From Minisyncoccota bacterium (lineage in GTDB: Bacteria; Patescibacteriota; Minisyncoccia; JAHIHE01; JAGLIN01), in contig JAQVBZ010000008.1 of assembly GCA_028690055.1 (NCBI GenBank), positions 1 to 57,220 on the forward strand: a stretch of 57,220 nt of DNA, in the 5' to 3' direction. The notes below the pieces were generated by a model. The model did not search any database. It was not told the origin of the DNA and was given only the letters and a program-made list of their open reading frames with translations. A program made the translations under genes and the position numbers. Of this stretch, positions 1 to 57,220 are shown one piece after another. Each line of letters starts with the position of its first letter. Position 1 is the stretch's first letter.

Positions 1-1
1 G

Positions 2-118
2 ACACAAATGGACGTTGATAAAGCCGTTCTGCTTATCAACAATCGTCCCAGAAAAAGACTTGGCTATTTAACCCCTTACGAGGTTTTTGTTGAAGGGAAA
101 AATTGCAGTTCAAGGTAG
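2..118 (+). mobile_element. C-terminal end of an IS30-family transposase, cut by the window edge
   Basis: The frame is open from the window edge to a TAG at 116-118, giving 38 residues. It includes NNRPRKRLGYLTPYEVF, the conserved end of IS30-type DDE transposases, where the family's last catalytic-core helix leads into the C-terminus. The catalytic residues lie upstream, outside the window, so it cannot be judged whether the transposase is intact. The sequence just after the stop probably contains the right inverted repeat, but the other end is not available for comparison. Confidence 0.85.
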
Positions 119-186
119 AATCTACGACTTTCGATTATTGACATATTTATTCAAAGTGAGAAGATGTATAAGTAGTATTTAAAAAT

Positions 187-290
187 GAGAATTAAAAAAA
201 ACACTCTTTTTTTGATTCTCTGCAGTCGAGGCTCTTATCTAAGGGGCTTTAAAAAGAGGTCAAAATTATTTCAGTAATTTTGGTTTTTTA
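187..290 (+). promoter_or_regulatory. Two hairpins in the glnA leader; the second is terminator-like
   Basis: Hairpin 1 has arms 187-200 and 207-220 (14 bp with one G-T pair, 6-nt loop) and is rich in A/T. Hairpin 2 has perfect 8-bp arms CAAAATTA (261-268) and TAATTTTG (275-282), followed by GTTTTTTA, which is the form of an intrinsic terminator. It ends only 21 nt before the glnA start, so it may act as an attenuator; hairpin 1 may instead end the upstream transposase transcript. I recognise no known glutamine or nitrogen riboswitch core here. Confidence 0.5.
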
Positions 291-311
291 TTTATTCTAA
301 CCTATAAAATT

Positions 312-1643
312 ATGCTATCAGAAGATGTGCGCAAGGAGATTGAGAAACATGGCGTGAAGTTCGTTCATTTGCAGTTTTCCGACTTGTTGGGAACGCTGAA
401 GGCGGTTACGATTCCTATTCATCAGCTGGAAGAGGCGATAGAGAATGGGAAATGGTTCGATGGTTCATCTATAGACGGTTTTGCGCGTATCTCGGAAAGT
501 GATATGTTTCTAAAACTGGATATGTCCACTTTCAGGGTCGTTCCATGGTCAAAGGGGAACGGACACACGGAGTCGCGGGTGATTTGTGATATTTTGACAC
601 CGGACGGAAAGCCCTATGAAGGTGATCCGAGAAATATTTTGCGTCAGCAGATGGAGAAGGCGAAAGAGGCGGGTTTTGAATATTGTGTCGCTCCCGAGGT
701 GGAATTTTTCCTGATGAAGAGGAACGACGATGGCACTTGGGAAAGGATGCCGCACGATAAAGGGGGATATTTTGACCAGACGATTGATGGCGATAGCGCC
801 ACGAGACACGCAATGGGAATTGCGCTCGGGGATTTCGGTATTGATGTGGAGGCGCTTCATCACGAGGTGGCCAATGGTCAGCATGAAATCAATTTTAAAT
901 ATGACGGTCCGATCAAGTCAGCCGACAACACTATCACTTTTAAATACGTTTTGAAAATGGTCGCTAAGGACCTGGGATTGCACGCGACTTTTATGGCTAA
1001 GCCTTTTGAGGGTATCAATGGTTCGGGAATGCATACCAACCAGAGCCTTTTTAAAGACGGTAAGAATGTTTTCTTTGACAGTGCGGATGAATATGGACTT
1101 TCGGAAGTTGCCGAGCAATTTGTGGCTGGACAGCTCAAGCACATCAAAGCAATGGACGCCATCATCAACCCGACAGTGAACTCATATAAACGTCTGGTAG
1201 TCGGTTATGAGGCGCCAGTATACATCTCTTGGGGGCGAACTAACCGCAGTGCACTGATACGTATCCCGCGCGTCAATCCGAAGTCGCCGAACTCGACTCG
1301 TTGCGAGCTCCGTTGTCCGGATCCGATGTGCAATCCATATCTGGCTTATGCGGTGATGCTGGCGGCGGGAATGGACGGAGTGAAGAACAAACTTACCCCG
1401 CCCAAGCCGATCGAAGAATCGACATACGAGATGACATCGGAGGAAATCGTCAACCGTGGTATCGACACCGTTCCTCGCAACTTGCGAGAGGCGCTGGAGG
1501 AGCTTGCCAAAGATGAGCTCATCAAGTCGGTTTTGGGAGAAAGTATGTTTAAGAGGTATTACAACATCAAGATGGCAGAGTGGGATGAATTCAGGATTCA
1601 TGTGACGGATTGGGAGAAGGAGAGATATATGGAGGTTTATTAA
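312..1643 (+). CDS. glnA: Glutamine synthetase, type I (GSI-alpha-like)
   Basis: This cytosolic dodecameric enzyme joins ammonia to glutamate using ATP. The 443-residue length is that of the GSI-alpha class. Visible motifs are WFDGSSIDGF (residues 48-57), the metal-binding EVEFF, HHEVANGQHEINF, the ATP-loop stretch KPFEGINGSGMH, and SWGRTNRSALIRIP. The region that carries the adenylylated tyrosine in GSI-beta enzymes reads NKLTPPKPIEESTYEMTSEE, close to the Bacillus form, so control by adenylylation is unlikely. There is no Shine-Dalgarno sequence before the ATG. It has its own terminator and is monocistronic. The terminator-like leader hairpin may regulate it. Confidence 0.97.
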   Translation: MLSEDVRKEIEKHGVKFVHLQFSDLLGTLKAVTIPIHQLEEAIENGKWFDGSSIDGFARISESDMFLKLDMSTFRVVPWSKGNGHTESRVICDILTPDGKPYEGDPRNILRQQMEKAKEAGFEYCVAPEVEFFLMKRNDDGTWERMPHDKGGYFDQTIDGDSATRHAMGIALGDFGIDVEALHHEVANGQHEINFKYDGPIKSADNTITFKYVLKMVAKDLGLHATFMAKPFEGINGSGMHTNQSLFKDGKNVFFDSADEYGLSEVAEQFVAGQLKHIKAMDAIINPTVNSYKRLVVGYEAPVYISWGRTNRSALIRIPRVNPKSPNSTRCELRCPDPMCNPYLAYAVMLAAGMDGVKNKLTPPKPIEESTYEMTSEEIVNRGIDTVPRNLREALEELAKDELIKSVLGESMFKRYYNIKMAEWDEFRIHVTDWEKERYMEVY

Positions 1644-1656
1644 AGTTTATTTTCAT

Positions 1657-1690
1657 AAAAAAGAACGATTGCGAAATCGTTTCTTTTTTT
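1657..1690 (+). terminator. Intrinsic terminator of glnA
   Basis: An A/T-rich stem (AAAAAAGAACGATT pairing with AAATCGTTTCTTTTTT, one bulged base) with a T run starts 14 nt after the glnA stop. Confidence 0.8.
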
Positions 1691-1691
1691 G

Positions 1692-1857
1692 TGTCATTCC
1701 GGGCTTGACCCGGAATCTGCGTTTTCTGGCGTTTACATTTTATCTTCGGAGATAAAAATATTCTTACGGTATTTTTGGAGCGTAATAATCGGTCCGATGA
1801 AATTAATTAATATTTAGCGAATAATACAGAAGATTCCGGGTCAAGCCCGGAATGACA
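1692..1857. repeat. Palindromic repeat element, family A (27-bp perfect inverted arms)
   Basis: The left arm 1692-1718 starts TGTCATTCCGGGCTTGACCC and is the exact reverse complement of 1831-1857. About 110 bp of A/T-rich sequence lies between. Related elements ending in GTCATYCC/GGRATGAC are at 3130, 10145, 18683, 27181, 27788, 37458, 44763 and 46605. It has no reading frame worth calling and is MITE-like. Confidence 0.85.
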
Positions 1858-1873
1858 GAGGATAACGCTTTGT

Positions 1874-1941
1874 GAATTGTAGCGACGGGATTGCCACATT
1901 GAAAGGGTACAAGATATTGTGCCCCTACAGTTCGCAATGAC
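1874..1941. repeat. Small palindromic repeat, family B
   Basis: The core GGGTACAAGATATTGTGCCC (1905-1924) is a near palindrome, flanked by arms reading GAATTGTAGCG and CTACAGTTCGC. Sister copies are at 35255 and 46781. It fills the rest of the glnA-nuclease gap. Confidence 0.6.
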
Positions 1942-1949
1942 ATTTTTTG

Positions 1950-2999
1950 TTACTGCAAACTCTCACATACCACTTCATCTTTATCTGAATCTAGCCGGTG
2001 GATGTCGCTGCCTACTGTTTGCATACAATAATCATAAATGGCTTGCGCTTGAGCTTGGCTGGTGAAGTCGCCGCAGTTATAAACGTTGCCAGAGCAGTTG
2101 TATGTTCCGGAAACGGTAACTGCTGGGGTTTTGGTAATAGGAGTCGTGATAGATTCCGATGCGCTTTTGTGCACGCTGCTTGCCCACAGCCCCTTTTGCT
2201 CGGTTTTGGCAGTATTCTGTGCCGCTTTAAAATCCGCTTGATATTTATAAACTATGCCGTTGTAGGTATATTCTTTGGCATAGCCTTCGACAATCATCCA
2301 CTTATTGAAAAGAGTACCGCTATCCGTGTAGACATAGCGTAGCAGCCGGTCGTATTTATCTTTATCGCCGGAAACCGGATTGGATTCAAGGCGCACTTTC
2401 TTGCCAGTAAGTTTTTCTTTGGCGACGGCCGAGGCTTCGGCGCCGTAATATTCGGCTGTGGTAAAAGAGCTGATGACTTCGGGGGTGTCGATGCCGATCA
2501 GGCGGATAGTCTGATTCACTCCGTCTATGGTGACCGTGATAGTATCGCCGTCGATCACTTTATAGACGTCATAAAGTTCGGAAAGATTAGCGGTCGGAGT
2601 TTCGGTATAATTTCCAAAGTCTACGTTATTGATAGTATAAACACTGTCGTTATTCAGTCCGGTAAAATCGCTTACTAAAACTTTGCCGCCTGTATCGCCA
2701 TCGGGAGTGAGGCGATAGATCGAAGTTTGCCCGTCTACGCGCACCAAGTCGGATGTCGCAAAAGAATTCATCACTGCTTGGTCGATAGTAATCAGATTTT
2801 CCCATTTGAGATGGCCATAACTTTCAAAAACTTGCGGATTTAGGACCAGTCGTTTATAGCTGTTGCCGTTCAGGTGTTTGACGATATAAACGTCGGGATT
2901 ATCCGCAGTCTTGACGATGGCGCCGTCAGGGATGTCGAGTGCCAGCGCCGGGAGGGCGAGAGAGAATATTATGGCTAGGATAGCTAGGAATTTTTTCAT
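1950..2999 (-). CDS. Exported thermonuclease-like protein with C-terminal excalibur domain
   Basis: A 349-residue protein with a clear signal peptide (about residues 1-20, MKKFLAILAIIFSLALPALA), so it should act outside the membrane. An N-terminal region of about 110 residues is of no family I recognise. A staphylococcal-nuclease fold follows at roughly 140-275: YKVIDGDTITV, then RLIGIDTPE carrying the Arg, Asp and Glu of the SNase active site, and DRLLRYVY carrying the second Arg. A linker leads to a C-terminal excalibur-type motif with paired cysteines and the calcium-loop-like DSDKDEVVCESL. Family members cut DNA or RNA with calcium. In this organism it could recycle environmental nucleic acid; that role is inference. 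Confidence 0.88.
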   Translation of the reverse strand: MKKFLAILAIIFSLALPALALDIPDGAIVKTADNPDVYIVKHLNGNSYKRLVLNPQVFESYGHLKWENLITIDQAVMNSFATSDLVRVDGQTSIYRLTPDGDTGGKVLVSDFTGLNNDSVYTINNVDFGNYTETPTANLSELYDVYKVIDGDTITVTIDGVNQTIRLIGIDTPEVISSFTTAEYYGAEASAVAKEKLTGKKVRLESNPVSGDKDKYDRLLRYVYTDSGTLFNKWMIVEGYAKEYTYNGIVYKYQADFKAAQNTAKTEQKGLWASSVHKSASESITTPITKTPAVTVSGTYNCSGNVYNCGDFTSQAQAQAIYDYCMQTVGSDIHRLDSDKDEVVCESLQ

Positions 3000-3129
3000 A
3001 GTGATTGGGTTTATATGTGATTAAACTTGATTGTAATTTAACATTTTGGAGGGTTTTAGTAAATATGGAAGATGGTGAGGATTACTTCTTTGGGGTTTAA
3101 CCATATCGATCGCACCTCTTCTTCACCTT

Positions 3130-3269
3130 GCCATCCCGAAAGTCGTACTCGACTGAGGGATCTGGGAAATGTATAAATTTCTGCGAACGTTTTCTTTATG
3201 AAAATAAGCGTATTTTTGCATCGTACTATCCCCAGATTCCTCAATCGGAGTACCTCATTTTGGAATGAC
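3130..3269. repeat. Palindromic repeat element, family A (CATCCCGAAAG subtype)
   Basis: Left arm CCATCCCGAAAGTCGTACTC with GGGATCTGGG; right arm CCCAGATTCCTCAATCGGAG to GGAATGAC. It is the same subtype as the elements at 37458 and 46605 and occupies most of the 377-bp gap between the nuclease and the next gene. Confidence 0.75.
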
Positions 3270-3340
3270 AAGAACGGGGTGCTTGTCGCCACGACCGCTT
3301 AAGAGGTGTGCGGTCTGTTATGTCATGGATCGGATTAATC

Positions 3341-3349
3341 TGTTATAAT
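3341..3349 (+). promoter_or_regulatory. Extended -10 promoter of the gene at 3377
   Basis: TGTTATAAT is a consensus -10 hexamer with the upstream TG. The -35 is poor (TGTCAT at 3321). It predicts an mRNA leader of only about 20 nt. Confidence 0.55.
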
Positions 3350-3376
3350 CAGCTTATATGTAATTCATCTTAAAAT

Positions 3377-5131
3377 ATGGAAAAAAATACAACCGAGGCG
3401 GGTGGCAAGAGATTATGTACCAAGATATTCATACAAAAAATCTTAGGTAAGAGTCCGTTTACTTCTGCGGTTATCATATTTTTTATCGTGATATCGTGTC
3501 TGCTGCTAGGATTTTCCAAGGAGACAATCCAGAGATATGAAGATATCATAATTAGGAAAGGGCAGGAGCTTTTTGGTACGCAAGAGAAGATTCCGTGCGA
3601 AGATGGGTGGATTTTTTATAAACACGATGTAATAGGTATCAGTTTCTGCCATCCGGAAGAATGGGGAAACGTAATAACTGAGCCCAAAGAATCGGTTACG
3701 CGACTCGATGGTTTGTTGGACGAATTTACCAGTGAGGAAAACTATTATTACAACTCGTTTTCTATCGGCTTTGATAAGAATGAGAGTGTGTCTTTGCGGC
3801 TCTTCAATGAATCATACGGCGGTGAAAGATATCCGAATAGTAATGCGGTAAGGTACGGTTATGTTGATAACATTACCGATCTCAAGACCAGCGGAGATGT
3901 ATGTGACTACAAAATGGACTTTAACTATGTCTGGGAACAGGAAGGCAAGATAAACGAGACTTGTCCGATTTGCGACGAAGGCATCAAGACCACGATTGTT
4001 GACAAGCAGGAGCGTTTCGGCAAGGAGGTGTATAGCGATATGCTTGAATCTTTTGCTTATCTGCCGCTTAATAACGGATATTTCAATCATGTGCTTTCGA
4101 CTTATACTTATGGCAGCACCGTCCAGCTCGAACAGAAGTTCGATAACATAGATATGTTTTTGTCTCAGGTAAAAAGGACCAAAGAGGATTTCGAGAAGGA
4201 GAAAGCCTCGTTTACGGTTTTTGCCAAGAGCTTCAAGGCTTTTGTGCCGGAAAAGAAAGTTCAGGCGGCTTTCGAGACTCCATCCGGTGAGGATGCGAGG
4301 GTTATCGCAATTCGCAAATATTATTATCTCTTGGAGGGAGGAAAATTTGAGGAGGCTTACACGATGAAAGCTGAGGACGGCAAGGGAACCTATGAAGAAT
4401 TTTTGAGCCAATACAAAGATGTAAATATCGCTCAGCCGTATGATTTCAAGAATATCGGCGGAGATGACTTTTATTTTCTTGTGCGGTATCAGGATCACAA
4501 TAAACTGGAGACTAAGTATGGAATTAAGATGGCAATCGCGGATGGAAAGATCAAGACGACTTTCGTGGAACATTTCCGGGGAGACGAAGTTACTTCCGGC
4601 GCTTACAGCGCTTTTGCGGTCGAGCGTGGCAAGAGGTCGTATCTTATTTTGAAGAAGGGGGAAGTGGAAACAATCGTGGACGAGGGTGACGCGCAGTATG
4701 ACAGCGACTTTTCCAATCTCGACAAAGTCAAACGTTATACCGAAATCAAGTTTTCTCCTTCGGGGAATTATCTTCTTTTCACGTATACCGGATACGAGTG
4801 GTCGGCGAGCCATATATACAATATAAATAGCGGCAAACTTTCAGAGGGATTTCTTGGTTCGCAGGTGAGTGATAATTTTGACGTTACGCCTGACGAAGGA
4901 TATTTCTTTGTTTGCCGTCCAGGCGGTTTCGACAGTACACTTCCGGGGGAGGTTTATGCTTTGCCCTCAGTTGAGAAAGTTTTTGAAGCCGCGCCCGGCA
5001 ACGAGGCATATGTCGATAGCTCTTGCGGATACGATGCGGATCAAAAGGCAGTCATCTTCAGCTTGAGCAGTCCTTATCCGGAGGATACGGAGCCGAAGAG
5101 TAAAGAGGTGAAATTTGAGGTGAACGAATAG
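3377..5131 (+). CDS. Membrane-anchored protein of unknown function
   Basis: The 584 residues start with a short basic cytoplasmic segment and one membrane helix (about 28-46, rich in I/F/L). The rest is predicted to face outward. A central part (around RKYYYLLEGGKFEEAY) looks like an NTF2-like or DUF4878-type alpha+beta domain. The last third has beta-strand repeats with KFSPSGNYLLFTYTG and DVTPDEGYFFVCR, resembling blades of a WD40/TolB-type propeller. No catalytic motif is evident and I do not recognise the family. It has its own promoter and no Shine-Dalgarno sequence. Its base composition is closer to the core genes than to the A/T-rich gene that follows. Confidence 0.8.
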   Translation: MEKNTTEAGGKRLCTKIFIQKILGKSPFTSAVIIFFIVISCLLLGFSKETIQRYEDIIIRKGQELFGTQEKIPCEDGWIFYKHDVIGISFCHPEEWGNVITEPKESVTRLDGLLDEFTSEENYYYNSFSIGFDKNESVSLRLFNESYGGERYPNSNAVRYGYVDNITDLKTSGDVCDYKMDFNYVWEQEGKINETCPICDEGIKTTIVDKQERFGKEVYSDMLESFAYLPLNNGYFNHVLSTYTYGSTVQLEQKFDNIDMFLSQVKRTKEDFEKEKASFTVFAKSFKAFVPEKKVQAAFETPSGEDARVIAIRKYYYLLEGGKFEEAYTMKAEDGKGTYEEFLSQYKDVNIAQPYDFKNIGGDDFYFLVRYQDHNKLETKYGIKMAIADGKIKTTFVEHFRGDEVTSGAYSAFAVERGKRSYLILKKGEVETIVDEGDAQYDSDFSNLDKVKRYTEIKFSPSGNYLLFTYTGYEWSASHIYNINSGKLSEGFLGSQVSDNFDVTPDEGYFFVCRPGGFDSTLPGEVYALPSVEKVFEAAPGNEAYVDSSCGYDADQKAVIFSLSSPYPEDTEPKSKEVKFEVNE

Positions 5132-5157
5132 TTTAAATATTAGTATAATTAATTAGT

Positions 5158-6135
5158 ATGAAAAGTGATATTTATAAATCAGGAGGACGACTTATCCCTT
5201 TAAAATATTCCTTATTAGGACAAAGGAGTGTTCTTGAAAAAAGTTCAAAAATTAAAAAGATTATTTCATCTGGGATATTATTAGATGCTGATTTAAAAGT
5301 ATTCCTTGAGGAATTAATTAGTATTAACGATAATCTTAAGGAACAGTTATGTAAGTTTAACGAACAGGCATTTTTTGATAAGAAAACTGTAGGGAACGTT
5401 ATAACCAAATATGTTGAAAAAAACAAGCTTGATGAAGGAAGTTCAGAAATCGTTAAAGCCATCCAGAAAATTAAGGATGATATAACGCACGAAGATATCG
5501 TCAAGAAAAAACAAACAATAAAGGAAATATGTCAAGTATCCGATAAATTGATGCAAAAATTAGCTGATTTCAATGAAGACAAGGGGTTAGATTTAGATCT
5601 GTTTAGAGACAGAATCATATATGTGTGTAAAAGATGTCAGAGAATAGCGTGCGAAGGTAGGTTTCAGAAAAAAGAATGTGATTGTGGAGCTAAATTAGTA
5701 ACCACAAGGGATGTGAGTAAAATCTCTATCTATCTACTTAGTGAAGAAGTGGAACGTTTTTTCAAGAAAGATTTATGGCTTGAGTACGGCATTGATTATC
5801 TATTGAAAAGAGCAAACCTTAGTAATGTGTTCTGTGGGTATAGTTTTCTTGGAAGTTCTTGTGTCTATCATGAGGTAGATAATTTTGCAGAAAACTTTAA
5901 GGAAAATATAAGAATTGTATGCGAATGTAAGAATTGTAAAATAGTATTGAATGATGCAATAGTTTTTAAAGAAAAGATTAAAAATCTTGGAGCAAGTCGT
6001 GCGTATTTGATTACTACAAGTGAGGATATTGATTCTGATGTCCGCCTGTTCTGTAACGCATCCAATATAATGATAATCGATTCAGTTTTAGGAAAACAAC
6101 ATGAAGAACTGCTTGAAATAATAAAAAAGGTATAA
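5158..6135 (+). CDS. Zinc-ribbon protein with a PD-(D/E)XK-like (Mrr-type) C-terminal domain
   Basis: The 325-residue protein has a helical N-terminal half (residues 1-150, probable coiled coil) and a zinc ribbon with C157-x2-C160 and C174-x-C176 (C165 lies between). The C-terminal domain carries HEVD (238-241) and CECK (255-258), a D-x14-E-x-K spacing as in Mrr-type restriction endonuclease folds. After this comes GASRAYLITTS, the typical later strand of that fold. The nuclease assignment rests on motif spacing only. The gene is clearly richer in A/T than its neighbours and uses many AAA/ATA codons, which suggests horizontal acquisition. It could be a type IV-like restriction protein or an orphan DNA-binding nuclease. 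Confidence 0.7.
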   Translation: MKSDIYKSGGRLIPLKYSLLGQRSVLEKSSKIKKIISSGILLDADLKVFLEELISINDNLKEQLCKFNEQAFFDKKTVGNVITKYVEKNKLDEGSSEIVKAIQKIKDDITHEDIVKKKQTIKEICQVSDKLMQKLADFNEDKGLDLDLFRDRIIYVCKRCQRIACEGRFQKKECDCGAKLVTTRDVSKISIYLLSEEVERFFKKDLWLEYGIDYLLKRANLSNVFCGYSFLGSSCVYHEVDNFAENFKENIRIVCECKNCKIVLNDAIVFKEKIKNLGASRAYLITTSEDIDSDVRLFCNASNIMIIDSVLGKQHEELLEIIKKV

Positions 6136-6158
6136 ACTGGAGCTTTTATTATTAAAGA

Positions 6159-6186
6159 TTGACTTTAAGAATCGATGTTATATACT
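6159..6186 (+). promoter_or_regulatory. Promoter of a short transcript
   Basis: TTGACT (6159-6164), 16-nt spacer, TATACT (6181-6186). A perfect 9-bp hairpin (ACTTCATCT 6184-6192 with AGATGAAGT 6198-6206) sits at the expected transcript start. Confidence 0.6.
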
Positions 6187-6251
6187 TCATCTTACCGAGA
6201 TGAAGTGGATGTTTTTGCGGGCAGTAATTTTGGGCAAAATCATATATACGT

Positions 6252-6350
6252 ATGAAATTAACAATTAACAGAGAGGAGCCTCCCGATACTCACATAGCTG
6301 TGAAAAGTGAGACCTATTCTTATATGCTTCTAAAAGAAGACTATCTTTGA
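6252..6350 (+). CDS. Possible 32-residue small protein, or part of a small RNA
   Basis: An ATG-started frame of 32 codons ends in TGA at 6348-6350, inside the stem-loop of the terminator below. It is the only frame in a compact promoter-to-terminator unit of about 175 nt. It has no clear Shine-Dalgarno sequence; GAGAGGAG lies inside the frame. The peptide (KLTINREEPP... ending KEDYL) is polar and of no family I know. The unit may equally be a small RNA or an attenuated leader for the gene at 6411. Confidence 0.3.
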   Translation: MKLTINREEPPDTHIAVKSETYSYMLLKEDYL

Positions 6351-6367
6351 TGTTAGTCTTTTTTTGT
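6337..6367 (+). terminator. Intrinsic terminator of the short transcript
   Basis: The stem AAGACTA (6337-6343) / TAGTCTT (6354-6360) is followed by a run of T. Confidence 0.75.
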
Positions 6368-6410
6368 TTTTTAAATCAAATAATATCTTAATAAAAACGT
6401 ACTAAACTTT

Positions 6411-7004
6411 ATGAAAGCAATGTTCCGAAAACGATACTATCTCATCTTATGTTTTATACCGGCATATTTTTGCGCTATGTTATTTCGGCCAATGTTTGAA
6501 TGCGGCAATGGCATATGTTGGGGGTCTGCTCCGATTCGGTGGACGTCTCTGATCGTAGATGTGGCGTTCTTTTATTTGTTTTGGTTGGTGATATTTTATG
6601 TCGTGCGGATGGTGATGAGGAAAATCATCGAAGTAACATCCCGAAAAACGAAAATCAATATGTTGTTGTTTGTGCTGGCGGTTTTTTCTGCCATAGCGAC
6701 TACGTACGAAAGAGTTGAGGTGTTTAATAAAACGGAGCTGAATAATCTTTCGTGCGGATGGCCGATGCGATATCTCTCTAGCGGATATACCGAAAACCCG
6801 TTTGATCCGCCATATCCGTGGACGAATAGATGTGGCGATCTTCTAACTCGTGAGTGGGGAGACCCTCTCGATGTGCAATGGATATTTTTTATTTCTAATA
6901 TAATATTCTTTTATTTCCTTTGGTTGATAATTTTTTATGGCGGTAAAGAGGTAATAGGGAAATTACGTGCTAAAGATGGATTATTTAATAACAATAGCGT
7001 ATAA
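6411..7004 (+). CDS. Four-helix membrane protein of unknown function with internal duplication
   Basis: The 197-residue protein has hydrophobic segments near residues 7-26, 47-70, 81-99 and 152-175. The two halves resemble each other: a loop with a CG motif and PIRW or PLDVQW precedes a helix with FFYLFWLVIFY in the first copy and FFYFLWLIIFYGG in the second. Outer loops hold several cysteines that could form disulfides. It ends 6 nt before the double ATP-grasp gene, so the two are probably translated together, and it may transport or anchor that enzyme's product. That link is inference. I do not recognise the family. Confidence 0.75.
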   Translation: MKAMFRKRYYLILCFIPAYFCAMLFRPMFECGNGICWGSAPIRWTSLIVDVAFFYLFWLVIFYVVRMVMRKIIEVTSRKTKINMLLFVLAVFSAIATTYERVEVFNKTELNNLSCGWPMRYLSSGYTENPFDPPYPWTNRCGDLLTREWGDPLDVQWIFFISNIIFFYFLWLIIFYGGKEVIGKLRAKDGLFNNNSV

Positions 7005-7010
7005 AACAAT

Positions 7011-9491
7011 ATGAAAAAGACAGCGAAGAAAATGATTAAACTGGGCAAGAGCCTCAGGTCGAAAATGATTTCTCCGAGCGATAAGCTGGAAGGGCGTACG
7101 GTGCTTTTGGTGAATACCGGCTCGATTCGGAAAAGATTTATCTTACAAAGACTCAAGAAGATGGGGCTTAGATTGGTGGTGCTCAATTCGGAAAAGAATT
7201 GGGCCGAGTCTTATGTTGATGAGTGGATTCTGGCAGACACCACGCACCACGCAGAGGCCTTGCGCGCGGTGCAAAAATTTATCAGAGATAATCCCAGGCA
7301 AAAGATCGAAGGGGCTCTTACTTTTTGGGAAGACGATGTGCTTTTGACGAGCAAGATTGTCGATAAATTCGGATTTATCGGGATCCCGTATGCCGTGGCG
7401 AGCGGTGTGCGCAATAAGAATCTGTTTCGGAATTTTTGCGAAGAGAACGATATCTTATCTCCCCGGCACCGGACGATTGAGGCGAAGAAGGATCTGGATT
7501 TTGTGCTGGAGAATTTTACGTTTCCGGTCGTAATCAAGCCGTCTTATGGAACAAGCAGCGCGTTTGTGGTGAAGGTGGAACGTCCGTCGGATCTCTGTGG
7601 AAAATATGAATATGTAAAAAATTCGATTTCGGAGCAGGTGGAATCGGCGCTTAGCAACGGCAGACAGATCATGGTAGAGGAATATATTGATGGCAGCGAG
7701 GTGGACATCGATGTGCTGGTGCAAAACGGAATCATCAAATTTTATTCTATTTCCGATAATAGTGCGACCAAAGAACCTTTTTTTGTGGAGACGGGGAGAC
7801 TGACTCCTTCCAATCTGCCCGATGATGATCAAGAGAATATTATCGCTACAGTCGAGGAGACTCTGGAGAAAACGGGGGTACGCAGCGGTTGCATCCATTT
7901 CGAGGCCAAGCTCACCAAGCGGGGCACGGTGCCTATCGAAGCCAATCTGCGGATGGGCGGGGACGAGATGTATTCGAGCGTGAAGAAAGTGTGGGGCGTG
8001 GACCTCATCGAGGGGGCGGTAAAAATAGCGCTGGGTATCTATATCCCCAAAATAAAAACGGAAGAGTCCAAGCAGTGCGTGCTTTGCAAGGATTTTCTTT
8101 CCGATCATTCCGGGGTGTTGGTGCAGCTGGATGTCGATCCGGAGCTCAAAGAAAAAGATTTCGTCGAAGAGGTAAAGTTTTTTAAGAAAGTGGGGGATAC
8201 TGTGATGGTGCCGCCGGAAGGTTACGAATATCTGGGATGGATGACGGTGTCGGGTGATAATTCTTCCGAGGCGCAGGAAAATATGGAGGAGGCGGAGAAG
8301 CTCATCGAGTATGAGGTGGCGCGTTTTCACTCGGCGTCTTTTATCGGCAAGACGGTGCGCAAGGACCCGCATTCTTCGTCAATTTTCAAGGAGACGGGAA
8401 AAAGAACCGGTAAAATTGAGAAAATCAGGAAAATGGCTCTTAAAGATCAGCGGAGTCTTCACATCGGAATTGTTTGCAATCTTTATGATCAGAATTGTTC
8501 CGGAAACGAAGTGGAGCAGGAGCTGACTTCGGTCGGACTGAATATTCAGAAGGCCCTGGAGGAGAGGGGATATAAGATCAGCTTTTTCGATTTCAATGAC
8601 GTAGCCAAGGCTTTCGATGATCTGAAAAATAGTGATGTAGATCTAGTATTCAATGTCTGTGAACGGATAAACGAGTCTAGCTTGTTGGAGCCGCACGCCG
8701 CGTCTTTGCTTGATGTGCTCAAAATTCCTTATACCGGATCCAATCCTTTTACTCTGAGTTTGTGCATGGACAAGATTCGCGTCAAAAAACTTTTGAGTTA
8801 TCACAAGATTCCGACGCCGGAATGGGATTATGTTTATTCTATGGAGGATAAGGTGAGGGGCGATCTGAAATTTCCGCTAATCGTGAAACCTGCTAACTCG
8901 GATAATTCTATCGGAATCACCAACGATTCGGTGGTAAGCAATCAGGAGGAACTCAATCGACAGCTAGAGCATGTGGTGAAGGAAATGGGGCGCCCGGCTC
9001 TCATCGAGGAATACATAGAAGGGGATGAATACGATGTGTCTATTTTGGGAAGAGAGGAAGACGACCTGCGAGTGCTGCCTCTTTCGCGTTCGGTTTTTGA
9101 TAAGATGCCGAAGGGTTATTGGCATATCTATCCTTTTGAGGCGAAATGGGGAGAAGGTTCGGTTTACAAACAGAATATCGAAGTACAGAGGCCGGCCAAG
9201 AATATCAGTAAGAAGCTAGAGGCAGTCATCAGTGAAATCGCTCTGGATACTTACAATATTTTGGACTGTCATGATTACGGACGGGTGGAGATACGCGTGG
9301 ACAAGAATAACAATCCGTATGTGCTGGAACTCAATCCTAATCCTTCCATCAATCTCACGAACTGTGTGCCGGAAGTGGCTGAACTTACTGGATTGAAATA
9401 CGGCGATTTCTTGGAGGAGATCATCCGCATGGCAATCCAAAGATACAAGAACCGACCGCCGTATTATCACTTGCAGGCGAATCTGATATAG
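7011..9491 (+). CDS. Fusion of two ATP-grasp ligases (amino-acid ligase-like plus D-Ala-D-Ala ligase-like)
   Basis: This 826-residue protein holds two complete ATP-grasp modules. The first (about residues 25-345) has a PreATP region, PVVIKPSYGTSS (172-183), EEYIDGSEVDID, and the metal-binding E310-x-N312 in PIEANLRMGGDE, resembling carnosine synthase/BacD-type amino-acid ligases. The second (about 480-815) starts with LHIGIVCNLYD and has FPLIVKPANSDNSIGI (621-636), EEYIEGDEYDV and the metal site VLELNPNPS (771-779), as in D-alanine-D-alanine ligase relatives. Both active sites look intact. Such enzymes join a carboxylate to an amine through an acyl phosphate, so this one could build a small peptide in two steps; the product is unknown. 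It follows a membrane protein with a 6-nt gap. Confidence 0.88.
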   Translation: MKKTAKKMIKLGKSLRSKMISPSDKLEGRTVLLVNTGSIRKRFILQRLKKMGLRLVVLNSEKNWAESYVDEWILADTTHHAEALRAVQKFIRDNPRQKIEGALTFWEDDVLLTSKIVDKFGFIGIPYAVASGVRNKNLFRNFCEENDILSPRHRTIEAKKDLDFVLENFTFPVVIKPSYGTSSAFVVKVERPSDLCGKYEYVKNSISEQVESALSNGRQIMVEEYIDGSEVDIDVLVQNGIIKFYSISDNSATKEPFFVETGRLTPSNLPDDDQENIIATVEETLEKTGVRSGCIHFEAKLTKRGTVPIEANLRMGGDEMYSSVKKVWGVDLIEGAVKIALGIYIPKIKTEESKQCVLCKDFLSDHSGVLVQLDVDPELKEKDFVEEVKFFKKVGDTVMVPPEGYEYLGWMTVSGDNSSEAQENMEEAEKLIEYEVARFHSASFIGKTVRKDPHSSSIFKETGKRTGKIEKIRKMALKDQRSLHIGIVCNLYDQNCSGNEVEQELTSVGLNIQKALEERGYKISFFDFNDVAKAFDDLKNSDVDLVFNVCERINESSLLEPHAASLLDVLKIPYTGSNPFTLSLCMDKIRVKKLLSYHKIPTPEWDYVYSMEDKVRGDLKFPLIVKPANSDNSIGITNDSVVSNQEELNRQLEHVVKEMGRPALIEEYIEGDEYDVSILGREEDDLRVLPLSRSVFDKMPKGYWHIYPFEAKWGEGSVYKQNIEVQRPAKNISKKLEAVISEIALDTYNILDCHDYGRVEIRVDKNNNPYVLELNPNPSINLTNCVPEVAELTGLKYGDFLEEIIRMAIQRYKNRPPYYHLQANLI

Positions 9492-9532
9492 TAATGCGAC
9501 TTAATCTGCGACATAATGATTCCACCCTGTTC

Positions 9533-9570
9533 CCCCTCACCCCGACCCTCTCCCGATGGGAGAGGGAGAA
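9533..9570. repeat. Hairpin repeat, family C
   Basis: CCCTCACCCCGACCCTCTCC leads into a perfect hairpin, CCCTCTCCC (9546-9554) and GGGAGAGGG (9558-9566) with a 3-nt loop. Copies are at 12270 and 36752. It may double as a terminator for the ligase gene, though no long T run follows. Confidence 0.75.
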
Positions 9571-9676
9571 ATTCCAGATGCTGTATGACTGGGTTGTGGA
9601 ATAGGTTTAGCTAATTTGGTATAATTTAAAAATATATTTCAGATTTAAAAAAATGTTACAATTATTATATTAATAT

Positions 9677-10057
9677 ATGGACATAAAAATACTTGAAAAA
9701 GCGTTGTTAAAATCATGGTCAAGGGAAACCTCATATTATTCCGCAGAATGGAATGAATCAAATCCAGCTCTCGGTCAGTGCGCTATTACTGCGTTAATCG
9801 TGAACGACTATTTCGGTGGTGATATAGTCTGGTCGGAAGCGATATTGTCGAATAAGCAAAAGATTTCACATTATTTCAATATTATTGATGGGAAAGAAGT
9901 CGATTTGACACGTTCTCAATTTCCCAAGGGGACAATCATTCCGAAGGGAATTGAGAAGAAAAAAATTTTTATCTCAACACGGGAGTATCTTATGTCTTAT
10001 GAAGGTAAAAATTCACGTTATGCCATATTAAAGGAAAGGGTGGAAGATTATTTATAG
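9677..10057 (+). CDS. YunG-family protein of unknown function
   Basis: The 126-residue protein carries the hallmark NPALGQCAITALIVNDYFGG (residues 29-48) and later SHYFNIIDGKEVDLTRSQF, as in the Bacillus YunG family. The conserved Gln-Cys, then His, then Asp order resembles a papain/transglutaminase-type triad, but activity is not established for the family as far as I know. Single gene, no Shine-Dalgarno sequence, A/T-rich like other accessory genes here, and flanked by repeat families C and A. Confidence 0.75.
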   Translation: MDIKILEKALLKSWSRETSYYSAEWNESNPALGQCAITALIVNDYFGGDIVWSEAILSNKQKISHYFNIIDGKEVDLTRSQFPKGTIIPKGIEKKKIFISTREYLMSYEGKNSRYAILKERVEDYL

Positions 10058-10144
10058 CATTAAATTATAAATAATGCTAAAAAATATTTGGAGTTTTTCG
10101 ATGGGGTTTTATGGAAGATGATAATCTTCGAACTTTATATTACG

Positions 10145-10254
10145 TGTCATTCTGAGCGGAGCCCCCGCCTTCGCGAGGATAAACTTCGCGGAGTCGAAGA
10201 ATCCCGTTGCTATGCAGGATATAACGGGATTCTTCGGATTACCTCAGAATGACA
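10145..10254. repeat. Palindromic repeat element, family A (TGTCATTCTGAG subtype)
   Basis: Terminal arms TGTCATTCTGAG and CTCAGAATGACA are perfect reverse complements. Inner arms AAGAATCCCGTT and AACGGGATTCTT also pair. It fills the middle of the 330-bp gap between two convergent genes. The same subtype occurs at 44763. Confidence 0.8.
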
Positions 10255-10387
10255 GATAATCACAGGGAATTTCCCCTGGGCTTCATGCAGAAAAATTCTT
10301 ATAATCGGAAAATAAAAACTATGCAATGTTTTCATTTCGGTTTGCTAGTTAAGATTAAAAAAATAAAGGAGGTTTTGAGCTCCTTCT

Positions 10388-11152
10388 TCATATGAAATAT
10401 TTGATTTTAACCTCTCTGTCCGGATAACGGTTCGCGATTTCTTCTTGCGATATTTTTTGTACATCCTCCATTATCATAATTTGTCTTTTTGTCATGTTCA
10501 AGCCGAAATAACTTTTCTCATATCTTATTTTTGTAATAGTTACGGTTAGTCGACTCCTTTTTATTTCGATAAAGAAATCGCTAACGAAAGGTAGCCCCCT
10601 TACGGCATTAATTTTTTCCATTATTACGGAGGCTATTTCATTTTCTAATCCCTCTTTTTCAAGTTTCTGTTTTTCTTCATTCCTTATGTTTGTAAGGATT
10701 TTACAGAAATCTTCTTTTTCTAGGGACGTGTTGGGATTTTCTTCTTCTCCCGTTTCGTGGGTAATGATTTTGTCCTCCGTCGCAAGGAGCGCGTAAATCA
10801 TCACCTTGTTCTGCTGGAATTTTGCCCTGATGGATCTTTCGATTAGCTTTGCGTGTTCCGGAGAGCCGAATGCGACTCTATTTCCGTCTAATAGCCAAAC
10901 ATATTTCCCTTCTGCTTGTTTGGACATTTCTTTCGCTTCCAATCCAGAAAGAAGGAAAGTCCGCCAGCGGAGAGGATTTTCCGGAGAAAACTTGATTCCC
11001 TGGATCATTCCCTCAGTAGATTCAAAAAGGAATCCATCGAGTGCGAAACTTGCTTTGAAGAGATTGCTTAAGATCCTTTCATTCGGATTCTTTGATCCGC
11101 TACTCACGTTTATTGTATCCATTGATTCAACCTCTTGACGTCTTTCGTTCAT
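10388..11152 (-). CDS. NADAR-like (YbiA/COG3236-type) protein
   Basis: The 254-residue protein contains, in order, TEGMIQGIKFSPENP, SGLEAKEM, a Trp-containing strand, SPEHAKLIERSIRAKFQQN and YALLATEDKIITHETG, then FCKILTNIR. This order and wording fit NADAR/YbiA-fold proteins, which act on ADP-ribose or riboflavin-type N-glycosides. The C-terminal 90 residues are an extra charged region. YbiA-fold proteins occur in riboflavin biosynthesis and in NAD-linked defence loci; no partner for either lies nearby, so the role is open. It is transcribed divergently from the aldolase-like gene. Confidence 0.55.
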   Translation of the reverse strand: MNERRQEVESMDTINVSSGSKNPNERILSNLFKASFALDGFLFESTEGMIQGIKFSPENPLRWRTFLLSGLEAKEMSKQAEGKYVWLLDGNRVAFGSPEHAKLIERSIRAKFQQNKVMIYALLATEDKIITHETGEEENPNTSLEKEDFCKILTNIRNEEKQKLEKEGLENEIASVIMEKINAVRGLPFVSDFFIEIKRSRLTVTITKIRYEKSYFGLNMTKRQIMIMEDVQKISQEEIANRYPDREVKIKYFI

Positions 11153-11231
11153 TTCTTAAAGTAACTCTTGGACAGGAAAATGTCAATGAGCGGGGTTGGG
11201 GCATTAATCGCTTTTTATCGTTTGAAAATGG

Positions 11232-11240
11232 TGTTATAAT
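11232..11240 (+). promoter_or_regulatory. Extended -10 promoter of the DUF2090 gene
   Basis: TGTTATAAT matches the extended -10 consensus, with a weak TTTTTA at the -35 position. It places the transcript start about 30 nt before the ATG at 11278 and argues against a longer upstream start. Confidence 0.5.
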
Positions 11241-11277
11241 AGAGGGGCTAAGTTATACGATAATAATAATTAAGAAT

Positions 11278-12177
11278 ATGCCGGAAAATAATGAACTTTT
11301 CGTCTTGCCATTCGATCATCGCGGATCTTTCTTGGAGGAAATGTTCGGTGTGTTGGGGGGGGCTACCGAGGAGGATAAAGAGCGTGTCAGGGCTTTTAAG
11401 AAAATAATCTATGAGGGTTTCAAAATAGCGATAGAAAGGGGCGCGGTGCCCAAGGAGAGCGGGGCGATTTTGGTGGACGAGGAATTCGGTGATGAAATTT
11501 TGCAGGATGCTAAGAAAAACGGTTATCGATTCGCGATTTGTGCTGAGAAAAGCGGGCAGAAAGAATTCGAGCTTGAGTTTGGGGAAAATTTCGCGCAGCA
11601 TATCGATAAATATCGGCCGGAATTCGTAAAGGTGCTGGTCCGTTACAATCCCGACGATGATGCGGATCTCAACGAACGGCAAGTGGAGAAGCTGAAAGTC
11701 TTGAGCGACTTTTGCCGCGAGGAAAGATATAAATTGATGCTGGAGCCCCTGGTAATACCGACGGAAAAGCAGATGGAGATCGTGGAAGGCGATAAGGAAG
11801 CGTATGATCTCGAAATGCGACCGAAGCTGATGGAATTGATGATGGAAGAGATGCAGGGAGGAGGCGTGGAGCCGAGCGTGTGGAAGGTCGAAGGAGTGGA
11901 AGAGGCAGAGGACTACGAGATGTTAGTTGAGCAGGCGCATTCGGGAGGCAGGGAAGCTGACATTATCATACTGGGCAGGCATGCTGACGATGAGCAAGTG
12001 GAGAAATGGTTGGAAGCCGGCGCTAAGATGCCGGGGGTGACGGGCTTCGCGGTCGGACGCACGATTTTTTGGGATCCGCTGGTGGAATGTAAAGAAGGAA
12101 GGATCGCTCCGGAAAGGGCTTCGGAAATGATTGCCAGCAATTTCGTGCATTTCTATAAGATATTCAAGGGGAAATAA
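11278..12177 (+). CDS. DUF2090 / IolC C-terminal aldolase-like TIM-barrel protein
   Basis: I start this gene at the ATG at 11278, after the promoter-like TGTTATAAT; an upstream in-frame start at 11092 would lie antisense to the neighbouring gene. The 299-residue product opens with FVLPFDHRGSFLEEMFG, the typical start of the DUF2090 family. Later features are ESGAILVDEEFG, FVKVLVRYNPDDD, LMLEPLVIP and FAVGRTIFWDPL. The family forms the C-terminal part of IolC (5-dehydro-2-deoxygluconokinase fusions) and is related to LacD-type aldolases of sugar phosphates. No inositol genes lie nearby, so the substrate is unknown. Confidence 0.85.
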   Translation: MPENNELFVLPFDHRGSFLEEMFGVLGGATEEDKERVRAFKKIIYEGFKIAIERGAVPKESGAILVDEEFGDEILQDAKKNGYRFAICAEKSGQKEFELEFGENFAQHIDKYRPEFVKVLVRYNPDDDADLNERQVEKLKVLSDFCREERYKLMLEPLVIPTEKQMEIVEGDKEAYDLEMRPKLMELMMEEMQGGGVEPSVWKVEGVEEAEDYEMLVEQAHSGGREADIIILGRHADDEQVEKWLEAGAKMPGVTGFAVGRTIFWDPLVECKEGRIAPERASEMIASNFVHFYKIFKGK

Positions 12178-12269
12178 TTCTAAGTGTAGAGACGTCGATT
12201 TATCGCGTCTGCTATTCCGGTTTGAAAGATTAGCTTAATGCTAGTAGGAAGCTGTTTTCTATTCATTTG

Positions 12270-12310
12270 CCCCCCCTCACCCTGACCCTCTCCAGATGGG
12301 ATAGGGGACG
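12270..12310. repeat. Hairpin repeat, family C
   Basis: CCCCTCACCCTGACCCTCTC followed by CAGATGGGATAGGGGACG, the same unit as at 9533 and 36752 but with mismatches in the stem. Confidence 0.7.
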
Positions 12311-12431
12311 TACTTACAACGTTGTTTTTGTTTAAGCACAAAACGGAATCAGATTTTTTCAGTTTTAGTTCGAAATGATTTTTGCACTTTGATAAAATTC
12401 CGATTTTTTCTTCTTCTATATCTTAAAAGGA

Positions 12432-12440
12432 AAGGGGGTG
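12432..12440 (+). promoter_or_regulatory. Ribosome binding site that fixes the hsp20 start
   Basis: AAGGGGGTG lies 6 nt before the ATG at 12447. An in-frame GTG at 12438 is part of this site, so it is not the start. Confidence 0.7.
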
Positions 12441-12446
12441 ATTAAT

Positions 12447-12938
12447 ATGAAACTTCCAATTCAAAAGACAGAGCGCAGGAAAGAACCTATGAGTTCCGAA
12501 CCGGTACCGTGGACGGAGCCGCGGGCTTTGATGGAAAAATTCTTTCCGGAGGGCTGGATGCGGTCTTGGTCCGGCTGGGACAAGGGTTTTTATCGCGAGA
12601 TGGAATCTTGGATGCCTCGGGTGGATATCGCCGAGACGGATAAGGAATTCCGTATCACGGCGGATGTGCCGGGCGTGAAGCCGGAAGACATCAAAGTGGA
12701 AATCGCAGGAGATAATCTCATCTTGAGCGGCAAGAGTGAAGAAGAAAAAGAAGAAAAAGGCAAAACCTGGCATCGTGTGGAAAGGAAGAGCGGCAGCTTC
12801 TATCGCGAGTTTGAGCTTCCGAAAGGCGCGGATGCGGATAAAATAGAGGCAATGACCAAGAACGGCACGCTAACGGTGAAGATCGAGAAAAAGCCGGAAG
12901 CGCAGAGCAAGACTATCGAAGTAAAGGCCTCGGAATAA
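12447..12938 (+). CDS. Small heat-shock protein (Hsp20/alpha-crystallin)
   Basis: With the start at ATG 12447 the protein has 163 residues. It has a Trp/Phe-rich N-terminal arm, then the alpha-crystallin domain from about PRVDIAETDKEFRITADVPG to GTLTVKIEKKPE, with GVKPEDIKVEI and ELPKGADADKIEA. A short charged tail ends in IEVKASE. sHsps hold unfolding proteins in the cytosol without ATP. It is preceded by one of the clear Shine-Dalgarno sites in this window and ends at a strong terminator, so it is monocistronic. I saw no CIRCE or HAIR operator upstream. Confidence 0.95.
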   Translation: MKLPIQKTERRKEPMSSEPVPWTEPRALMEKFFPEGWMRSWSGWDKGFYREMESWMPRVDIAETDKEFRITADVPGVKPEDIKVEIAGDNLILSGKSEEEKEEKGKTWHRVERKSGSFYREFELPKGADADKIEAMTKNGTLTVKIEKKPEAQSKTIEVKASE

Positions 12939-12950
12939 TCGAAATCAAGA

Positions 12951-12988
12951 AAAATACCCCATGACCTGCGGGGTATTTTTGTTTTTTT
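12951..12988 (+). terminator. Intrinsic terminator of hsp20
   Basis: Arms AAAATACCCC (12951-12960) and GGGGTATTTT (12970-12979), then a T-rich tract. Confidence 0.9.
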
Positions 12989-13088
12989 GCGAGTCGTTTT
13001 TTATTGTCATAGAACCAGACAAGTTATATAATCAAGATAAGTCAGTTGTTTTTTATTGTTCTAAGTTATTAATAAAATAAAAAATAAT

Positions 13089-14552
13089 ATGGAAGAACAA
13101 AATGAAGATGTTTCAAAAAATTCCATCAAGCCGGAATTTGGCGCGGATAACAATTTCGCGACAAAGAGTGCCCCCGGTTTAAGGAGAAACTTTTTGAAAT
13201 TTATGTTTTCTTTGGGTGGCCTTATTGTTTTTATTTTTCTGGTCACAGCCGTCTCTTACTGGCAGCAGCAAAACGGTGTGCGGATTCCGGGCATCAATGA
13301 CAAGGGAGATATCGCGCTATCTTCTAAAGTCTCGATTGCTGCTGTAGGGGAAAACGCTTTCGGGGCTTTGTCGAACTTGTCCGCCGGCTCTTCGAATGGT
13401 TCGCGCGATTCCAGCGAGTCTCTTTCTGTGAGTGACGAAAATACGGCAGTTACGACAGGTAAAATGGTGGCGCCTGCCGCTATCCTGGGGCAGGGCGGAG
13501 GTGGTATTAGTAGCGGATCTAGTGATGGCGTGGCGGTCGATATGATTTATCCCTACGAGCCGACGTATTACACTTATGTTTACAAAGGAGAAGAGTTCAC
13601 GCAGAACGAGGCAAAAATGAACGTGCTTAAACGTACGGCTGGAGTCTCTGCTGTGTCAGCTTCGACATTGGCGCGTGCACTTGATTTTAATCTTTTCGAT
13701 TTGGGAAAATTGGACAGTGCCAAGACTTCTAATCTGAGCTTTTTCGAAGATAAAGAATTCGGCTATCGCACCGATATTGATCTAAGCCGTGGGGCAGCGT
13801 CTATCTATAAAAATTACGAGAGGTGGCCAAACAATTATTATTCGGATTGCAAAGGCGATTTATGTACTAATTCAACATCTTCAGTTTCTCTGACCCCATC
13901 CGACCTTCCCGGTGATGAGGAAATCATAAATGCAACGAGAGCTTTCTTGAATGATTATAAAGTGGACCTCAGCGCCTACGGTACTCCGGAAATAAATAAG
14001 AGCTTTTTGCGTTATGCCGCCTCACAGCAGCAGGTATATATTCCGGAGGAGGTCTCAGTGATATATCCGCTGATTGTGGACGGCAAGAGTGTTTATGAGA
14101 GTTACGGCGAGATCAATGGCCTTAACGTCAATTACGACGTGAGGAATAAGAAAGTTTCTTCGATGTATAATCTGACGACACACAACTATCAAGCCTCGGC
14201 TTATGAGGCTGAAACTGATGTTGCGAAGATTTTGGAGGTGGCCGGAAATATGAATGGCTCTGTTCCTATGCCGGTGCGATACGACGAAGGGGACGTGACT
14301 TACAAAACGGTTGAGATAGAATTGGACACGCCATTTTTGGGCTTTGAAATTATGTGGAGATATGAAGATAATCAGAGCTCGGAGTATCTGGCTCCCTGTT
14401 TGATTTTCCCGATCAAGAATAGCGAGGAGATAACGATGTATGGAGGAAAGAGAGTGATTGTGCCGCTGATCAGGGATTTTCTTGATCAAAGTTATGGCGG
14501 GCCGATTAGGATTATGAAGGAGGGGGTATCGGCACAGAATCATCTGCCGTAA
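13089..14552 (+). CDS. Membrane-anchored exported protein of unknown function
   Basis: The 487-residue protein has a charged N-terminus, one membrane helix (about residues 37-57) and a Ser/Gly/Asn-rich linker (about 90-160, including GQGGGGISSGSSDG). The rest is a large exported domain with two cysteines close together (SDCKGDLC). The C-terminal half has alternating beta segments such as IYPLIVDGKSVYESYG and KVSSMYNLTTHNYQ, somewhat like YycH/PepSY-type regulators, but I cannot assign it. It lacks a Shine-Dalgarno sequence and has its own terminator. Confidence 0.75.
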   Translation: MEEQNEDVSKNSIKPEFGADNNFATKSAPGLRRNFLKFMFSLGGLIVFIFLVTAVSYWQQQNGVRIPGINDKGDIALSSKVSIAAVGENAFGALSNLSAGSSNGSRDSSESLSVSDENTAVTTGKMVAPAAILGQGGGGISSGSSDGVAVDMIYPYEPTYYTYVYKGEEFTQNEAKMNVLKRTAGVSAVSASTLARALDFNLFDLGKLDSAKTSNLSFFEDKEFGYRTDIDLSRGAASIYKNYERWPNNYYSDCKGDLCTNSTSSVSLTPSDLPGDEEIINATRAFLNDYKVDLSAYGTPEINKSFLRYAASQQQVYIPEEVSVIYPLIVDGKSVYESYGEINGLNVNYDVRNKKVSSMYNLTTHNYQASAYEAETDVAKILEVAGNMNGSVPMPVRYDEGDVTYKTVEIELDTPFLGFEIMWRYEDNQSSEYLAPCLIFPIKNSEEITMYGGKRVIVPLIRDFLDQSYGGPIRIMKEGVSAQNHLP

Positions 14553-14606
14553 ATGCCACTAAGCCAGATTCCAGTACTATAAAAGAGGAATAGTCTTCTG
14601 ATCTGG

Positions 14607-14636
14607 AAAAGCGGACCAAGATTGAGTCCGCTTTTT
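14607..14636 (+). terminator. Intrinsic terminator
   Basis: Arms AAAAGCGGAC (14607-14616) and GTCCGCTTTT (14626-14635), followed by T. Confidence 0.85.
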
Positions 14637-14672
14637 GTTCCGTCTCGTTTCTGTTAAAATGGAGAAAAGCTA

Positions 14673-15398
14673 ATGGTTAAAAAAATGCAGGAGAAAAAGC
14701 ATTTATTGAATGATTTAAAAAAAGAGCTTAGAGAAAATGCCGATGAAAAACAAGCGGTGAATTTGCGACGATTTTTCAAGACCGCCCGAGGTGAATATGG
14801 CGAAGGTGATGTCTTTTTGGGAATCAAAGTGCCGATACAGAGGGAAATTTGCAAAAAGTATATCGATTTCAGTTTGGGTTACTTACAGAAACTCCTGGAC
14901 AGTAAAATCCACGAAGAGAGGTTCTGTGCTTTGGCAATACTCGGAGATAAATATCGGAAAGCTGATGAGGTGAAGAAAAAAGATATTTTTGAATTCTATT
15001 TAAAAAACGCGAAGAGGATAAATAATTGGGATTTGGTGGATCTTTCCGCGCCCAATATTGTGGGGGATTATCTTTTGGATAAAGACCGGGAAATTTTATA
15101 TGATTTGGCCAGGTCTGATAACTTGTGGCAGAGGAGGATAGCCGTCCTTTCCACCTTTACTTTTGTCAGGGAGAGAGACTTTGGCGACACCCTAAGGATT
15201 GCCGAAATGTTGCTGCGAGATGAGCACGACCTGATACACAAGGCGGTCGGATGGATGCTCAGGGAAATCGGCAAACGAGACTTGGAGGTGGAAGAAAAAT
15301 TCCTGCGTAAACATTATAAGAAAATGACAAGGACGATGCTTCGTTATGCGATTGAGAAGTTTGACGAGGAGAAGCGGCGATATTACATGACGGGTTAG
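14673..15398 (+). CDS. DNA alkylation repair protein, AlkD-like HEAT-repeat family
   Basis: The 241-residue, largely helical protein has VPIQREICKKY, LDSKIHEERFCALAIL, the AlkD hallmark NNWDLVDLSAPNIVG, LWQRRIAVLSTF, LIHKAVGWMLREIGKRD and a final TMLRYAIEKF. These match COG4912. AlkD-type enzymes remove bulky or cationic alkylated bases from DNA without flipping the base; the WD-x-VD segment carries the catalytic Asp and Trp. A second ATG lies four codons downstream (14685). It is convergent with the next gene over a shared terminator. Confidence 0.92.
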   Translation: MVKKMQEKKHLLNDLKKELRENADEKQAVNLRRFFKTARGEYGEGDVFLGIKVPIQREICKKYIDFSLGYLQKLLDSKIHEERFCALAILGDKYRKADEVKKKDIFEFYLKNAKRINNWDLVDLSAPNIVGDYLLDKDREILYDLARSDNLWQRRIAVLSTFTFVRERDFGDTLRIAEMLLRDEHDLIHKAVGWMLREIGKRDLEVEEKFLRKHYKKMTRTMLRYAIEKFDEEKRRYYMTG

Positions 15399-15437
15399 CC
15401 CTGATCAAATAAGGAAAAAATATTTTTTATGTGCATC

Positions 15438-15469
15438 AAAAAAACAGGAAAAATGTTTTCCTGTTTTTT
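15438..15469. terminator. Bidirectional intrinsic terminator
   Basis: Arms AAAAAACAGGAAAA (15439-15452) and TTTTCCTGTTTTTT (15456-15469) are perfect. It has A and T tails on both sides and lies between convergent genes. Confidence 0.9.
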
Positions 15470-15479
15470 CATTCACGCC

Positions 15480-15686
15480 TTAGTCTTTATTCAGACTTGT
15501 CGAGATCATCGTCATATATAGGGCCGCAACTCCCACCAAGGAGTAGACGGTCTTAGTGATAAATGACATCTCTCCGAAGAGGGTTGCGACTAAGTCAAAT
15601 TCGAGTATTCCCACCAAACCCCAGTTTAATGCTCCCACTAAAACTAGGATCAGGGCTAGCCAGTCTAGCATATTTAGTTTTTGCAT
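15480..15686 (-). CDS. DUF378 small membrane protein
   Basis: The 68-residue protein has two membrane helices. The sequence MLDWLALILVLVGALNWGLV followed by FDLV and YSLVGVAALY is the DUF378 (YuzA-like) pattern. Its function is unknown. It stands alone on the minus strand. Confidence 0.85.
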   Translation of the reverse strand: MQKLNMLDWLALILVLVGALNWGLVGILEFDLVATLFGEMSFITKTVYSLVGVAALYMTMISTSLNKD

Positions 15687-15851
15687 AGTTTTGACTTAAG
15701 ATTTTTTAAAGAACCTCGACCTTTATCTTTTTATAATAGAATCTTTATGTCCGCGCGTCAAATTTTTACAAATTCATAGAGATTGTTGAAAGTACATTCT
15801 TGTGCTAAAATTTTAGTGGTCGTTTATTTTTATAAAAAAATAAAACTTCTG

Positions 15852-16025
15852 ATGGAGAAGATCAAAAAGCTTTCTTTCTATGTTTTGCGCTGGCAGCTAA
15901 GCACGCCGATCCTTTATCTGGTGATGGCGAGCTTTGATATACCGGAGTTGCAAAGGGTGGTACTGGCTAATTTTATCGGGGCTCTGGTGTTTTTCCCGAT
16001 AGATGAACTTATCTTCAAAAAATAG
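15852..16025 (+). CDS. Small conserved membrane protein
   Basis: I start at the ATG at 15852, giving 57 residues (MEKIKKLSFYVLRWQLSTPI...); a longer in-frame start at 15783 would overlap the promoter-like TGCTAAAAT (15803-15811). The RWQLSTPIL segment and a final FFPIDELIFKK define a compact membrane protein with two hydrophobic stretches. I recall similar short proteins in other CPR genomes but no function. It lies 41 nt before the sigma factor and may share its transcript. Confidence 0.65.
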   Translation: MEKIKKLSFYVLRWQLSTPILYLVMASFDIPELQRVVLANFIGALVFFPIDELIFKK

Positions 16026-16066
16026 AAAAACGAAAGAAAACAGCTTAAAGCAGCGTAATATATAAT

Positions 16067-16657
16067 ATGAGAAACGACTCTCTAATTGATTTGTGTATCG
16101 CAAAAACTGATGAAGAGCTGGTCGCTATGGCTCTGGAAAATCAGGATTATTTTGCGTACATCGTGGAGAGATATGAGAAGAAGCTGTTGTCGTATGTTAT
16201 CCGTATCTCGGGTCTGTCTCGGGAAGATGCGGAGGACGTACTACAAGATACCTTCGTCAAGATTTACATCAATCTCAATTCGTTCGATAACAAGTTGAAG
16301 TTTTCTTCGTGGGTGTATCGTATCACTCATAATGAGGTGATAAATAATTATCGCAAGAAAAAAGCTAGGCCGGAAAAGGCTATGGATTTGGACGATGAGT
16401 TCCTTAATAACTTGGCGTCGGATATGAGGACAGATGGGCACGCCGATATCCAGTATCTCAAAGAGAATGTGGAGAAGGTGATGGAGAAGATGGAGCCGAA
16501 ATACCGAGAGGTCTTGGTTTTGAGGTTTTGGGAGGATAAGGACTACAACGAGATTTCAGATATTTTAAAAAAGCCGATGGGTACGGTGGCGACACTTCTC
16601 AGCCGTGCCAAGGCGAATTTTCAAAAAGAGCTCGAAAGTCAAAATATTAAATTGTAA
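16067..16657 (+). CDS. ECF-type RNA polymerase sigma factor
   Basis: The 196-residue protein has region 2 at about 25-95 (RYEKKLLSYVIRISG, EDAEDVLQDTFVKIY, FSSWVYRITHNEVINNYRKKK) and region 4 at about 130-190 (EPKYREVLVLRFWEDKDYNEISDILKK is the first helix pair; GTVATLLSRAKANF is the recognition helix). There is no region 3, as in ECF sigma factors. The downstream membrane protein starts 6 nt later and is the natural candidate for its anti-sigma factor. An autoregulated promoter would be expected, but its sequence cannot be predicted from one copy. Confidence 0.92.
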   Translation: MRNDSLIDLCIAKTDEELVAMALENQDYFAYIVERYEKKLLSYVIRISGLSREDAEDVLQDTFVKIYINLNSFDNKLKFSSWVYRITHNEVINNYRKKKARPEKAMDLDDEFLNNLASDMRTDGHADIQYLKENVEKVMEKMEPKYREVLVLRFWEDKDYNEISDILKKPMGTVATLLSRAKANFQKELESQNIKL

Positions 16658-16663
16658 ACATAT

Positions 16664-17398
16664 ATGGAAAAAGATTTTAGCAAAGAAATTCTTGAAAAGA
16701 TCAAGAAAGAACAGATCAAACCTCGGTCCAAGCGTTATTTTATGCTCAAGAATTCCGTGGTCTGGTTTGTCTTTGCTATGAGCATCATTTTAGGTGCGCT
16801 TTCATTTTCCGTCATATTGCATTTTTGGGAAATCAATGACTGGGATGCTTATTATCGCGTCAACGATAATTTCTTGGCGTTCATATTTTTGACGATGCCT
16901 TATTTCTGGCTGATGTGCTTTTTGCTTTTTGTGGGTGTGGCTTATCTTTATCTCAAACACACCAGGGAGGGCTATCGTCTGGAATTTGCCAAGGTGGTGA
17001 TTTGGAATCTTGTGCTGTCCTTTGTTTTTGGCAGTGCGCTTTATAGTGTGGGAGTGGGGCGGCAGGTGGAAAACGAATTGGTTAAGAGGGCGCCCCTCTA
17101 TAATGACTTTCGAAAAAATCAGCAGAATGTCTGGTTGCGACCGGAACAGGGGGTTATCATCGGCAAGGTGATTGAAATCGCAGAAAATGGGGATTTTTTG
17201 GAGCTCAATGATCCACGCCAAGTGGTCTGGACTGTGAATGTAAGTGATACCGAATACTTTCAGGGGTTCGTTATCCAAAAAGGTTTTTCGATTAAAGTCT
17301 TTGGAGAGGAAGGCGGAAATCATTATTTTATAGCGAGAGAAATACGTCCATTGATGAAAGAACACGGTCCGCGGAGGATGCTCGTGGTGGAGGAGTAG
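16664..17398 (+). CDS. Membrane protein coupled to the sigma factor, candidate anti-sigma factor
   Basis: The 244-residue protein has a basic N-terminal cytoplasmic segment of about 28 residues, hydrophobic helices near 30-52, 67-97 and 112-130, and a soluble C-terminal domain from about 160 with VIIGKVIEIAENGDFLEL, an OB-like beta pattern. The 6-nt spacing from the ECF gene and the membrane topology suggest that it holds the sigma factor until a signal arrives. No ZAS zinc motif (HxxxCxxC) is present, so this would be an unusual anti-sigma. The role is inference from position. Confidence 0.65.
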   Translation: MEKDFSKEILEKIKKEQIKPRSKRYFMLKNSVVWFVFAMSIILGALSFSVILHFWEINDWDAYYRVNDNFLAFIFLTMPYFWLMCFLLFVGVAYLYLKHTREGYRLEFAKVVIWNLVLSFVFGSALYSVGVGRQVENELVKRAPLYNDFRKNQQNVWLRPEQGVIIGKVIEIAENGDFLELNDPRQVVWTVNVSDTEYFQGFVIQKGFSIKVFGEEGGNHYFIAREIRPLMKEHGPRRMLVVEE

Positions 17399-17447
17399 CC
17401 GTCGGCTATTATTACAATTGAGCTTGTCGTATCAGTTCAAAAAGGAT

Positions 17448-17477
17448 ATACCCTCTTCGAGACGAGAGGGTATTTTG
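17448..17477 (+). terminator. Intrinsic terminator of the sigma-factor operon
   Basis: Arms ATACCCTCT (17448-17456) and AGAGGGTAT (17465-17473), then TTTTG. Confidence 0.85.
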
Positions 17478-17602
17478 ATTTAATCTAAAACAAGAAATCG
17501 GATATGATCAATCGATTGTTCGATATCTGAAATAAAAAACGAGGCACTGCGTATTAATTTATGTGAGGGCGCCTCATTAAATAATAAATAAGACAAAAGA
17601 CT

Positions 17603-18502
17603 ATGAAGAATAAGAAGATCATAGGTTTGACGGCGATGTCGTTGGTTATGGGGACCACGATCGCCACTGCCAGTGCAGACAGTCTCAGGGAAAGATTCCG
17701 TGTGCCAGTCGGTGTTTCTGAAAATATGCAAGCGGAGGCGGAAGCACTCAAGAGCGGCAATTACGACAGTTGGAAAGCGGCCGTGGAAAGCTGCGGCAAC
17801 ACAAAGCTGTTGGAATCCGTCAATGAGAGCAATTTTACCAAGTACGTCGAGGCGTTCAATCTTCGCGAGAGCGGGGATATGGAGGGCTCTAAAGTCATTA
17901 TGGATGAATTAGGTATCGAAGCGCCACATTGGAGCGAAGGCGGCATGATGAGAGGATTAGGCCTTTTGACAGTGGATCGGGAAGCCTTGGTATCGGCAAT
18001 ACAGAACGCTGATTATGGATCCTGGAAAACAGTGATGGAAAAAGCTGAAAGTGATAAATCGGGCGAATATCTGACGGAGGATAAATTCAACATCATTGTT
18101 CGTGCCTACAAACTGCAGGCAAGCGGTAATCGATCCGGGGCGAAGACTTTACTCGATGAGTCCAACATTCCCGAATCCATGCTGATGTTCGGTGAAAAGA
18201 AAATGCGTGCAGGCCGAGGAGAAATGAAGGCTGCGGACGAGAGCAAGCATGAGGCGATAGAAGCAACATTTAAGAGCGGAAACTTTGAAGGTTGGAAAGC
18301 TCTTGTGGAAGAACGGGGCGGAGGCAAAGTATTGGAAATCGTGAATGCGGACAATTTCTCACAGTTTTCTCAGGCTAAACTGTTGCAAGAGGAAGGCAAG
18401 ATGACTGAGGCCAAAGAGATTTTGGACGAATTGGGATTCCCTTTTCAAGAAAGAGGTTCCGGTTCAATGAAAAATCACGCTTTCGCCGGGGCTAGGAAAT
18501 AA
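17603..18502 (+). CDS. Exported protein with three tandem helical repeats
   Basis: A signal peptide (about residues 1-26, ending ATASA) precedes three copies of a roughly 65-residue unit. Each has a G-N/D-Y/F-x-x-W-K core (GNYDSWKAAVE, ADYGSWKTVME, GNFEGWKALVE), a later NF-containing helix and an ending such as LDELG. The units are diverged copies, so the duplication is old. Trp-Lys helical repeats of this kind look like a binding scaffold at the cell surface; no enzyme motif is seen. Single gene with its own terminator. I do not recognise a named family. Confidence 0.75.
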   Translation: MKNKKIIGLTAMSLVMGTTIATASADSLRERFRVPVGVSENMQAEAEALKSGNYDSWKAAVESCGNTKLLESVNESNFTKYVEAFNLRESGDMEGSKVIMDELGIEAPHWSEGGMMRGLGLLTVDREALVSAIQNADYGSWKTVMEKAESDKSGEYLTEDKFNIIVRAYKLQASGNRSGAKTLLDESNIPESMLMFGEKKMRAGRGEMKAADESKHEAIEATFKSGNFEGWKALVEERGGGKVLEIVNADNFSQFSQAKLLQEEGKMTEAKEILDELGFPFQERGSGSMKNHAFAGARK

Positions 18503-18527
18503 GAGTGGGGTAAATTTTACGAAAGAG

Positions 18528-18560
18528 AAAGAGATGGCTCGCGGAGTTGTCTCTTTTTTT
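18528..18560 (+). terminator. Intrinsic terminator
   Basis: Arms AAAGAGA (18528-18534) and TCTCTTT (18550-18556) with a 15-nt loop and a T run. Confidence 0.7.
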
Positions 18561-18572
18561 GTTATAAGCAAA

Positions 18573-18744
18573 AACCCACCGGCGTCAGCCGATGTGTGCG
18601 TTTAGAGCGATAGCTCTCTCATAAGGATAATACTATGATTATCTGATCATCATTTCCTTACATCAATACAATCCCGAGACTGTGTCATCCTGAACTTGTT
18701 TCAGAATCTTCTTTATATTACGCATAAGCAGTATATCGTACAGC
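18573..18744. repeat. 172-bp hairpin-rich repeat, family D, copy 1
   Basis: It is nearly identical to 43602-43773. It contains hairpin AGAGC-GATA-GCTCT, an upstream hairpin around CCGGC/GCCG and an arm pair TAAGGA/TCCTTA. It begins just after a terminator in both places. Its 3' end (TGTCATCCTGA onward) overlaps the left arm of a family A palindrome that continues to 18789. Confidence 0.8.
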
Positions 18745-18789
18745 ATTAACGATATATAGCGAAGATTCCGGATCAAGCCCGGAACGACA
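18683..18789. repeat. Palindromic repeat element, family A, partly inside repeat D
   Basis: The left part reads TGTCATCCTGAACTTGTTTC and the right part GATTCCGGATCAAGCCCGGA to ACGACA. The arms pair imperfectly, as if halves of two subtypes had recombined. No gene is seen from 18503 to 18949. Confidence 0.65.
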
Positions 18790-18949
18790 GACAAAGAAAT
18801 CAATATACCGTATAACATGAACAACAAATACGATATTACAATAAACATTAAGACTCGCAACAAGTAGATTCTAATCAGTAACTATTGTTCAAATAGCGGG
18901 CGTAGATTGCCTAACATATGCTCTTGGCGTTTTATTCGGGGGGGGGTGA

Positions 18950-19075
18950 TCGTTTGTATTTTTCGTAGTATATTTAACTTCAAACGAGCTTGGATTAAGA
19001 GATGCTCCTCTCGAGAGTGGAATCAAAAAGACACCGTATCTCTGGCTGAAACAAAAAGGCCTAAAGTATGGGTAA
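18950..19075 (+). pseudogene. Possible gene remnant, 41 codons, no start
   Basis: This open stretch follows a TGA and ends in TAA. It lacks any ATG, GTG or TTG with a ribosome site, yet its product (YLTSNELGLRDAPLESG, then TPYLWLKQKGLKYG) looks more like real protein than chance sequence. It may be the tail of a decayed gene. I cannot name the family. Confidence 0.2.
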
Positions 19076-19112
19076 GACGGTATAATTTCAGGTATTTCAG
19101 TGTGATAATTTG

Positions 19113-19141
19113 TTGACTCGCCTAGGCCGTTCGGGTATCAT
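19113..19141 (+). promoter_or_regulatory. Promoter of the broken aminotransferase gene
   Basis: TTGACT (19113-19118), 17-nt spacer, TATCAT (19136-19141). The transcript would start about 20 nt before the ATG. Confidence 0.55.
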
Positions 19142-19168
19142 GTAGCTATAATTGTAACCGAAGACCGT

Positions 19169-20335
19169 ATGCGTTTTTCAAATAAAGTTGATTATATCGA
19201 GGAATCGTTTCTGAACAAATGGGATTCTGATATAAAATATAAAATTGCTGAGGGGGGTGACATTCTGCAATTCAATCTGGGGCAGCCCGATTTTGCTTGT
19301 CCAGAATTCGTGAAGGAGGCAATAATTGTTGTGAACGGGAGAGATAAGAATAATTTCTACAACTACACCGGAGGGACGGATGAGGTTCGAGCGGCATTGG
19401 CAGATTTACAGAAAAAAGTTTCTGGGCTTGAATACGCTAAGGAGGAAATAATAATGACCAACGGGGCCAAGGAGGCGCTATTTTTGGCCTTTGCGTCGAT
19501 TTTGGACAGTGGGGATGAAGTGATAATTATAGCTCCCTATTGGCCGACATACATCGAGCAAGTGAGATTCTTGGGTGGACAACCTGTCGTAGTGAATTCT
19601 AAGGAAGATTTCAGTCTTGATTTAGAGGCGATTCGAAAGGCTGTGGACGAAAAGACGCGTGCAATCGTAATTAATAATCCGAACAATCCTTCTGGAACGA
19701 CCTATAAAAGGGAGGATCTGAGGAAAATCGTGGAATTGGCCGATTTGAATGATCTTGTCATCATTTCTGATGAGGTCTATAGCTCTACTGTTTTTGATGG
19801 GAAGAAACATATTTCGATCGCAGATTTTCCAGGCGCGAAATAAAGGGCTGTTATTATCGACGGTTTTTCCAAAACACTTTCTATGACGGGTTACAGGCTC
19901 GGGTATGCGCTGTCGTCCGAGGAGATAATCCGTAACATGATAAAGGTCAAAAGTAACATCAATGGCAATACTAACTCTTTTTTTCAGATGGTCGTCGAGG
20001 AGGTGTTGCTTAATCATTTTGATGAATATCTAGCTTTTGTGGATATGACGAGAAATGAATATTTCAGAAGACGAGATTTCCTATGTGCAGGTCTTGAGGA
20101 TTTGGGAATCGAACACAAGAAGCCCGAGGGAGCTTTTTATGTCTTCGCAAAGATACCCGGAAAGATGAACATGAGGTCAAAGGAATTTACTGCACATCTT
20201 TTGAACGAAACGGGAGTGGCGGTAGCACCGGGTGTATTTTTCGGCGAAAATTATGATGATTATTTCCGCGTCTCTTTCGGGTCTTCGATGGAAAGTCTGG
20301 AGAAGGGGAAGGAGAGGATAAAAAGGGCTATATAG
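19169..20335 (+). pseudogene. Class I/II (AspC/PatA-type) aminotransferase interrupted by one in-frame TAA
   Basis: Reading through the TAA at 19841-19843 gives a single 388-codon frame of normal family length. The first part (224 residues) holds LGQPDF, GAKEALFLAFAS, NNPNNPSGT and IISDEVYSS. The second continues without a gap at RAVIIDGFSKTLSMTGYRLGY, where the SK lysine should bind pyridoxal phosphate. Both parts are needed for the active site, so neither product alone should work. No frameshift is needed, and one base change (for example GAA to TAA) explains it. The possibilities are a recent nonsense mutation, a sequencing error or readthrough. The rest of the sequence shows no decay, which points to a recent event. 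The ATG at 19883 has no ribosome site. Confidence 0.88.
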
Positions 20336-20481
20336 TTCTTTCGCGTCATTTCAGAATTTGCGAAGCAAATAGTAGATTAAAATAGTTTGATAATGTTATT
20401 TTTGTGTGGTAACGGGATTCCGGATATTTCGTAGTAATGAACTTCTGGAACGACGGATGGGGGGGTAAGAGCCGGAGGTAT

Positions 20482-20509
20482 TTGACAAAGATTTTTAAAG
20501 TTATAAAAT
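20482..20509 (+). promoter_or_regulatory. Promoter at the start of the small-protein island
   Basis: TTGACA (20482-20487), 16-nt spacer, TAAAAT (20504-20509). It would start a leader that runs through the terminator at 20660. Confidence 0.5.
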
Positions 20510-20659
20510 GAAAATAAGTTAATAACATATTTATGAGTTTTAGCAGAAAGACAAATATGCATCTAGCAGCCTGGGCCACATATGGTACCGTTGGTTTTGT
20601 CTTGTCTTCTAAAGTTTTCGCATAAGATAGATTTGGGGAATAAAGCTTTGAGAGGTGAG

Positions 20660-20687
20660 GCAACCACGGAGAGAGGTTGTTTTTTTG
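20660..20687 (+). terminator. Terminator-like hairpin inside a leader
   Basis: CAACC (20661-20665) pairs with GGTTG (20675-20679), extended by a G-T pair, and is followed by seven T. It lies between the promoter and the downstream frames, so it may attenuate them. Confidence 0.5.
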
Positions 20688-20717
20688 TAATATCCGGGAT
20701 TTTTATTAATCAATATA

Positions 20718-20863
20718 TGTTTGAAATTCACTCGAAAAATAGAAGCCATATGATCATTGCCAAGGGTTATAATGCATGGAAGGAGCGCTTGTTTGTTTTA
20801 CGAAAATATCGTTCAGAAATGAACTTGGTAAAAATAATGGCGAAAACAAACAAGCTGCTCTGA
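20718..20863 (+). CDS. Possible 47-residue basic small protein
   Basis: The ATG-started frame at 20718 encodes a short basic peptide (MFEIHSKNRSHMIIAKGYNA...). It follows a promoter and terminator-like leader and is followed by a weak hairpin with a T tract. There is no ribosome site and no recognised family. The frame may be chance; the rest of the 637-bp stretch 20336-20972 otherwise holds only the leader and an A/T-rich hairpin near 20890-20925. Confidence 0.3.
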
Positions 20864-20972
20864 GTCGGTTGGCTTTTTAATTAAACTGTTTCTCTTGTTT
20901 TTCTCCGGAAAGAGAAGAGAAAAAGGTAGAATTAAAAAAGGAAGATAAAAATAAAAATAGGAGGAATGTACT

Positions 20973-21554
20973 TTGATAGCGTATAACATAGCACCGAAAG
21001 AAGGTGAAGTATGTCTAGGTCCCTGTGCACCGGAAAATGTCGACAGTCTCTTCGGAATATTTCCAGGGTTGCGGAAAGAGCTATCGTGTCGTGTCGGTTC
21101 CGTGATATTTTACAATGTTTTTATAGAGAAAGTCGAAGTCCAACAGGCGATTGTCCAATTGGAGCAATATATGCTAGAGGAATCGGAAAAGCTTCGGGTT
21201 CTCAAAAAGGTCTTGATAAAACTTGATGATCTTATCGAAACTGAATTCGAGGACGAGAAAATACCATCAGATAAGGCATTCATCGGATTCTACCCCTGCA
21301 GAGAATCGGTCAGGGAGGAATTCGGAAATGAACTTGATGGAATAGAACGGGGAAGGTTCGTCGGGTCAGTGATGCAAGGGGTATACGAAGGGAAGGTAGC
21401 TCGATATAAATCTATCGACTTCTTCTGCTTCCTTGCCGATAGAGACTCTTTCATAAGATATAAAAATAAAGTGCTTATAAAAATCCTGGATACCTGCAAG
21501 GGTTACAAAGGAATGAAGAGTCTGTACGAATTTATTAATTCTGCGGGAGGATAA
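20973..21554 (+). CDS. Small protein of unknown function, TTG start
   Basis: AGGAGG at 20959-20964 sits 8 nt before a TTG at 20973, which I take as the start (193 residues). The protein is soluble and charged, with a helical middle (VEVQQAIVQLEQYMLEESEKLR) and later AFIGFYPCRESVREEFG. No family is recognised. It is the first long gene of an island of four similar-sized unknown genes that share strong ribosome sites and rare starts, unlike the core genes around them, and it ends at its own terminator. Confidence 0.65.
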   Translation: MIAYNIAPKEGEVCLGPCAPENVDSLFGIFPGLRKELSCRVGSVIFYNVFIEKVEVQQAIVQLEQYMLEESEKLRVLKKVLIKLDDLIETEFEDEKIPSDKAFIGFYPCRESVREEFGNELDGIERGRFVGSVMQGVYEGKVARYKSIDFFCFLADRDSFIRYKNKVLIKILDTCKGYKGMKSLYEFINSAGG

Positions 21555-21563
21555 AATCATGTG

Positions 21564-21598
21564 ATCGCCGAGCTTATGGAAGCGGAGCGATTTTTTTT
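21564..21598 (+). terminator. Intrinsic terminator
   Basis: ATCGC/GCGAT (21564-21568 and 21587-21591) and an inner GCTT/AAGC pair are followed by eight T. Confidence 0.75.
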
Positions 21599-21646
21599 GT
21601 CAGCGCCGGGACTTTTGCGTGGTTAGCATCGGCGATATTTTGATAT

Positions 21647-21674
21647 TTGACATAATATTTTATCCAGTTATAAT
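21647..21674 (+). promoter_or_regulatory. Consensus promoter of leader RNA 1
   Basis: TTGACA (21647-21652), 16-nt spacer, TATAAT (21669-21674): both hexamers are perfect. Transcription should start near 21681. Confidence 0.8.
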
Positions 21675-21680
21675 GTTCTT

Positions 21681-21816
21681 GTAAGTAACAAAACTATGAA
21701 TCACAACACAAGCAACAAATTTTATTTCTTTTATTTTTTCAGCCATCATTTGAGATAGGTCGCTTTTGCCGTAGTTTATAGCAAGAAAAACAGCCTGTCT
21801 CAAAGGCTGCTTTTTT
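21681..21816 (+). ncRNA. Structured leader RNA with terminator and possible antiterminator, copy 1
   Basis: The segment TTTGAGATAGG (21749-21759) can pair over 11 bp with CCTGTCTCAAA (21794-21804). The same 3' segment also forms the 5' arm and loop of the terminator CAGCC (21791-21795) / GGCTG (21805-21809), followed by CTTTTTT. The two folds exclude each other. The core aligns with 23056-23124, upstream of another gene in the island. Together these suggest a cis-acting switch that ends or extends the transcript into the gene at 21945. I recognise no known riboswitch class. Confidence 0.65.
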
Positions 21817-21944
21817 ATGTGCCTAGCTGTGGGTTTCGGTTCAATAAAAGGACGGAATCCTGCAAGTAGGCTCAAACTTTTTTTGTTTGTTTCTGCTGAC
21901 AAAAATGGACCTTGAAAACAAAAATACAAAGGAGACTATTGAAA

Positions 21945-22439
21945 ATGGTTTGTAAAGAGATTGATTTGACTGACATAGACCTGGAAGTAATGGATGCAAA
22001 GCACGTTGAGCGTTGTATAAGCTCAATCGTAAGGGAACTCTTTCCGAGTAGTCATGCACTGGGAATTTCTGTCGTTTCAGAAGACATGGGAAAAAGAATG
22101 GTGGTGCTTACCGGGCGCGAGGAAACGTTTGCTTCGATAAGTGACTATTTCTCTGTTGTTAGTGTAGTGGCTGGACAAAAAATAAAAATTTCTAACGAGG
22201 CAAGGGATAAGGGGATATGTCCTGATAATGTGAGGTTTTTTCTTAAAGCAATAGCCGTGCCATTCTCCGGTAGCAACGATCCTCTGAGTTATAAACTGTC
22301 TTCGGATGATTCTATCCTAACGGTTAGATGCGAGGAAGATCTGTTTGCCAAAATGAAATATTTTCTCGATAAGATAAAGATACAAGAGCAACCGCGGGTA
22401 AAAATTCAGAACAATCCGGTAGTTGCTACGGAGGTGTAA
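21945..22439 (+). CDS. Small protein of unknown function behind leader RNA 1
   Basis: AGGAG at 21930-21934 lies 10 nt before the ATG at 21945, which I prefer; a TTG at 21939 is only 4 nt away and an in-frame TTG at 21912 precedes the ribosome site. The product has 164 residues, with helix VERCISSIVRELF, then beta-rich KRMVVLTGREETFASISDYF. The two-part alpha/beta pattern could be a pair of small ferredoxin-like folds, but I recognise no family. It is probably translated together with 22443, whose ribosome site lies at its end. Confidence 0.65.
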   Translation: MVCKEIDLTDIDLEVMDAKHVERCISSIVRELFPSSHALGISVVSEDMGKRMVVLTGREETFASISDYFSVVSVVAGQKIKISNEARDKGICPDNVRFFLKAIAVPFSGSNDPLSYKLSSDDSILTVRCEEDLFAKMKYFLDKIKIQEQPRVKIQNNPVVATEV

Positions 22440-22442
22440 GAT

Positions 22443-22847
22443 ATGGAAGCGGTTGTCGTAAGCTCGGCAGCTAATCCTACGGAGAGGGAAATCATGATAG
22501 TCAGGAGTGGAGACGTTACTCGATTGGAAAGAGTTCTTGGAACTATTTTTGTCAAAAGAGGCCTTTCCATTTTTGAAAGGAAGCTTAACGCTCTCGAATT
22601 GTCTGAATATTGCAGGAAGAATAAGATTCTTGGGGAGGCCTTCGCTGTTGATAGGATGTTAACCGGAATCAAGGACCTTCAAGGGTTGAGGGTGATTGAG
22701 CTATATGCTAGCCCCGAAACCATGGAGGCTGTTGAAGGTTTTATGCATAAAGGGGTCTGGAAACAGTTGGAAAAAAATAAAAGAGGTAAAAAAACAAAAG
22801 TTGATGGATCTGATTTGGAATTCTTGGCTAATTGTAATAAATATTAA
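22443..22847 (+). CDS. Small protein of unknown function
   Basis: The ATG at 22443 follows GGAGGTG within the last codons of the previous gene, 3 nt after its stop, so the pair is one operon. The 134 residues hold REIMIVRSGDVTRLERVLG and LRVIELYASPETMEAVEGF, a mixed alpha/beta protein with a basic, lysine-rich segment (KQLEKNKRGKKTK). No family is recognised. Confidence 0.65.
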   Translation: MEAVVVSSAANPTEREIMIVRSGDVTRLERVLGTIFVKRGLSIFERKLNALELSEYCRKNKILGEAFAVDRMLTGIKDLQGLRVIELYASPETMEAVEGFMHKGVWKQLEKNKRGKKTKVDGSDLEFLANCNKY

Positions 22848-22849
22848 AA

Positions 22850-22962
22850 AGGCATAGCCGATTTTACAAAAATAGAAAGACAAAAAATATTGAGAATGTG
22901 GGATTTTTATAAAAAATTTGGAGGATTAGTGGGCATGGATAAACACATCTATGCCTTTTTTG
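22850..22962 (+). terminator. Long-loop terminator-like pairing after the 22443 gene
   Basis: AAAAGGCATAG (around 22848-22858) can pair with CTATGCCTTTT (around 22949-22959), followed by T. The loop of about 90 nt contains a ribosome-site-led short frame. The next terminator at 23664 has a closely similar stem with a short loop. Confidence 0.4.
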
Positions 22963-23003
22963 TTGACAAAAATATGGACGGAGATATAATCTTATCAGGT
23001 TAA
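22929..23003 (+). CDS. Possible 24-residue leader peptide
   Basis: GGAGG (22919-22924 region) is followed by GTG at 22929 (or ATG at 22935) and a frame ending in TAA at 23001-23003. It runs across the promoter and start of leader RNA 2. The peptide is VGMDKHIYAFFVDKNMDGD... . It is short and may be chance. Confidence 0.25.
   Translation: MGMDKHIYAFFVDKNMDGDIILSG
22963..22990 (+). promoter_or_regulatory. Consensus promoter of leader RNA 2
   Basis: TTGACA (22963-22968), 16-nt spacer, TATAAT (22985-22990): identical in hexamers and spacing to the promoter at 21647. Confidence 0.8.
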
Positions 23004-23124
23004 AGCTTTATTTACGAATCAAAATGCGAGCAATTAGTCCACCTTCTATTTAGCGGCCATCTGGGATAGGTGATTTTTATTGTTTTATAGATAATAAGAT
23101 AGCCTGTTTAAAGAGGCTTTTTGT
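22997..23124 (+). ncRNA. Structured leader RNA with terminator, copy 2
   Basis: Homologous to 21741-21816: GGCCATC, GGGATAGG, TTTATAG and AGCCTGT appear in the same order. TGGGATAGG (23062-23070) can pair with CCTGTTTAA (23103-23111) with G-T pairs and one mismatch, against the terminator AGCC (23101-23104) / GGCT (23115-23118) plus T run. About 100 nt of further leader with hairpin GAGCG/CGCTC follows before the gene. Confidence 0.65.
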
Positions 23125-23229
23125 TTTGGCCGAAAGCTTGCGGGACTTTAAGGGCGTTGTGGGGCGAGCGTTTAAAATCGCTCTAGCAGAATTCTTTGAA
23201 AAAAATAAAAATAAAATGGAGATGAGATT

Positions 23230-23643
23230 TTGGCGAAAGGAAAATTTGAGATTTATTCTATGAGAAAATGTTTTTCCAGAGAAGAAGCATTGGTTGCGTT
23301 AATCTTCCTCAGTAATTTGTTTTCTGAAATGTACTGGAAAACAAAAGTTGTCGAGGGCGCTGTCGATGTTTGGGTGGTCGGATTCTTGGAGAGAGGCTCA
23401 CTATGGCCTCGATCGGACGCAATAAAATTGTCTAACATCGGAATGTCTTTTGTGACTCCTGGCGATGAAGCGGATATTGCCGGTTTTGCCAAGAGTAATG
23501 GAATGACATTTCTGAATAATCGGTATATTATAGACGAAAAAAAGAAAAGGGAGTGTTTCGGAAAAGAAATTGATTCTCAATTAGCGATTTGTGGGTCATT
23601 GGAGACTAAGTCCGCGGAGTTGTCGATAGGAGTTATTCCTTAA
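23230..23643 (+). CDS. Small protein of unknown function behind leader RNA 2, TTG start
   Basis: TGGAG upstream of the TTG at 23230 supports this start and gives 137 residues. The protein starts KGKFEIYSMRKCFSREEALV with a helix, then VDVWVVGFLERGSLWPRSDA and a region ending AELSIGVIP. It is soluble and not similar in sequence to the 21945 product, although both follow homologous leaders. No family is recognised. Confidence 0.65.
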   Translation: MAKGKFEIYSMRKCFSREEALVALIFLSNLFSEMYWKTKVVEGAVDVWVVGFLERGSLWPRSDAIKLSNIGMSFVTPGDEADIAGFAKSNGMTFLNNRYIIDEKKKRECFGKEIDSQLAICGSLETKSAELSIGVIP

Positions 23644-23663
23644 AAACAAAAGTACAAAATTTA

Positions 23664-23708
23664 AAAAGGCATGGCTAGTGAAAAATAATCATAAATAGCT
23701 ATGCCTTT
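23664..23708. terminator. Bidirectional terminator between convergent genes
   Basis: AAAGGCATGGCTA pairs with TAGCTATGCCTTT (one G-T pair), with A and T tracts on the two sides. Confidence 0.8.
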
Positions 23709-23717
23709 CTTTTAAAT

Positions 23718-24284
23718 CTATTTTGTCACTGTCAGGAAACTGGTAAAATTGAATTTGAGGTCCTGTACTCCCTTTTCCAAAATTTCCAAACCGTAGAGTG
23801 TGGCGCAGCTTTCGGGGGCTAGGACGGCGGTATCTGCCGTCAGGATGCCCTCCGAGAGATCCTTGGCGGCCTTGGCGGTGTCGTCGCGCTGTTCGATATT
23901 GGCATCGGCCCAGTTCCTCTTGATATACATCTTGCACTGCTTGATGGCCTGGTCATGGGAGGCGATGGTCTTTATGTCTTCTTTGGCAGTTCCGGGCTTT
24001 GCCAGGAGGCAGTGGATGACCGGAATCTCGAAGAGCTCCTGGATATTGAAGATATATCTGCTAATCGCATAGACGCTCTCGATGACGATACCTCCATTGG
24101 AGTTTTCGATGGGGAAGATTCCGAGGTTGATTTTTTCATTAGCAAGCGCGTTTAAAACATTTTCTACGGAAATGAGGTATTCAAGCTTGTAGCTTTCTAT
24201 ATCGTTTTTGCGGCAATATTCTTTGGCGGCTTGTTCGGAGAAACTTCCTATTGCACCCGAAACGCCGATTATTTTTTCTTCCAT
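23718..24284 (-). CDS. Prephenate dehydratase-like protein, catalytic domain only
   Basis: The 188 residues cover the PDT domain: GAIGSFSEQAA, LGIFPIENSNGGIV, SHDQAIKQC, DTAKAAK, AVLAPESCATLYGLEIL. PDT makes phenylpyruvate from prephenate. Two oddities: there is no C-terminal ACT domain for feedback by phenylalanine, and the catalytic TRF motif near the end reads TSF (NFTSFLTVTK), so the Arg is replaced by Ser. No other aromatic biosynthesis gene is in the window. Activity on prephenate is therefore doubtful, and it may bind or act on another ligand. Confidence 0.82.
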   Translation of the reverse strand: MEEKIIGVSGAIGSFSEQAAKEYCRKNDIESYKLEYLISVENVLNALANEKINLGIFPIENSNGGIVIESVYAISRYIFNIQELFEIPVIHCLLAKPGTAKEDIKTIASHDQAIKQCKMYIKRNWADANIEQRDDTAKAAKDLSEGILTADTAVLAPESCATLYGLEILEKGVQDLKFNFTSFLTVTK

Positions 24285-24506
24285 AGTTATTTTTTATAAA
24301 ATGTGCCGTTGGTTCAACCATCTCGATTGAATCTGCCGTTTTGATTTCACAATTGGTTTTTATTAATTTAATCTCATTGCGTTTTATAAAAGAGAAAATA
24401 AGTAATGGGTATTGTTCCTCCTCATCTCCCCCTAATCGGGTTGAGGGCGGGCTCTGACCCTTTTTCAGTAGGAGAGGAACCGCATACGCAGGTTCGATTG
24501 ACATAA

Positions 24507-24734
24507 TTATTTATTGGCGCGTTCAATTTCTTTGTTGTAGAAAATTGATACTACCAGTCCGAACAGGATAATGATAATAACCAGATAATTCTCTAACGAA
24601 CTGATCGGTGAATCTGAAGTAAGAGATTTTGCTATTAATATGATAATCAATACGTCGCCTAACACACTGAGATTGCTTAGATTATGCAATGTCGATGTTT
24701 TTTTCTTGGCGCTCGTTGTCGTGTCGTTTTCCAT
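24507..24734 (-). CDS. Small two-helix membrane protein
   Basis: The 75-residue protein has a polar N-terminus rich in Thr/Lys and two hydrophobic segments (about 26-38 and 48-66, LVIIIILFGLVVSIFY), then a charged tail. No family is recognised. It lies between topA and the prephenate dehydratase-like gene on the same strand. Confidence 0.55.
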   Translation of the reverse strand: MENDTTTSAKKKTSTLHNLSNLSVLGDVLIIILIAKSLTSDSPISSLENYLVIIIILFGLVVSIFYNKEIERANK

Positions 24735-24792
24735 TTTTTTATATGAATTTATTTAATGTTATCCTCTATATGAACTCGAACTATTAATAATA

Positions 24793-27015
24793 TCAACCTT
24801 CCTTCTCATGCTTGCATTCTTTATTAGAACAAATCTGTTTGTCTTTGGCGGCGAATGCCATCAGGCTTCCGCACTTGGTACATTTCTCGCCGGTCGGTTT
24901 TTGCCACATAGCGAATTTACATTCGGGGTAGTTGTTACATCCGTAGAAATTCCTGCCGGCCTTGGATTTCTTTTCGACAATGTCGCCTTTGCCGCACTCC
25001 GGGCACTTAACGCCAGTCGGTTTAGATATAGATTTGATAGTCTTGCATTCGGGGTAGCCGGAGCAACCTAAGAAGGCGCCGAAGCGGCCGTGTTTGACCA
25101 CCATAGGTTTACCGCATTTCTCGCACACTTCGTCGGAGAATTCCTCGATAAGCTTTTTTTCGTCGCCCATCGGCTTGGTGGTCTTGCAAGTCGGATAGTT
25201 GGTGCAGGCCATAAACTTGCCGAAGCGTCCGAGCTTGATAATCATCGGCGAGCCACACGCGTCGCACTTTTCATCGGTTTTTTCTTCGGTGATGGCTTTC
25301 TTGTCGATGGTTTTTTCTTTGATCTTCAGATTTTCTATGAAAGGATCGTAGAAATCCTTCATCAATTTGCGCCAGTCCTGCTCGCCCTCAGCCACCTTAT
25401 CCAAATCTCCTTCCATCTTGGCGGTAAACTCGATGTCTACTATTTTGGGAAAATGTTCGACCAAAAAGTCATTGACGATAAAGCCGATTTCTTCCGGCGC
25501 GAATCTTTTCTCTTCTTTTTTGACATAGCCGCGGTCTTGGATGGTGCTGATGATCGGCGCGTAGGTGGAAGGCCTACCGATGCCGAATTCTTCCAGCGCT
25601 TTGACCAGACCGGCCTCATTATATCTTGCCGGCGGTTGGGTGAAATGTTGTTCGGCGAGGACCTTCAACAGTTTCAATTCTTCTTTTTCTTTGAGCTCAG
25701 GGAAGGTGGTTTCTTCGCTTTTGATCGGATAAACTTTCAAGAATCCTTCGAATTTGATGGTTGAACCGCTGGAGCGCAATGTATATTTGCCGGCGGCTAT
25801 TTCGATAGTAGTAAGGTCGCTGATTGCGCTTGCCATCTGTGAGGCGAGCATCCTTTGCCAAATGAGTGTGTATAATTTGTACTGTTTCTGGTCCAAGAAT
25901 TCTTTGATGCTTTCTGGGGTCCGAGAAGGGTCGGAAGGGCGGATGGCCTCGTGTGCTTCTTGTGCGCCTTTGCTCTTGGTTTTGAAAACCCTCTGCTCGG
26001 CGTATTCTTTGCCGAAGTGGTTGGTGATATAATTCTTGGCGACTTCCAGGGAGTCTTTGCTTAAGTTCAGGGAATCGGTTCTCATATAGGTTATAAGGCC
26101 CACAGCGCCGCCTTGACCGAGCTGAACACCTTCGTAGAGCTGTTGGGCTATCATCATGGTTTGTTTGGAGCTGTAGCCCAAACGGTTGCCCGCAGCCTGC
26201 TGAAGCGTACTGGTGGTGAAAGGGGGCAGGGGATTTCTCTTGGTTTCTTTCTTCTCTATCTTATCGATTATATGTTTTTCTTTTTCCAGCTCTGACTTGA
26301 TCTTGTTCGCCTGCTTTTCGTCTTTGATATCCAATTTCTTGAGAGCTTTCTTGTCGATTTTCACTAGCTTGGCGAGGAAATTCGCATCCTTATCTTTTTT
26401 GGAAAGGTCGGAATTGATTTCCCAATATTCATCCTTGATAAAGTTCTGTATCTCGCGCTCGCGCTCAACGATAAGCCGCACTGCGACGGACTGCACTCTT
26501 CCGGCGGAAAGCCCGTAGCGGATTTTTTTCCAAAGAAACGGTGAGAGTTTGTATCCTACCAGACGATCCAAAATTCGGCGCGCCTGCTGAGCGTCCACCA
26601 GATTCAGGTCAAGCTTACGGGGATTTTCAAGCGCGGATAAAATGGCACCTTTGGTAATTTCGTGAAAAACTATGCGCTTGTATCCTTTTTTGGTTTTGCT
26701 TTTTTCCGTAAGATCCAATCCTAAAATCTGTGCCAAGTGCCAGGCGATAGCCTCTCCCTCGCGGTCCTCATCGCTTGCCAGTATGATTTCATCGCAATCT
26801 TTGGCAATCTTCTTGAGTTCTGAGGCGGTCTTTTTACTTTTGGGGCTGATGACATATTCCGGCTCGAAGCCGTTTTCCGTGTCCACGCCCAACTGGCTCT
26901 TCGGCAAATCGCGCAAATGCCCGAAAGAAGACTTGACCGTGTAGGTCTTGTCTAAAAATTTGGAGATAGTCTTTGCTTTGGTGGGAGATTCCACGATAAT
27001 GAGTTTTTTTGACAT
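24793..27015 (-). CDS. topA: DNA topoisomerase I
   Basis: This 740-residue type IA enzyme relaxes negative supercoils. The Toprim domain at the N-terminus has KLIIVESPTKAK and the acidic ASDEDREGEAIAWH. The active-site tyrosine lies in GLITYMRTDS, and PSTYAPIISTIQDRGYV follows. The C-terminus carries four zinc-ribbon repeats, three of the form CxxC...CxxYPxCK (ending at KTTKP, KTIKS and KFAMW) and a fourth ending CSNKECK. The number of ribbons is within the family's range. It is the only topoisomerase in the window. Confidence 0.97.
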   Translation of the reverse strand: MSKKLIIVESPTKAKTISKFLDKTYTVKSSFGHLRDLPKSQLGVDTENGFEPEYVISPKSKKTASELKKIAKDCDEIILASDEDREGEAIAWHLAQILGLDLTEKSKTKKGYKRIVFHEITKGAILSALENPRKLDLNLVDAQQARRILDRLVGYKLSPFLWKKIRYGLSAGRVQSVAVRLIVEREREIQNFIKDEYWEINSDLSKKDKDANFLAKLVKIDKKALKKLDIKDEKQANKIKSELEKEKHIIDKIEKKETKRNPLPPFTTSTLQQAAGNRLGYSSKQTMMIAQQLYEGVQLGQGGAVGLITYMRTDSLNLSKDSLEVAKNYITNHFGKEYAEQRVFKTKSKGAQEAHEAIRPSDPSRTPESIKEFLDQKQYKLYTLIWQRMLASQMASAISDLTTIEIAAGKYTLRSSGSTIKFEGFLKVYPIKSEETTFPELKEKEELKLLKVLAEQHFTQPPARYNEAGLVKALEEFGIGRPSTYAPIISTIQDRGYVKKEEKRFAPEEIGFIVNDFLVEHFPKIVDIEFTAKMEGDLDKVAEGEQDWRKLMKDFYDPFIENLKIKEKTIDKKAITEEKTDEKCDACGSPMIIKLGRFGKFMACTNYPTCKTTKPMGDEKKLIEEFSDEVCEKCGKPMVVKHGRFGAFLGCSGYPECKTIKSISKPTGVKCPECGKGDIVEKKSKAGRNFYGCNNYPECKFAMWQKPTGEKCTKCGSLMAFAAKDKQICSNKECKHEKEG

Positions 27016-27180
27016 ATATTGAGAAATGAGATGTTTAAATGTCTAACAACTTTTACTTTACCTGTTTGAGCGAGGGGTGTCAACCTTGGGCAGTTTGATT
27101 ATCGTATTTATAGATGATAATCATATTCAAATCATTATGCCTTGATGATATTCGAAAAACAAAACCCTCTCTCCTGCGAT

Positions 27181-27303
27181 AAAACCATCATTTTTGTCAT
27201 TCCAGTAGGAATCCCTTAAATGATATTATTCGCAGATGATACCGTTTGGCCTGTAATCCTTTATTTAAGGGATCCTTACGAGGATGACAAAAATGATGGT
27301 TTT
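27181..27303. repeat. Palindromic repeat element, family A, left of the GIY-YIG gene
   Basis: AAAACCATCATTTTTGTCAT (27181-27200) is the exact reverse complement of 27284-27303, and the pairing continues inward with errors (AGGAATCCCTTAAAT / ATTTAAGGGATCCTT). Its first 44 nt (from 27174) differ at only two positions from those of the element at 27788. It fills the gap after topA. Confidence 0.88.
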
Positions 27304-27385
27304 TATGAAATATAAATAGTTATTGATTCGATAATATTTGAAATGATGATAATATAACCGCGGACATTAAAAAGGAGGTGATTTT

Positions 27386-27679
27386 TTACAATTGATCGCT
27401 CAAATCTTTCCAGTCGGGATTTATCGATTTAATCAGTTCTTCTTTTTTATGCCTCATCCAACTTTTTATCTCCTTTTCCCTCTCGATAGCATTATAAATA
27501 TATCGATGCTGTTCGGCATAGACTAATTTCTTGCAACTATATTTTTGCGTGAAGCCTTTGATAGCACCTTCTTTATGTTCCGTGATTCTCCTTACCGGAT
27601 TATTTGTCACGCCGATATATAGCGTGCCACTCGAACTTGCCATAATATAAACATAAAAATCAAATTTTCTTCTTGGCAT
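27386..27679 (-). CDS. GIY-YIG nuclease-like protein (UPF0213/YhbQ type)
   Basis: The 97-residue single-domain protein has YVYIMASSSGTLYIGVTNNP, the two tyrosine-bearing strands of the GIY-YIG fold, then RRITEHKEG and the catalytic-Glu helix IEREKEIKSWMR. Family members cut branched or structured DNA; many short ones have unknown roles. Two near-sister palindromic repeats flank the gene, one about 80 bp beyond its 3' end and one about 110 bp beyond its 5' end, which suggests an association with these elements. Confidence 0.88.
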   Translation of the reverse strand: MPRRKFDFYVYIMASSSGTLYIGVTNNPVRRITEHKEGAIKGFTQKYSCKKLVYAEQHRYIYNAIEREKEIKSWMRHKKEELIKSINPDWKDLSDQL

Positions 27680-27787
27680 TTTGTTTTTAAGGGTAATTAG
27701 AGTCCCGAACTTAAGAATTTAAGGCCTTTTTTTATATTTTCTTGAATAATATCGAATACCAAATCAAAAGCACAAACGATTTTTTCT

Positions 27788-27913
27788 GCGATAAAACCAT
27801 CATTTTTGTCATTCCGCTAGGAATCCCTTGGAAGAATTTCTTAATTGAAATGGTGCTTTTGCGTGACGAATAGAGTTCAAGGGATTCCTCCACTGCGTTG
27901 CGGAATGACAAAA
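27788..27913. repeat. Palindromic repeat element, family A, right of the GIY-YIG gene
   Basis: The left end GCGATAAAACCATCATTTTT continues like the 27181 element through GTCATTCCGCTAGGAATCCC. The right end CAAGGGATTCCTCCACTGCG to GGAATGACAAAA closes the palindrome less perfectly. Confidence 0.82.
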
Positions 27914-27941
27914 GGGGGGGGATTGGTGCGGCAAAAAATGG

Positions 27942-27970
27942 TTGACATAAGTTCTGGAACGTATTATCAT
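27942..27970 (+). promoter_or_regulatory. Promoter of a small membrane-peptide gene
   Basis: TTGACA (27942-27947), 17-nt spacer, TATCAT (27965-27970). Confidence 0.65.
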
Positions 27971-28022
27971 TGCAAATTACTAATGTAATATAAAAACGAA
28001 TACAAAAAAAGGAGGTGAAAAA

Positions 28023-28118
28023 ATAAAAGTTTCAATAAAAACGATATTGTTGCTAATCTTTTTTTTAATTTTTACTTATGCGCTAAATCTAATTCTTAGT
28101 GCAAAAGGTACGATGTGA
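28023..28118 (+). CDS. 31-residue membrane peptide with apparent ATA start
   Basis: AGGAGGTG at 28010-28017 is a full-strength ribosome site. Seven nt after GGAGG lies ATA, then a frame of 31 codons: KVSIKTILLLIFFLIFTYAL, then NLILSAKGTM and TGA. Two lysines followed by one long hydrophobic helix is typical of small membrane peptides. No ATG, GTG or TTG fits in this frame after the ribosome site without losing the basic N-terminus; a GTG inside the site meets a stop two codons later. Start at ATA is rare, so this is either a true weak start, a base error or a decayed ATG. The promoter makes transcription likely. Confidence 0.45.
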   Translation: MKVSIKTILLLIFFLIFTYALNLILSAKGTM

Positions 28119-28143
28119 TTGGGCGGATAAAAATTATCTGATT

Positions 28144-29235
28144 CTATTTTTTCACATACCTCATCCCGCCGATTTCTTTTATCATTCCTTTCATCTCCAT
28201 GAGAGTGAGAAGTGATGACAAGCTGGCGGTTTTTATTTGAGTGGCGATGGCCAGTTTGTCGATGTGGAGTGCTTCGTCGAATGATAGATTATTCAAAATC
28301 AGCTCTTCCTCCGGGCTGTCGGGGATTATTTTTTTTGCCTCGCGGATTTCGGGGTTTGTTTCAAAATTGAATTCTTCCAGAATGTCTTCAATCTTGCAGG
28401 CGGATTTGGCCCCCATCTTGATCAGGTTGTTGGTGCCTTCGCTATTTTTGGAATAGATACTTCCCGGTACGGCGAAGACTTCGCGGTTCTGTTCCAGGGC
28501 GAAGCGGGCGGTGTGGAGCGAGCCGGAAGTATGCGAGGCTTCGATAACCAGTACGCCTTTTGAGATGCCACTGATGATGCGGTTGCGGGCGGGGAAGTTT
28601 TGTTTGAGGGGCGGCGTACCGATGGGGTACTCGCTGATTACGCAGCCGCAAGTCGCGATTTCTTTTGCGATTTGGCGATTGGAAGACGGATAGATGCTCT
28701 TTTCATCAATGCCACTACCGAGAACGGCAATGGTTCGCTGCTTCTGTTTTACACATTGCCAATGGGCGATAGTGTCCACGCCGTAAGCCATTCCGCTCAC
28801 GAGTGTTACGCCGCTTCCCGAAAGACCGCGCGCGAAATCTTCCGCGATGCGTTTTCCGTATTCGGAAATTTTGCGCGAGCCTACGATACCGATACAGAAT
28901 TCGTCCGGAAGCAGTTCTCCTTTTACATATAGCATCATCGGCGAGGAAGATATCTCCAAAAGATTCTTGGGAAAGTCCTTATCATCTTGTGTCACGATTT
29001 TTATGTTTTCTTTTTCCAATTTTTGGAGTTCTACATCAGGGTCGATCTTCTTTCTGTTCTCAATGATTTTCTCTGCGATTTTCTCTTCCAATCCGGCGGC
29101 GCGGAGCTCGGAAGAATTTGCCTCCCAAGCATTTTGTAGCGAAGAAAAATACGCCCGAAGCTTGCGCAGGCGAATCGGTCCTATCTGGGGCATTAAGTTG
29201 AATGAATTGTAATACTTTGTATCGGGGCTTGACAT
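28144..29235 (-). CDS. dprA: DNA-processing protein DprA
   Basis: I start at the ATG at 29235 (MSSPDTKYYNSFNLMPQIGP), giving 363 residues. An open extension to 29424 crosses a separate inverted-repeat element and lacks DprA similarity. The Rossmann-fold core shows IGIVGSRKISEYGKR, LVSGMAYGVDTIAHW, TIAVLGSGIDEKSIYPSSN, PARNRIISGISKGVLVIEA and SGSLHTARFALEQNREVFAV. A C-terminal winged-helix (DML1-like) domain follows. DprA loads RecA on incoming single-stranded DNA, so with the split comEC genes at 45-47 kb it supports natural competence. TGTTATCAT on the minus strand just upstream may be its -10 element. Confidence 0.95.
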   Translation of the reverse strand: MSSPDTKYYNSFNLMPQIGPIRLRKLRAYFSSLQNAWEANSSELRAAGLEEKIAEKIIENRKKIDPDVELQKLEKENIKIVTQDDKDFPKNLLEISSSPMMLYVKGELLPDEFCIGIVGSRKISEYGKRIAEDFARGLSGSGVTLVSGMAYGVDTIAHWQCVKQKQRTIAVLGSGIDEKSIYPSSNRQIAKEIATCGCVISEYPIGTPPLKQNFPARNRIISGISKGVLVIEASHTSGSLHTARFALEQNREVFAVPGSIYSKNSEGTNNLIKMGAKSACKIEDILEEFNFETNPEIREAKKIIPDSPEEELILNNLSFDEALHIDKLAIATQIKTASLSSLLTLMEMKGMIKEIGGMRYVKK

Positions 29236-29331
29236 AATAGAAAAAGTATGATAACATCCTATGTTAGTTGGACCTGCGGGTATTTTCATGCGCAGACGAG
29301 CTAAAAACAGCGCAAGATCGATATTATTGTC

Positions 29332-29450
29332 CACTATCCTGTTTATGAGTGTGAAAGTAAAAGCCACCCCTCCTAGGTCTTTTATGAGTAACTGCAAATC
29401 ATGGTATGTTTCCTTGTGATTCACACTTTGAGCTCATAAGCAGGATAGTG
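29332..29450. repeat. Inverted-repeat element upstream of dprA
   Basis: CACTATCCTG (29332-29341) with TTATGAG and TGTGAA is mirrored by TTCACA, CTCATAA and CAGGATAGTG (ending 29450). The roughly 120-bp unit is MITE-like and unrelated to families A-D. Confidence 0.65.
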
Positions 29451-29467
29451 TACGATAGTTAACAAAA

Positions 29468-29500
29468 GAAAAAGAGCTTATTTAAAAAAGCTCTTTTTCT
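29468..29500 (-). terminator. Terminator overlapping the end of pth
   Basis: GAAAAAGAGCTT pairs with AAAGCTCTTTTTC around a short A/T loop. The pth stop codon lies within the loop. Confidence 0.75.
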
Positions 29501-30012
29501 ATTGCCTTCGGCAAAGTATCGATGATGTTTTTGATCACAGCAATCTCTTCTTTGGTAAAATTTCCCAGCACATAGTTTTCTGTAGGAATTTTTCGGTTTT
29601 CGATCTGAATGCCCACACGGATCCGATTGAAGTCTTTCGAGCTCAGGGAGTCGATGATGGATTGTACACCTTTGTGTCCGGCAGAATTTCTGCTTTTTGC
29701 GACACGGAAATCTCCCAGCTTGATATCCAGATCGTCGTGTATGACGATGAGGTCTTCTATGTCTACTTTGTAAAAGTTTAGAATTTTCTGGACCGCGCGT
29801 CCTGATGCGTTCATAAAAGTCTGCGGTTTTACCAGAATGACTTTTTCACCCCCGATTTCTCCTTGGGAAAGCTCCGCTTCGAATTTTTCTTCTCGGTGGA
29901 AGGAGTCAAAATTGTAAGTGGCGGCAATACCGTCGAGCGTCATAAAGCCGACATTGTGCCTGGTGCATTCGTATTCTTTTCCGATATTTCCTAGTCCGAC
30001 GATTACTTTCAT
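29482..30012 (-). CDS. pth: Peptidyl-tRNA hydrolase
   Basis: The 176-residue enzyme frees tRNA from dropped-off peptidyl-tRNA. It has GLGNIGKEYECTRHNVGF with the catalytic His, KPQTFMNASGRAV, VIHDDLDIKLGDFR with the catalytic Asp, and GHKGVQSIIDSL. It is slightly shorter than the usual 185-200 residues. It lies 49 nt downstream of the LCP gene on the same strand and probably shares its transcript. Confidence 0.97.
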   Translation of the reverse strand: MKVIVGLGNIGKEYECTRHNVGFMTLDGIAATYNFDSFHREEKFEAELSQGEIGGEKVILVKPQTFMNASGRAVQKILNFYKVDIEDLIVIHDDLDIKLGDFRVAKSRNSAGHKGVQSIIDSLSSKDFNRIRVGIQIENRKIPTENYVLGNFTKEEIAVIKNIIDTLPKAIEKELF

Positions 30013-30061
30013 AGATTGATTGAATTAAATTTAATTCAGTGTAGCATCTTTTTTTTGAATA

Positions 30062-31369
30062 TCAAAATCCTTTACCGAGTATGATAGTGAAGTCGGCGCG
30101 CGCAGCGGCGTCTTCTTCGATTTCCGGTTTGGCGGAGAATTTTTCCATGAGGAAGCCGAGCGTTTCCGGCTTTTCAACACTTGAGGAACAATAGATACTG
30201 ACGCCGCCGAATTCCGGCTCGTCGACATTGGTGGAGCTGATGATGCGGAAGCCCATATTTTCCAAGTCGCGGGCAATAGTGTTAGCGATGTCAAGCGAGC
30301 CGGTACCGTTTTCGATGGCAATGAGTGCGGCTTCTTTCTGGATGGCCGCTTTTTTCTTTTCGGGCATCTGCATATTGAAAAGATTTTTCCCCAACTCGTT
30401 GATAGCTGAGTAATCGCCGGTTTTGGTATCTAGCGTGGACCCCAGGCCTACATTGGTGCCACGCAGATATGTCTGTGTGTCGACGGTTTGTGCGGTGATA
30501 TTATGGCTTTTTATTTCTTTCAAAAGCTGATAGAATCGCGGCAGTTCTTTGGGCTCGATGTCCGTCCTCAGGTTTTGCGAGAGGGAAAGGTACATATCGC
30601 CGAATGCTCCGATGTCGGCGGAAGAATATTTTTCGTATACTTTCTGCCGGAAAGCTTTGATGACTTCCTGCTGCCGTTTGATGCGGTCGAAATCTCCCAT
30701 CGTGCTGTGGCGGGAGCGGGCGACTTTGAGCGCGGTTGCGCCGTCCAAGTGATGCCAGCCTTTTTTGATATAAAAAGGGTCATAGCCGTTAGTGAAATTG
30801 GGATAGGCGGGATCGTTGATGTCGTTTTCCAGATAGACGTCGATGCCGTCCACCGAGTCGATAATCTTGATGAAGCCCTGGAAGTCCAGCTGGGCATAAT
30901 AGTCGATATGCAGTCCCGACACCTCTTCTATGGTCTGCTCAAGGAGTTCGATGCCGTTCTTTTCTGCCGATTTGTCACCGATTGCTTTGACGGCGTTGAT
31001 TTTGCTTCTGATATTCGTACCTGTGACTTCTACATAGAGGTCACGGGGAATGGAAAGGAGCGCTGCTTCGTGGGTGTCGGGCTTGAGGCTGGCAATCATA
31101 ATCGTGTCGGTGAGCTGTCCGCCGTTGTGCCCTTCGCCACCGCAGCCCAGGAGCAGGATATTTACCTGCCGGTTTTCCTCACCTTTTAATTTCTCGCTGG
31201 GATTTACAATCATATCGCTAAATTGTCTCATGACGGACATCTTGGTCTTTTGGCCCGAGATAAACATATTGCCAGTGGCAGACAGGAGATTGTAAAGAAA
31301 AACGGATATAAAAACAACCGTAAATAGGAATATGGTTGTGAAGATTTTTAAAAAAGTTTTTTTTGGCAT
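30062..31369 (-). CDS. LytR-CpsA-Psr (LCP) family protein
   Basis: The 435-residue protein has an N-terminal membrane helix (about 8-30). The LCP domain runs roughly 65-250 with NILLLGCGGEGHNGGQLTDT, IASLKPDTHEAALLSIPRDL, a basic DFDRIKRQQEV and LKVARSRHSTMGD, which hold the conserved Asp and Arg residues that bind the polyprenyl pyrophosphate. A C-terminal LytR_C domain follows (about 335-430, AALIAIENGTGSLDIANTIA). LCP enzymes attach glycopolymers to peptidoglycan or surface proteins on the outer side of the membrane. No polymer synthesis genes are adjacent. Confidence 0.95.
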   Translation of the reverse strand: MPKKTFLKIFTTIFLFTVVFISVFLYNLLSATGNMFISGQKTKMSVMRQFSDMIVNPSEKLKGEENRQVNILLLGCGGEGHNGGQLTDTIMIASLKPDTHEAALLSIPRDLYVEVTGTNIRSKINAVKAIGDKSAEKNGIELLEQTIEEVSGLHIDYYAQLDFQGFIKIIDSVDGIDVYLENDINDPAYPNFTNGYDPFYIKKGWHHLDGATALKVARSRHSTMGDFDRIKRQQEVIKAFRQKVYEKYSSADIGAFGDMYLSLSQNLRTDIEPKELPRFYQLLKEIKSHNITAQTVDTQTYLRGTNVGLGSTLDTKTGDYSAINELGKNLFNMQMPEKKKAAIQKEAALIAIENGTGSLDIANTIARDLENMGFRIISSTNVDEPEFGGVSIYCSSSVEKPETLGFLMEKFSAKPEIEEDAAARADFTIILGKGF

Positions 31370-31504
31370 ATTTGAAGAAGAAAGTCTTGATTTGATGTTT
31401 TAATTTTACAATAAGCATAGAGATATGTCTATCTTTGCGGTACTTGCCAAAATGGAATATATGTGATATATATAACTACAATATGAAAATTGGAGGACCG
31501 TATA

Positions 31505-31771
31505 ATGGAACCAAAAAAAGTTGATCCTTGTGCACCAGCTAACCTGTATGTTATAAGACAAAAAATAGAAAAATGTTATTGGTATTTGTATAGGAAGCTC
31601 AGACTTCTGATCCTTGCGGTCATTGTCTTGACGGTTGTTATTTGTGTTCTTTTAGTTGATTATCTGAATGCCTTATTTCAACTTTTAAAAAGACTGACCG
31701 AGCCGTTGCTTATCTTAATATTAAGCGGGTTATATTTCGGATTTAACTATTTAGAGAGCAGGAGTAAATAA
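31505..31771 (+). CDS. Small two-helix membrane protein
   Basis: TTGGAGGACC ends 5 nt before the ATG at 31505; an in-frame TTG at 31490 lies within that ribosome site, so it is not the start. The 88-residue product has a Pro/Cys-containing N-terminus, a basic segment and two helices (about 33-58 and 65-82). No family is recognised. It forms a pair with the next tiny gene. Confidence 0.6.
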   Translation: MEPKKVDPCAPANLYVIRQKIEKCYWYLYRKLRLLILAVIVLTVVICVLLVDYLNALFQLLKRLTEPLLILILSGLYFGFNYLESRSK

Positions 31772-31828
31772 TTATCTGCTCATCAAATCTATTTTTAGTA
31801 ATAGCGTAATAGGAGGGGGTGTCTATCA

Positions 31829-31957
31829 ATGAAAACAAAAATCAAAAGATTTGTGGACTTACTTTTTTTTGGCTTTGTAGCTGTTATGGTTGTCCGCGGA
31901 ATTGTGACGGCTATTTTTGAGGCCGTCATATTAAAAAGAATATCTAGAAATAAATGA
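31829..31957 (+). CDS. 42-residue membrane peptide
   Basis: AGGAGGGGGTG (31811-31821) is followed by an ATG at 31829. The frame encodes MKTKIKRFVDLLFFGFVAVM, continuing with VVRGIVTAIFEAVIL and a basic tail, with TGA at 31955-31957. A basic start and one long hydrophobic helix fit a small membrane peptide. The strong ribosome site and position after another small membrane gene support it. Confidence 0.55.
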   Translation: MKTKIKRFVDLLFFGFVAVMVVRGIVTAIFEAVILKRISRNK

Positions 31958-32091
31958 GATTGGCGGTGAAAGTGTGATAAACGCATAACGCCGCTTTTTA
32001 TTTGGTGAAGTTGTCACGCAAAAACTATGTTTGACTTAGGCCCTTAAAAGTTATATCATAAGCTCATAAAAGCTTAAAAATAATTCAATAT

Positions 32092-32766
32092 ATGGAAATA
32101 GAAAAAACAAATATAGACGGTCAGGAGGAACAGAAAACGGCAATGGGGGCAAGCATGGAGCTTAAGGACAAGAAAGTCGGTATGGAAGGCCAGGGCGATG
32201 GGGTGATGGGGGCGATTAAGAGCTTCCTCGATTTCTCTTTCGAAACGATAAGGGTCGTGATTGTGAGTCTTATCATTATTTTTGTTGTGCGCTCTTTCGT
32301 AATACAACCTTTCTTTGTGAAGGGTTCCAGCATGGAACCGAATTTTCAGGACGGCAATTATCTGATTGTGAATGAAATCGGCTACCGCTTGGAAGAGCCG
32401 AAGCGGGGAGATGTGATTGTTTTTCGCTATCCTAATGATACGAGTGAGTTTTTTATCAAGAGAGTGATCGGTTTGCCGGGAGAAACGTTGGAAATCAAAG
32501 ATGGAAGTGTGAAGATTTACAATCAAGAAAATCCGCTAGGCTTCCTGCTTGACGAGAGTACATATCTGGCGAATTCAGTGGTTACAGCGGGGTCGTTGTC
32601 TGAAGAATTGGGGGGAGACGAATATTTTGTCCTAGGGGATAATCGCGGCGCGAGTTCCGATTCAAGAAGGTGGGGAAAACTGTCAAAGCACTATATCATA
32701 GGAAAAGCGTGGGTGCGGGCTTGGCCTTTCGAAAATTTTGCCGTATTCGAGTCGTTTAATTATTGA
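32092..32766 (+). CDS. lepB: Signal peptidase I
   Basis: The 224-residue protein has a charged cytoplasmic N-terminus of about 50 residues, one membrane helix (about 56-74), the catalytic serine S80 in KGSSMEP and the catalytic lysine K123 in KRVIGLPGE. Later boxes are EYFVLGDNRGASSDSRRWG. It cuts signal peptides from exported proteins at the outer membrane face, and several such substrates are encoded here. It has a single transmembrane segment, as in the Bacillus SipS type. Confidence 0.97.
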   Translation: MEIEKTNIDGQEEQKTAMGASMELKDKKVGMEGQGDGVMGAIKSFLDFSFETIRVVIVSLIIIFVVRSFVIQPFFVKGSSMEPNFQDGNYLIVNEIGYRLEEPKRGDVIVFRYPNDTSEFFIKRVIGLPGETLEIKDGSVKIYNQENPLGFLLDESTYLANSVVTAGSLSEELGGDEYFVLGDNRGASSDSRRWGKLSKHYIIGKAWVRAWPFENFAVFESFNY

Positions 32767-32807
32767 GAATAACAATAGTTCATATATCTAATCAGTAAAA
32801 AAATCAT

Positions 32808-33341
32808 ATGAACATCATAGCTATTTGCGGAAGCCCTAGAAAGGGCAACACGGAATTTGTTCTCAGGAGGTTCTTAATCAAGGCGGAAGAGTTTGGACAT
32901 AAAACGGACTTGATTTTGCTGCGTGAGAAGAAAATAGGTCATTGCAACAGTTGCTTTTCGTGCAATGATGAAGGGTCCTGCAATATGAGAGACGATATGG
33001 CAGGGATTGTCGAAAGAATAATGGCGGACGATTTGATTGTTTTTGGAAGTCCCAACTATTTTAATAATGTTACGGGGCTGATGAAAGACTTTATGGATCG
33101 ACTTCAGCCACTCAGAGTGGAAGACAAATTGGCCGGGAAAAAGGCGGTGGTTATTATGGTCGGGGAAGAAGGGGATTCGAAATCTTCGGCGGCAATCGCG
33201 ACTATGACTTCTGCTGCGGACATTTTGAAGATGGCTAAGGTCGGGGATTTGTACCTTGTGGCTAAGAAAGCTCTGGATGTAGAGAACAATCCGGAAAGCG
33301 TACAGAAAATAGATGATTTTGCCAAAAATATTTTAAGTTAA
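32808..33341 (+). CDS. NADPH-dependent FMN reductase-like flavoprotein, copy 1
   Basis: The 177-residue flavodoxin-like protein starts IIAICGSPRKGNTEF, the phosphate-binding loop for FMN. It then has CNSCFSCNDEGSCNMRDDM, a cysteine cluster as in iron-sulfur flavoproteins or WrbA relatives, and VFGSPNYFNNVTGLMKDFMD. It lies 3 nt before a close paralogue with which it shares an identical start and end region, so the pair arose by tandem duplication. The electron partner is unknown. Confidence 0.88.
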   Translation: MNIIAICGSPRKGNTEFVLRRFLIKAEEFGHKTDLILLREKKIGHCNSCFSCNDEGSCNMRDDMAGIVERIMADDLIVFGSPNYFNNVTGLMKDFMDRLQPLRVEDKLAGKKAVVIMVGEEGDSKSSAAIATMTSAADILKMAKVGDLYLVAKKALDVENNPESVQKIDDFAKNILS

Positions 33342-33344
33342 TGT

Positions 33345-33875
33345 ATGGATGTGATAGCTATTTGCGGAAGCCCTAGAAAGGGCAACACGGAATTTATCCT
33401 GAAGAGGTTGCTGATGAAGGCCGAAGGAGCGGGGCACAAAACGGAATTGGTGCTACTTCGCGAAAAAAAGATCGGATATTGCATGGGCTGTCTCGGTTGT
33501 GATAAGAGCGGCGCGTGTCCGATTTCGGATGACATGGATGCTATTATTGCAAGTATGGAAAAGAGTGATTTGATCATTTTTGCGAGTCCCAACTATTATA
33601 ACAACGTTTCGGGGATAATGAAGGTATTTTTCGATAGGATGAATGTTCTATATGGTACGGACAAATTGAGCGGAAAAAAGGTTTCAGTTATTTTTGTCGG
33701 AGAAGAGGTAAAAACAATACAGAAAGCCATCTTATCCGTAGAATCAATTGCCAATTCTTTTGGGATGGATATTGTTTGCAGTTTGTATCTCAACGGCAAA
33801 GGGCCTCGAGATATTGAGACTAATCCGGAGAGTGTGCAAAAAATAGACGATTTTGCCAAAATTTTTTTAAGTTAA
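33345..33875 (+). CDS. NADPH-dependent FMN reductase-like flavoprotein, copy 2
   Basis: The 176-residue paralogue of the preceding gene has the same CGSPRKGNTEF loop (the first 35 or so bases are almost identical), a cysteine set CMGCLGCDKSGACPISDDM, and ASPNYYNNVSGIMKVFFDRM. The cysteines keep their spacing in both copies, which suggests a bound cluster or redox role. The middle parts have diverged, so the two may have different substrates. hisS starts 8 nt downstream. Confidence 0.88.
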   Translation: MDVIAICGSPRKGNTEFILKRLLMKAEGAGHKTELVLLREKKIGYCMGCLGCDKSGACPISDDMDAIIASMEKSDLIIFASPNYYNNVSGIMKVFFDRMNVLYGTDKLSGKKVSVIFVGEEVKTIQKAILSVESIANSFGMDIVCSLYLNGKGPRDIETNPESVQKIDDFAKIFLS

Positions 33876-33883
33876 TTTATTGA

Positions 33884-35218
33884 ATGCTTATGCCTCGAGT
33901 TAAAAAAGAAGAACAGCCGGAAAAGAAAGTTAGAAAAAAAATGAAGCCGATACAAGCGGTCAAAGGAATGAAAGATATTTTGCCTCCTGAGCAGTTTATA
34001 TGGGAACATATTTTGGAAACTTCTCGTCATATGTGTCAGGATTTCGGGTTCGGTCGGATTGAAACGCCTATTGTGGAAAATACCGACCTTTTCAAGCGCG
34101 GTGTCGGACAAGTGACGGATATTGTGGAGAAGGAAATGTTTTCTTTTGAAACCCAAGGGGGTGATAAAATTTCTCTGCGCCCGGAGGGGACCGCGGGGGT
34201 GGTGCGCTCGTATATCGAAAACGGTATGAGCAGATGGACGCAGCCGGTAAGACTCTATTACGACGGTTCGATGTTTCGTTATGACAAGCCGCAGCAGGGC
34301 AGATATCGCGAGTTCCATCACTTCGGCGCGGAGGTTATCGGCGAGGACAGCCCTGCAATCGATGCACACGTGATTTATCTCGCTTGGAAGATCTTTCAGA
34401 AAATCGGTATCAAGGATATTTCTATCCAGATCAACAGCATCGGGTGCGCTACGTGCCGCGCCAAGTACAAGAAACTTTTGACCGACTATTACGATATGAA
34501 AATCAACAAGCTTTGCACGGATTGCAAGCGCCGATTAGAAAAAAATCCGATGCGGCTTTTAGACTGCAAAGAAGAAAAATGTATGCAGGTGGCGGCCGGG
34601 GCTCCGCAGATCATTGATAATTTGTGCCCGGAATGCAATGGTCATTTTAAAAGTGTATTGGAATTTTTGGACGAACTGGAAATTCCGTATGTTCTCAATT
34701 CTAACCTGGTGCGGGGCTTGGATTATTACACGCGAACGGTTTTCGAAATCTGGGCCGAGGGCGATGACAACGATTCTCGCCAGACAGCTTTGGGCGGGGG
34801 CGGAAGATACGACGGACTGATCGGACTTTTGGGCGGAGAGGAAACGCCGGCAGTAGGATTTGCTTTCGGAGTGGAGAGAGTGGCGGAAAAAGTAATGAAG
34901 CTCAATCTGGATTTGGAACCGAAAATTTCCAAAGATGTCTTCTTGGTGCAGCTGGGGGATCTGGCACGCCGTAAAGTTATGAAAGTTTTCGACAAAATTA
35001 TTGATACGGATATCAGTGTCGGGGAGTCGGTCGGTCGCGGCAGTATCAAGTCTCAGTTGCGTATGGCCAATAAGGCGCACGCTAAACTGGCACTTATCAT
35101 CGGACAGAAAGAGGCACTCGACAACACGGTTATCGTGCGGGATATGAAAAGCGGAATGCAGGAGACCGTGATAATGAATGAAATCGTGAAAGAAGTGAGA
35201 AGAATGCTAAGTAAATAA
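33884..35218 (+). CDS. hisS: Histidyl-tRNA synthetase
   Basis: This 444-residue class II enzyme charges tRNA-His. A short lysine-rich N-terminal extension (about 20 residues) precedes the core: AVKGMKDILP, motif 2 around YYDGSMFRYDKPQQGRYREF, the HisA box LVRGLDYYTRTVFEI, and GGGGRYDGLIGLLGG. The anticodon-binding domain is C-terminal. The insertion between motifs 2 and 3 carries several cysteine pairs (CATC, CTDC, CPEC), a possible zinc site. Two in-frame ATGs lie at the start (33884, 33890). Confidence 0.97.
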   Translation: MLMPRVKKEEQPEKKVRKKMKPIQAVKGMKDILPPEQFIWEHILETSRHMCQDFGFGRIETPIVENTDLFKRGVGQVTDIVEKEMFSFETQGGDKISLRPEGTAGVVRSYIENGMSRWTQPVRLYYDGSMFRYDKPQQGRYREFHHFGAEVIGEDSPAIDAHVIYLAWKIFQKIGIKDISIQINSIGCATCRAKYKKLLTDYYDMKINKLCTDCKRRLEKNPMRLLDCKEEKCMQVAAGAPQIIDNLCPECNGHFKSVLEFLDELEIPYVLNSNLVRGLDYYTRTVFEIWAEGDDNDSRQTALGGGGRYDGLIGLLGGEETPAVGFAFGVERVAEKVMKLNLDLEPKISKDVFLVQLGDLARRKVMKVFDKIIDTDISVGESVGRGSIKSQLRMANKAHAKLALIIGQKEALDNTVIVRDMKSGMQETVIMNEIVKEVRRMLSK

Positions 35219-35254
35219 GATGAGATAGAGAATTTATTTTCTTTTGTCAGTGTG

Positions 35255-35389
35255 AGCTGTAGGGGGCACAATATTTTGTGCCTTTTACGATATTCCGCTA
35301 AACATTATACGCCGTTATATTTGCATAGTTGCAGGATTGCCTTCCTTGCCTCTGCGGGGATAAACTCGGAGCATCTCCTCGCAATGACA
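35255..35389. repeat. Composite palindromic repeat, family B type
   Basis: GGGGGCACAATATTTTGTGC is a near palindrome like those at 1905 and 46783. The right end CTCCTCGCAATGACA resembles the ends of family A and B units. It fills the gap between hisS and the HIT gene, and an open frame that runs through it is not a real extension of that gene. Confidence 0.55.
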
Positions 35390-35422
35390 ATTGTAATAAA
35401 TGATACGCTAATAAAAACTAAT

Positions 35423-35773
35423 ATGGATTGTATTTTTGATAAAATCATTGCCGGGGAAATTCCCAGCAAGAAAGTTTATGAAGATAATTTTGTGTTCGCT
35501 TTTTATGACATCCATCCGATTGCGCCGGTGCATGTGCTTATAATACCCAAAAAACATATTGAATCGATAAATGACTTGGAAGAGGGTGATGTTGAGATTG
35601 TGGGCAATATGTTTTTAGCCGCGAAAAAGATTGCGTTCGATCTCGGAATCGCGGAAAAAGGCTATAAGCTTCTGGTTCGGACAGGAAGAGATGGCGGGCA
35701 AGAAGTGCCGCATATCCATATGCACCTTCTGGGCGGAGCGAGATTGCGTGAGGATATCGGACCGGTAAAATAA
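35423..35773 (+). CDS. HIT-family nucleotide hydrolase
   Basis: I start at the ATG at 35423 (MDCIFDKIIAGEIPSKKVYE), the usual HIT start; the frame is open further upstream through a repeat. The 116 residues end with PHIHMHLLGGARL, the histidine triad whose middle His forms a nucleotidyl intermediate. Members of this HinT-like branch hydrolyse adenosine phosphoramidates or related compounds. Confidence 0.95.
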   Translation: MDCIFDKIIAGEIPSKKVYEDNFVFAFYDIHPIAPVHVLIIPKKHIESINDLEEGDVEIVGNMFLAAKKIAFDLGIAEKGYKLLVRTGRDGGQEVPHIHMHLLGGARLREDIGPVK

Positions 35774-35789
35774 GGCCTATTTACCGTAC

Positions 35790-35817
35790 TTGTCAAATAG
35801 AAATATCCTGTTATACT
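35790..35817 (+). promoter_or_regulatory. Promoter of rpsU
   Basis: TTGTCA (35790-35795), 16-nt spacer, TATACT (35812-35817) with an upstream TG (35809). Confidence 0.65.
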
Positions 35818-35864
35818 TAAATAAGTTTTTATATATCCTAATATCACATTGGAGGTGATAACAA

Positions 35865-36101
35865 ATGATTGAAGTCAAGAAGAAAGACAACGAAAGCGTT
35901 GGTAGTTTGCTTAGACGTTTTTCGAGGAAAGTCCAGCAAAGTGGGCTGCTTTTGCAGGCTCGCAGCTCTAGATTCCAAGAAAAGACCAAAAGTCGTACCG
36001 AGAGACGCAAAAGCGCTCTGCGCAGGAATGAAATCGTTGCTCAAAAAGAGAAGGATCGCAAGCTGGGCAAGCTCGATGAAGAATTCAAATTCAGGAGATA
36101 G
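35865..36101 (+). CDS. rpsU: Ribosomal protein bS21
   Basis: The 78-residue basic protein starts MIEVKKKDNESVGSLLRRF and has the S21 helix pair with FQEKTKSRTERRKSALRR, followed by a charged tail. GGAGGTGATAACAA places a full ribosome site before the ATG. bS21 sits near the anti-Shine-Dalgarno end of 16S rRNA and aids initiation, so its own strong ribosome site is notable in a window where most core genes have none. yqeY follows 38 nt downstream. Confidence 0.93.
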   Translation: MIEVKKKDNESVGSLLRRFSRKVQQSGLLLQARSSRFQEKTKSRTERRKSALRRNEIVAQKEKDRKLGKLDEEFKFRR

Positions 36102-36139
36102 TATCCGTTTATCTTTTTAAACAGCTATAATTAAGACTT

Positions 36140-36586
36140 ATGGAATTGGAGAGTAAAATAAAGGAAGATCTTAAAGAAGCGATGAAAAAAGGGGACAATG
36201 CTACAAGGGATGTGCTGAGGATGCTTACCTCCGATATCAAAAATGAGACGATGAAAGTCCGGAAAGAGCTGGATGACAAGGAGGTTTTGGGCGTGGTCCG
36301 TAAAAATATCAAGAGCCGCAAAGATTCTATTGAGCAATTCGTAAAAGGAGGCCGCGAGGATCTGGCTGCACAAGAAAAGGCAGAGCTCGTTATTTTGGAA
36401 AAGTATCAGCCTGTACAGATGGGCGAGGATGAAATCAGGTTGGTGGTCAAAAAGGCGCTAGTCAATTTGGATGAAAAAGACGCACAGAATTTCGGTCTGG
36501 TAATGAAAGAGGCTATGAAAGATATCGAGGGCAAAGCGGATGGAGCAATCGTCAGCAAAATTGTCAAAGAGACTTTAATCGGTTAA
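36140..36586 (+). CDS. yqeY: GatB/YqeY-domain protein
   Basis: The 148-residue helical protein has LKEAMKKGDNATRDVLRMLT, AEKAELVILEKYQPVQM, FGLVMKEAMKDIEGKADGA and a final VSKIVKETL, matching the YqeY family, which resembles the tRNA-binding tail of GatB. The function may be in tRNA-dependent amidation, but the family is not well characterised. The rpsU-yqeY order is common in bacteria. Confidence 0.92.
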   Translation: MELESKIKEDLKEAMKKGDNATRDVLRMLTSDIKNETMKVRKELDDKEVLGVVRKNIKSRKDSIEQFVKGGREDLAAQEKAELVILEKYQPVQMGEDEIRLVVKKALVNLDEKDAQNFGLVMKEAMKDIEGKADGAIVSKIVKETLIG

Positions 36587-36751
36587 TTGCCGTTTAAAGT
36601 TTTTTTGTGCGTGATCTTGTTGTCGGTTTGGTCTTGGCGGACTGTATGTCGGAGCCGGTCTCCAGACCGGTTTCGTAACGTTTTGATTCTATATATCAGC
36701 TTTAATCTTGGTGAGATTTATAAATAAAAAAATAAGGAATAGCTATTTATT

Positions 36752-36790
36752 CTCCCTCACCCTGACCCTCTCCCGATGGGAGAGGAGACG
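36752..36790. repeat. Hairpin repeat, family C
   Basis: CTCCCTCACCCTGACCCTCT leads to CCCTCTCCC-GAT-GGGAGAGG, as at 9533. A separate hairpin, GCCGGTCT/AGACCGGT, lies at about 36653-36672. Confidence 0.75.
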
Positions 36791-36826
36791 ATATTCACAG
36801 ATTTAATCAATGGATAAGTTTCATCT

Positions 36827-37351
36827 ATGCTCGATAAAGTAAAAGAATTTGTCGTTGAGAGTTATGGTAAGGAGAATCTTCATCTAACGAGGACGTTGTA
36901 TTGGGTTAAGGAAATGGAACCTGACGCTAGCGAAGAACTGCTTATTGCCGCTTGCAGTCATGACATCGAAAGGGCTTTGAATCTCGAATCGAAGAATAAA
37001 GAGAGATTCAACACGGAAGAAGAGATGGAAAAACATCAGACCGAAAGCGGAAAAATCATATTCGATTTTTTGGTAAAGGAGGGGTATGATTTGGAAAAGG
37101 CAAAGAGGGTGCAGGAACTTATTGCCAAGCATGAAGTCGGGGGAGACGCGGAGCAGGATATGTTAAAAGATGCCGATTCTTTGAGCTGGCTGGAGGTTAG
37201 CGCGCCGAAGCATATCGGCAAGGCAATTTTTTCGAGAGAAGAATTGAAAAAGAAAGTTGCTGCAATGCATGATAGGATTTCTTCTGGAAAGGCAAAAGAC
37301 CTAGCTGTTCCGTTTTATGAGGAGGCTTTACAAATGTTGGATAAAGCATAA
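36827..37351 (+). CDS. HD-domain protein of unknown specificity
   Basis: The 174-residue helical protein has H19 in NLHLTRT, the doublet H45-D46 in CSHDIERAL, a later AKHEVGG and DADSLSWLE, so the metal-binding set H...HD...D of HD phosphohydrolases is present. FNTEEEMEKHQTESGKIIFD is a family-like helix. The substrate is not predictable; it might be a nucleotide. Single gene between repeats. Confidence 0.78.
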   Translation: MLDKVKEFVVESYGKENLHLTRTLYWVKEMEPDASEELLIAACSHDIERALNLESKNKERFNTEEEMEKHQTESGKIIFDFLVKEGYDLEKAKRVQELIAKHEVGGDAEQDMLKDADSLSWLEVSAPKHIGKAIFSREELKKKVAAMHDRISSGKAKDLAVPFYEEALQMLDKA

Positions 37352-37457
37352 GAATCTCTGAAAAACTAAAAGATATTGATTGTAATATTTATCTTTTTCC
37401 CTCTAATACTGGATTCCCGCCGGAGTTTATCCTCGCAAAAGCAAGGACGGAAATTGT

Positions 37458-37667
37458 ACAAGTTTAATAATTCACTTACAGAATTGTAATTGAAACAAAT
37501 ACACTCGTAATTTGTCATCCCGAAAGGCGTACTCGCCTGGGGGATCTGGGAAATATATAAACGATCGTGGACGTTATTTATAAAGATAACTTTATTATCA
37601 AATATGGCATCTTTCCCAGATTCCTCAATCGGAGTACCTCATTTCGGAATGACAAAATATATTCGGG
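37458..37667. repeat. Dispersed repeat with family A palindrome, paired with 46605
   Basis: ACAAGTTTAATAATTCACTTAC starts a stretch of about 155 bp that is nearly identical to 46605-46760. It then continues as a palindrome with right arm TTTCCCAGATTCCTCAATCG to CGGAATGACAAA, followed by ATATATTCGG in both copies. It fills the 431-bp gap before ybeY; the remaining bases hold no feature I can see. Confidence 0.8.
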
Positions 37668-37782
37668 TTTTAGGCACTAATGTGATGCAACGATAGAAGC
37701 AACAGGGGGGGGTAAAGATGGTACAATGTTATAGAACGATTTCAATATTCGAGCCTTGTTAGTTTAATTTTATATTTACAAA

Positions 37783-38226
37783 ATGACTCTTCTAATCAGA
37801 AATTTTACAAAAAACAGGATCGGCGTCAAGAGGCTTGAGAAGGCGGTGGAAGCGGTGATTGCGGAAGAAAAAATCAAGGGCGAGGTAGAAGTCAGCTTGG
37901 TTTTTACCGGAGAAAAGAGGATTAGGAACCTGAATAAGACATATCGGGGCGTGGATCGCATCACCGACGTTTTGTCTTTCGAGGGAGAGAATGACGATGA
38001 TTTTATTTCTCCGGATGGCGGCGTGTCTTATCTGGGTGAGATTTTTATTTGTTATCCTCGGGCGCAAAGGCAATCGCGGGAGAAGAAACATTCTCTCGAT
38101 AAGGAAATCGATATCCTGCTCGTGCACGGGCTCTTTCATCTGCTGGGCTATGACCATATCAAAGACGAAGATTTCGAGGTGATGCATATGCGGGAAGAAA
38201 AAGTGCTTAAGAAATTATATAAGTAA
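37783..38226 (+). CDS. ybeY: Endoribonuclease YbeY
   Basis: The 147-residue protein has FTGEKRIRNLNKTYRGVDRI, TDVLSFEGE and the zinc-binding HGLFHLLGYDH (His-x3-His-x5-His). YbeY matures 16S rRNA and takes part in ribosome quality control. It starts a tight set with dgkA (1-nt gap), and ftsA follows after 123 nt. Confidence 0.95.
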   Translation: MTLLIRNFTKNRIGVKRLEKAVEAVIAEEKIKGEVEVSLVFTGEKRIRNLNKTYRGVDRITDVLSFEGENDDDFISPDGGVSYLGEIFICYPRAQRQSREKKHSLDKEIDILLVHGLFHLLGYDHIKDEDFEVMHMREEKVLKKLYK

Positions 38227-38227
38227 A

Positions 38228-38599
38228 ATGATCAAAATTAAAAGACTGGTCAGAAGCTTCAGACACGCCGGTAACGGTTTGAAATATGCCATGCGGGAGC
38301 CGAATTTCACGATTGAAATAACAATTGCCGCAGGCGCAATTTTCCTGGCCGCGTTTTTTTGTATCGAACGGTGGGAGTGGGCGGCGCTCATTTCGGTCAC
38401 ACTTTTAGTTTTGATGCTGGAAATCATAAATACGGTTTGTGAGCGGATGATCGATATTATGGTACCTCGCTCGCATCCATACGCGAAAGACGTAAAAGAT
38501 ATGATGGCAGGTGCGGTGCTTTTAGCGTGTTTTGGCTCGGTTGCTGTCGGATTTATAATCTTTTTTCCATATTTTGCAGCTATATTAAATATCATTTAG
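38228..38599 (+). CDS. dgkA: Diacylglycerol/undecaprenol kinase family protein
   Basis: The 123-residue membrane protein has an amphipathic N-terminal helix and three membrane helices. EPNFTIEITIAAGAIFLAAF, then MLEIINTVCERMIDIMVPRS with the catalytic Glu and metal-binding Glu, and HPYAKDVKDMMAGAVLLA match DgkA of Gram-positive type, which phosphorylates undecaprenol for cell-wall carrier recycling. It overlaps no gene but starts 1 nt after ybeY, a pairing common in other bacteria. Confidence 0.93.
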   Translation: MIKIKRLVRSFRHAGNGLKYAMREPNFTIEITIAAGAIFLAAFFCIERWEWAALISVTLLVLMLEIINTVCERMIDIMVPRSHPYAKDVKDMMAGAVLLACFGSVAVGFIIFFPYFAAILNII

Positions 38600-38722
38600 G
38601 GATACTTTCTGTTTTTTAAAAAATATACTATAATGGTCTTAGACCTTTGTCGCGTGTTTTTTAAGGAACTTTTCCGAAATCGGATAATAATAAAAAAGAA
38701 TTATTTTTAAACAAAAGGGAGC

Positions 38723-39964
38723 ATGTCAAAAGAAAATATCGTAATCGGACTTGACCTAGGTACAAGCCAGATCAGAACAATCGTTGCACAGATACAGGGG
38801 GATGAGTCTCGGCCGTTAGTTTTAGGTGTAGGGGTTGCACCTTCTGCGGGGATAAATAACGGAGTGGTGGTGGATATCGAAGAAACAATCAACGCTATTA
38901 ATAAATCCAAAGAAGAGGCAGAGCGCATTGCCGGGGTCCCGGTTGAACATGCTTTCGTGAGCATCAACGGCAAACATATCGTATCTCAATTTTCCAAAGG
39001 AGTGGTGGCGGTTTCCCGGGCGGATGGGGAAATCAGCGAAGAGGACGTGAACCGGGTGATAAGCGCGGCGCAGGCGATTTCCGTTCCCACCAACAAGGAA
39101 ATCATCAATGTCATTCCTTGCAGTTACACGATTGACGGGCAGGAGCAGATCAAATATCCGGTAGGGATGAACGGAGTGAGATTGGAAGTGAATGCACTAC
39201 TTATACAGGGGGCGGCGCCTTTCATCAAGAATCTGGAAAAATGTGTAAGACAGCGATGTGGTATCGATATTGATGATTTGATCTTCGCTCCGATGGCGGC
39301 GACCAAGGCGGTCGTGTCGCGTCGACAGAAAGAGTTGGGCGTGGTGGTGGTGGACTTGGGAAAAGAGACTACCGGCATTTCCGTTTATGAAGACGGAAAT
39401 ATTTTAGGGGTCAAAGTGATTCCTATCGGTTCCGGTCATATCACCAACGATATTGCAATCGGACTCCGGACATCGATTGATGTAGCGGAGAGAATAAAGC
39501 TTGAATACGGCAATGCAATCCCTGCGGATGTGGCTAGGACGGAAGAGATAGATTTGAGTGAGATCGATTCGGGCGAAGAGGGTGTTTTCAAACGTCAATA
39601 TATCGCGGAAATTATCGAGGCTCGTGTGGAAGAAATTTTCTCGATGGTGGATGACGAACTTAAGAAATTGGATAAGAGTGGCATGCTCCCTGCGGGCGTA
39701 GTTGTTACCGGAGGTGGAGCAAAGCTTCCGGGTATCGTTAATCTTGCCAAGAAAGTTTTGAGATTGCCGGCGCAGATCGGATACCCTATGGAGATGAACG
39801 GTATCGTGGACAAGATTGACGATCCGGAATTTGCAACCTCGGTCGGACTGTTACTGTGGGAGGCGGATGATAATGGCATTTTTGCTCCCGAAAAGAACTC
39901 GGGTATCGATTTTGGTGGTCTGGGTAAAAAGATCACGGGTATTATAAAGAATATCTTGCCGTAA
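38723..39964 (+). CDS. ftsA: Cell division protein FtsA
   Basis: The 413-residue actin-like protein begins ENIVIGLDLGTSQIRTIVAQ (phosphate 1 loop). It continues with VVVDLGKETTGISVYEDG (phosphate 2 region) and GVVVTGGGAKLPGIVNLA (adenosine motif), and ends in a short amphipathic helix (LGKKITGIIKNIL) that would bind the membrane. It tethers FtsZ to the membrane. TATACTATAAT at 38624-38634 is the likely -10 region. ftsZ follows 71 nt later. Confidence 0.97.
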   Translation: MSKENIVIGLDLGTSQIRTIVAQIQGDESRPLVLGVGVAPSAGINNGVVVDIEETINAINKSKEEAERIAGVPVEHAFVSINGKHIVSQFSKGVVAVSRADGEISEEDVNRVISAAQAISVPTNKEIINVIPCSYTIDGQEQIKYPVGMNGVRLEVNALLIQGAAPFIKNLEKCVRQRCGIDIDDLIFAPMAATKAVVSRRQKELGVVVVDLGKETTGISVYEDGNILGVKVIPIGSGHITNDIAIGLRTSIDVAERIKLEYGNAIPADVARTEEIDLSEIDSGEEGVFKRQYIAEIIEARVEEIFSMVDDELKKLDKSGMLPAGVVVTGGGAKLPGIVNLAKKVLRLPAQIGYPMEMNGIVDKIDDPEFATSVGLLLWEADDNGIFAPEKNSGIDFGGLGKKITGIIKNILP

Positions 39965-40035
39965 AATTTTTCTTGCGAGAACCCGGAAATAAAGTTATTA
40001 TGAAGGTATAAATGTATATATAAGTTTAAAAATAT

Positions 40036-41598
40036 ATGAAAGAAATAAAACCAGAACTAGAGACCTTCGCCAGGATAAAGGTGGTGGGTGTCGGGGGGAG
40101 CGGTAATCATGCTATCAGTCGTATGGTGGAGGCCAATTTGAAGGGGATTGACTTTATCGCGGTCAACGCTGACGCTCAGGATTTGCACCATTGTAAAGTG
40201 GTGGAGAAAATACATATCGGGAAAAATCTTACCCGGGGGTTAGGTGCGGGCATGAATCCGGATATCGGACGCCAGGCGGCGGAAGAAAATAGAGACGAAA
40301 TCCAAGAGGCACTTAAGAATGCGGATATGGTTTTTGTGACTTGCGGGCTGGGCGGAGGAACCGGAACAGGAGCTGCGCCGATCATCGCACAGGCCGCAAA
40401 AGATGCGGGGGCTTTGACTGTGGCGGTAGTGACGAGACCTTTTGCTTTCGAAGGAATGCAGAGGAAGAGGATTGCAGAGGCAGGTTTGGCTGCGCTGAGA
40501 GAGAATGTGGATACGATCATTACTATTCCTAACGATAAAATTCTCCAAGTCATAGATAAAAAAACTCCACTGCTGGATTCTTTCAGAATAGTGGACGATG
40601 TACTGCGTCAAGGAGTGCAGGGCATTTCCGACCTGATAACTATTCCCGGAATAGTTAATGTCGATTTTGCGGATGTGAAAGCTATTATGCAAAATACCGG
40701 ACCTGCACTGATGGGAATCGGACGAGCCTCGGGTGAGAACCGGGCAGTTGATGCCGCTAAACAGGCCATTAACAGTCCTCTTCTGGAGCTTTCCATTCAT
40801 GGTGCGCGCGGCGTGCTCTTTAATATCAGTGGCGGACTCGATTTGTCTATGATGGAGGTGAACGATGCGGCTCAAATTATTACCGAATCGGTTGATCCGG
40901 ATGCGAAAGTGATTTTTGGAGCCATCACAGACGAAGACCTCAAGAAGGGTGAAATCAAGATCACGGTCATTGCCACTGGATTTCAGGCACTGGAACCTTT
41001 GCGCGAGAGAGAATTTGAGAAAATTTTGGATGAGGTGGAAAAGATAAGCGCTTTTACCGTGCGCGAGACAGAGGTAACTCCTCGTGAGGACGTTTTTCGT
41101 CCGAAGGAACCGATAGTTGCGCCCAAGCCAGAGGCATCGAGTTTCTCCAAGAAAAATTTATCTTCTTCGATTGCTGATGTTTTCCGCAAAGATCTGAAGG
41201 AAAAAGATAAAGAGAAAGAGGAAGAAAAGGAAAAAGAACCGGTGAAGGAAATAATGGTAGAAAAAGTAGAAAGACGAGAAGAAGCGAGAGCTGAGAAAAA
41301 AGAAGAAGATCAATCTTGTAGCAATGAACCTTCCCCCTTTTCTAATACAGCGCGTGAGAATCCGACTGCTAATTCTTTTGAGAAGAAAGAGTCGGAAGTG
41401 AGCCGAAATTTCCAATCACAAACTCCTGTGCAGAGGTCTTATACCAATCCTACTCCCAACCCTACTATTAGCAGGAGAGAAGAGAATACGCAAAAACCGT
41501 TTTCATCGAAAATCAGCAATATTAAATATAATGACGAGTACGACATTCCTGCATTTTTGCGAAAGAAGATGGATAAAAATAAAAAAGAATCGAATTAG
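40036..41598 (+). CDS. ftsZ: Cell division protein FtsZ
   Basis: This tubulin-like GTPase forms the division ring. The 520 residues include [18 protein letters not shown], the tubulin signature [10 protein letters not shown] (residues 106-115), [18 protein letters not shown] and the T7-loop stretch [10 protein letters not shown]. Residues after about 345 form a long charged linker rich in Lys/Glu, which makes the protein longer than the usual 380-420. It ends with the conserved tail DIPAFLRKK that binds FtsA. The linker length is unusual but linkers vary widely. Confidence 0.97.
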
Positions 41599-41636
41599 AT
41601 TTTCAATAGTGTAAAAAATAAACAAAAATAAAAATT

Positions 41637-41696
41637 CTGCCCTTTAGGAAGTTATGTCTTTTCTTTTGCTCTATTTCATATTAAGGCAGTTTTTTT
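41637..41696 (+). terminator. Terminator after ftsZ, long loop
   Basis: CTGCC (41637-41641) pairs with GGCAG (41685-41689), extended by CTT/AAG with a bulge, and is followed by seven T. The loop of about 40 nt is unusually long. Confidence 0.5.
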
Positions 41697-41766
41697 GTTT
41701 GATGAGGACCGGATTTATACTTGAGTTCTAAGGAAATTAACAGTAATAAGTTAAGAAGAAAAATCA

Positions 41767-43521
41767 ATGGAACCCCAAAAGATAAAAGTCAGGCAGATAA
41801 GAAAAAGAGACGGACGTGTGGTGAAATTTGATCGAAAAAAAATAGTAGAAGTTGTGATGAAAGCTTTCAAAGCGACGGACGAAGGTGGCCTACGTAACGC
41901 TCAGGACTTGGCACGCAAGGCAGCGCATGAAATCAACAAGCGCTTTACCGTGCGTAACGGCGGTGGCAAGATGAAGGCGGAAATACCGACAGTGGAAGAA
42001 GTCCAGGATATCGTTGAGGACCTTTTAATCCGCGAGAATTATTTCGATACTGCCAAATCTTTTATTATCTATCGCGATCAGCACCGGCGGCTGCGAGAGA
42101 ACCAGGATATTCTGAAAAACTCCGTGGACTTGGTGGACGACTATCTGACTGAGATGGACTGGAAGGTCAAAGAGAACAGTAATATGTCTTATTCTTTGCA
42201 GGGGCTCAATAACTATATCGCCGAAATTGTGACTTCAAAATATTGGGTCGAGAAGATTTATCCGCCGGAAGTGCGCGATGCATATATTAGCGGGGATTTT
42301 CATATCCACGACCTGGGATTGCTGGCGGTCTATTGCTGTGGTTGGGATTTGAAAGACCTACTGACTCGTGGGTTCGGTGGCGTGCGGGGGAAAATCGAGA
42401 GCGGGCCAGCCAAACATTTCCGTTCGGCTTTGGGACAATTGGTCAATTTTCTTTACACTTTGCAGGGCGAGGCGGCCGGAGCTCAGGCGATTTCTAATTT
42501 CGATACATTGCTTGCGCCTTTCATCAGATATGATCAGCTTTCTTATCGCGAGGTGAAACAGGCTATGCAAGAATTTCTTTATAATATGAATGTGCCGACG
42601 CGGGTGGGGTTCCAAACGCCCTTCACTAATGTCACTTTGGACCTGACCATCCCTTCGACTTTAGCGGAAGAAGCGGTAATCATAGGTGGACAACCACAGA
42701 AGGAGCAATACAAAGATTTTGCAGATGAAGTGAGCATTTTTAATAAAGCTTTCGCCGAGGTGATGTTGGAAGGGGATGCTAGCGGACGGGTGTTTACTTT
42801 TCCTATCCCGACCTATAATATTACCAAAGATTTTAACTGGGAAGATCCCAACTTGGAGCCACTCTGGGAGATGACGGCTAAATATGGAATTCCTTATTTT
42901 TCCAATTATATCAACAGTGATATGAGTCCTGAGGACGCGCGTTCTATGTGTTGCCGTTTACGTCTCGATAATCGTGAACTTCTGAAGCGTGGAGGAGGAC
43001 TCTTCGGAGCCAATCCGATGACCGGTTCGATCGGAGTAGTTACGATTAATCTGCCGCGTATCGGCTACACTTCCAAAAATAAGAAAGAATTCTTTAAAAA
43101 ACTGGAAGAGCTGATGGGTTTAGCCATGGTGAGTTTGGAGATCAAACGTAAGACCTTGGAAAATTTCACAGCCAGTGGGCTCTATCCATATTCGAGACAT
43201 TTCTTGGAGAATATCAAGTTGCAACGCGGCGAGTATTGGGGTAATCATTTCTCGACTATCGGTATTATCGGTATGAACGAGGCTCTTTTGAATTTTTTCG
43301 GTCCCAAGACTAATATTGCAACGGCGAAAGGGTCGGCTTTTGCAGAAGAGATTCTGAATTTTATGCGCGATACGATGGTCAAATATCAGGAAGAAACGGG
43401 CAATATGTACAATTTAGAGGCGACTCCGGGTGAAGGAACTTCTTATCGTTTGGCCCGCAAGGATATAATCAAATATCCGGATATCATCACGGCAGGAGGA
43501 GGAGAAGCGGAAGCGGTGTAA
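41767..43521 (+). CDS. nrdD: Anaerobic ribonucleotide reductase NrdD lacking the glycyl-radical C-terminus
   Basis: The 584 residues hold an N-terminal ATP-cone (about 5-105, KVRQIRKRDGRVVKFDRKKI) and most of the class III catalytic barrel: FHIHDLGLLAVYCCGWDLKD with an active-site Cys, YNMNVPTRVGFQTPFTNVTL, SMCCRLRLD with the second Cys, and EATPGEGTSYRLARKD. Normal NrdD then continues for over 100 residues with a zinc-cysteine site and the glycyl-radical loop. Here it stops at YPDIITAGGGEAEAV, and none of the missing part is found downstream in any frame. A terminator and a family D repeat follow instead. As encoded it should not carry a radical. Truncation, a split gene elsewhere or assembly error are all possible. 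Confidence 0.92.
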   Translation: MEPQKIKVRQIRKRDGRVVKFDRKKIVEVVMKAFKATDEGGLRNAQDLARKAAHEINKRFTVRNGGGKMKAEIPTVEEVQDIVEDLLIRENYFDTAKSFIIYRDQHRRLRENQDILKNSVDLVDDYLTEMDWKVKENSNMSYSLQGLNNYIAEIVTSKYWVEKIYPPEVRDAYISGDFHIHDLGLLAVYCCGWDLKDLLTRGFGGVRGKIESGPAKHFRSALGQLVNFLYTLQGEAAGAQAISNFDTLLAPFIRYDQLSYREVKQAMQEFLYNMNVPTRVGFQTPFTNVTLDLTIPSTLAEEAVIIGGQPQKEQYKDFADEVSIFNKAFAEVMLEGDASGRVFTFPIPTYNITKDFNWEDPNLEPLWEMTAKYGIPYFSNYINSDMSPEDARSMCCRLRLDNRELLKRGGGLFGANPMTGSIGVVTINLPRIGYTSKNKKEFFKKLEELMGLAMVSLEIKRKTLENFTASGLYPYSRHFLENIKLQRGEYWGNHFSTIGIIGMNEALLNFFGPKTNIATAKGSAFAEEILNFMRDTMVKYQEETGNMYNLEATPGEGTSYRLARKDIIKYPDIITAGGGEAEAV

Positions 43522-43563
43522 AAATCTATTTGATTGAAATGCTTTTACTTGTTTTATATTATC

Positions 43564-43590
43564 AGTCCAGTCCTTGCGACTGGACTTTTC
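43564..43590 (+). terminator. Intrinsic terminator after nrdD
   Basis: Perfect arms AGTCCAGTC (43564-43572) and GACTGGACT (43578-43586), then TTTC. Confidence 0.85.
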
Positions 43591-43601
43591 ATTACAATCA
43601 A

Positions 43602-43773
43602 GAACCCACCGGTTCTGTCGGTGCGTGCGTTTAGAGCGATAGCTCTCTCATAAGGATAATACTATGATCATCCGGTCATCATTTCCTTACATCAACATAG
43701 TCCCGAGACTGTGTCATCCTGAGTTTGTTTCAGTATCTTCTTTATATTACGCATAAGCAGTATATCGTACAGC
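43602..43773. repeat. 172-bp hairpin-rich repeat, family D, copy 2
   Basis: It aligns end to end with 18573-18744. The first hairpin differs in loop sequence (CACCG-GTTCTGT-CGGTG here) but the pairing is kept. AGAGC-GATA-GCTCT and TAAGGATAATACTATGAT are unchanged. It again follows a terminator. No right palindrome arm follows here, unlike copy 1. Confidence 0.8.
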
Positions 43774-43844
43774 CAGATACCCCCGTCGTTTTAGTAGAGG
43801 GGTATGATCATTCGGTGCGAAAAAGGTCTTTGCTTCGTGATGCA

Positions 43845-43872
43845 GTGACAAAAAACGGTATGGTGGTATAAT
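43845..43872 (+). promoter_or_regulatory. Promoter of nrdG
   Basis: GTGACA (43845-43850), 16-nt spacer, TATAAT (43867-43872). It predicts a leader of about 140 nt before nrdG. That leader contains two GGAGG-like sites and an imperfect long hairpin (GGAAGGTGC / GCAGCTTTCC); together with repeat D this accounts for the 498-bp gap. Confidence 0.6.
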
Positions 43873-44019
43873 TAGACTGATGGAGGGGGGCATATTGAGA
43901 TAGTTCCCGAAGAGAGATAACATTTTTAACGGAGGGAAGGTGCTATTACTCATCTTTTTTTGTTGTCAAAAATTTGATGGCAGCTTTCCTTGATCTGTTA
44001 AAAAAATTAATATGAATAT

Positions 44020-44742
44020 ATGCTGATTGGCGGATTACAAAAATTTACGGCACTGGATTATCCCGGTAAGATTGCGGCGACGATTTTTACTGTGGGATGC
44101 AATTTTCGCTGTCCGTTCTGCCACAACGGGGAGATAGTGGAATCAGGGGCGGAGGCCGGGTATGAAATGATTGATGAAAAAGAGGTTCTGGATTTTCTAA
44201 AGACGAGACAGGGCGAGCTGGATGGGTTGTGTATAACTGGCGGGGAGCCGACGCTTCAAAAAGATCTGGCGGATTTTATTATGAAGGTGAAGAATCTGGG
44301 GTTTCCGGTGAAATTGGATACTAACGGGGCGAATTATGCGGTGGTAGAGAATCTGGTAAAGAGCAATCTCATCGATTATTTCGCTATCGACATCAAAACT
44401 GCTTTTCATAAATATCATCGGGTAGCGGCGCCGAAAGGGGGGTCACAGGAAATACTTAAAAGCTTGGAGCTTATCATAAACAGTGGGATTCCCTTGGAAT
44501 TGCGTACGACAGTTGCGCCTGGTATCGTCGGTCCGGAGGATTTTGACGATATTATCCTTGCTATATGCGAGAAGAATCCAAATATTTTGCCTCGTTTGTG
44601 TCGTTATAGTGTACAAGCCTTTCGCCCGCAGAAATGTCTTGATAAAGATTATGAAAAAGTTTATCCTTATGAGGACAGTGTATTGGAAGAAATTGCGGTG
44701 AAGCTGCGAGGATATTGTTTAAGGGTGGATGTGATTAAGTAG
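44020..44742 (+). CDS. nrdG: Anaerobic ribonucleotide reductase-activating protein, radical SAM
   Basis: The 240-residue protein begins with IGGLQKFTALDYPGKIAATI, then the cluster motif CNFRCPFC (Cys-x3-Cys-x2-Cys) that binds a 4Fe-4S cluster and S-adenosylmethionine, and CITGGEPTLQ (the GGE motif). It belongs to the larger NrdG2/PflA-like branch. It should install the glycyl radical on NrdD. The NrdD encoded just upstream lacks that glycine, which makes the pairing odd. It has its own promoter. Confidence 0.92.
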   Translation: MLIGGLQKFTALDYPGKIAATIFTVGCNFRCPFCHNGEIVESGAEAGYEMIDEKEVLDFLKTRQGELDGLCITGGEPTLQKDLADFIMKVKNLGFPVKLDTNGANYAVVENLVKSNLIDYFAIDIKTAFHKYHRVAAPKGGSQEILKSLELIINSGIPLELRTTVAPGIVGPEDFDDIILAICEKNPNILPRLCRYSVQAFRPQKCLDKDYEKVYPYEDSVLEEIAVKLRGYCLRVDVIK

Positions 44743-44762
44743 GGATTTTAAAGTTTTATGTG

Positions 44763-44869
44763 TGTCATTCTGAGGTAACACAACGAATCCCTTTGCGATA
44801 TTTCACTCGGCGATATATACTGTTTTAATAGCATCATTACAGAATCTTTTGGATTACCTCAGGATGACA
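44763..44869. repeat. Palindromic repeat element, family A (TGTCATTCTGAG subtype)
   Basis: TGTCATTCTGAGG (44763-44775) and CCTCAGGATGACA (44857-44869) pair with one G-T. Same subtype as at 10145. Confidence 0.8.
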
Positions 44870-44898
44870 GGGTGAATTTAAGATCTAAATAATAGAAT

Positions 44899-45165
44899 AT
44901 GAAATTTTCTTGCAAAGTCATAACTCGTTCTTCCAAGAATGAAGTCTTGGGCATAGAGAAACTTTCGCGGCTCGGTTTTGATTTTGTGCATAAAGATCAA
45001 GATATGCCGGAAATCAGGATCTACACCAAGGCGGTGCCGATAGATGGTAAGGCCAACAAGGAGGTTATTAATCTTCTCTCCGAGGCACTGGGGATAGCCA
45101 AGAGCAAGATCAGGATTTTGAAGGGCGAAACTTCGAATAAGAAAATAATCGAAGTCGATGACTAG
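44899..45165 (+). CDS. DUF167 (YggU-type) protein
   Basis: The 88-residue protein has KVITRSSKNEVLG, RIYTKAVPIDGKANKEVINL and KSKIRILKGETSNKKIIEV, the standard DUF167 pattern (small alpha/beta fold, function unknown). Its last 8 nt overlap the start of comEC, so the two are translated together. Confidence 0.93.
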   Translation: MKFSCKVITRSSKNEVLGIEKLSRLGFDFVHKDQDMPEIRIYTKAVPIDGKANKEVINLLSEALGIAKSKIRILKGETSNKKIIEVDD

Positions 45166-46522
45166 GGATAAGAAATTCCTTTTGGGGGAATTTGCGTTTA
45201 TTGTCGGGATAATTTTGTTTCCTTTTTGTAAAATCGATTTGTGGATATTGTTTTTGTTGGCGGGACTTGCGGTCTCGTTTATTTTTTCGTTTTCTAATGA
45301 AAAAAACAAGATAAGTTGTCTGGTTGTTCTCTGTTTGATCGCTGGAATAGCCCGTTTCGCGATTTTTGAAAAAGGCAGACCGAATGAAGGGGAATTGCAA
45401 TCGCTGAATAATCAAAAAGTACGGCTCGAGTGTGAGATTGTCGGTTATCCGGAGATGAAAAACGGTGGTCAGCAGATTGTTTTGGAAGTAAAAGATAAGG
45501 AAATCTTTAATGGTCACATACTGGTGTTCACAAGCGCCTATGGGGAATATAGTTTTGGCGATACGGTGAATTTTGAGGGGGTCTTGAAGATTCCGAAGAG
45601 CTTCGAGGACTTTGATTACAGGAAATACTTGCGTGGAAAAAATATTTATCTCATATCTTATTATCCGCAATTGAAGAAGATTGATAGTGATAGGGGATTT
45701 TACGGGGCGATTTATGATTTCCGTAAACGGGCAGATAGGAAAATAAATATGACCCTTCCTTCGCCAGAAAGCAATATTGTGAGTGCGATGACAATAGGAA
45801 TGAATTCGATGGAGATAAAAGAGGTAATGAAAAATTTTAATCGGACCGGCACCAGTCACATTATCGTCGTCTCGGGCTCGCACATGGTGGTTGTTGTCGC
45901 TATCTTGATGTTTATCCTGCTCGGTATCGGGGTTAACCGGGGTAAAGCATTCTATCTGGCGACTTTCGGGATATTTTGTTTTGTGATCTTGAGTGGTTCG
46001 GCAGCTTCGGCCGTTCGCGCAGGGATTATGGCTTTTGTTTTTCTTTTGGCAGTCAAAGTCGGGCGAGGCGGTGACGCACTGCGGGCGCTAATTTTCTCTG
46101 CCGTAGTGATGATTTTCATTAATCCTTATATTTTGACGGGCGATGTCGGATTCCAACTTTCCTTTTTGGCTACCTTCGGGCTGATTGCGATTCTACCCGT
46201 CTTGCAAAAGAAATTTCAAAAATGGCCGGAATGGGGAGGGATAAAGGATATGTTTTTGATAACACTTGCGGCGCAGATCGCGGTTTTTCCGATTTTGATA
46301 ACGAATTTCGGACAATTTTCACTGCTTTCTTTCCTGGCGAATATCCTTATCTTGCCGACAGCGCCGCTTTTGATGGTGGGAGGATTCCTTCTGATTTCCG
46401 TAAGCTTTTTGAATATGTTTGCGGCGAAAGTGATCGCTTTCCCCCTCTATCTGCTGGCGCATTACGCGATAGCGGTGGCTGATTTTTTCTCCCGCACGGA
46501 CTGGGGGATGATAAAGTTTTGA
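45158..46522 (+). CDS. comEC: ComEC/Rec2-type DNA channel, membrane part only
   Basis: The 454-residue protein has two helices near the N-terminus, an exported OB-like region (about 80-185, KVRLECEIVGYPEMKNGG), and the competence domain from about 205: GMNSMEIKEVMKNFNRTGTS, then HIIVVSGSHMVVVVAIL and many helices to the end. Full-length ComEC proteins also carry a C-terminal metallo-beta-lactamase domain. Here that part is encoded separately about 440 bp downstream at 46966. It would form the inner-membrane channel for single-stranded DNA uptake. Confidence 0.93.
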   Translation: MTRDKKFLLGEFAFIVGIILFPFCKIDLWILFLLAGLAVSFIFSFSNEKNKISCLVVLCLIAGIARFAIFEKGRPNEGELQSLNNQKVRLECEIVGYPEMKNGGQQIVLEVKDKEIFNGHILVFTSAYGEYSFGDTVNFEGVLKIPKSFEDFDYRKYLRGKNIYLISYYPQLKKIDSDRGFYGAIYDFRKRADRKINMTLPSPESNIVSAMTIGMNSMEIKEVMKNFNRTGTSHIIVVSGSHMVVVVAILMFILLGIGVNRGKAFYLATFGIFCFVILSGSAASAVRAGIMAFVFLLAVKVGRGGDALRALIFSAVVMIFINPYILTGDVGFQLSFLATFGLIAILPVLQKKFQKWPEWGGIKDMFLITLAAQIAVFPILITNFGQFSLLSFLANILILPTAPLLMVGGFLLISVSFLNMFAAKVIAFPLYLLAHYAIAVADFFSRTDWGMIKF

Positions 46523-46604
46523 AATGATGCTTGGTCGGACGAAGTTGTGATTTAACTTCAATTCATTCTTCTGGTTATTCCATCATTTCGTCTACCATCC
46601 TTAG

Positions 46605-46831
46605 ACAAGTTTAATAATTCACTGACAGGATATTAATTGAAAAGAATGCATCCGCGATTTGTCATCCCGAAAGGCGTACTCGCCTGAGGGATCTGGGAAA
46701 TATATAAACGATTGTGAATGTTATTTATAAAGATAACTTCATTATTAAGTATGATATCTTCCCTAAGATTTCGGGATGCAGAGGGCACAAGATATTGTGC
46801 CCCTACAATTCGAGATGACAAAATATATTCG
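46605..46831. repeat. Dispersed repeat, composite of families A and B
   Basis: The first 155 bp match 37458-37612. The right arm differs: in place of CCCAGATTCCTC it carries a family B unit (GGGCACAAGATATTGTGCCC, 46783-46802) and ends CGAGATGACAAAATATATTC. It looks like a recombinant of the two families. It lies in the 443-bp gap between the two comEC parts. Confidence 0.75.
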
Positions 46832-46965
46832 GTTTTTAAAGAAAAAATTAACTATTTTGTTAAAAGCGTCAGTTAAATATCTAACTTGTTCAATCCTTGT
46901 ACAAGGACGATACAATCAAATTTTCTATTATGTTATATTGATCCAATCTATGATATAAATAAATT

Positions 46966-47817
46966 ATGAATAAAAGACAACTATATAACATAGTCCTTCT
47001 CGTGATACTGATTCTTTTCGTAATCATATTCCTTTATTTTGCCAATGATTATGTTGGAAAGGTAAAGGGTGTCAGTGAGCAGCAGGATGACGTGGCAAAG
47101 ATAATTTTTTTGGACGTGGGGCAGGGTGACGCAATCCTGATACAAGAGGGCTGGACGCAGATACTGATTGATGGTGGCAATGGGCAGGACATTATGAATC
47201 GGTTGGGGGAGTTTATGCCGATGGGGGATAGGAAGATAGAATTCATGGTCGCGACACATCCCGACGAGGACCATATGGGCGGACTTATCAAGGTGCTTTC
47301 GCTCTATGAGGTCGGAGAAATCCTTGAGTCGGGCATCGATTGCGATAAGGATTTATGCGAGAAATGGGAGGAGCTTATTGCGGCAGATAATATTCCGGTT
47401 GTGGACGCAAAATTGGGGCAGGAAATCAATTTCGGAGAAGACGTGGATATTACGGTTCTGTACCCTTTTATGGAAATAGCCGGCGAGGAATTCAAAAATA
47501 CCAATGACGCTTCTTTGGTTCTGAAAGCAGTCGTTGAGGATAGAAGCTATCTTCTGACAGGAGATACGGAAAGTAAAGCCGAAAAAGAACTCGTCGCAAG
47601 CAATCTGGATTTGAGCGCGGACGTTCTGAAAGTTTCGCATCACGGCAGCAAGAATGCAACTTCGGCGGAATTCCTGCTAGCGGTCAGTCCCAAGCAGGCA
47701 GTCATTTCGGTAGGCGAGAATTCTTACGGGCATCCGACGGAGGAAGTTTTGACGAGACTTCGTAATATGAATATCGAGATTTTTAGGACTGATGAAGTGG
47801 GAAGTGTGAGATTTTGA
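46966..47817 (+). CDS. ComEC-type metallo-beta-lactamase-fold hydrolase
   Basis: The 283-residue protein has one N-terminal membrane helix (about 9-28) and an exported domain with IIFLDVGQGDAILIQ, the metal motif THPDEDHMGG (His-x-Asp-x-Asp-His), LLTGDTE, KVSHHGSKNA and SVGENSYGHPTEEVL. This is the domain usually fused to the end of ComEC, thought to degrade one strand of incoming DNA. It is membrane-tethered on its own here, so it could still act at the channel encoded by the previous gene. Confidence 0.93.
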   Translation: MNKRQLYNIVLLVILILFVIIFLYFANDYVGKVKGVSEQQDDVAKIIFLDVGQGDAILIQEGWTQILIDGGNGQDIMNRLGEFMPMGDRKIEFMVATHPDEDHMGGLIKVLSLYEVGEILESGIDCDKDLCEKWEELIAADNIPVVDAKLGQEINFGEDVDITVLYPFMEIAGEEFKNTNDASLVLKAVVEDRSYLLTGDTESKAEKELVASNLDLSADVLKVSHHGSKNATSAEFLLAVSPKQAVISVGENSYGHPTEEVLTRLRNMNIEIFRTDEVGSVRF

Positions 47818-47838
47818 TTATTATAAATTCTAATAAAA

Positions 47839-47867
47839 AATCGTACAAATATGGAAATTGTACGATT
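47839..47867. terminator. Palindromic terminator between convergent genes
   Basis: AATCGTACAA (47839-47848) and TTGTACGATT (47858-47867) pair perfectly, with A/T tracts on both sides. Confidence 0.75.
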
Positions 47868-47871
47868 ATCA

Positions 47872-48492
47872 TTATTTATTTTTATTTGAAATATGCTTCT
47901 GAATTTTTTTGATAATATGGTTAAAGTTTAAACCAATTCCAAAAAAATTTGGTTTTAATTCTAAAGCATCTATGCTGTCGTTATCTTTTTTGTCTTTTTG
48001 ATAACCGACAAAATCATCTAGTCTACTCGGAATATTACCGAGATCCATTAAATCGACCGCCATATCTCTTACCTTACAATAAACCTCTTCGGTTTGTCGG
48101 AATATTGAGCTTCCATAGTCTTTTTTACCATATGGATAATCGGAATTCCATATTTTACCAATTCTTAAATTTATTTCAAGCGCGGTTTTGCCAATTCTTC
48201 CAACCCGTGTGCTATGGTTTGCCTCAACTCCGTTAGGTATACTTTGCTTAATAGATTCAAGCTCTTCTTTCGCTGTTTTGAAAAATTTTAAAGAATAAGC
48301 AACGGCGTCTTTAAATCCTGAATAAACATTATCGTTCCAATAATTGTTGTCAGTGTTTATTTTTTGTATTTGTTTTTCCGTAAAAAGGATTGTGTCATCT
48401 AAATTTATACACCAGTCATTAAGATCCTCTATTATGCTATTCAAAGTTTGATGAGAATAGTCAGTAGCTCCTGCTATGTCGTCTCTACTCAT
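47872..48492 (-). CDS. Protein of unknown function, A/T-rich, likely accessory
   Basis: The 206-residue protein is helical in its first two thirds (SLKFFKTAKEELESIKQSI and similar) and ends ELKPNFFGIGLNFNHIIKKI with a basic tail. The Pro-Asn-Phe-Phe-Gly-Ile ending recalls tails of some proteins found beside defence genes, but this is only an impression. Low GC, opposite strand to neighbours and isolation suggest horizontal gain. No partner gene is adjacent. Confidence 0.6.
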   Translation of the reverse strand: MSRDDIAGATDYSHQTLNSIIEDLNDWCINLDDTILFTEKQIQKINTDNNYWNDNVYSGFKDAVAYSLKFFKTAKEELESIKQSIPNGVEANHSTRVGRIGKTALEINLRIGKIWNSDYPYGKKDYGSSIFRQTEEVYCKVRDMAVDLMDLGNIPSRLDDFVGYQKDKKDNDSIDALELKPNFFGIGLNFNHIIKKIQKHISNKNK

Positions 48493-48645
48493 AGTTATAG
48501 ATTAATAATTAGTTGTTTCATTTTATAATAGTCTAGCACTTATTTCCTGTATAACAAAGAGGAGTATCAACTATGATATTTACTTATCACGTTTTTTCTG
48601 TTAAGATTCATTTGTAAAAAACCTAATAAAATAAAGTAAAAAAGT

Positions 48646-49116
48646 ATGATGGAACGAACATTAATCCTTATCAAGCCGGATGCAGTACAAAGAAGCCTGC
48701 TAGGGGAAATTGTCGGTAGATTTGAGAGAAAAGGATTGAAAATCATCGGCCTTAAGATGATGGAATTACAGGATGCCGTTTTGGAAGAACACTATTCTCA
48801 CTTGGTTTCAAAACCGTTTTTCGGGACTATAAAAGATTTTATGAAGAGCACTCCGATTGTGGCGATGGTTTTGGAAGGGGTTGACGCAGTGGACGCTGTC
48901 AGAATAATTGTCGGTCCGACCAAAGGGCGCGCGGCTGATGCAGGAAGCATCCGTGGGGATCTCAGTATGAGCATCCAGACCAATTGTGTGCACGCTTCTG
49001 ATTCGATAGAAAACGCCAAGGCGGAAGTTGCAAGATTTTTCAAGGATGATGAAATTTTCTCTTACCAGAAGGTTGATCTCGCATTTGTATATTCTGATGA
49101 CGAACTTAGCCAATAA
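48646..49116 (+). CDS. ndk: Nucleoside diphosphate kinase
   Basis: The 156-residue enzyme balances NTP pools by a phospho-histidine ping-pong. It has ERTLILIKPDAVQRSLLGEI, IVGPTKGRAADAGSIRGDL, and NCVHASDS with the active His; here Ala stands where Gly is usual before SDS. The protein is about 10 residues longer than most, at the C-terminus. smc follows after 12 nt. Confidence 0.96.
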   Translation: MMERTLILIKPDAVQRSLLGEIVGRFERKGLKIIGLKMMELQDAVLEEHYSHLVSKPFFGTIKDFMKSTPIVAMVLEGVDAVDAVRIIVGPTKGRAADAGSIRGDLSMSIQTNCVHASDSIENAKAEVARFFKDDEIFSYQKVDLAFVYSDDELSQ

Positions 49117-49128
49117 TTTTTATAGCAA

Positions 49129-51396
49129 ATGTATCTAAAAAGGCTGGAAATCTCGGGGTTCAAATCTTTTGCCAATAAGACGGTGCTGGATTTTCCGCAC
49201 AATGTGACTTCTGTGGTCGGGCCGAATGGGTCGGGCAAGTCCAATGTGGCGGATGCTATCAAATGGGTACTGGGCGAGCAGAGTATGAAGAGCCTTCGAG
49301 GCAAGAAAAGCGAAGATATCATTTTTAACGGAAGTGATAAGAAGACAAAAATGAGCGCGGCTACCGCTTCGCTTGTTTTTGATAATCGTGATCGCAAGAT
49401 GCCCTTGGATTCGGATGAGGTTGTATTAACGCGCAAGCTGTTTCGCAACGGTGAGAGCGAATATCTTATTAATAAGGACAAAGTACGTCTTGGCGATATT
49501 ATCGACCTCCTGGCCCGTTCAGGCATCAGTCAGAGGGGGTACTGTGTGATCAATCAAGGTATGGCTGATTCTATTCTGGTAGCAAGCCCGGCAGAGAGGA
49601 TGGTAATTTTCGAGGAGGCCACAGGAGTGCGAAAATTCCAGATCAAAAAGGAGCAGACCGTCAAAAAGCTGGAAGCTACACGAAAAAATCTGGACCGGGT
49701 GACGGAACTTTTGATTGAAATCGAGCCTCATCTCAATCTACTCAGACGACAGGCGAGCAAAGCGGAGAAGCGGGGCGAAGTGTCGGAGGAGCTACGGCGT
49801 GAGCAGACGAGCTATTACGACCATGTCTGGCAGGACCTCATACGCGGCAATGCCGGGTACAAGAAAGACGAGTCGACTTTGACGGCACAGATTGAGAACG
49901 GCGATAAGGAAGTGGAGCGGATAAAGAAGGATTTGGCGGAAAACAGCGTGGACAACGAGTCTTATAACAAGGATTTCGAGGATTTGCAGAAGAAATCCAA
50001 CACGCTTCAGCAAGAACTGAATGATTTTCAAAGAGAAATCTCTATCGCAGAGGGAAGGATTGAAATCGAGCGGGAGAAAATGGAAAAAGCCAAGCGTCCG
50101 GAATTCAAGCCTATTAATCTGGGATACGTTAAGGAAAAAATAGCAAAAATTATCAGCTCTTACAATGTTTTCGTGGAAAAGATTGCGCAGATCAAGGAGA
50201 TGTCCGAGCTGGATGAGGTTAGAAAAGAAACTTCTGAAGTGAAGACGGAAATAGACGCGCTCTATTCGGAGATACAGCAGGGAAGAGTATGTTTGAAAGG
50301 TGAGGAGAATTTTGACGACACGGATTTGTGCAATTTTGAAAAGGCTAAAGAGGAAGTCTCGATCAAGGCGGAGCGGATTCGGAAAGATTACGATGCGGTG
50401 CGCACGAAGGTGGCGGAACTCAATCGCAGTGAGCAGGAGAAGCGACAGGCGTTTTTTCATCTGGAGCGGCAGTTGCAGGCGTGTCAGGACGAAATCAATC
50501 GCGCCAAAGACAATCTTAATCGTATTAATATCGAGGTGGCCAAATTCGAGGTCCGCAAGGAAGATCTTTTGAATGAAATCAAGGATGAGTTGGGAGAAGG
50601 GGTGGCAATTCTTGTTAAGATAAAAGCTAACGAGGATATCGAAATTCAAGATGATCAGGGATATTTCAATCGCGAAGGGGCGGAGCTCAAAATTCGCCGG
50701 CTCAAGAATCAGATGGACCAGATCGGAGGCATCGATCCGCTGATTATGGACGAATACAAGGAAACCCAGCAAAGATTTGAATTCCTTTCTAGCCAGTCTC
50801 GAGATTTGGCGGAGGCATCGGAGTCGCTCAAGCAAGTGATTGCCGAGCTTGATGAGAAGGTGGAAAAAATGTTCAAGGTGTCTTTTAAGAGTATCAACGA
50901 TGAATTTAATAGATATTTCAAGATTATTTTCGATGGAGGAAAAGCGGAACTATCCATCAAATATGAAACGGAAAATAAAGAAGAGGGGGTGGATGCCGAA
51001 GGCGAGTCGTCAGCGGAAGAGAAAGAAGCGACTAAGGGCAAGCCTAAAATCGCCGGTATCGAAGTCAGTGCCATTCCGCCAGGAAAGAAAATCGGCAGTC
51101 TCAATATGCTGTCCGGAGGGGAACGGGCTCTTACTTCTATCGCTATTCTCTTTGCCATTATCGCGCACAATCCGCCGCCATTCTCTGTGCTGGATGAAAT
51201 AGACGCGGCGCTGGACGAAGCCAACTCTTTCCGTCTGTCGCGTATCATCAAGGAAATAGCAGACCGTACGCAGTTTATCGTTATCACTCACAATCGCGAG
51301 ATGATGGCTCAGGCGGACGTGCTGTACGGCGTGACGATGCAGGATGATGGGGTGTCTAAAATCGTGTCGGTGAAGCTGGATGAGTTCAGCGAATGA
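49129..51396 (+). CDS. smc: Short SMC-family ATPase without an evident hinge domain
   Basis: Only 755 residues, against about 1,150-1,200 for bacterial SMC. The head is complete: YLKRLEISGFKSFANKTVLD, Walker A GPNGSGKSN (31-39), GYCVINQGMADSILVASPAE, signature LSGGERAL (661-668) and Walker B VLDEIDAALDEAN (D689, E690). Between lie two coiled-coil stretches (about 165-325 and 390-560). The middle (about 325-390, including FKPINLGYVKEKIAKIISSY) shows no Gly-rich hinge. So the arms are short and the dimerisation site must differ. The N- and C-terminal halves match SMC better than RecN or Rad50; no CxxC hook is seen. No scpA or scpB is nearby. Confidence 0.9.
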   Translation: MYLKRLEISGFKSFANKTVLDFPHNVTSVVGPNGSGKSNVADAIKWVLGEQSMKSLRGKKSEDIIFNGSDKKTKMSAATASLVFDNRDRKMPLDSDEVVLTRKLFRNGESEYLINKDKVRLGDIIDLLARSGISQRGYCVINQGMADSILVASPAERMVIFEEATGVRKFQIKKEQTVKKLEATRKNLDRVTELLIEIEPHLNLLRRQASKAEKRGEVSEELRREQTSYYDHVWQDLIRGNAGYKKDESTLTAQIENGDKEVERIKKDLAENSVDNESYNKDFEDLQKKSNTLQQELNDFQREISIAEGRIEIEREKMEKAKRPEFKPINLGYVKEKIAKIISSYNVFVEKIAQIKEMSELDEVRKETSEVKTEIDALYSEIQQGRVCLKGEENFDDTDLCNFEKAKEEVSIKAERIRKDYDAVRTKVAELNRSEQEKRQAFFHLERQLQACQDEINRAKDNLNRINIEVAKFEVRKEDLLNEIKDELGEGVAILVKIKANEDIEIQDDQGYFNREGAELKIRRLKNQMDQIGGIDPLIMDEYKETQQRFEFLSSQSRDLAEASESLKQVIAELDEKVEKMFKVSFKSINDEFNRYFKIIFDGGKAELSIKYETENKEEGVDAEGESSAEEKEATKGKPKIAGIEVSAIPPGKKIGSLNMLSGGERALTSIAILFAIIAHNPPPFSVLDEIDAALDEANSFRLSRIIKEIADRTQFIVITHNREMMAQADVLYGVTMQDDGVSKIVSVKLDEFSE

Positions 51397-51407
51397 AGCT
51401 ATGCGGT

Positions 51408-51434
51408 AAAACGGCCCTTAGGGGCCGTTTTCTT
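51408..51434 (+). terminator. Intrinsic terminator of smc
   Basis: AAAACGGCCC (51408-51417) and GGGCCGTTTT (51422-51431), 4-nt loop. Confidence 0.92.
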
Positions 51435-51451
51435 GTATTTTTATAGCAGTA

Positions 51452-51480
51452 TTGACATTATGTTCATTTTATGCTAGAGT
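51452..51480 (+). promoter_or_regulatory. Promoter of the gene at 51512
   Basis: TTGACA (51452-51457), 17-nt spacer, TAGAGT (51475-51480) with upstream TGC. Confidence 0.6.
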
Positions 51481-51511
51481 GCGCCTAGCAAGCTAAAAAA
51501 GGAGGGTCTTG

Positions 51512-51949
51512 ATGGAATCAAAGACAGCAGAGGAAGAAATTAGTGGAATAAACCCAACGGAGGTTGGGTCAATGGAGGATTTTTTCGCTAGGATTGAAGA
51601 AGCGAAAAAAGAGCAGGAAGAAGCGAAAAAAGAACAGGAAGAGAAAGCTGAGGAAAAAAAACAAGAGTGGATAAAAAAAATAAGAGAGGCTGTGTCCAAT
51701 ATTCAGTCCAGCTTGGATAAGGCAACGCGTCTTCGGTTTGCGGAAACCGGATCGCAAGTTGGAGGGAGTGAGGCTATCGTCGTTCCTGATGTAGAATTTC
51801 CCTATTTCACAGAGGCTAGGGCTTTTGTGCAAAAAACGGAAAACGAAAAAAGCATTGCCCGTGAAAAGGGCGTTGAAATGATTATCACTTATGAAGCCAT
51901 GGGAGGGGTGTTAAACGTGATATATAGAAATACTAGCTACAGAAGGTGA
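51512..51949 (+). CDS. Charged coiled-coil protein of unknown function
   Basis: GGAGG at 51501-51505 lies 6 nt before the ATG at 51512 (145 residues). Residues about 20-60 form a Glu/Lys-rich coiled coil with a repeated EEAKKEQEEAKKEQEE unit. The rest is alpha/beta with EAIVVPDVEFPYFTEARAFV and a basic tail. No family is recognised. It has its own promoter and terminator, and its translation signals match the small-protein island. Confidence 0.65.
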   Translation: MESKTAEEEISGINPTEVGSMEDFFARIEEAKKEQEEAKKEQEEKAEEKKQEWIKKIREAVSNIQSSLDKATRLRFAETGSQVGGSEAIVVPDVEFPYFTEARAFVQKTENEKSIAREKGVEMIITYEAMGGVLNVIYRNTSYRR

Positions 51950-51972
51950 GAATAAATAATCTCATCTTTTTT
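51945..51972 (+). terminator. Terminator of the gene at 51512
   Basis: GGTGAGA and TCTCATC pair (one G-T) around an A/T loop, followed by TTTTTT. The stem covers the stop codon. Confidence 0.65.
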
Positions 51973-52095
51973 ATTGTAATTAATGCGGTTTTTCTTGATA
52001 ATTAATTAAAAAAAAGAAACTGGTTTAATAATGAAATAAAAAATTGAGAATCATCTAAAAATGCAGTAAAAAAATAATTTGGATGCTATTACTTT

Positions 52096-52224
52096 ATGAA
52101 CCATTTATTATCACTAAGGCATTTTTTGATTGCGGGAAAGTGGTATTGGCTTATCGGATTTTGGATAAAAAATGTAGTTTACGCAGTTGCTTCAGCCCTT
52201 GACGAAAATCAAAGAATGCACTAG
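52096..52224 (+). CDS. Possible 42-residue membrane peptide
   Basis: The ATG-started frame encodes MNHLLSLRHFLIAGKWYWLI, then GFWIKNVVYAVASALDENQ, and ends in TAG. A basic start plus a Trp-rich hydrophobic helix looks plausible for a membrane peptide. There is no ribosome site. The rest of the A/T-rich stretch 51973-52259 shows nothing else. Confidence 0.3.
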   Translation: MNHLLSLRHFLIAGKWYWLIGFWIKNVVYAVASALDENQRMH

Positions 52225-52259
52225 CCTTTCTTGGAGTGAGGGGGTATGAGGTGTAAAAG

Positions 52260-52652
52260 ATGAAAATGAAACCAGCCATACCATTGGTAATACTGTTTTT
52301 GCTCATCCTTTCGATATGAACATGCAGTGCTTCCAGCATAAAAGAACAGATAGATAGCGATGAACACAACGAGAATGTAGATCTCATTGTGGTGACATTC
52401 ATTCCTGATGAAAAGTCACAAGAAACAATGAAGATATCAGAAGAAAATGAAAAGGTGATTCCGGAGTTTAGATATAAAAAAACGTCTAAAAAGGAATTTG
52501 CTTTCCAGCCCGGTTTAAATAGACCGGAAATCGGGAAGAAAAGGTACCTGTTTGAGTGTACCTTAACAAGCAAGTTGGATGAGAATAAAAAAACATATGA
52601 TTTTTATGTCATATCCACTCCCAATGGGGTAACGACAATACGACGGGGGTGA
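52260..52652 (+). pseudogene. Lipoprotein-like gene with one in-frame TGA after the signal peptide
   Basis: GAGGTG lies 6 nt before an ATG at 52260 that begins MKMKPAIPLVILFLLILSI, a signal peptide. A TGA follows at 52317-52319, then TCSASS in the same frame and a 110-residue exported domain ending in YDFYVISTPNGVTTIRRG. The Cys two codons after the TGA would fit a lipobox. Translation of the domain alone from an inner GTG (52389) would lack any export signal. TGA is a real stop elsewhere in this window (comEC, lepB). So this is a single nonsense change in a fresh pseudogene, a sequencing error, or readthrough. The family is unknown. Confidence 0.6.
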
Positions 52653-52668
52653 TTCTTTGGAAGAGTTG

Positions 52669-52700
52669 GAAGGGGAAAATTTTCCCCCTTATTTTTTTTC
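52669..52700 (+). terminator. Intrinsic terminator
   Basis: AAGGGGAAAATTTTCCCCCTT is a near-perfect palindrome followed by ATTTTTTTT. Confidence 0.75.
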
Positions 52701-52703
52701 AAT

Positions 52704-52732
52704 TTGACATAAGGTCGATTATAAACTATTAT
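52704..52732 (+). promoter_or_regulatory. Promoter of rpsP
   Basis: TTGACA (52704-52709), 17-nt spacer, TATTAT (52727-52732). Confidence 0.7.
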
Positions 52733-52766
52733 AGTTAGGTATTAAATAATAATTTTGGATAAAAAA

Positions 52767-53063
52767 ATGTTAAGAATCAGACTTAGTCGCGGCGGAAATA
52801 AGAATAACGCTCAATTCAGAATCACTGTTGCCGATGGACACAGAGCTCCATCAGGCAAATTTATTGAAATATTGGGTCATTACAATCCTCACACCAAGGA
52901 AAAAGTTTTCAAAGGGGAGAGGATCCAACACTGGATTTCTAAGGGCGCTCAACCTTCCGCAACTGTGCATAACTTATTAGTAGATGCGGGAATAATCAAA
53001 GGTGCAAAAGTTACTTCTTGGACACCGAAAAAGAAGGACGTGGCAGAAGCGGGGAAAAAATAG
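52767..53063 (+). CDS. rpsP: Ribosomal protein bS16
   Basis: I start at the ATG at 52767 (MLRIRLSRGGNKNNAQFRIT), the normal S16 start, not at an upstream in-frame TTG (52755). The 98-residue protein has FIEILGHYNPHTKEKVFKGE and RIQHWISKGAQPSATVHNLL, typical of bS16. There is no Shine-Dalgarno sequence. It begins the rpsP-khpA-trmD set, in which rimM, usually between khpA and trmD, is missing. Confidence 0.95.
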   Translation: MLRIRLSRGGNKNNAQFRITVADGHRAPSGKFIEILGHYNPHTKEKVFKGERIQHWISKGAQPSATVHNLLVDAGIIKGAKVTSWTPKKKDVAEAGKK

Positions 53064-53152
53064 TAAAATAAGCTATAAATAGTAGGCAAACAAAATCAGG
53101 CGTGAGAATAATTGACTCAGTGTGGCTGTGGATAACTTAGTAGAAATTTGAT

Positions 53153-53180
53153 TTGACAATGAATCCTGCTGCTATATAAT
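53153..53180 (+). promoter_or_regulatory. Consensus promoter of khpA
   Basis: TTGACA (53153-53158), 16-nt spacer, TATAAT (53175-53180), both perfect. Confidence 0.8.
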
Positions 53181-53186
53181 AGCAGT

Positions 53187-53327
53187 AACAATTATGAATG
53201 CGGTGGATTAGTCTGGCGCAGAGTTTCTATAAGCACGGTCGACAATTTTAGTTTACCCAGACTCTTTCAATAAGCGTAGACAAATAATACGGTTGAAAGT
53301 TTTATTTATTCAAGAAGGAAAACAGAT
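53187..53327 (+). promoter_or_regulatory. Long 5' leader of khpA
   Basis: About 140 nt run from the predicted start to the ATG. AGTCTGG (around 53210) and CCAGACT (around 53258) can pair over 7 bp and enclose a 40-nt loop. The AAGAAGGAAAAC just before the start contains a weak ribosome site. No terminator lies inside, so control, if any, would be on translation or stability. Confidence 0.4.
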
Positions 53328-53645
53328 ATGAGCAATGTATCAGACCAAGAATTCGTAGAATTCGTAGTAAAATCCATCGTGGATCACCCAGAAGAAGTCA
53401 AAATTGACCGTACAGTTGATGAAATGGGGGTTCTAATCTCTCTTCGTATCAGTCCGGAAGACATGGGTCAGGTAATCGGAAGACAAGGATCTACTGCCAA
53501 GTCTATCAGAAATCTTCTGAGGGTCATCGGAGCCAAGAACAACGCAAGGGTTAATTTCAAAATTGTCGAACCTGAAGGTTCTACGAAACCTGAACCAAGA
53601 CAAACTAAAAATGTCGAAGATGTAGTCGGAGATTTGACTCTATAG
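53328..53645 (+). CDS. khpA: KH-domain RNA-binding protein KhpA
   Basis: The 105-residue protein is a single KH domain with LRISPEDMGQVIGRQGSTAK (GxxG loop GRQG) and SIRNLLRVIGAKNNARVNFK, plus a 30-residue tail. KhpA binds many RNAs, often with KhpB, and affects cell size and translation in Gram-positive bacteria. Its place between rpsP and trmD is the classic one. It has its own strong promoter and terminator. Confidence 0.95.
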   Translation: MSNVSDQEFVEFVVKSIVDHPEEVKIDRTVDEMGVLISLRISPEDMGQVIGRQGSTAKSIRNLLRVIGAKNNARVNFKIVEPEGSTKPEPRQTKNVEDVVGDLTL

Positions 53646-53670
53646 AAATATCGTTGAATTCAAATAAATG

Positions 53671-53695
53671 AAAATGCGCCTAAAGCGCATTTTTG
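53671..53695 (+). terminator. Intrinsic terminator of khpA
   Basis: AAAATGCGC and GCGCATTTTT around a 5-nt loop. Confidence 0.9.
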
Positions 53696-53762
53696 TTTAT
53701 AGAATGAAGACGATGGACTTTGTTTTTAATCCGTGTTAGATTATTTTTGTAAGCAGTAAGAG

Positions 53763-54458
53763 ATGAATATGCGTTTCGATATCATAACAATTTTTCCGGA
53801 AATATTCGAGTCGTATTTCAGCGAGAGTATTATGGCGCGCGCGCAGAAACAGGGAGCAGTTGAAATCGTAGTGCATAACTTGCGTGACTTTACTGAAGAT
53901 AAACATTTGACCGTAGATGACACTCCTTATGGCGGAGGTGCGGGAATGGTGCTCAAATTGGAGCCTATCTATAATGCGCTCGTCTCTCTTGTGGGGAGAA
54001 ACAATTTGCCTTGTTTTTGCAAGAACAAGAGGTCAAAGACCAAGATAATCCTTTTTTCTGCCAAAGGCAAAACATACGTTCAAGCGATGGCTCAGGATTA
54101 CTCCAAATTTGACAGAGTTGTCCTCATCTGCGGAAGGTATGAGGGTGTGGACGAACGTGTGGCAAAATATTTGGTAGACGAAGAAATTTCAATCGGTGAT
54201 TATGTGATGACCGGAGGCGAGGTACCGGCGATGGTGGTAGTGGATTCGGTCGCGAGACTACTTCCCGGAGTTTTGGGAAATAAAGAATCGATTGTGGAAG
54301 AATCTTTTTCCATCGAGGGTTATCTGGAATATCCGCATTTCACAAAGCCGGAAGTTTTTTCTCCCAAACGGGGGACGAAATGGGAAGTACCTGAGATACT
54401 TTTGAGCGGGCATCACGAAAAAATCAAGGATTGGCGAGATACTGAATCAAAAAAATAA
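53763..54458 (+). CDS. trmD: tRNA (guanine-N1)-methyltransferase TrmD
   Basis: The 231-residue SPOUT enzyme methylates G37 of tRNAs. It has [58 protein letters not shown], the knot stretch [20 protein letters not shown], and [20 protein letters not shown] with the catalytic region. The start may be at 53763 or the second ATG at 53769. Its terminator overlaps the last codons. rplS, often next, does not follow. Confidence 0.97.
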
Positions 54459-54482
54459 CCGTAAAAAGCGGTTATTTTTTTG
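54451..54482 (+). terminator. Intrinsic terminator of trmD
   Basis: AAAAATAACCG (54451-54461) and CGGTTATTTTT (54469-54479), then T. Between here and 54717 I see only a hairpin GATTCTCC/GGGGAGTC near 54561-54586 and no gene. Confidence 0.85.
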
Positions 54483-54717
54483 GTTTGACGTTGATTTGTT
54501 TTTAAACCATTTGCGCTTTAGAAACTTTTGTTCTAGCCGAAGATTTCGATGCAACGCATTTTGATTCTCCTTTTTGTGAGGGGAGTCTATAAATGCAGAC
54601 TTATTCGGAATTAAGCGTGTTACGGGAAGTGCGGGTGGTTAAGCGATTCGTTCGTCGTGACAGGATCAACACTTTACATTTTGCCAAGCTAGAGTGTCCT
54701 GAGATGATATAACAGCC

Positions 54718-56286
54718 CTACATTCCCTCCAACAAACTAGTTCCGGTCATCTCCTGCGGTTCTTCGATTTGAAGAATTTCCAAAACCGTGGGGGCAATGT
54801 CGCTCAATATGCCGCTTACCTCTTTGTTCTGACCCAGTTTCTGAGGCACTGAAAACTTTCGACTCGGATCTACCAGAATGAAAGGCACAGGGTTGACTGT
54901 GTGTTCGGTCAGGATTTCACCGCTTTGGGGGTTTATCATCTCTTCTGCGTTGCCATGGTCGGCGGTTACTAGCATTGTCATATCTTTTTTTAGCACTTCT
55001 TCATATATTTCTCCGACACATTTATCGACGAATTCTACCGCCTTGATTGCAGCTTTGATGTTCCCCGTGTGCCCGATCATATCGGGGTTGGCGAAATTCA
55101 CGAGGATAAAACCGTATTCATCCTCTTCTATCGCTTTGATGACATTGTGGCATATTTTAGCGGCGCTCATTTCGGGAGTCTGATCGTAGCTTTCGACGCT
55201 AGGCGAGGGGACGAGTATTCTAAATTCGTTCGTAAAGGGTTTTTCTCCGCCGCCATTAAAAAAATAGGTGACGTGGGCATACTTTTCTGTTTCTGCAATC
55301 CGAAGTTGTTTTACTCCAGCTTCACTCAATAACTTTCCCAAGGGCTCCTTGACTTCCTCGGGCGGAAAAACCACATTTACCGGCAAATCTTTTTCATATT
55401 CCATCATCGTAGTAAAGTTCAGGTCCTTGATTTTTTCTCCTCTTTTGAAATGGTTGAAAAGATCAAGCGCGAAAGCTTTGGTAATCTGCCGGGCACGGTC
55501 TTCGCGGATATTGTAGAAGATTACAGAATCTCCGCTTTGAATTGCACCTGTCTTTCCCTGTTTGTCTTTGATAAGTACAGGCTCGATAAATTCGTCGCTT
55601 TTTTCCTTATCATAAGATTTCAGTATGGCCGCATGCGCTGTTTTTGCCTTTTCTCCTTGCTTTCCTATCATGCAATCATAAGCTTTTTCTGTTCGATCCC
55701 AATTCTCATTGCGGTCCATCGCGTAATATCTTCCCATTACGCTGGCAATCCTTCCCGGGAAACCCTCCTCTTGGATATTTTTTTCCAGCTCGGCGACGTA
55801 GTCTATCCCCGAGTGAGGATTGACATCTCTACCGTCGGTAAAAACGTGTATCAAGACTCTGTCGGCTGGAATTTTTTTCATCTTTAGGAGTTTCAAGAGC
55901 GCGTAAAGATGATTGATGTGACTGTGTACGGCACCTGTACTCAGCAGTCCGATAAGATGTATGCAAGAATTGTTTTTTTGGGCATGTTCGATACTTTGCA
56001 ACAAAGCATCTTTCGAGAAAAAGGATTCATCTTGAATGGAAATGGTCACTCGGGGCAGATTTTGGTAGACTACTTTGCCACTACCGATAGTAAGATGTCC
56101 GACTTCGGAATTGCCCATTGTTCCCCAAGGTAGCCCGACTGAGATACCGGAGGCCTGCAGAGCGGTGTGGGGATAATATGACATCAATATATCCATATTC
56201 GGAGTCCGGGCGTTTTTGATGGCATTCCCCGCGATTTGTTCACTGATACCCCATCCGTCCAGTATTACGAGAATTACTTTATTCAT
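54718..56286 (-). CDS. gpmI: Phosphoglycerate mutase, 2,3-bisphosphoglycerate-independent
   Basis: The 522-residue glycolytic enzyme interconverts 3- and 2-phosphoglycerate with two Mn ions and a phosphoserine. ILDGWGIS starts the alkaline-phosphatase-like fold. WGTMGNSEVGHLTIGSG holds the catalytic serine, FTDGRDVNPHSG and GRYYAMDRNENWDR belong to the inserted transferase domain, and NFANPDMIGHTGN and LVTADHGNAEEM bind metal. Length and motifs are normal. It is divergent from the HD gene over a 70-bp gap. Confidence 0.97.
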   Translation of the reverse strand: MNKVILVILDGWGISEQIAGNAIKNARTPNMDILMSYYPHTALQASGISVGLPWGTMGNSEVGHLTIGSGKVVYQNLPRVTISIQDESFFSKDALLQSIEHAQKNNSCIHLIGLLSTGAVHSHINHLYALLKLLKMKKIPADRVLIHVFTDGRDVNPHSGIDYVAELEKNIQEEGFPGRIASVMGRYYAMDRNENWDRTEKAYDCMIGKQGEKAKTAHAAILKSYDKEKSDEFIEPVLIKDKQGKTGAIQSGDSVIFYNIREDRARQITKAFALDLFNHFKRGEKIKDLNFTTMMEYEKDLPVNVVFPPEEVKEPLGKLLSEAGVKQLRIAETEKYAHVTYFFNGGGEKPFTNEFRILVPSPSVESYDQTPEMSAAKICHNVIKAIEEDEYGFILVNFANPDMIGHTGNIKAAIKAVEFVDKCVGEIYEEVLKKDMTMLVTADHGNAEEMINPQSGEILTEHTVNPVPFILVDPSRKFSVPQKLGQNKEVSGILSDIAPTVLEILQIEEPQEMTGTSLLEGM

Positions 56287-56356
56287 GGTGTTTATTTACA
56301 CTTAGTGCTTAAACTGCTAGTATAATTATATCATTTAAGCTGATTATGAACAATTT

Positions 56357-56884
56357 ATGTATGGATATTTTGAGATTTTGGAGAAACATTCTTCTTCGAG
56401 GGAAGTTTTTGAAATCGTCCTCCGTCATAGTCTGGAAGTCCTTTCAAAAAGCATCGAAATCGTGAATAAGAAAAAGCTTTATGACCGGATAGATTTTGAC
56501 CTGATCATTTCCGGATCGATTCTGCATGACATCGGCACTTTTGAATTTTTGGAGAATAATAGTTCTAACGGCGAGTATATCAGGCATGGAGTCATAGGCG
56601 CGGAGATTCTGCGCAAAGAAGGTTTGCAAAAAGAAGCTTTAATAGCCGAGAGGCATACTGGCGCAGGCTTGACCAGCGAGGAGATCATCGCGAATGGCTG
56701 GGCGTTGCCTCATGAAGATTTTCTGCCGGTTTCTTTGGAGGAGAAAATCATCTGTTACAGTGATAAATTCAGTAGCAAGACTCCGGGAAAGAAAGATACT
56801 ATCGAGTCGGTAGAAAAAGAATTTGAGAGATACGGACAAAGCTCGCTTAAGAGGTTCCTTGAACTCAAACAGATGTTTGAATAG
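56357..56884 (+). CDS. HD-domain hydrolase of the HDIG type
   Basis: The 175-residue protein has LRHSLEVLSKSIEI (first His), GSILHDIGTFEF (HD), GEYIRHGVIGAEILRKEG, AERHTGAGLTSEEI and IICYSDKFSSKTPGKKDTIE (last Asp), the ordered metal site of small HDIG phosphohydrolases common in archaea and CPR. Its substrate is unknown. TATAAT at 56321-56326 in the divergent gap may serve it. It ends at a strong terminator. Confidence 0.85.
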   Translation: MYGYFEILEKHSSSREVFEIVLRHSLEVLSKSIEIVNKKKLYDRIDFDLIISGSILHDIGTFEFLENNSSNGEYIRHGVIGAEILRKEGLQKEALIAERHTGAGLTSEEIIANGWALPHEDFLPVSLEEKIICYSDKFSSKTPGKKDTIESVEKEFERYGQSSLKRFLELKQMFE

Positions 56885-56905
56885 AGGCTCTAATATATCA
56901 GGAAG

Positions 56906-56937
56906 AAAAAAGAAAGGATTTGTGTCTTTCTTTTTTT
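56906..56937 (+). terminator. Intrinsic terminator
   Basis: AAAAAAGAAAG (56906-56916) and CTTTCTTTTTT (56926-56936) around a 9-nt loop. Confidence 0.85.
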
Positions 56938-56982
56938 GGTTTAGACTAGCGGCTTGACCATTTATATCCTATATTCTTTATC

Positions 56983-57132
56983 TGATATGATGATTGTGGG
57001 TATGAAATAAAAATAAAACAGGCCAGAACTCAGTATTCTTTGGCCTGATTGGAATAATTTGGCAGGAGTATTTATTTGCGATATATTGTAAATAAAGAAG
57101 TATCTATAAAATCAAAATAAAAAGGTGATATC
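56983..57132 (+). promoter_or_regulatory. Promoter and structured leader at the right edge
   Basis: TGATATGAT (56983-56991) is an extended -10. The leader then holds hairpin CAGGCCA (57019-57025) / TGGCCTG (57041-57047) and a longer pairing GGCAGGA (57061-57067) / TCCTGCC (57131-57137) that would cover the start of the downstream frame. Confidence 0.4.
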
Positions 57133-57220
57133 CTGCCTGGAAGAAATCAAAGAAACCCTACAAACAAAAAAGAAGAAGATATAGCTTTCAAACGAGTGCC
57201 ATTCAGAATCATATTGAGAA
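57133..57220 (+). CDS. Start of an unidentified gene, possible CTG start, cut by the window edge
   Basis: GGTG (57124-57127) is followed after 5 nt by CTG and an open frame LPGRNQRNPTNKKEEDIAFK that continues to the window end. No ATG occurs in the last 100 bp. The N-terminus is basic and polar. A CTG start is unusual, so the call is tentative. Confidence 0.25.
   Translation, partial: MPGRNQRNPTNKKEEDIAFKRVPFRIILR

Follow-up and report, generated by a model that had tools for sequence, protein, structure and literature searches.

The question raised by this locus is what two homologous leader RNAs, each with competing terminator and antiterminator folds and each lying upstream of a different small gene, respond to in a patescibacterial genome. 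The window, by which we mean the whole stretch of 57,220 nucleotides that was analysed, belongs to an ultrasmall bacterium from a group believed to synthesise few amino acids itself, and gene regulation in Patescibacteria is almost unexplored. We observed that both leaders start from a perfect TTGACA-16-TATAAT promoter, as a sequence-only reading of this DNA had pointed out, and that a scan of 14 kb gave no 12/12 match other than these two (21647-21674 and 22963-22990); the sequence blocks which that reading had listed for both leaders were all present, with their order kept. Comparison with related genomes suggests that leader 1 is very probably a ribosome-mediated transcription attenuator sensing charged tRNA-Phe, and probably tRNA-Tyr, with leader 2 as its decayed duplicate. 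The elements of leader 1 are as follows.

21647-21674, forward strand: promoter of leader 1, TTGACA-16-TATAAT (12/12 consensus), with promoter-like sequence at the matching site in relatives
21694-21724, forward strand: segment 1, the start of the leader ORF, which pairs with 21751-21781 (protector 1:2) in the minimum-energy fold
21696-21758, forward strand: ORF of the leader peptide MNHNTSNKFYFFYFFSHHLR, with its stop; homologous ORFs stand at the matching location in relatives
21740-21744, forward strand: segment 2', CAGCC, with the terminator 3' arm GGCTG as partner in the folds of copy 1 and most relatives
21749-21760, forward strand: segment 2, the antiterminator 5' arm TTTGAGATAGGT, holding the stop codon TAG at 21756-21758
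21775-21781, forward strand: conserved block TTTATAG, the 3' end of the protector, with CTATGAA at 21694-21700 as partner in the copy 1 fold
21791-21804, forward strand: segment 3, CAGCCTGTCTCAAA, which in the folds serves the antiterminator as its 3' arm and the terminator as its 5' arm
21805-21816, forward strand: segment 4 (GGCTG) and U tract, the 3' arm of the intrinsic terminator (terminator-like site 21791-21809)
21818-21874, forward strand: strong hairpin past the attenuator (z -4.8, 0/200 shuffles), in the position of the relatives' conserved P hairpin

The ORF of leader 1 (21696-21758), which had been overlooked before, runs from its ATG to the TAG stop codon over 20 residues, 7 of which are Phe or Tyr, and its control codons TTT TAT TTC TTT TAT TTT TTC are clustered at 21720-21740. 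No obvious ribosome-binding site was noticed ahead of this ORF, and because Phe codons are expected by chance in such a T-rich stretch, homologues are needed to judge it. The pairing of 21749-21759 with 21794-21804 proposed earlier was recovered in full, with 11 bp made up of 10 Watson-Crick pairs and one G-U, and it does compete with the terminator stem 21791-21796/21804-21809. The longest helix between leader 1 and its terminator region extends to 12 bp, which was matched in 3 of 2000 dinucleotide shuffles, and the fold of 21740-21817 gave a z of -4.2 (0/200 shuffles). In addition, CAGCC at 21740-21744 pairs with GGCTG at 21805-21809, a point absent from the sequence-only reading, so that the alternative fold occupies both arms of the terminator. 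Leader 1 displays control codons clustered in a leader ORF, an antiterminator and an intrinsic terminator that exclude each other, and a protector 1:2 of -13.3 kcal/mol, which are features expected of an attenuator. With the stop codon inside the arm 21749-21760 and the codon run ending at 21740, the geometry, as distinct from the dynamics, suits both masking by a terminating ribosome and stalling ahead of the arm.

A search with a sequence-only model built from the two window copies revealed that further homologues do exist, as most same-family genomes gave one full-length match to this first model (E below 1e-3). Model R2 matched 11 of the 384 class genomes; each of these is one of the 14 same-family genomes, and G000 and G004 have two leader copies apiece; blastn of the leader against 92 genomes returned T-rich chance matches only. 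The records found by a scan of pheA neighbours, including the same contigs, are Candidatus Paceibacterota/Parcubacteria MAGs. The Phe-rich leader ORF and the layout were found in all matches except a divergent one, namely G012 (MNPLIAKKYFKFSSILDRLLF with its stop; a weak match of 33.8 bits), and window copy 2 is also excepted. The leader ORFs of relatives, which run from ATG to TAG at the same location, include MNYAKNNQFFFFSRHLR, MNHTKNNQFFFFSFFSRHLR, MNYTKNNFFFFSFFSRFQR and MSYMQNNWYFFFSFFSRHVR. The run in ten leaders consists of TTT (38), TTC (13), TAT (4), AGC (15) and AGT (2), with Leu, Ile, Val, Cys and TCN codons absent, which means that the Phe run varies only to aromatic codons or Ser. 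Since drift in T-rich sequence would yield Leu, Ile, Val, Cys and TCN codons, their absence counts for a Phe attenuator.

The location of the leader is also kept, as it lies ahead of a varying set of genes convergent with pheA, with topA further on, in the window as in relatives, where the synteny of pheA with the leader is conserved. Directly downstream of the leader we found prephenate dehydratase with an ACT domain in G001 and G003 (and, by sequence, in G009), an aminotransferase in G006, 3-dehydroquinate dehydratase (aroD) after the second leader copy in G004, and an orphan in G002, G007, G008, the first copy in G004 and the window. The genes cognate to phenylalanine control, pheA, the aminotransferase and aroD, are thus downstream in relatives and orphans are downstream in the window; that the window leaders precede no recognisable Phe gene counts against a Phe attenuator.

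A lack of further homologues, or loss of the pairing between the 5' segment and the terminator arm, had been named as what would speak against a switch; the homologues keep this pairing. The antiterminator helix was paired in 89.7% of cells, compared with 20-43% with slid partners, and showed one two-sided change (column pair 18/68); covariation is modest here, as part of the arm is held constant by the stop codon. Stronger evidence comes from the arm-swap test, in which the leaders' own 2'2:34 duplexes reached -19 to -26 kcal/mol and most between-clade swaps about -12 to -19, suggesting that the antiterminator arms coevolve. The exceptions are main-clade arms when partnered with those of G003/G009 or of copy 1 (about -22), as well as the 5' arm of copy 2, which binds the 3' arm of copy 1 better than its own. 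For most leaders the protector, formed by the ORF start with the region past segment 2, comes to between -10 and -19 kcal/mol, and this pairing accounts for the conserved block TTTATAG in copy 1. Segment 2', which is CAGCC in copy 1 and AGCCGUC in relatives, pairs with the 3' arm of the terminator. The ORF, its codon run and the competing pairings, together with their conservation and covariation, are apparent in the sequences themselves, and the earlier proposal of a cis-acting terminator/antiterminator switch is well supported by the homologues and by the pairing they keep.

We propose that a ribosome would begin the 20-codon leader peptide close behind RNA polymerase. With ample Phe and Tyr it would reach the stop codon within segment 2 and block 2:3, upon which 3:4 would form ahead of the U tract and transcription would end at about 21816. 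With Phe or Tyr in short supply, the ribosome would stall at the run 21720-21740 and leave segment 2 free, so 2:3 (with 2':4) could form, exclude the 3:4 terminator and allow the orphan genes to be transcribed. If no ribosome were present, segment 1 would sequester segment 2 and the terminator would form. We infer both the translation of the leader ORF and the sign of the response. The long 2'2:34 hairpin might serve as the antiterminator or as a second terminator, and its effect on termination is uncertain, since it outstabilises the 3:4 terminator and abuts the U tract.

Independent support for attenuation outside this leader family is provided by a cysteine leader and by distant Patescibacteria. 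The leader of G005 (L050 / L034:1445-1573) encodes the Cys-Cys peptide MKHEKQAICCRTKYPSF, closed by a stop, forms an antiterminator of 11 bp and stands ahead of a PLP enzyme of the PALP family that reads as a cysteine synthase by sequence, which indicates that the control codons follow the pathway; in this Cys relative 2' would be free at the ribosome stall, a point that counts against a Phe attenuator. In distant Patescibacteria, the 1.5-kb stretches ahead of pheA (110 kb) held 13 F/Y/W-rich leader ORFs with a terminator versus about 3 expected from the remaining loci (P about 2e-5). Their peptides, such as MIKNITKGFYFFWFYFFSKETNLL (L082), MIKTLQTTYFFFYFWFALPRRLVVRGVLTT (L125) and MNNYFKNLYFYFWFFFFRKPIFVVN (L090), each ending at a stop, have no sequence homology to the window leaders, and when folded most of these distant leaders form either a protector with a terminator or an antiterminator. 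Mixed Phe/Tyr/Trp leaders were noticed upstream of pheA in L063, L069, L080, L082, L088, L090, L118, L124 and L125.

Between the attenuator and the gene, the leaders of relatives harbor additional structures, listed here.

L159-L166, for example G001:C67:59106-59180, in relatives: covarying hairpin with a CCUUUAGGG internal loop, downstream of the attenuator
L031:1328-1401, reverse strand: tRNA-family match with anticodon GAA in the G002 leader, 51.2 bits
L029:1229-1304, reverse strand: tRNA-family match with anticodon GAA in the G006 leader, 37.5 bits
L028:1310-1383, reverse strand: tRNA-family match with anticodon GAA in the G001 leader, 33.1 bits

The hairpin of the relatives had 94.4% of cells paired and 8 cells with a two-sided change (0/500 shuffles). 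Its model, R3, gave a strong single match only at the relatives' Phe leaders; it also matches many AT-rich palindromes on both strands, and leader matches of at least 50 bits were trusted. The window hairpin at 21818-21874 was unmatched by R3. The three tRNA-family matches exceed the gathering score and lie between attenuator and gene; weaker tRNA-like elements were detected in G008 and G013, G007 has a truncated one, and no tRNA match was obtained in the window. UGAAA at the anticodon and an A at position 73 are shared by all five of these tRNA-Phe-like cloverleaves, and their acceptor stems differ in sequence with the pairing kept, most poorly in G001. In the genomes checked with a relaxed pattern, canonical tRNA-Phe is encoded separately elsewhere. 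The features of a mimic (U33-GAA-A37, A73 and a covarying acceptor stem) tentatively suggest a two-sensor device, in which attenuator, conserved hairpin and tRNA-Phe mimic would share one 5' leader and PheRS or tRNA processing enzymes would read the mimic, setting the translation of the Phe genes; we hold this to be possible and somewhat doubtful.

Leader 2 presents the following elements.

22963-22990, forward strand: promoter of leader 2, TTGACA-16-TATAAT (12/12 consensus)
23024-23053, forward strand: MRAISPPSI with its stop, the sole ATG-started small ORF of leader 2
23055-23071, forward strand: segments 2' and 2 (GGCC AUCU GGGATAGGT), from the fold
23102-23118, forward strand: segments 3 and 4 (terminator 23101-23118), ahead of a T run, from the fold

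The pairing of 23062-23070 with 23103-23111 that had been described in copy 2 holds at 8 of 9 positions, with one G-A mismatch. By itself, this 9-position helix is equalled too often to be significant (1351/2000 shuffles), but significance is reached by the fold of 23050-23127 (z -3.6, 0/200 shuffles). The frame homologous to the Phe ORF is broken, as its start ATG has become ACG, an early TAG is present and its length is not a multiple of 3; no in-frame leader ORF with a Phe/Tyr run, as expected of a Phe attenuator, was found in leader 2, and its protector is gone (-4.5 kcal/mol). The likeliest account is that leader 2 is a decayed duplicate which has kept its promoter and folds and lost the Phe frame, and its amino-acid response has probably been lost. 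We consider it unlikely that copy 2 has been re-purposed, with a ribosome on MRAISPPSI covering 2' only and the leader acting as a translation-dependent switch for another signal. The stop of this 9-codon ORF at 23053 does stand right ahead of 2' (23055), with promoter and folds intact, but MRAISPPSI is without a known homologue, the 5' arm prefers the 3' arm of copy 1 to its own (-27.8 versus -19.2), and the lost protector and the non-significant pairing also weigh against such a role.

Downstream of the two leaders, the window carries the following genes and sites.

21945-22439, forward strand: orphan gene 1 (164 aa), which follows leader 1 and has the Shine-Dalgarno sequence AAGGAG
22443-22847, forward strand: orphan gene 2 (134 aa), the second gene of the same transcript, no Pfam match
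22848-22958, forward strand: end of cassette 1, with terminator stem GGGCATGG..TCTATGCCT and T run (terminator 22931-22956)
23230-23643, forward strand: orphan gene 3 (137 aa), which follows leader 2 and for which Pfam gave nothing above the cut-off
23718-24284, reverse strand: pheA, prephenate dehydratase, the convergent neighbour (PF00800, E 7.5e-43)

Orphan gene 1 had no homologue in 286 class genomes, viral contigs, phages and PDB, and no Pfam match; its likeness to a 97-aa protein of G002 (z 3.8) is too weak for homology. AlphaFold models of two orphans were unusable at pLDDT 38-40, the value for orphan gene 3 being 40. The cassette ends at 22848-22958 and 23660-23711 share the related sequence AAAAAGGCAT(A/G)GC..CTATGCCTTT, so the cassettes may be end-to-end duplicates, though their genes are unrelated. 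A third leader candidate was noticed at 20482-20690, ahead of the orphan at 20973, with the promoter TTGACA/TAAAAT, a small ORF MSFSRKTNMHLAAWATYGTVGFVLSSKVFA closed by a stop and a CAACC/GGTTG terminator with T7; it is not claimed here, as its fold z is only -1.3.

This setting bears on whether the leaders are plain duplicates whose constitutive terminators damp read-through without any sensing, as relics of a lost Phe pathway. Chorismate synthase and CM_2 chorismate mutase were not found by search in the window genome, and the window aminotransferase of class I/II (19169-20335), otherwise intact, has an in-frame TAA at 19841-19843, being either a pseudogene or the site of a sequencing error; both the missing chorismate synthase and this stop would suit such relics, as would the orphans downstream and the lost frame of copy 2. 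The sequence-only reading had offered duplicated leaders with plain terminators as its alternative, which fits copy 2 better, its frame being broken. Copy 1 speaks against it, having kept its leader ORF with the aromatic run, the protector and both the antiterminator and the terminator intact, and its base pairs have changed in a matched manner relative to relatives, which neutral decay would not preserve. We therefore regard this explanation as quite improbable. For an attenuating leader 1, it may be that the attenuator outlived its pathway, or that the orphans serve Phe supply in another way. In the relative G006, a CM_2 chorismate mutase match (G006:C24:10325-10552) contains four TAA codons and represents a decaying aromatic pathway.

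A metabolite-binding riboswitch, in which segments 2-3 would form the aptamer and a ligand would pick antiterminator or terminator with no translation involved, is very improbable, as competing folds with a conserved GATAGG block and the covarying hairpin next to them in relatives are outweighed by that block being made up of the antiterminator arm and the stop codon of an ORF conserved as coding, by control codons that stay aromatic or turn to Cys ahead of a likely Cys gene, and by the lack of a junction, of any other aptamer-like core and of a match to an Rfam riboswitch. Accordingly, the suspicion of an unnamed riboswitch class gives way to ribosome-mediated attenuation, in which the sensor would be the translated Phe/Tyr-rich leader peptide.

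Patescibacteria have been described as being without amino-acid biosynthesis (PMC11665869). Attenuated aromatic amino-acid genes would imply that Patescibacteria sense their own charged tRNA, and such attenuators would offer a read-out of starvation in episymbionts. For the window, Phe limitation would be the signal under which the orphan proteins are probably made, and a tRNA-Phe-like element in the leaders of relatives would newly combine two tRNA-based sensors.

With reference to known systems, the window had no Rfam match at the gathering score. Phe_leader (RF01859, gathering score 55 bits) in particular gave no gathering match in the window and none at the right place; in two relatives it matched at the right place below threshold, with 32.0 and 29.4 bits. 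The leaders resemble the pheA/pheST attenuators of that family in their Phe-rich leader peptide, in the alternative antiterminator and terminator folds and, in relatives of the window genome, in the prephenate dehydratase they would control. They differ in having their stop codon within the antiterminator arm, in the capture of the terminator 3' arm by 2', in their patescibacterial host, in the orphan genes downstream in the window, and in an Rfam match that is sub-threshold only. With the trp/his/leu-type attenuators they share the 1:2 protector, the 2:3 antiterminator, the 3:4 terminator and a run of control codons, whereas the codons here are aromatic (F/Y/W mixed in other Patescibacteria leaders) and the window leader ORF is very short and SD-less. 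T-box leaders likewise choose between terminator and antiterminator in response to an amino acid, and some relatives have a tRNA-like structure nearby; however, here it is the leader that encodes the tRNA-like element, a leader peptide is present, and neither an Rfam T-box match nor a T-box sequence in the antiterminator was found in the window or in relatives. tRNA-mimicking operators are known from the thrS type of E. coli, which is similar in that five relatives have a tRNA-like element with the cognate anticodon upstream of a coding gene; unlike it, the relatives add a ribosome-mediated attenuator, and the candidate element was not found in the window genome. The attenuation mechanism is thus already known, and what appears new is the leader family, its host group and its link to orphan genes, which were absent from Rfam and from the literature searched, with few subscription journals covered; the tRNA-like composite leader would be a new variant if shown to act.
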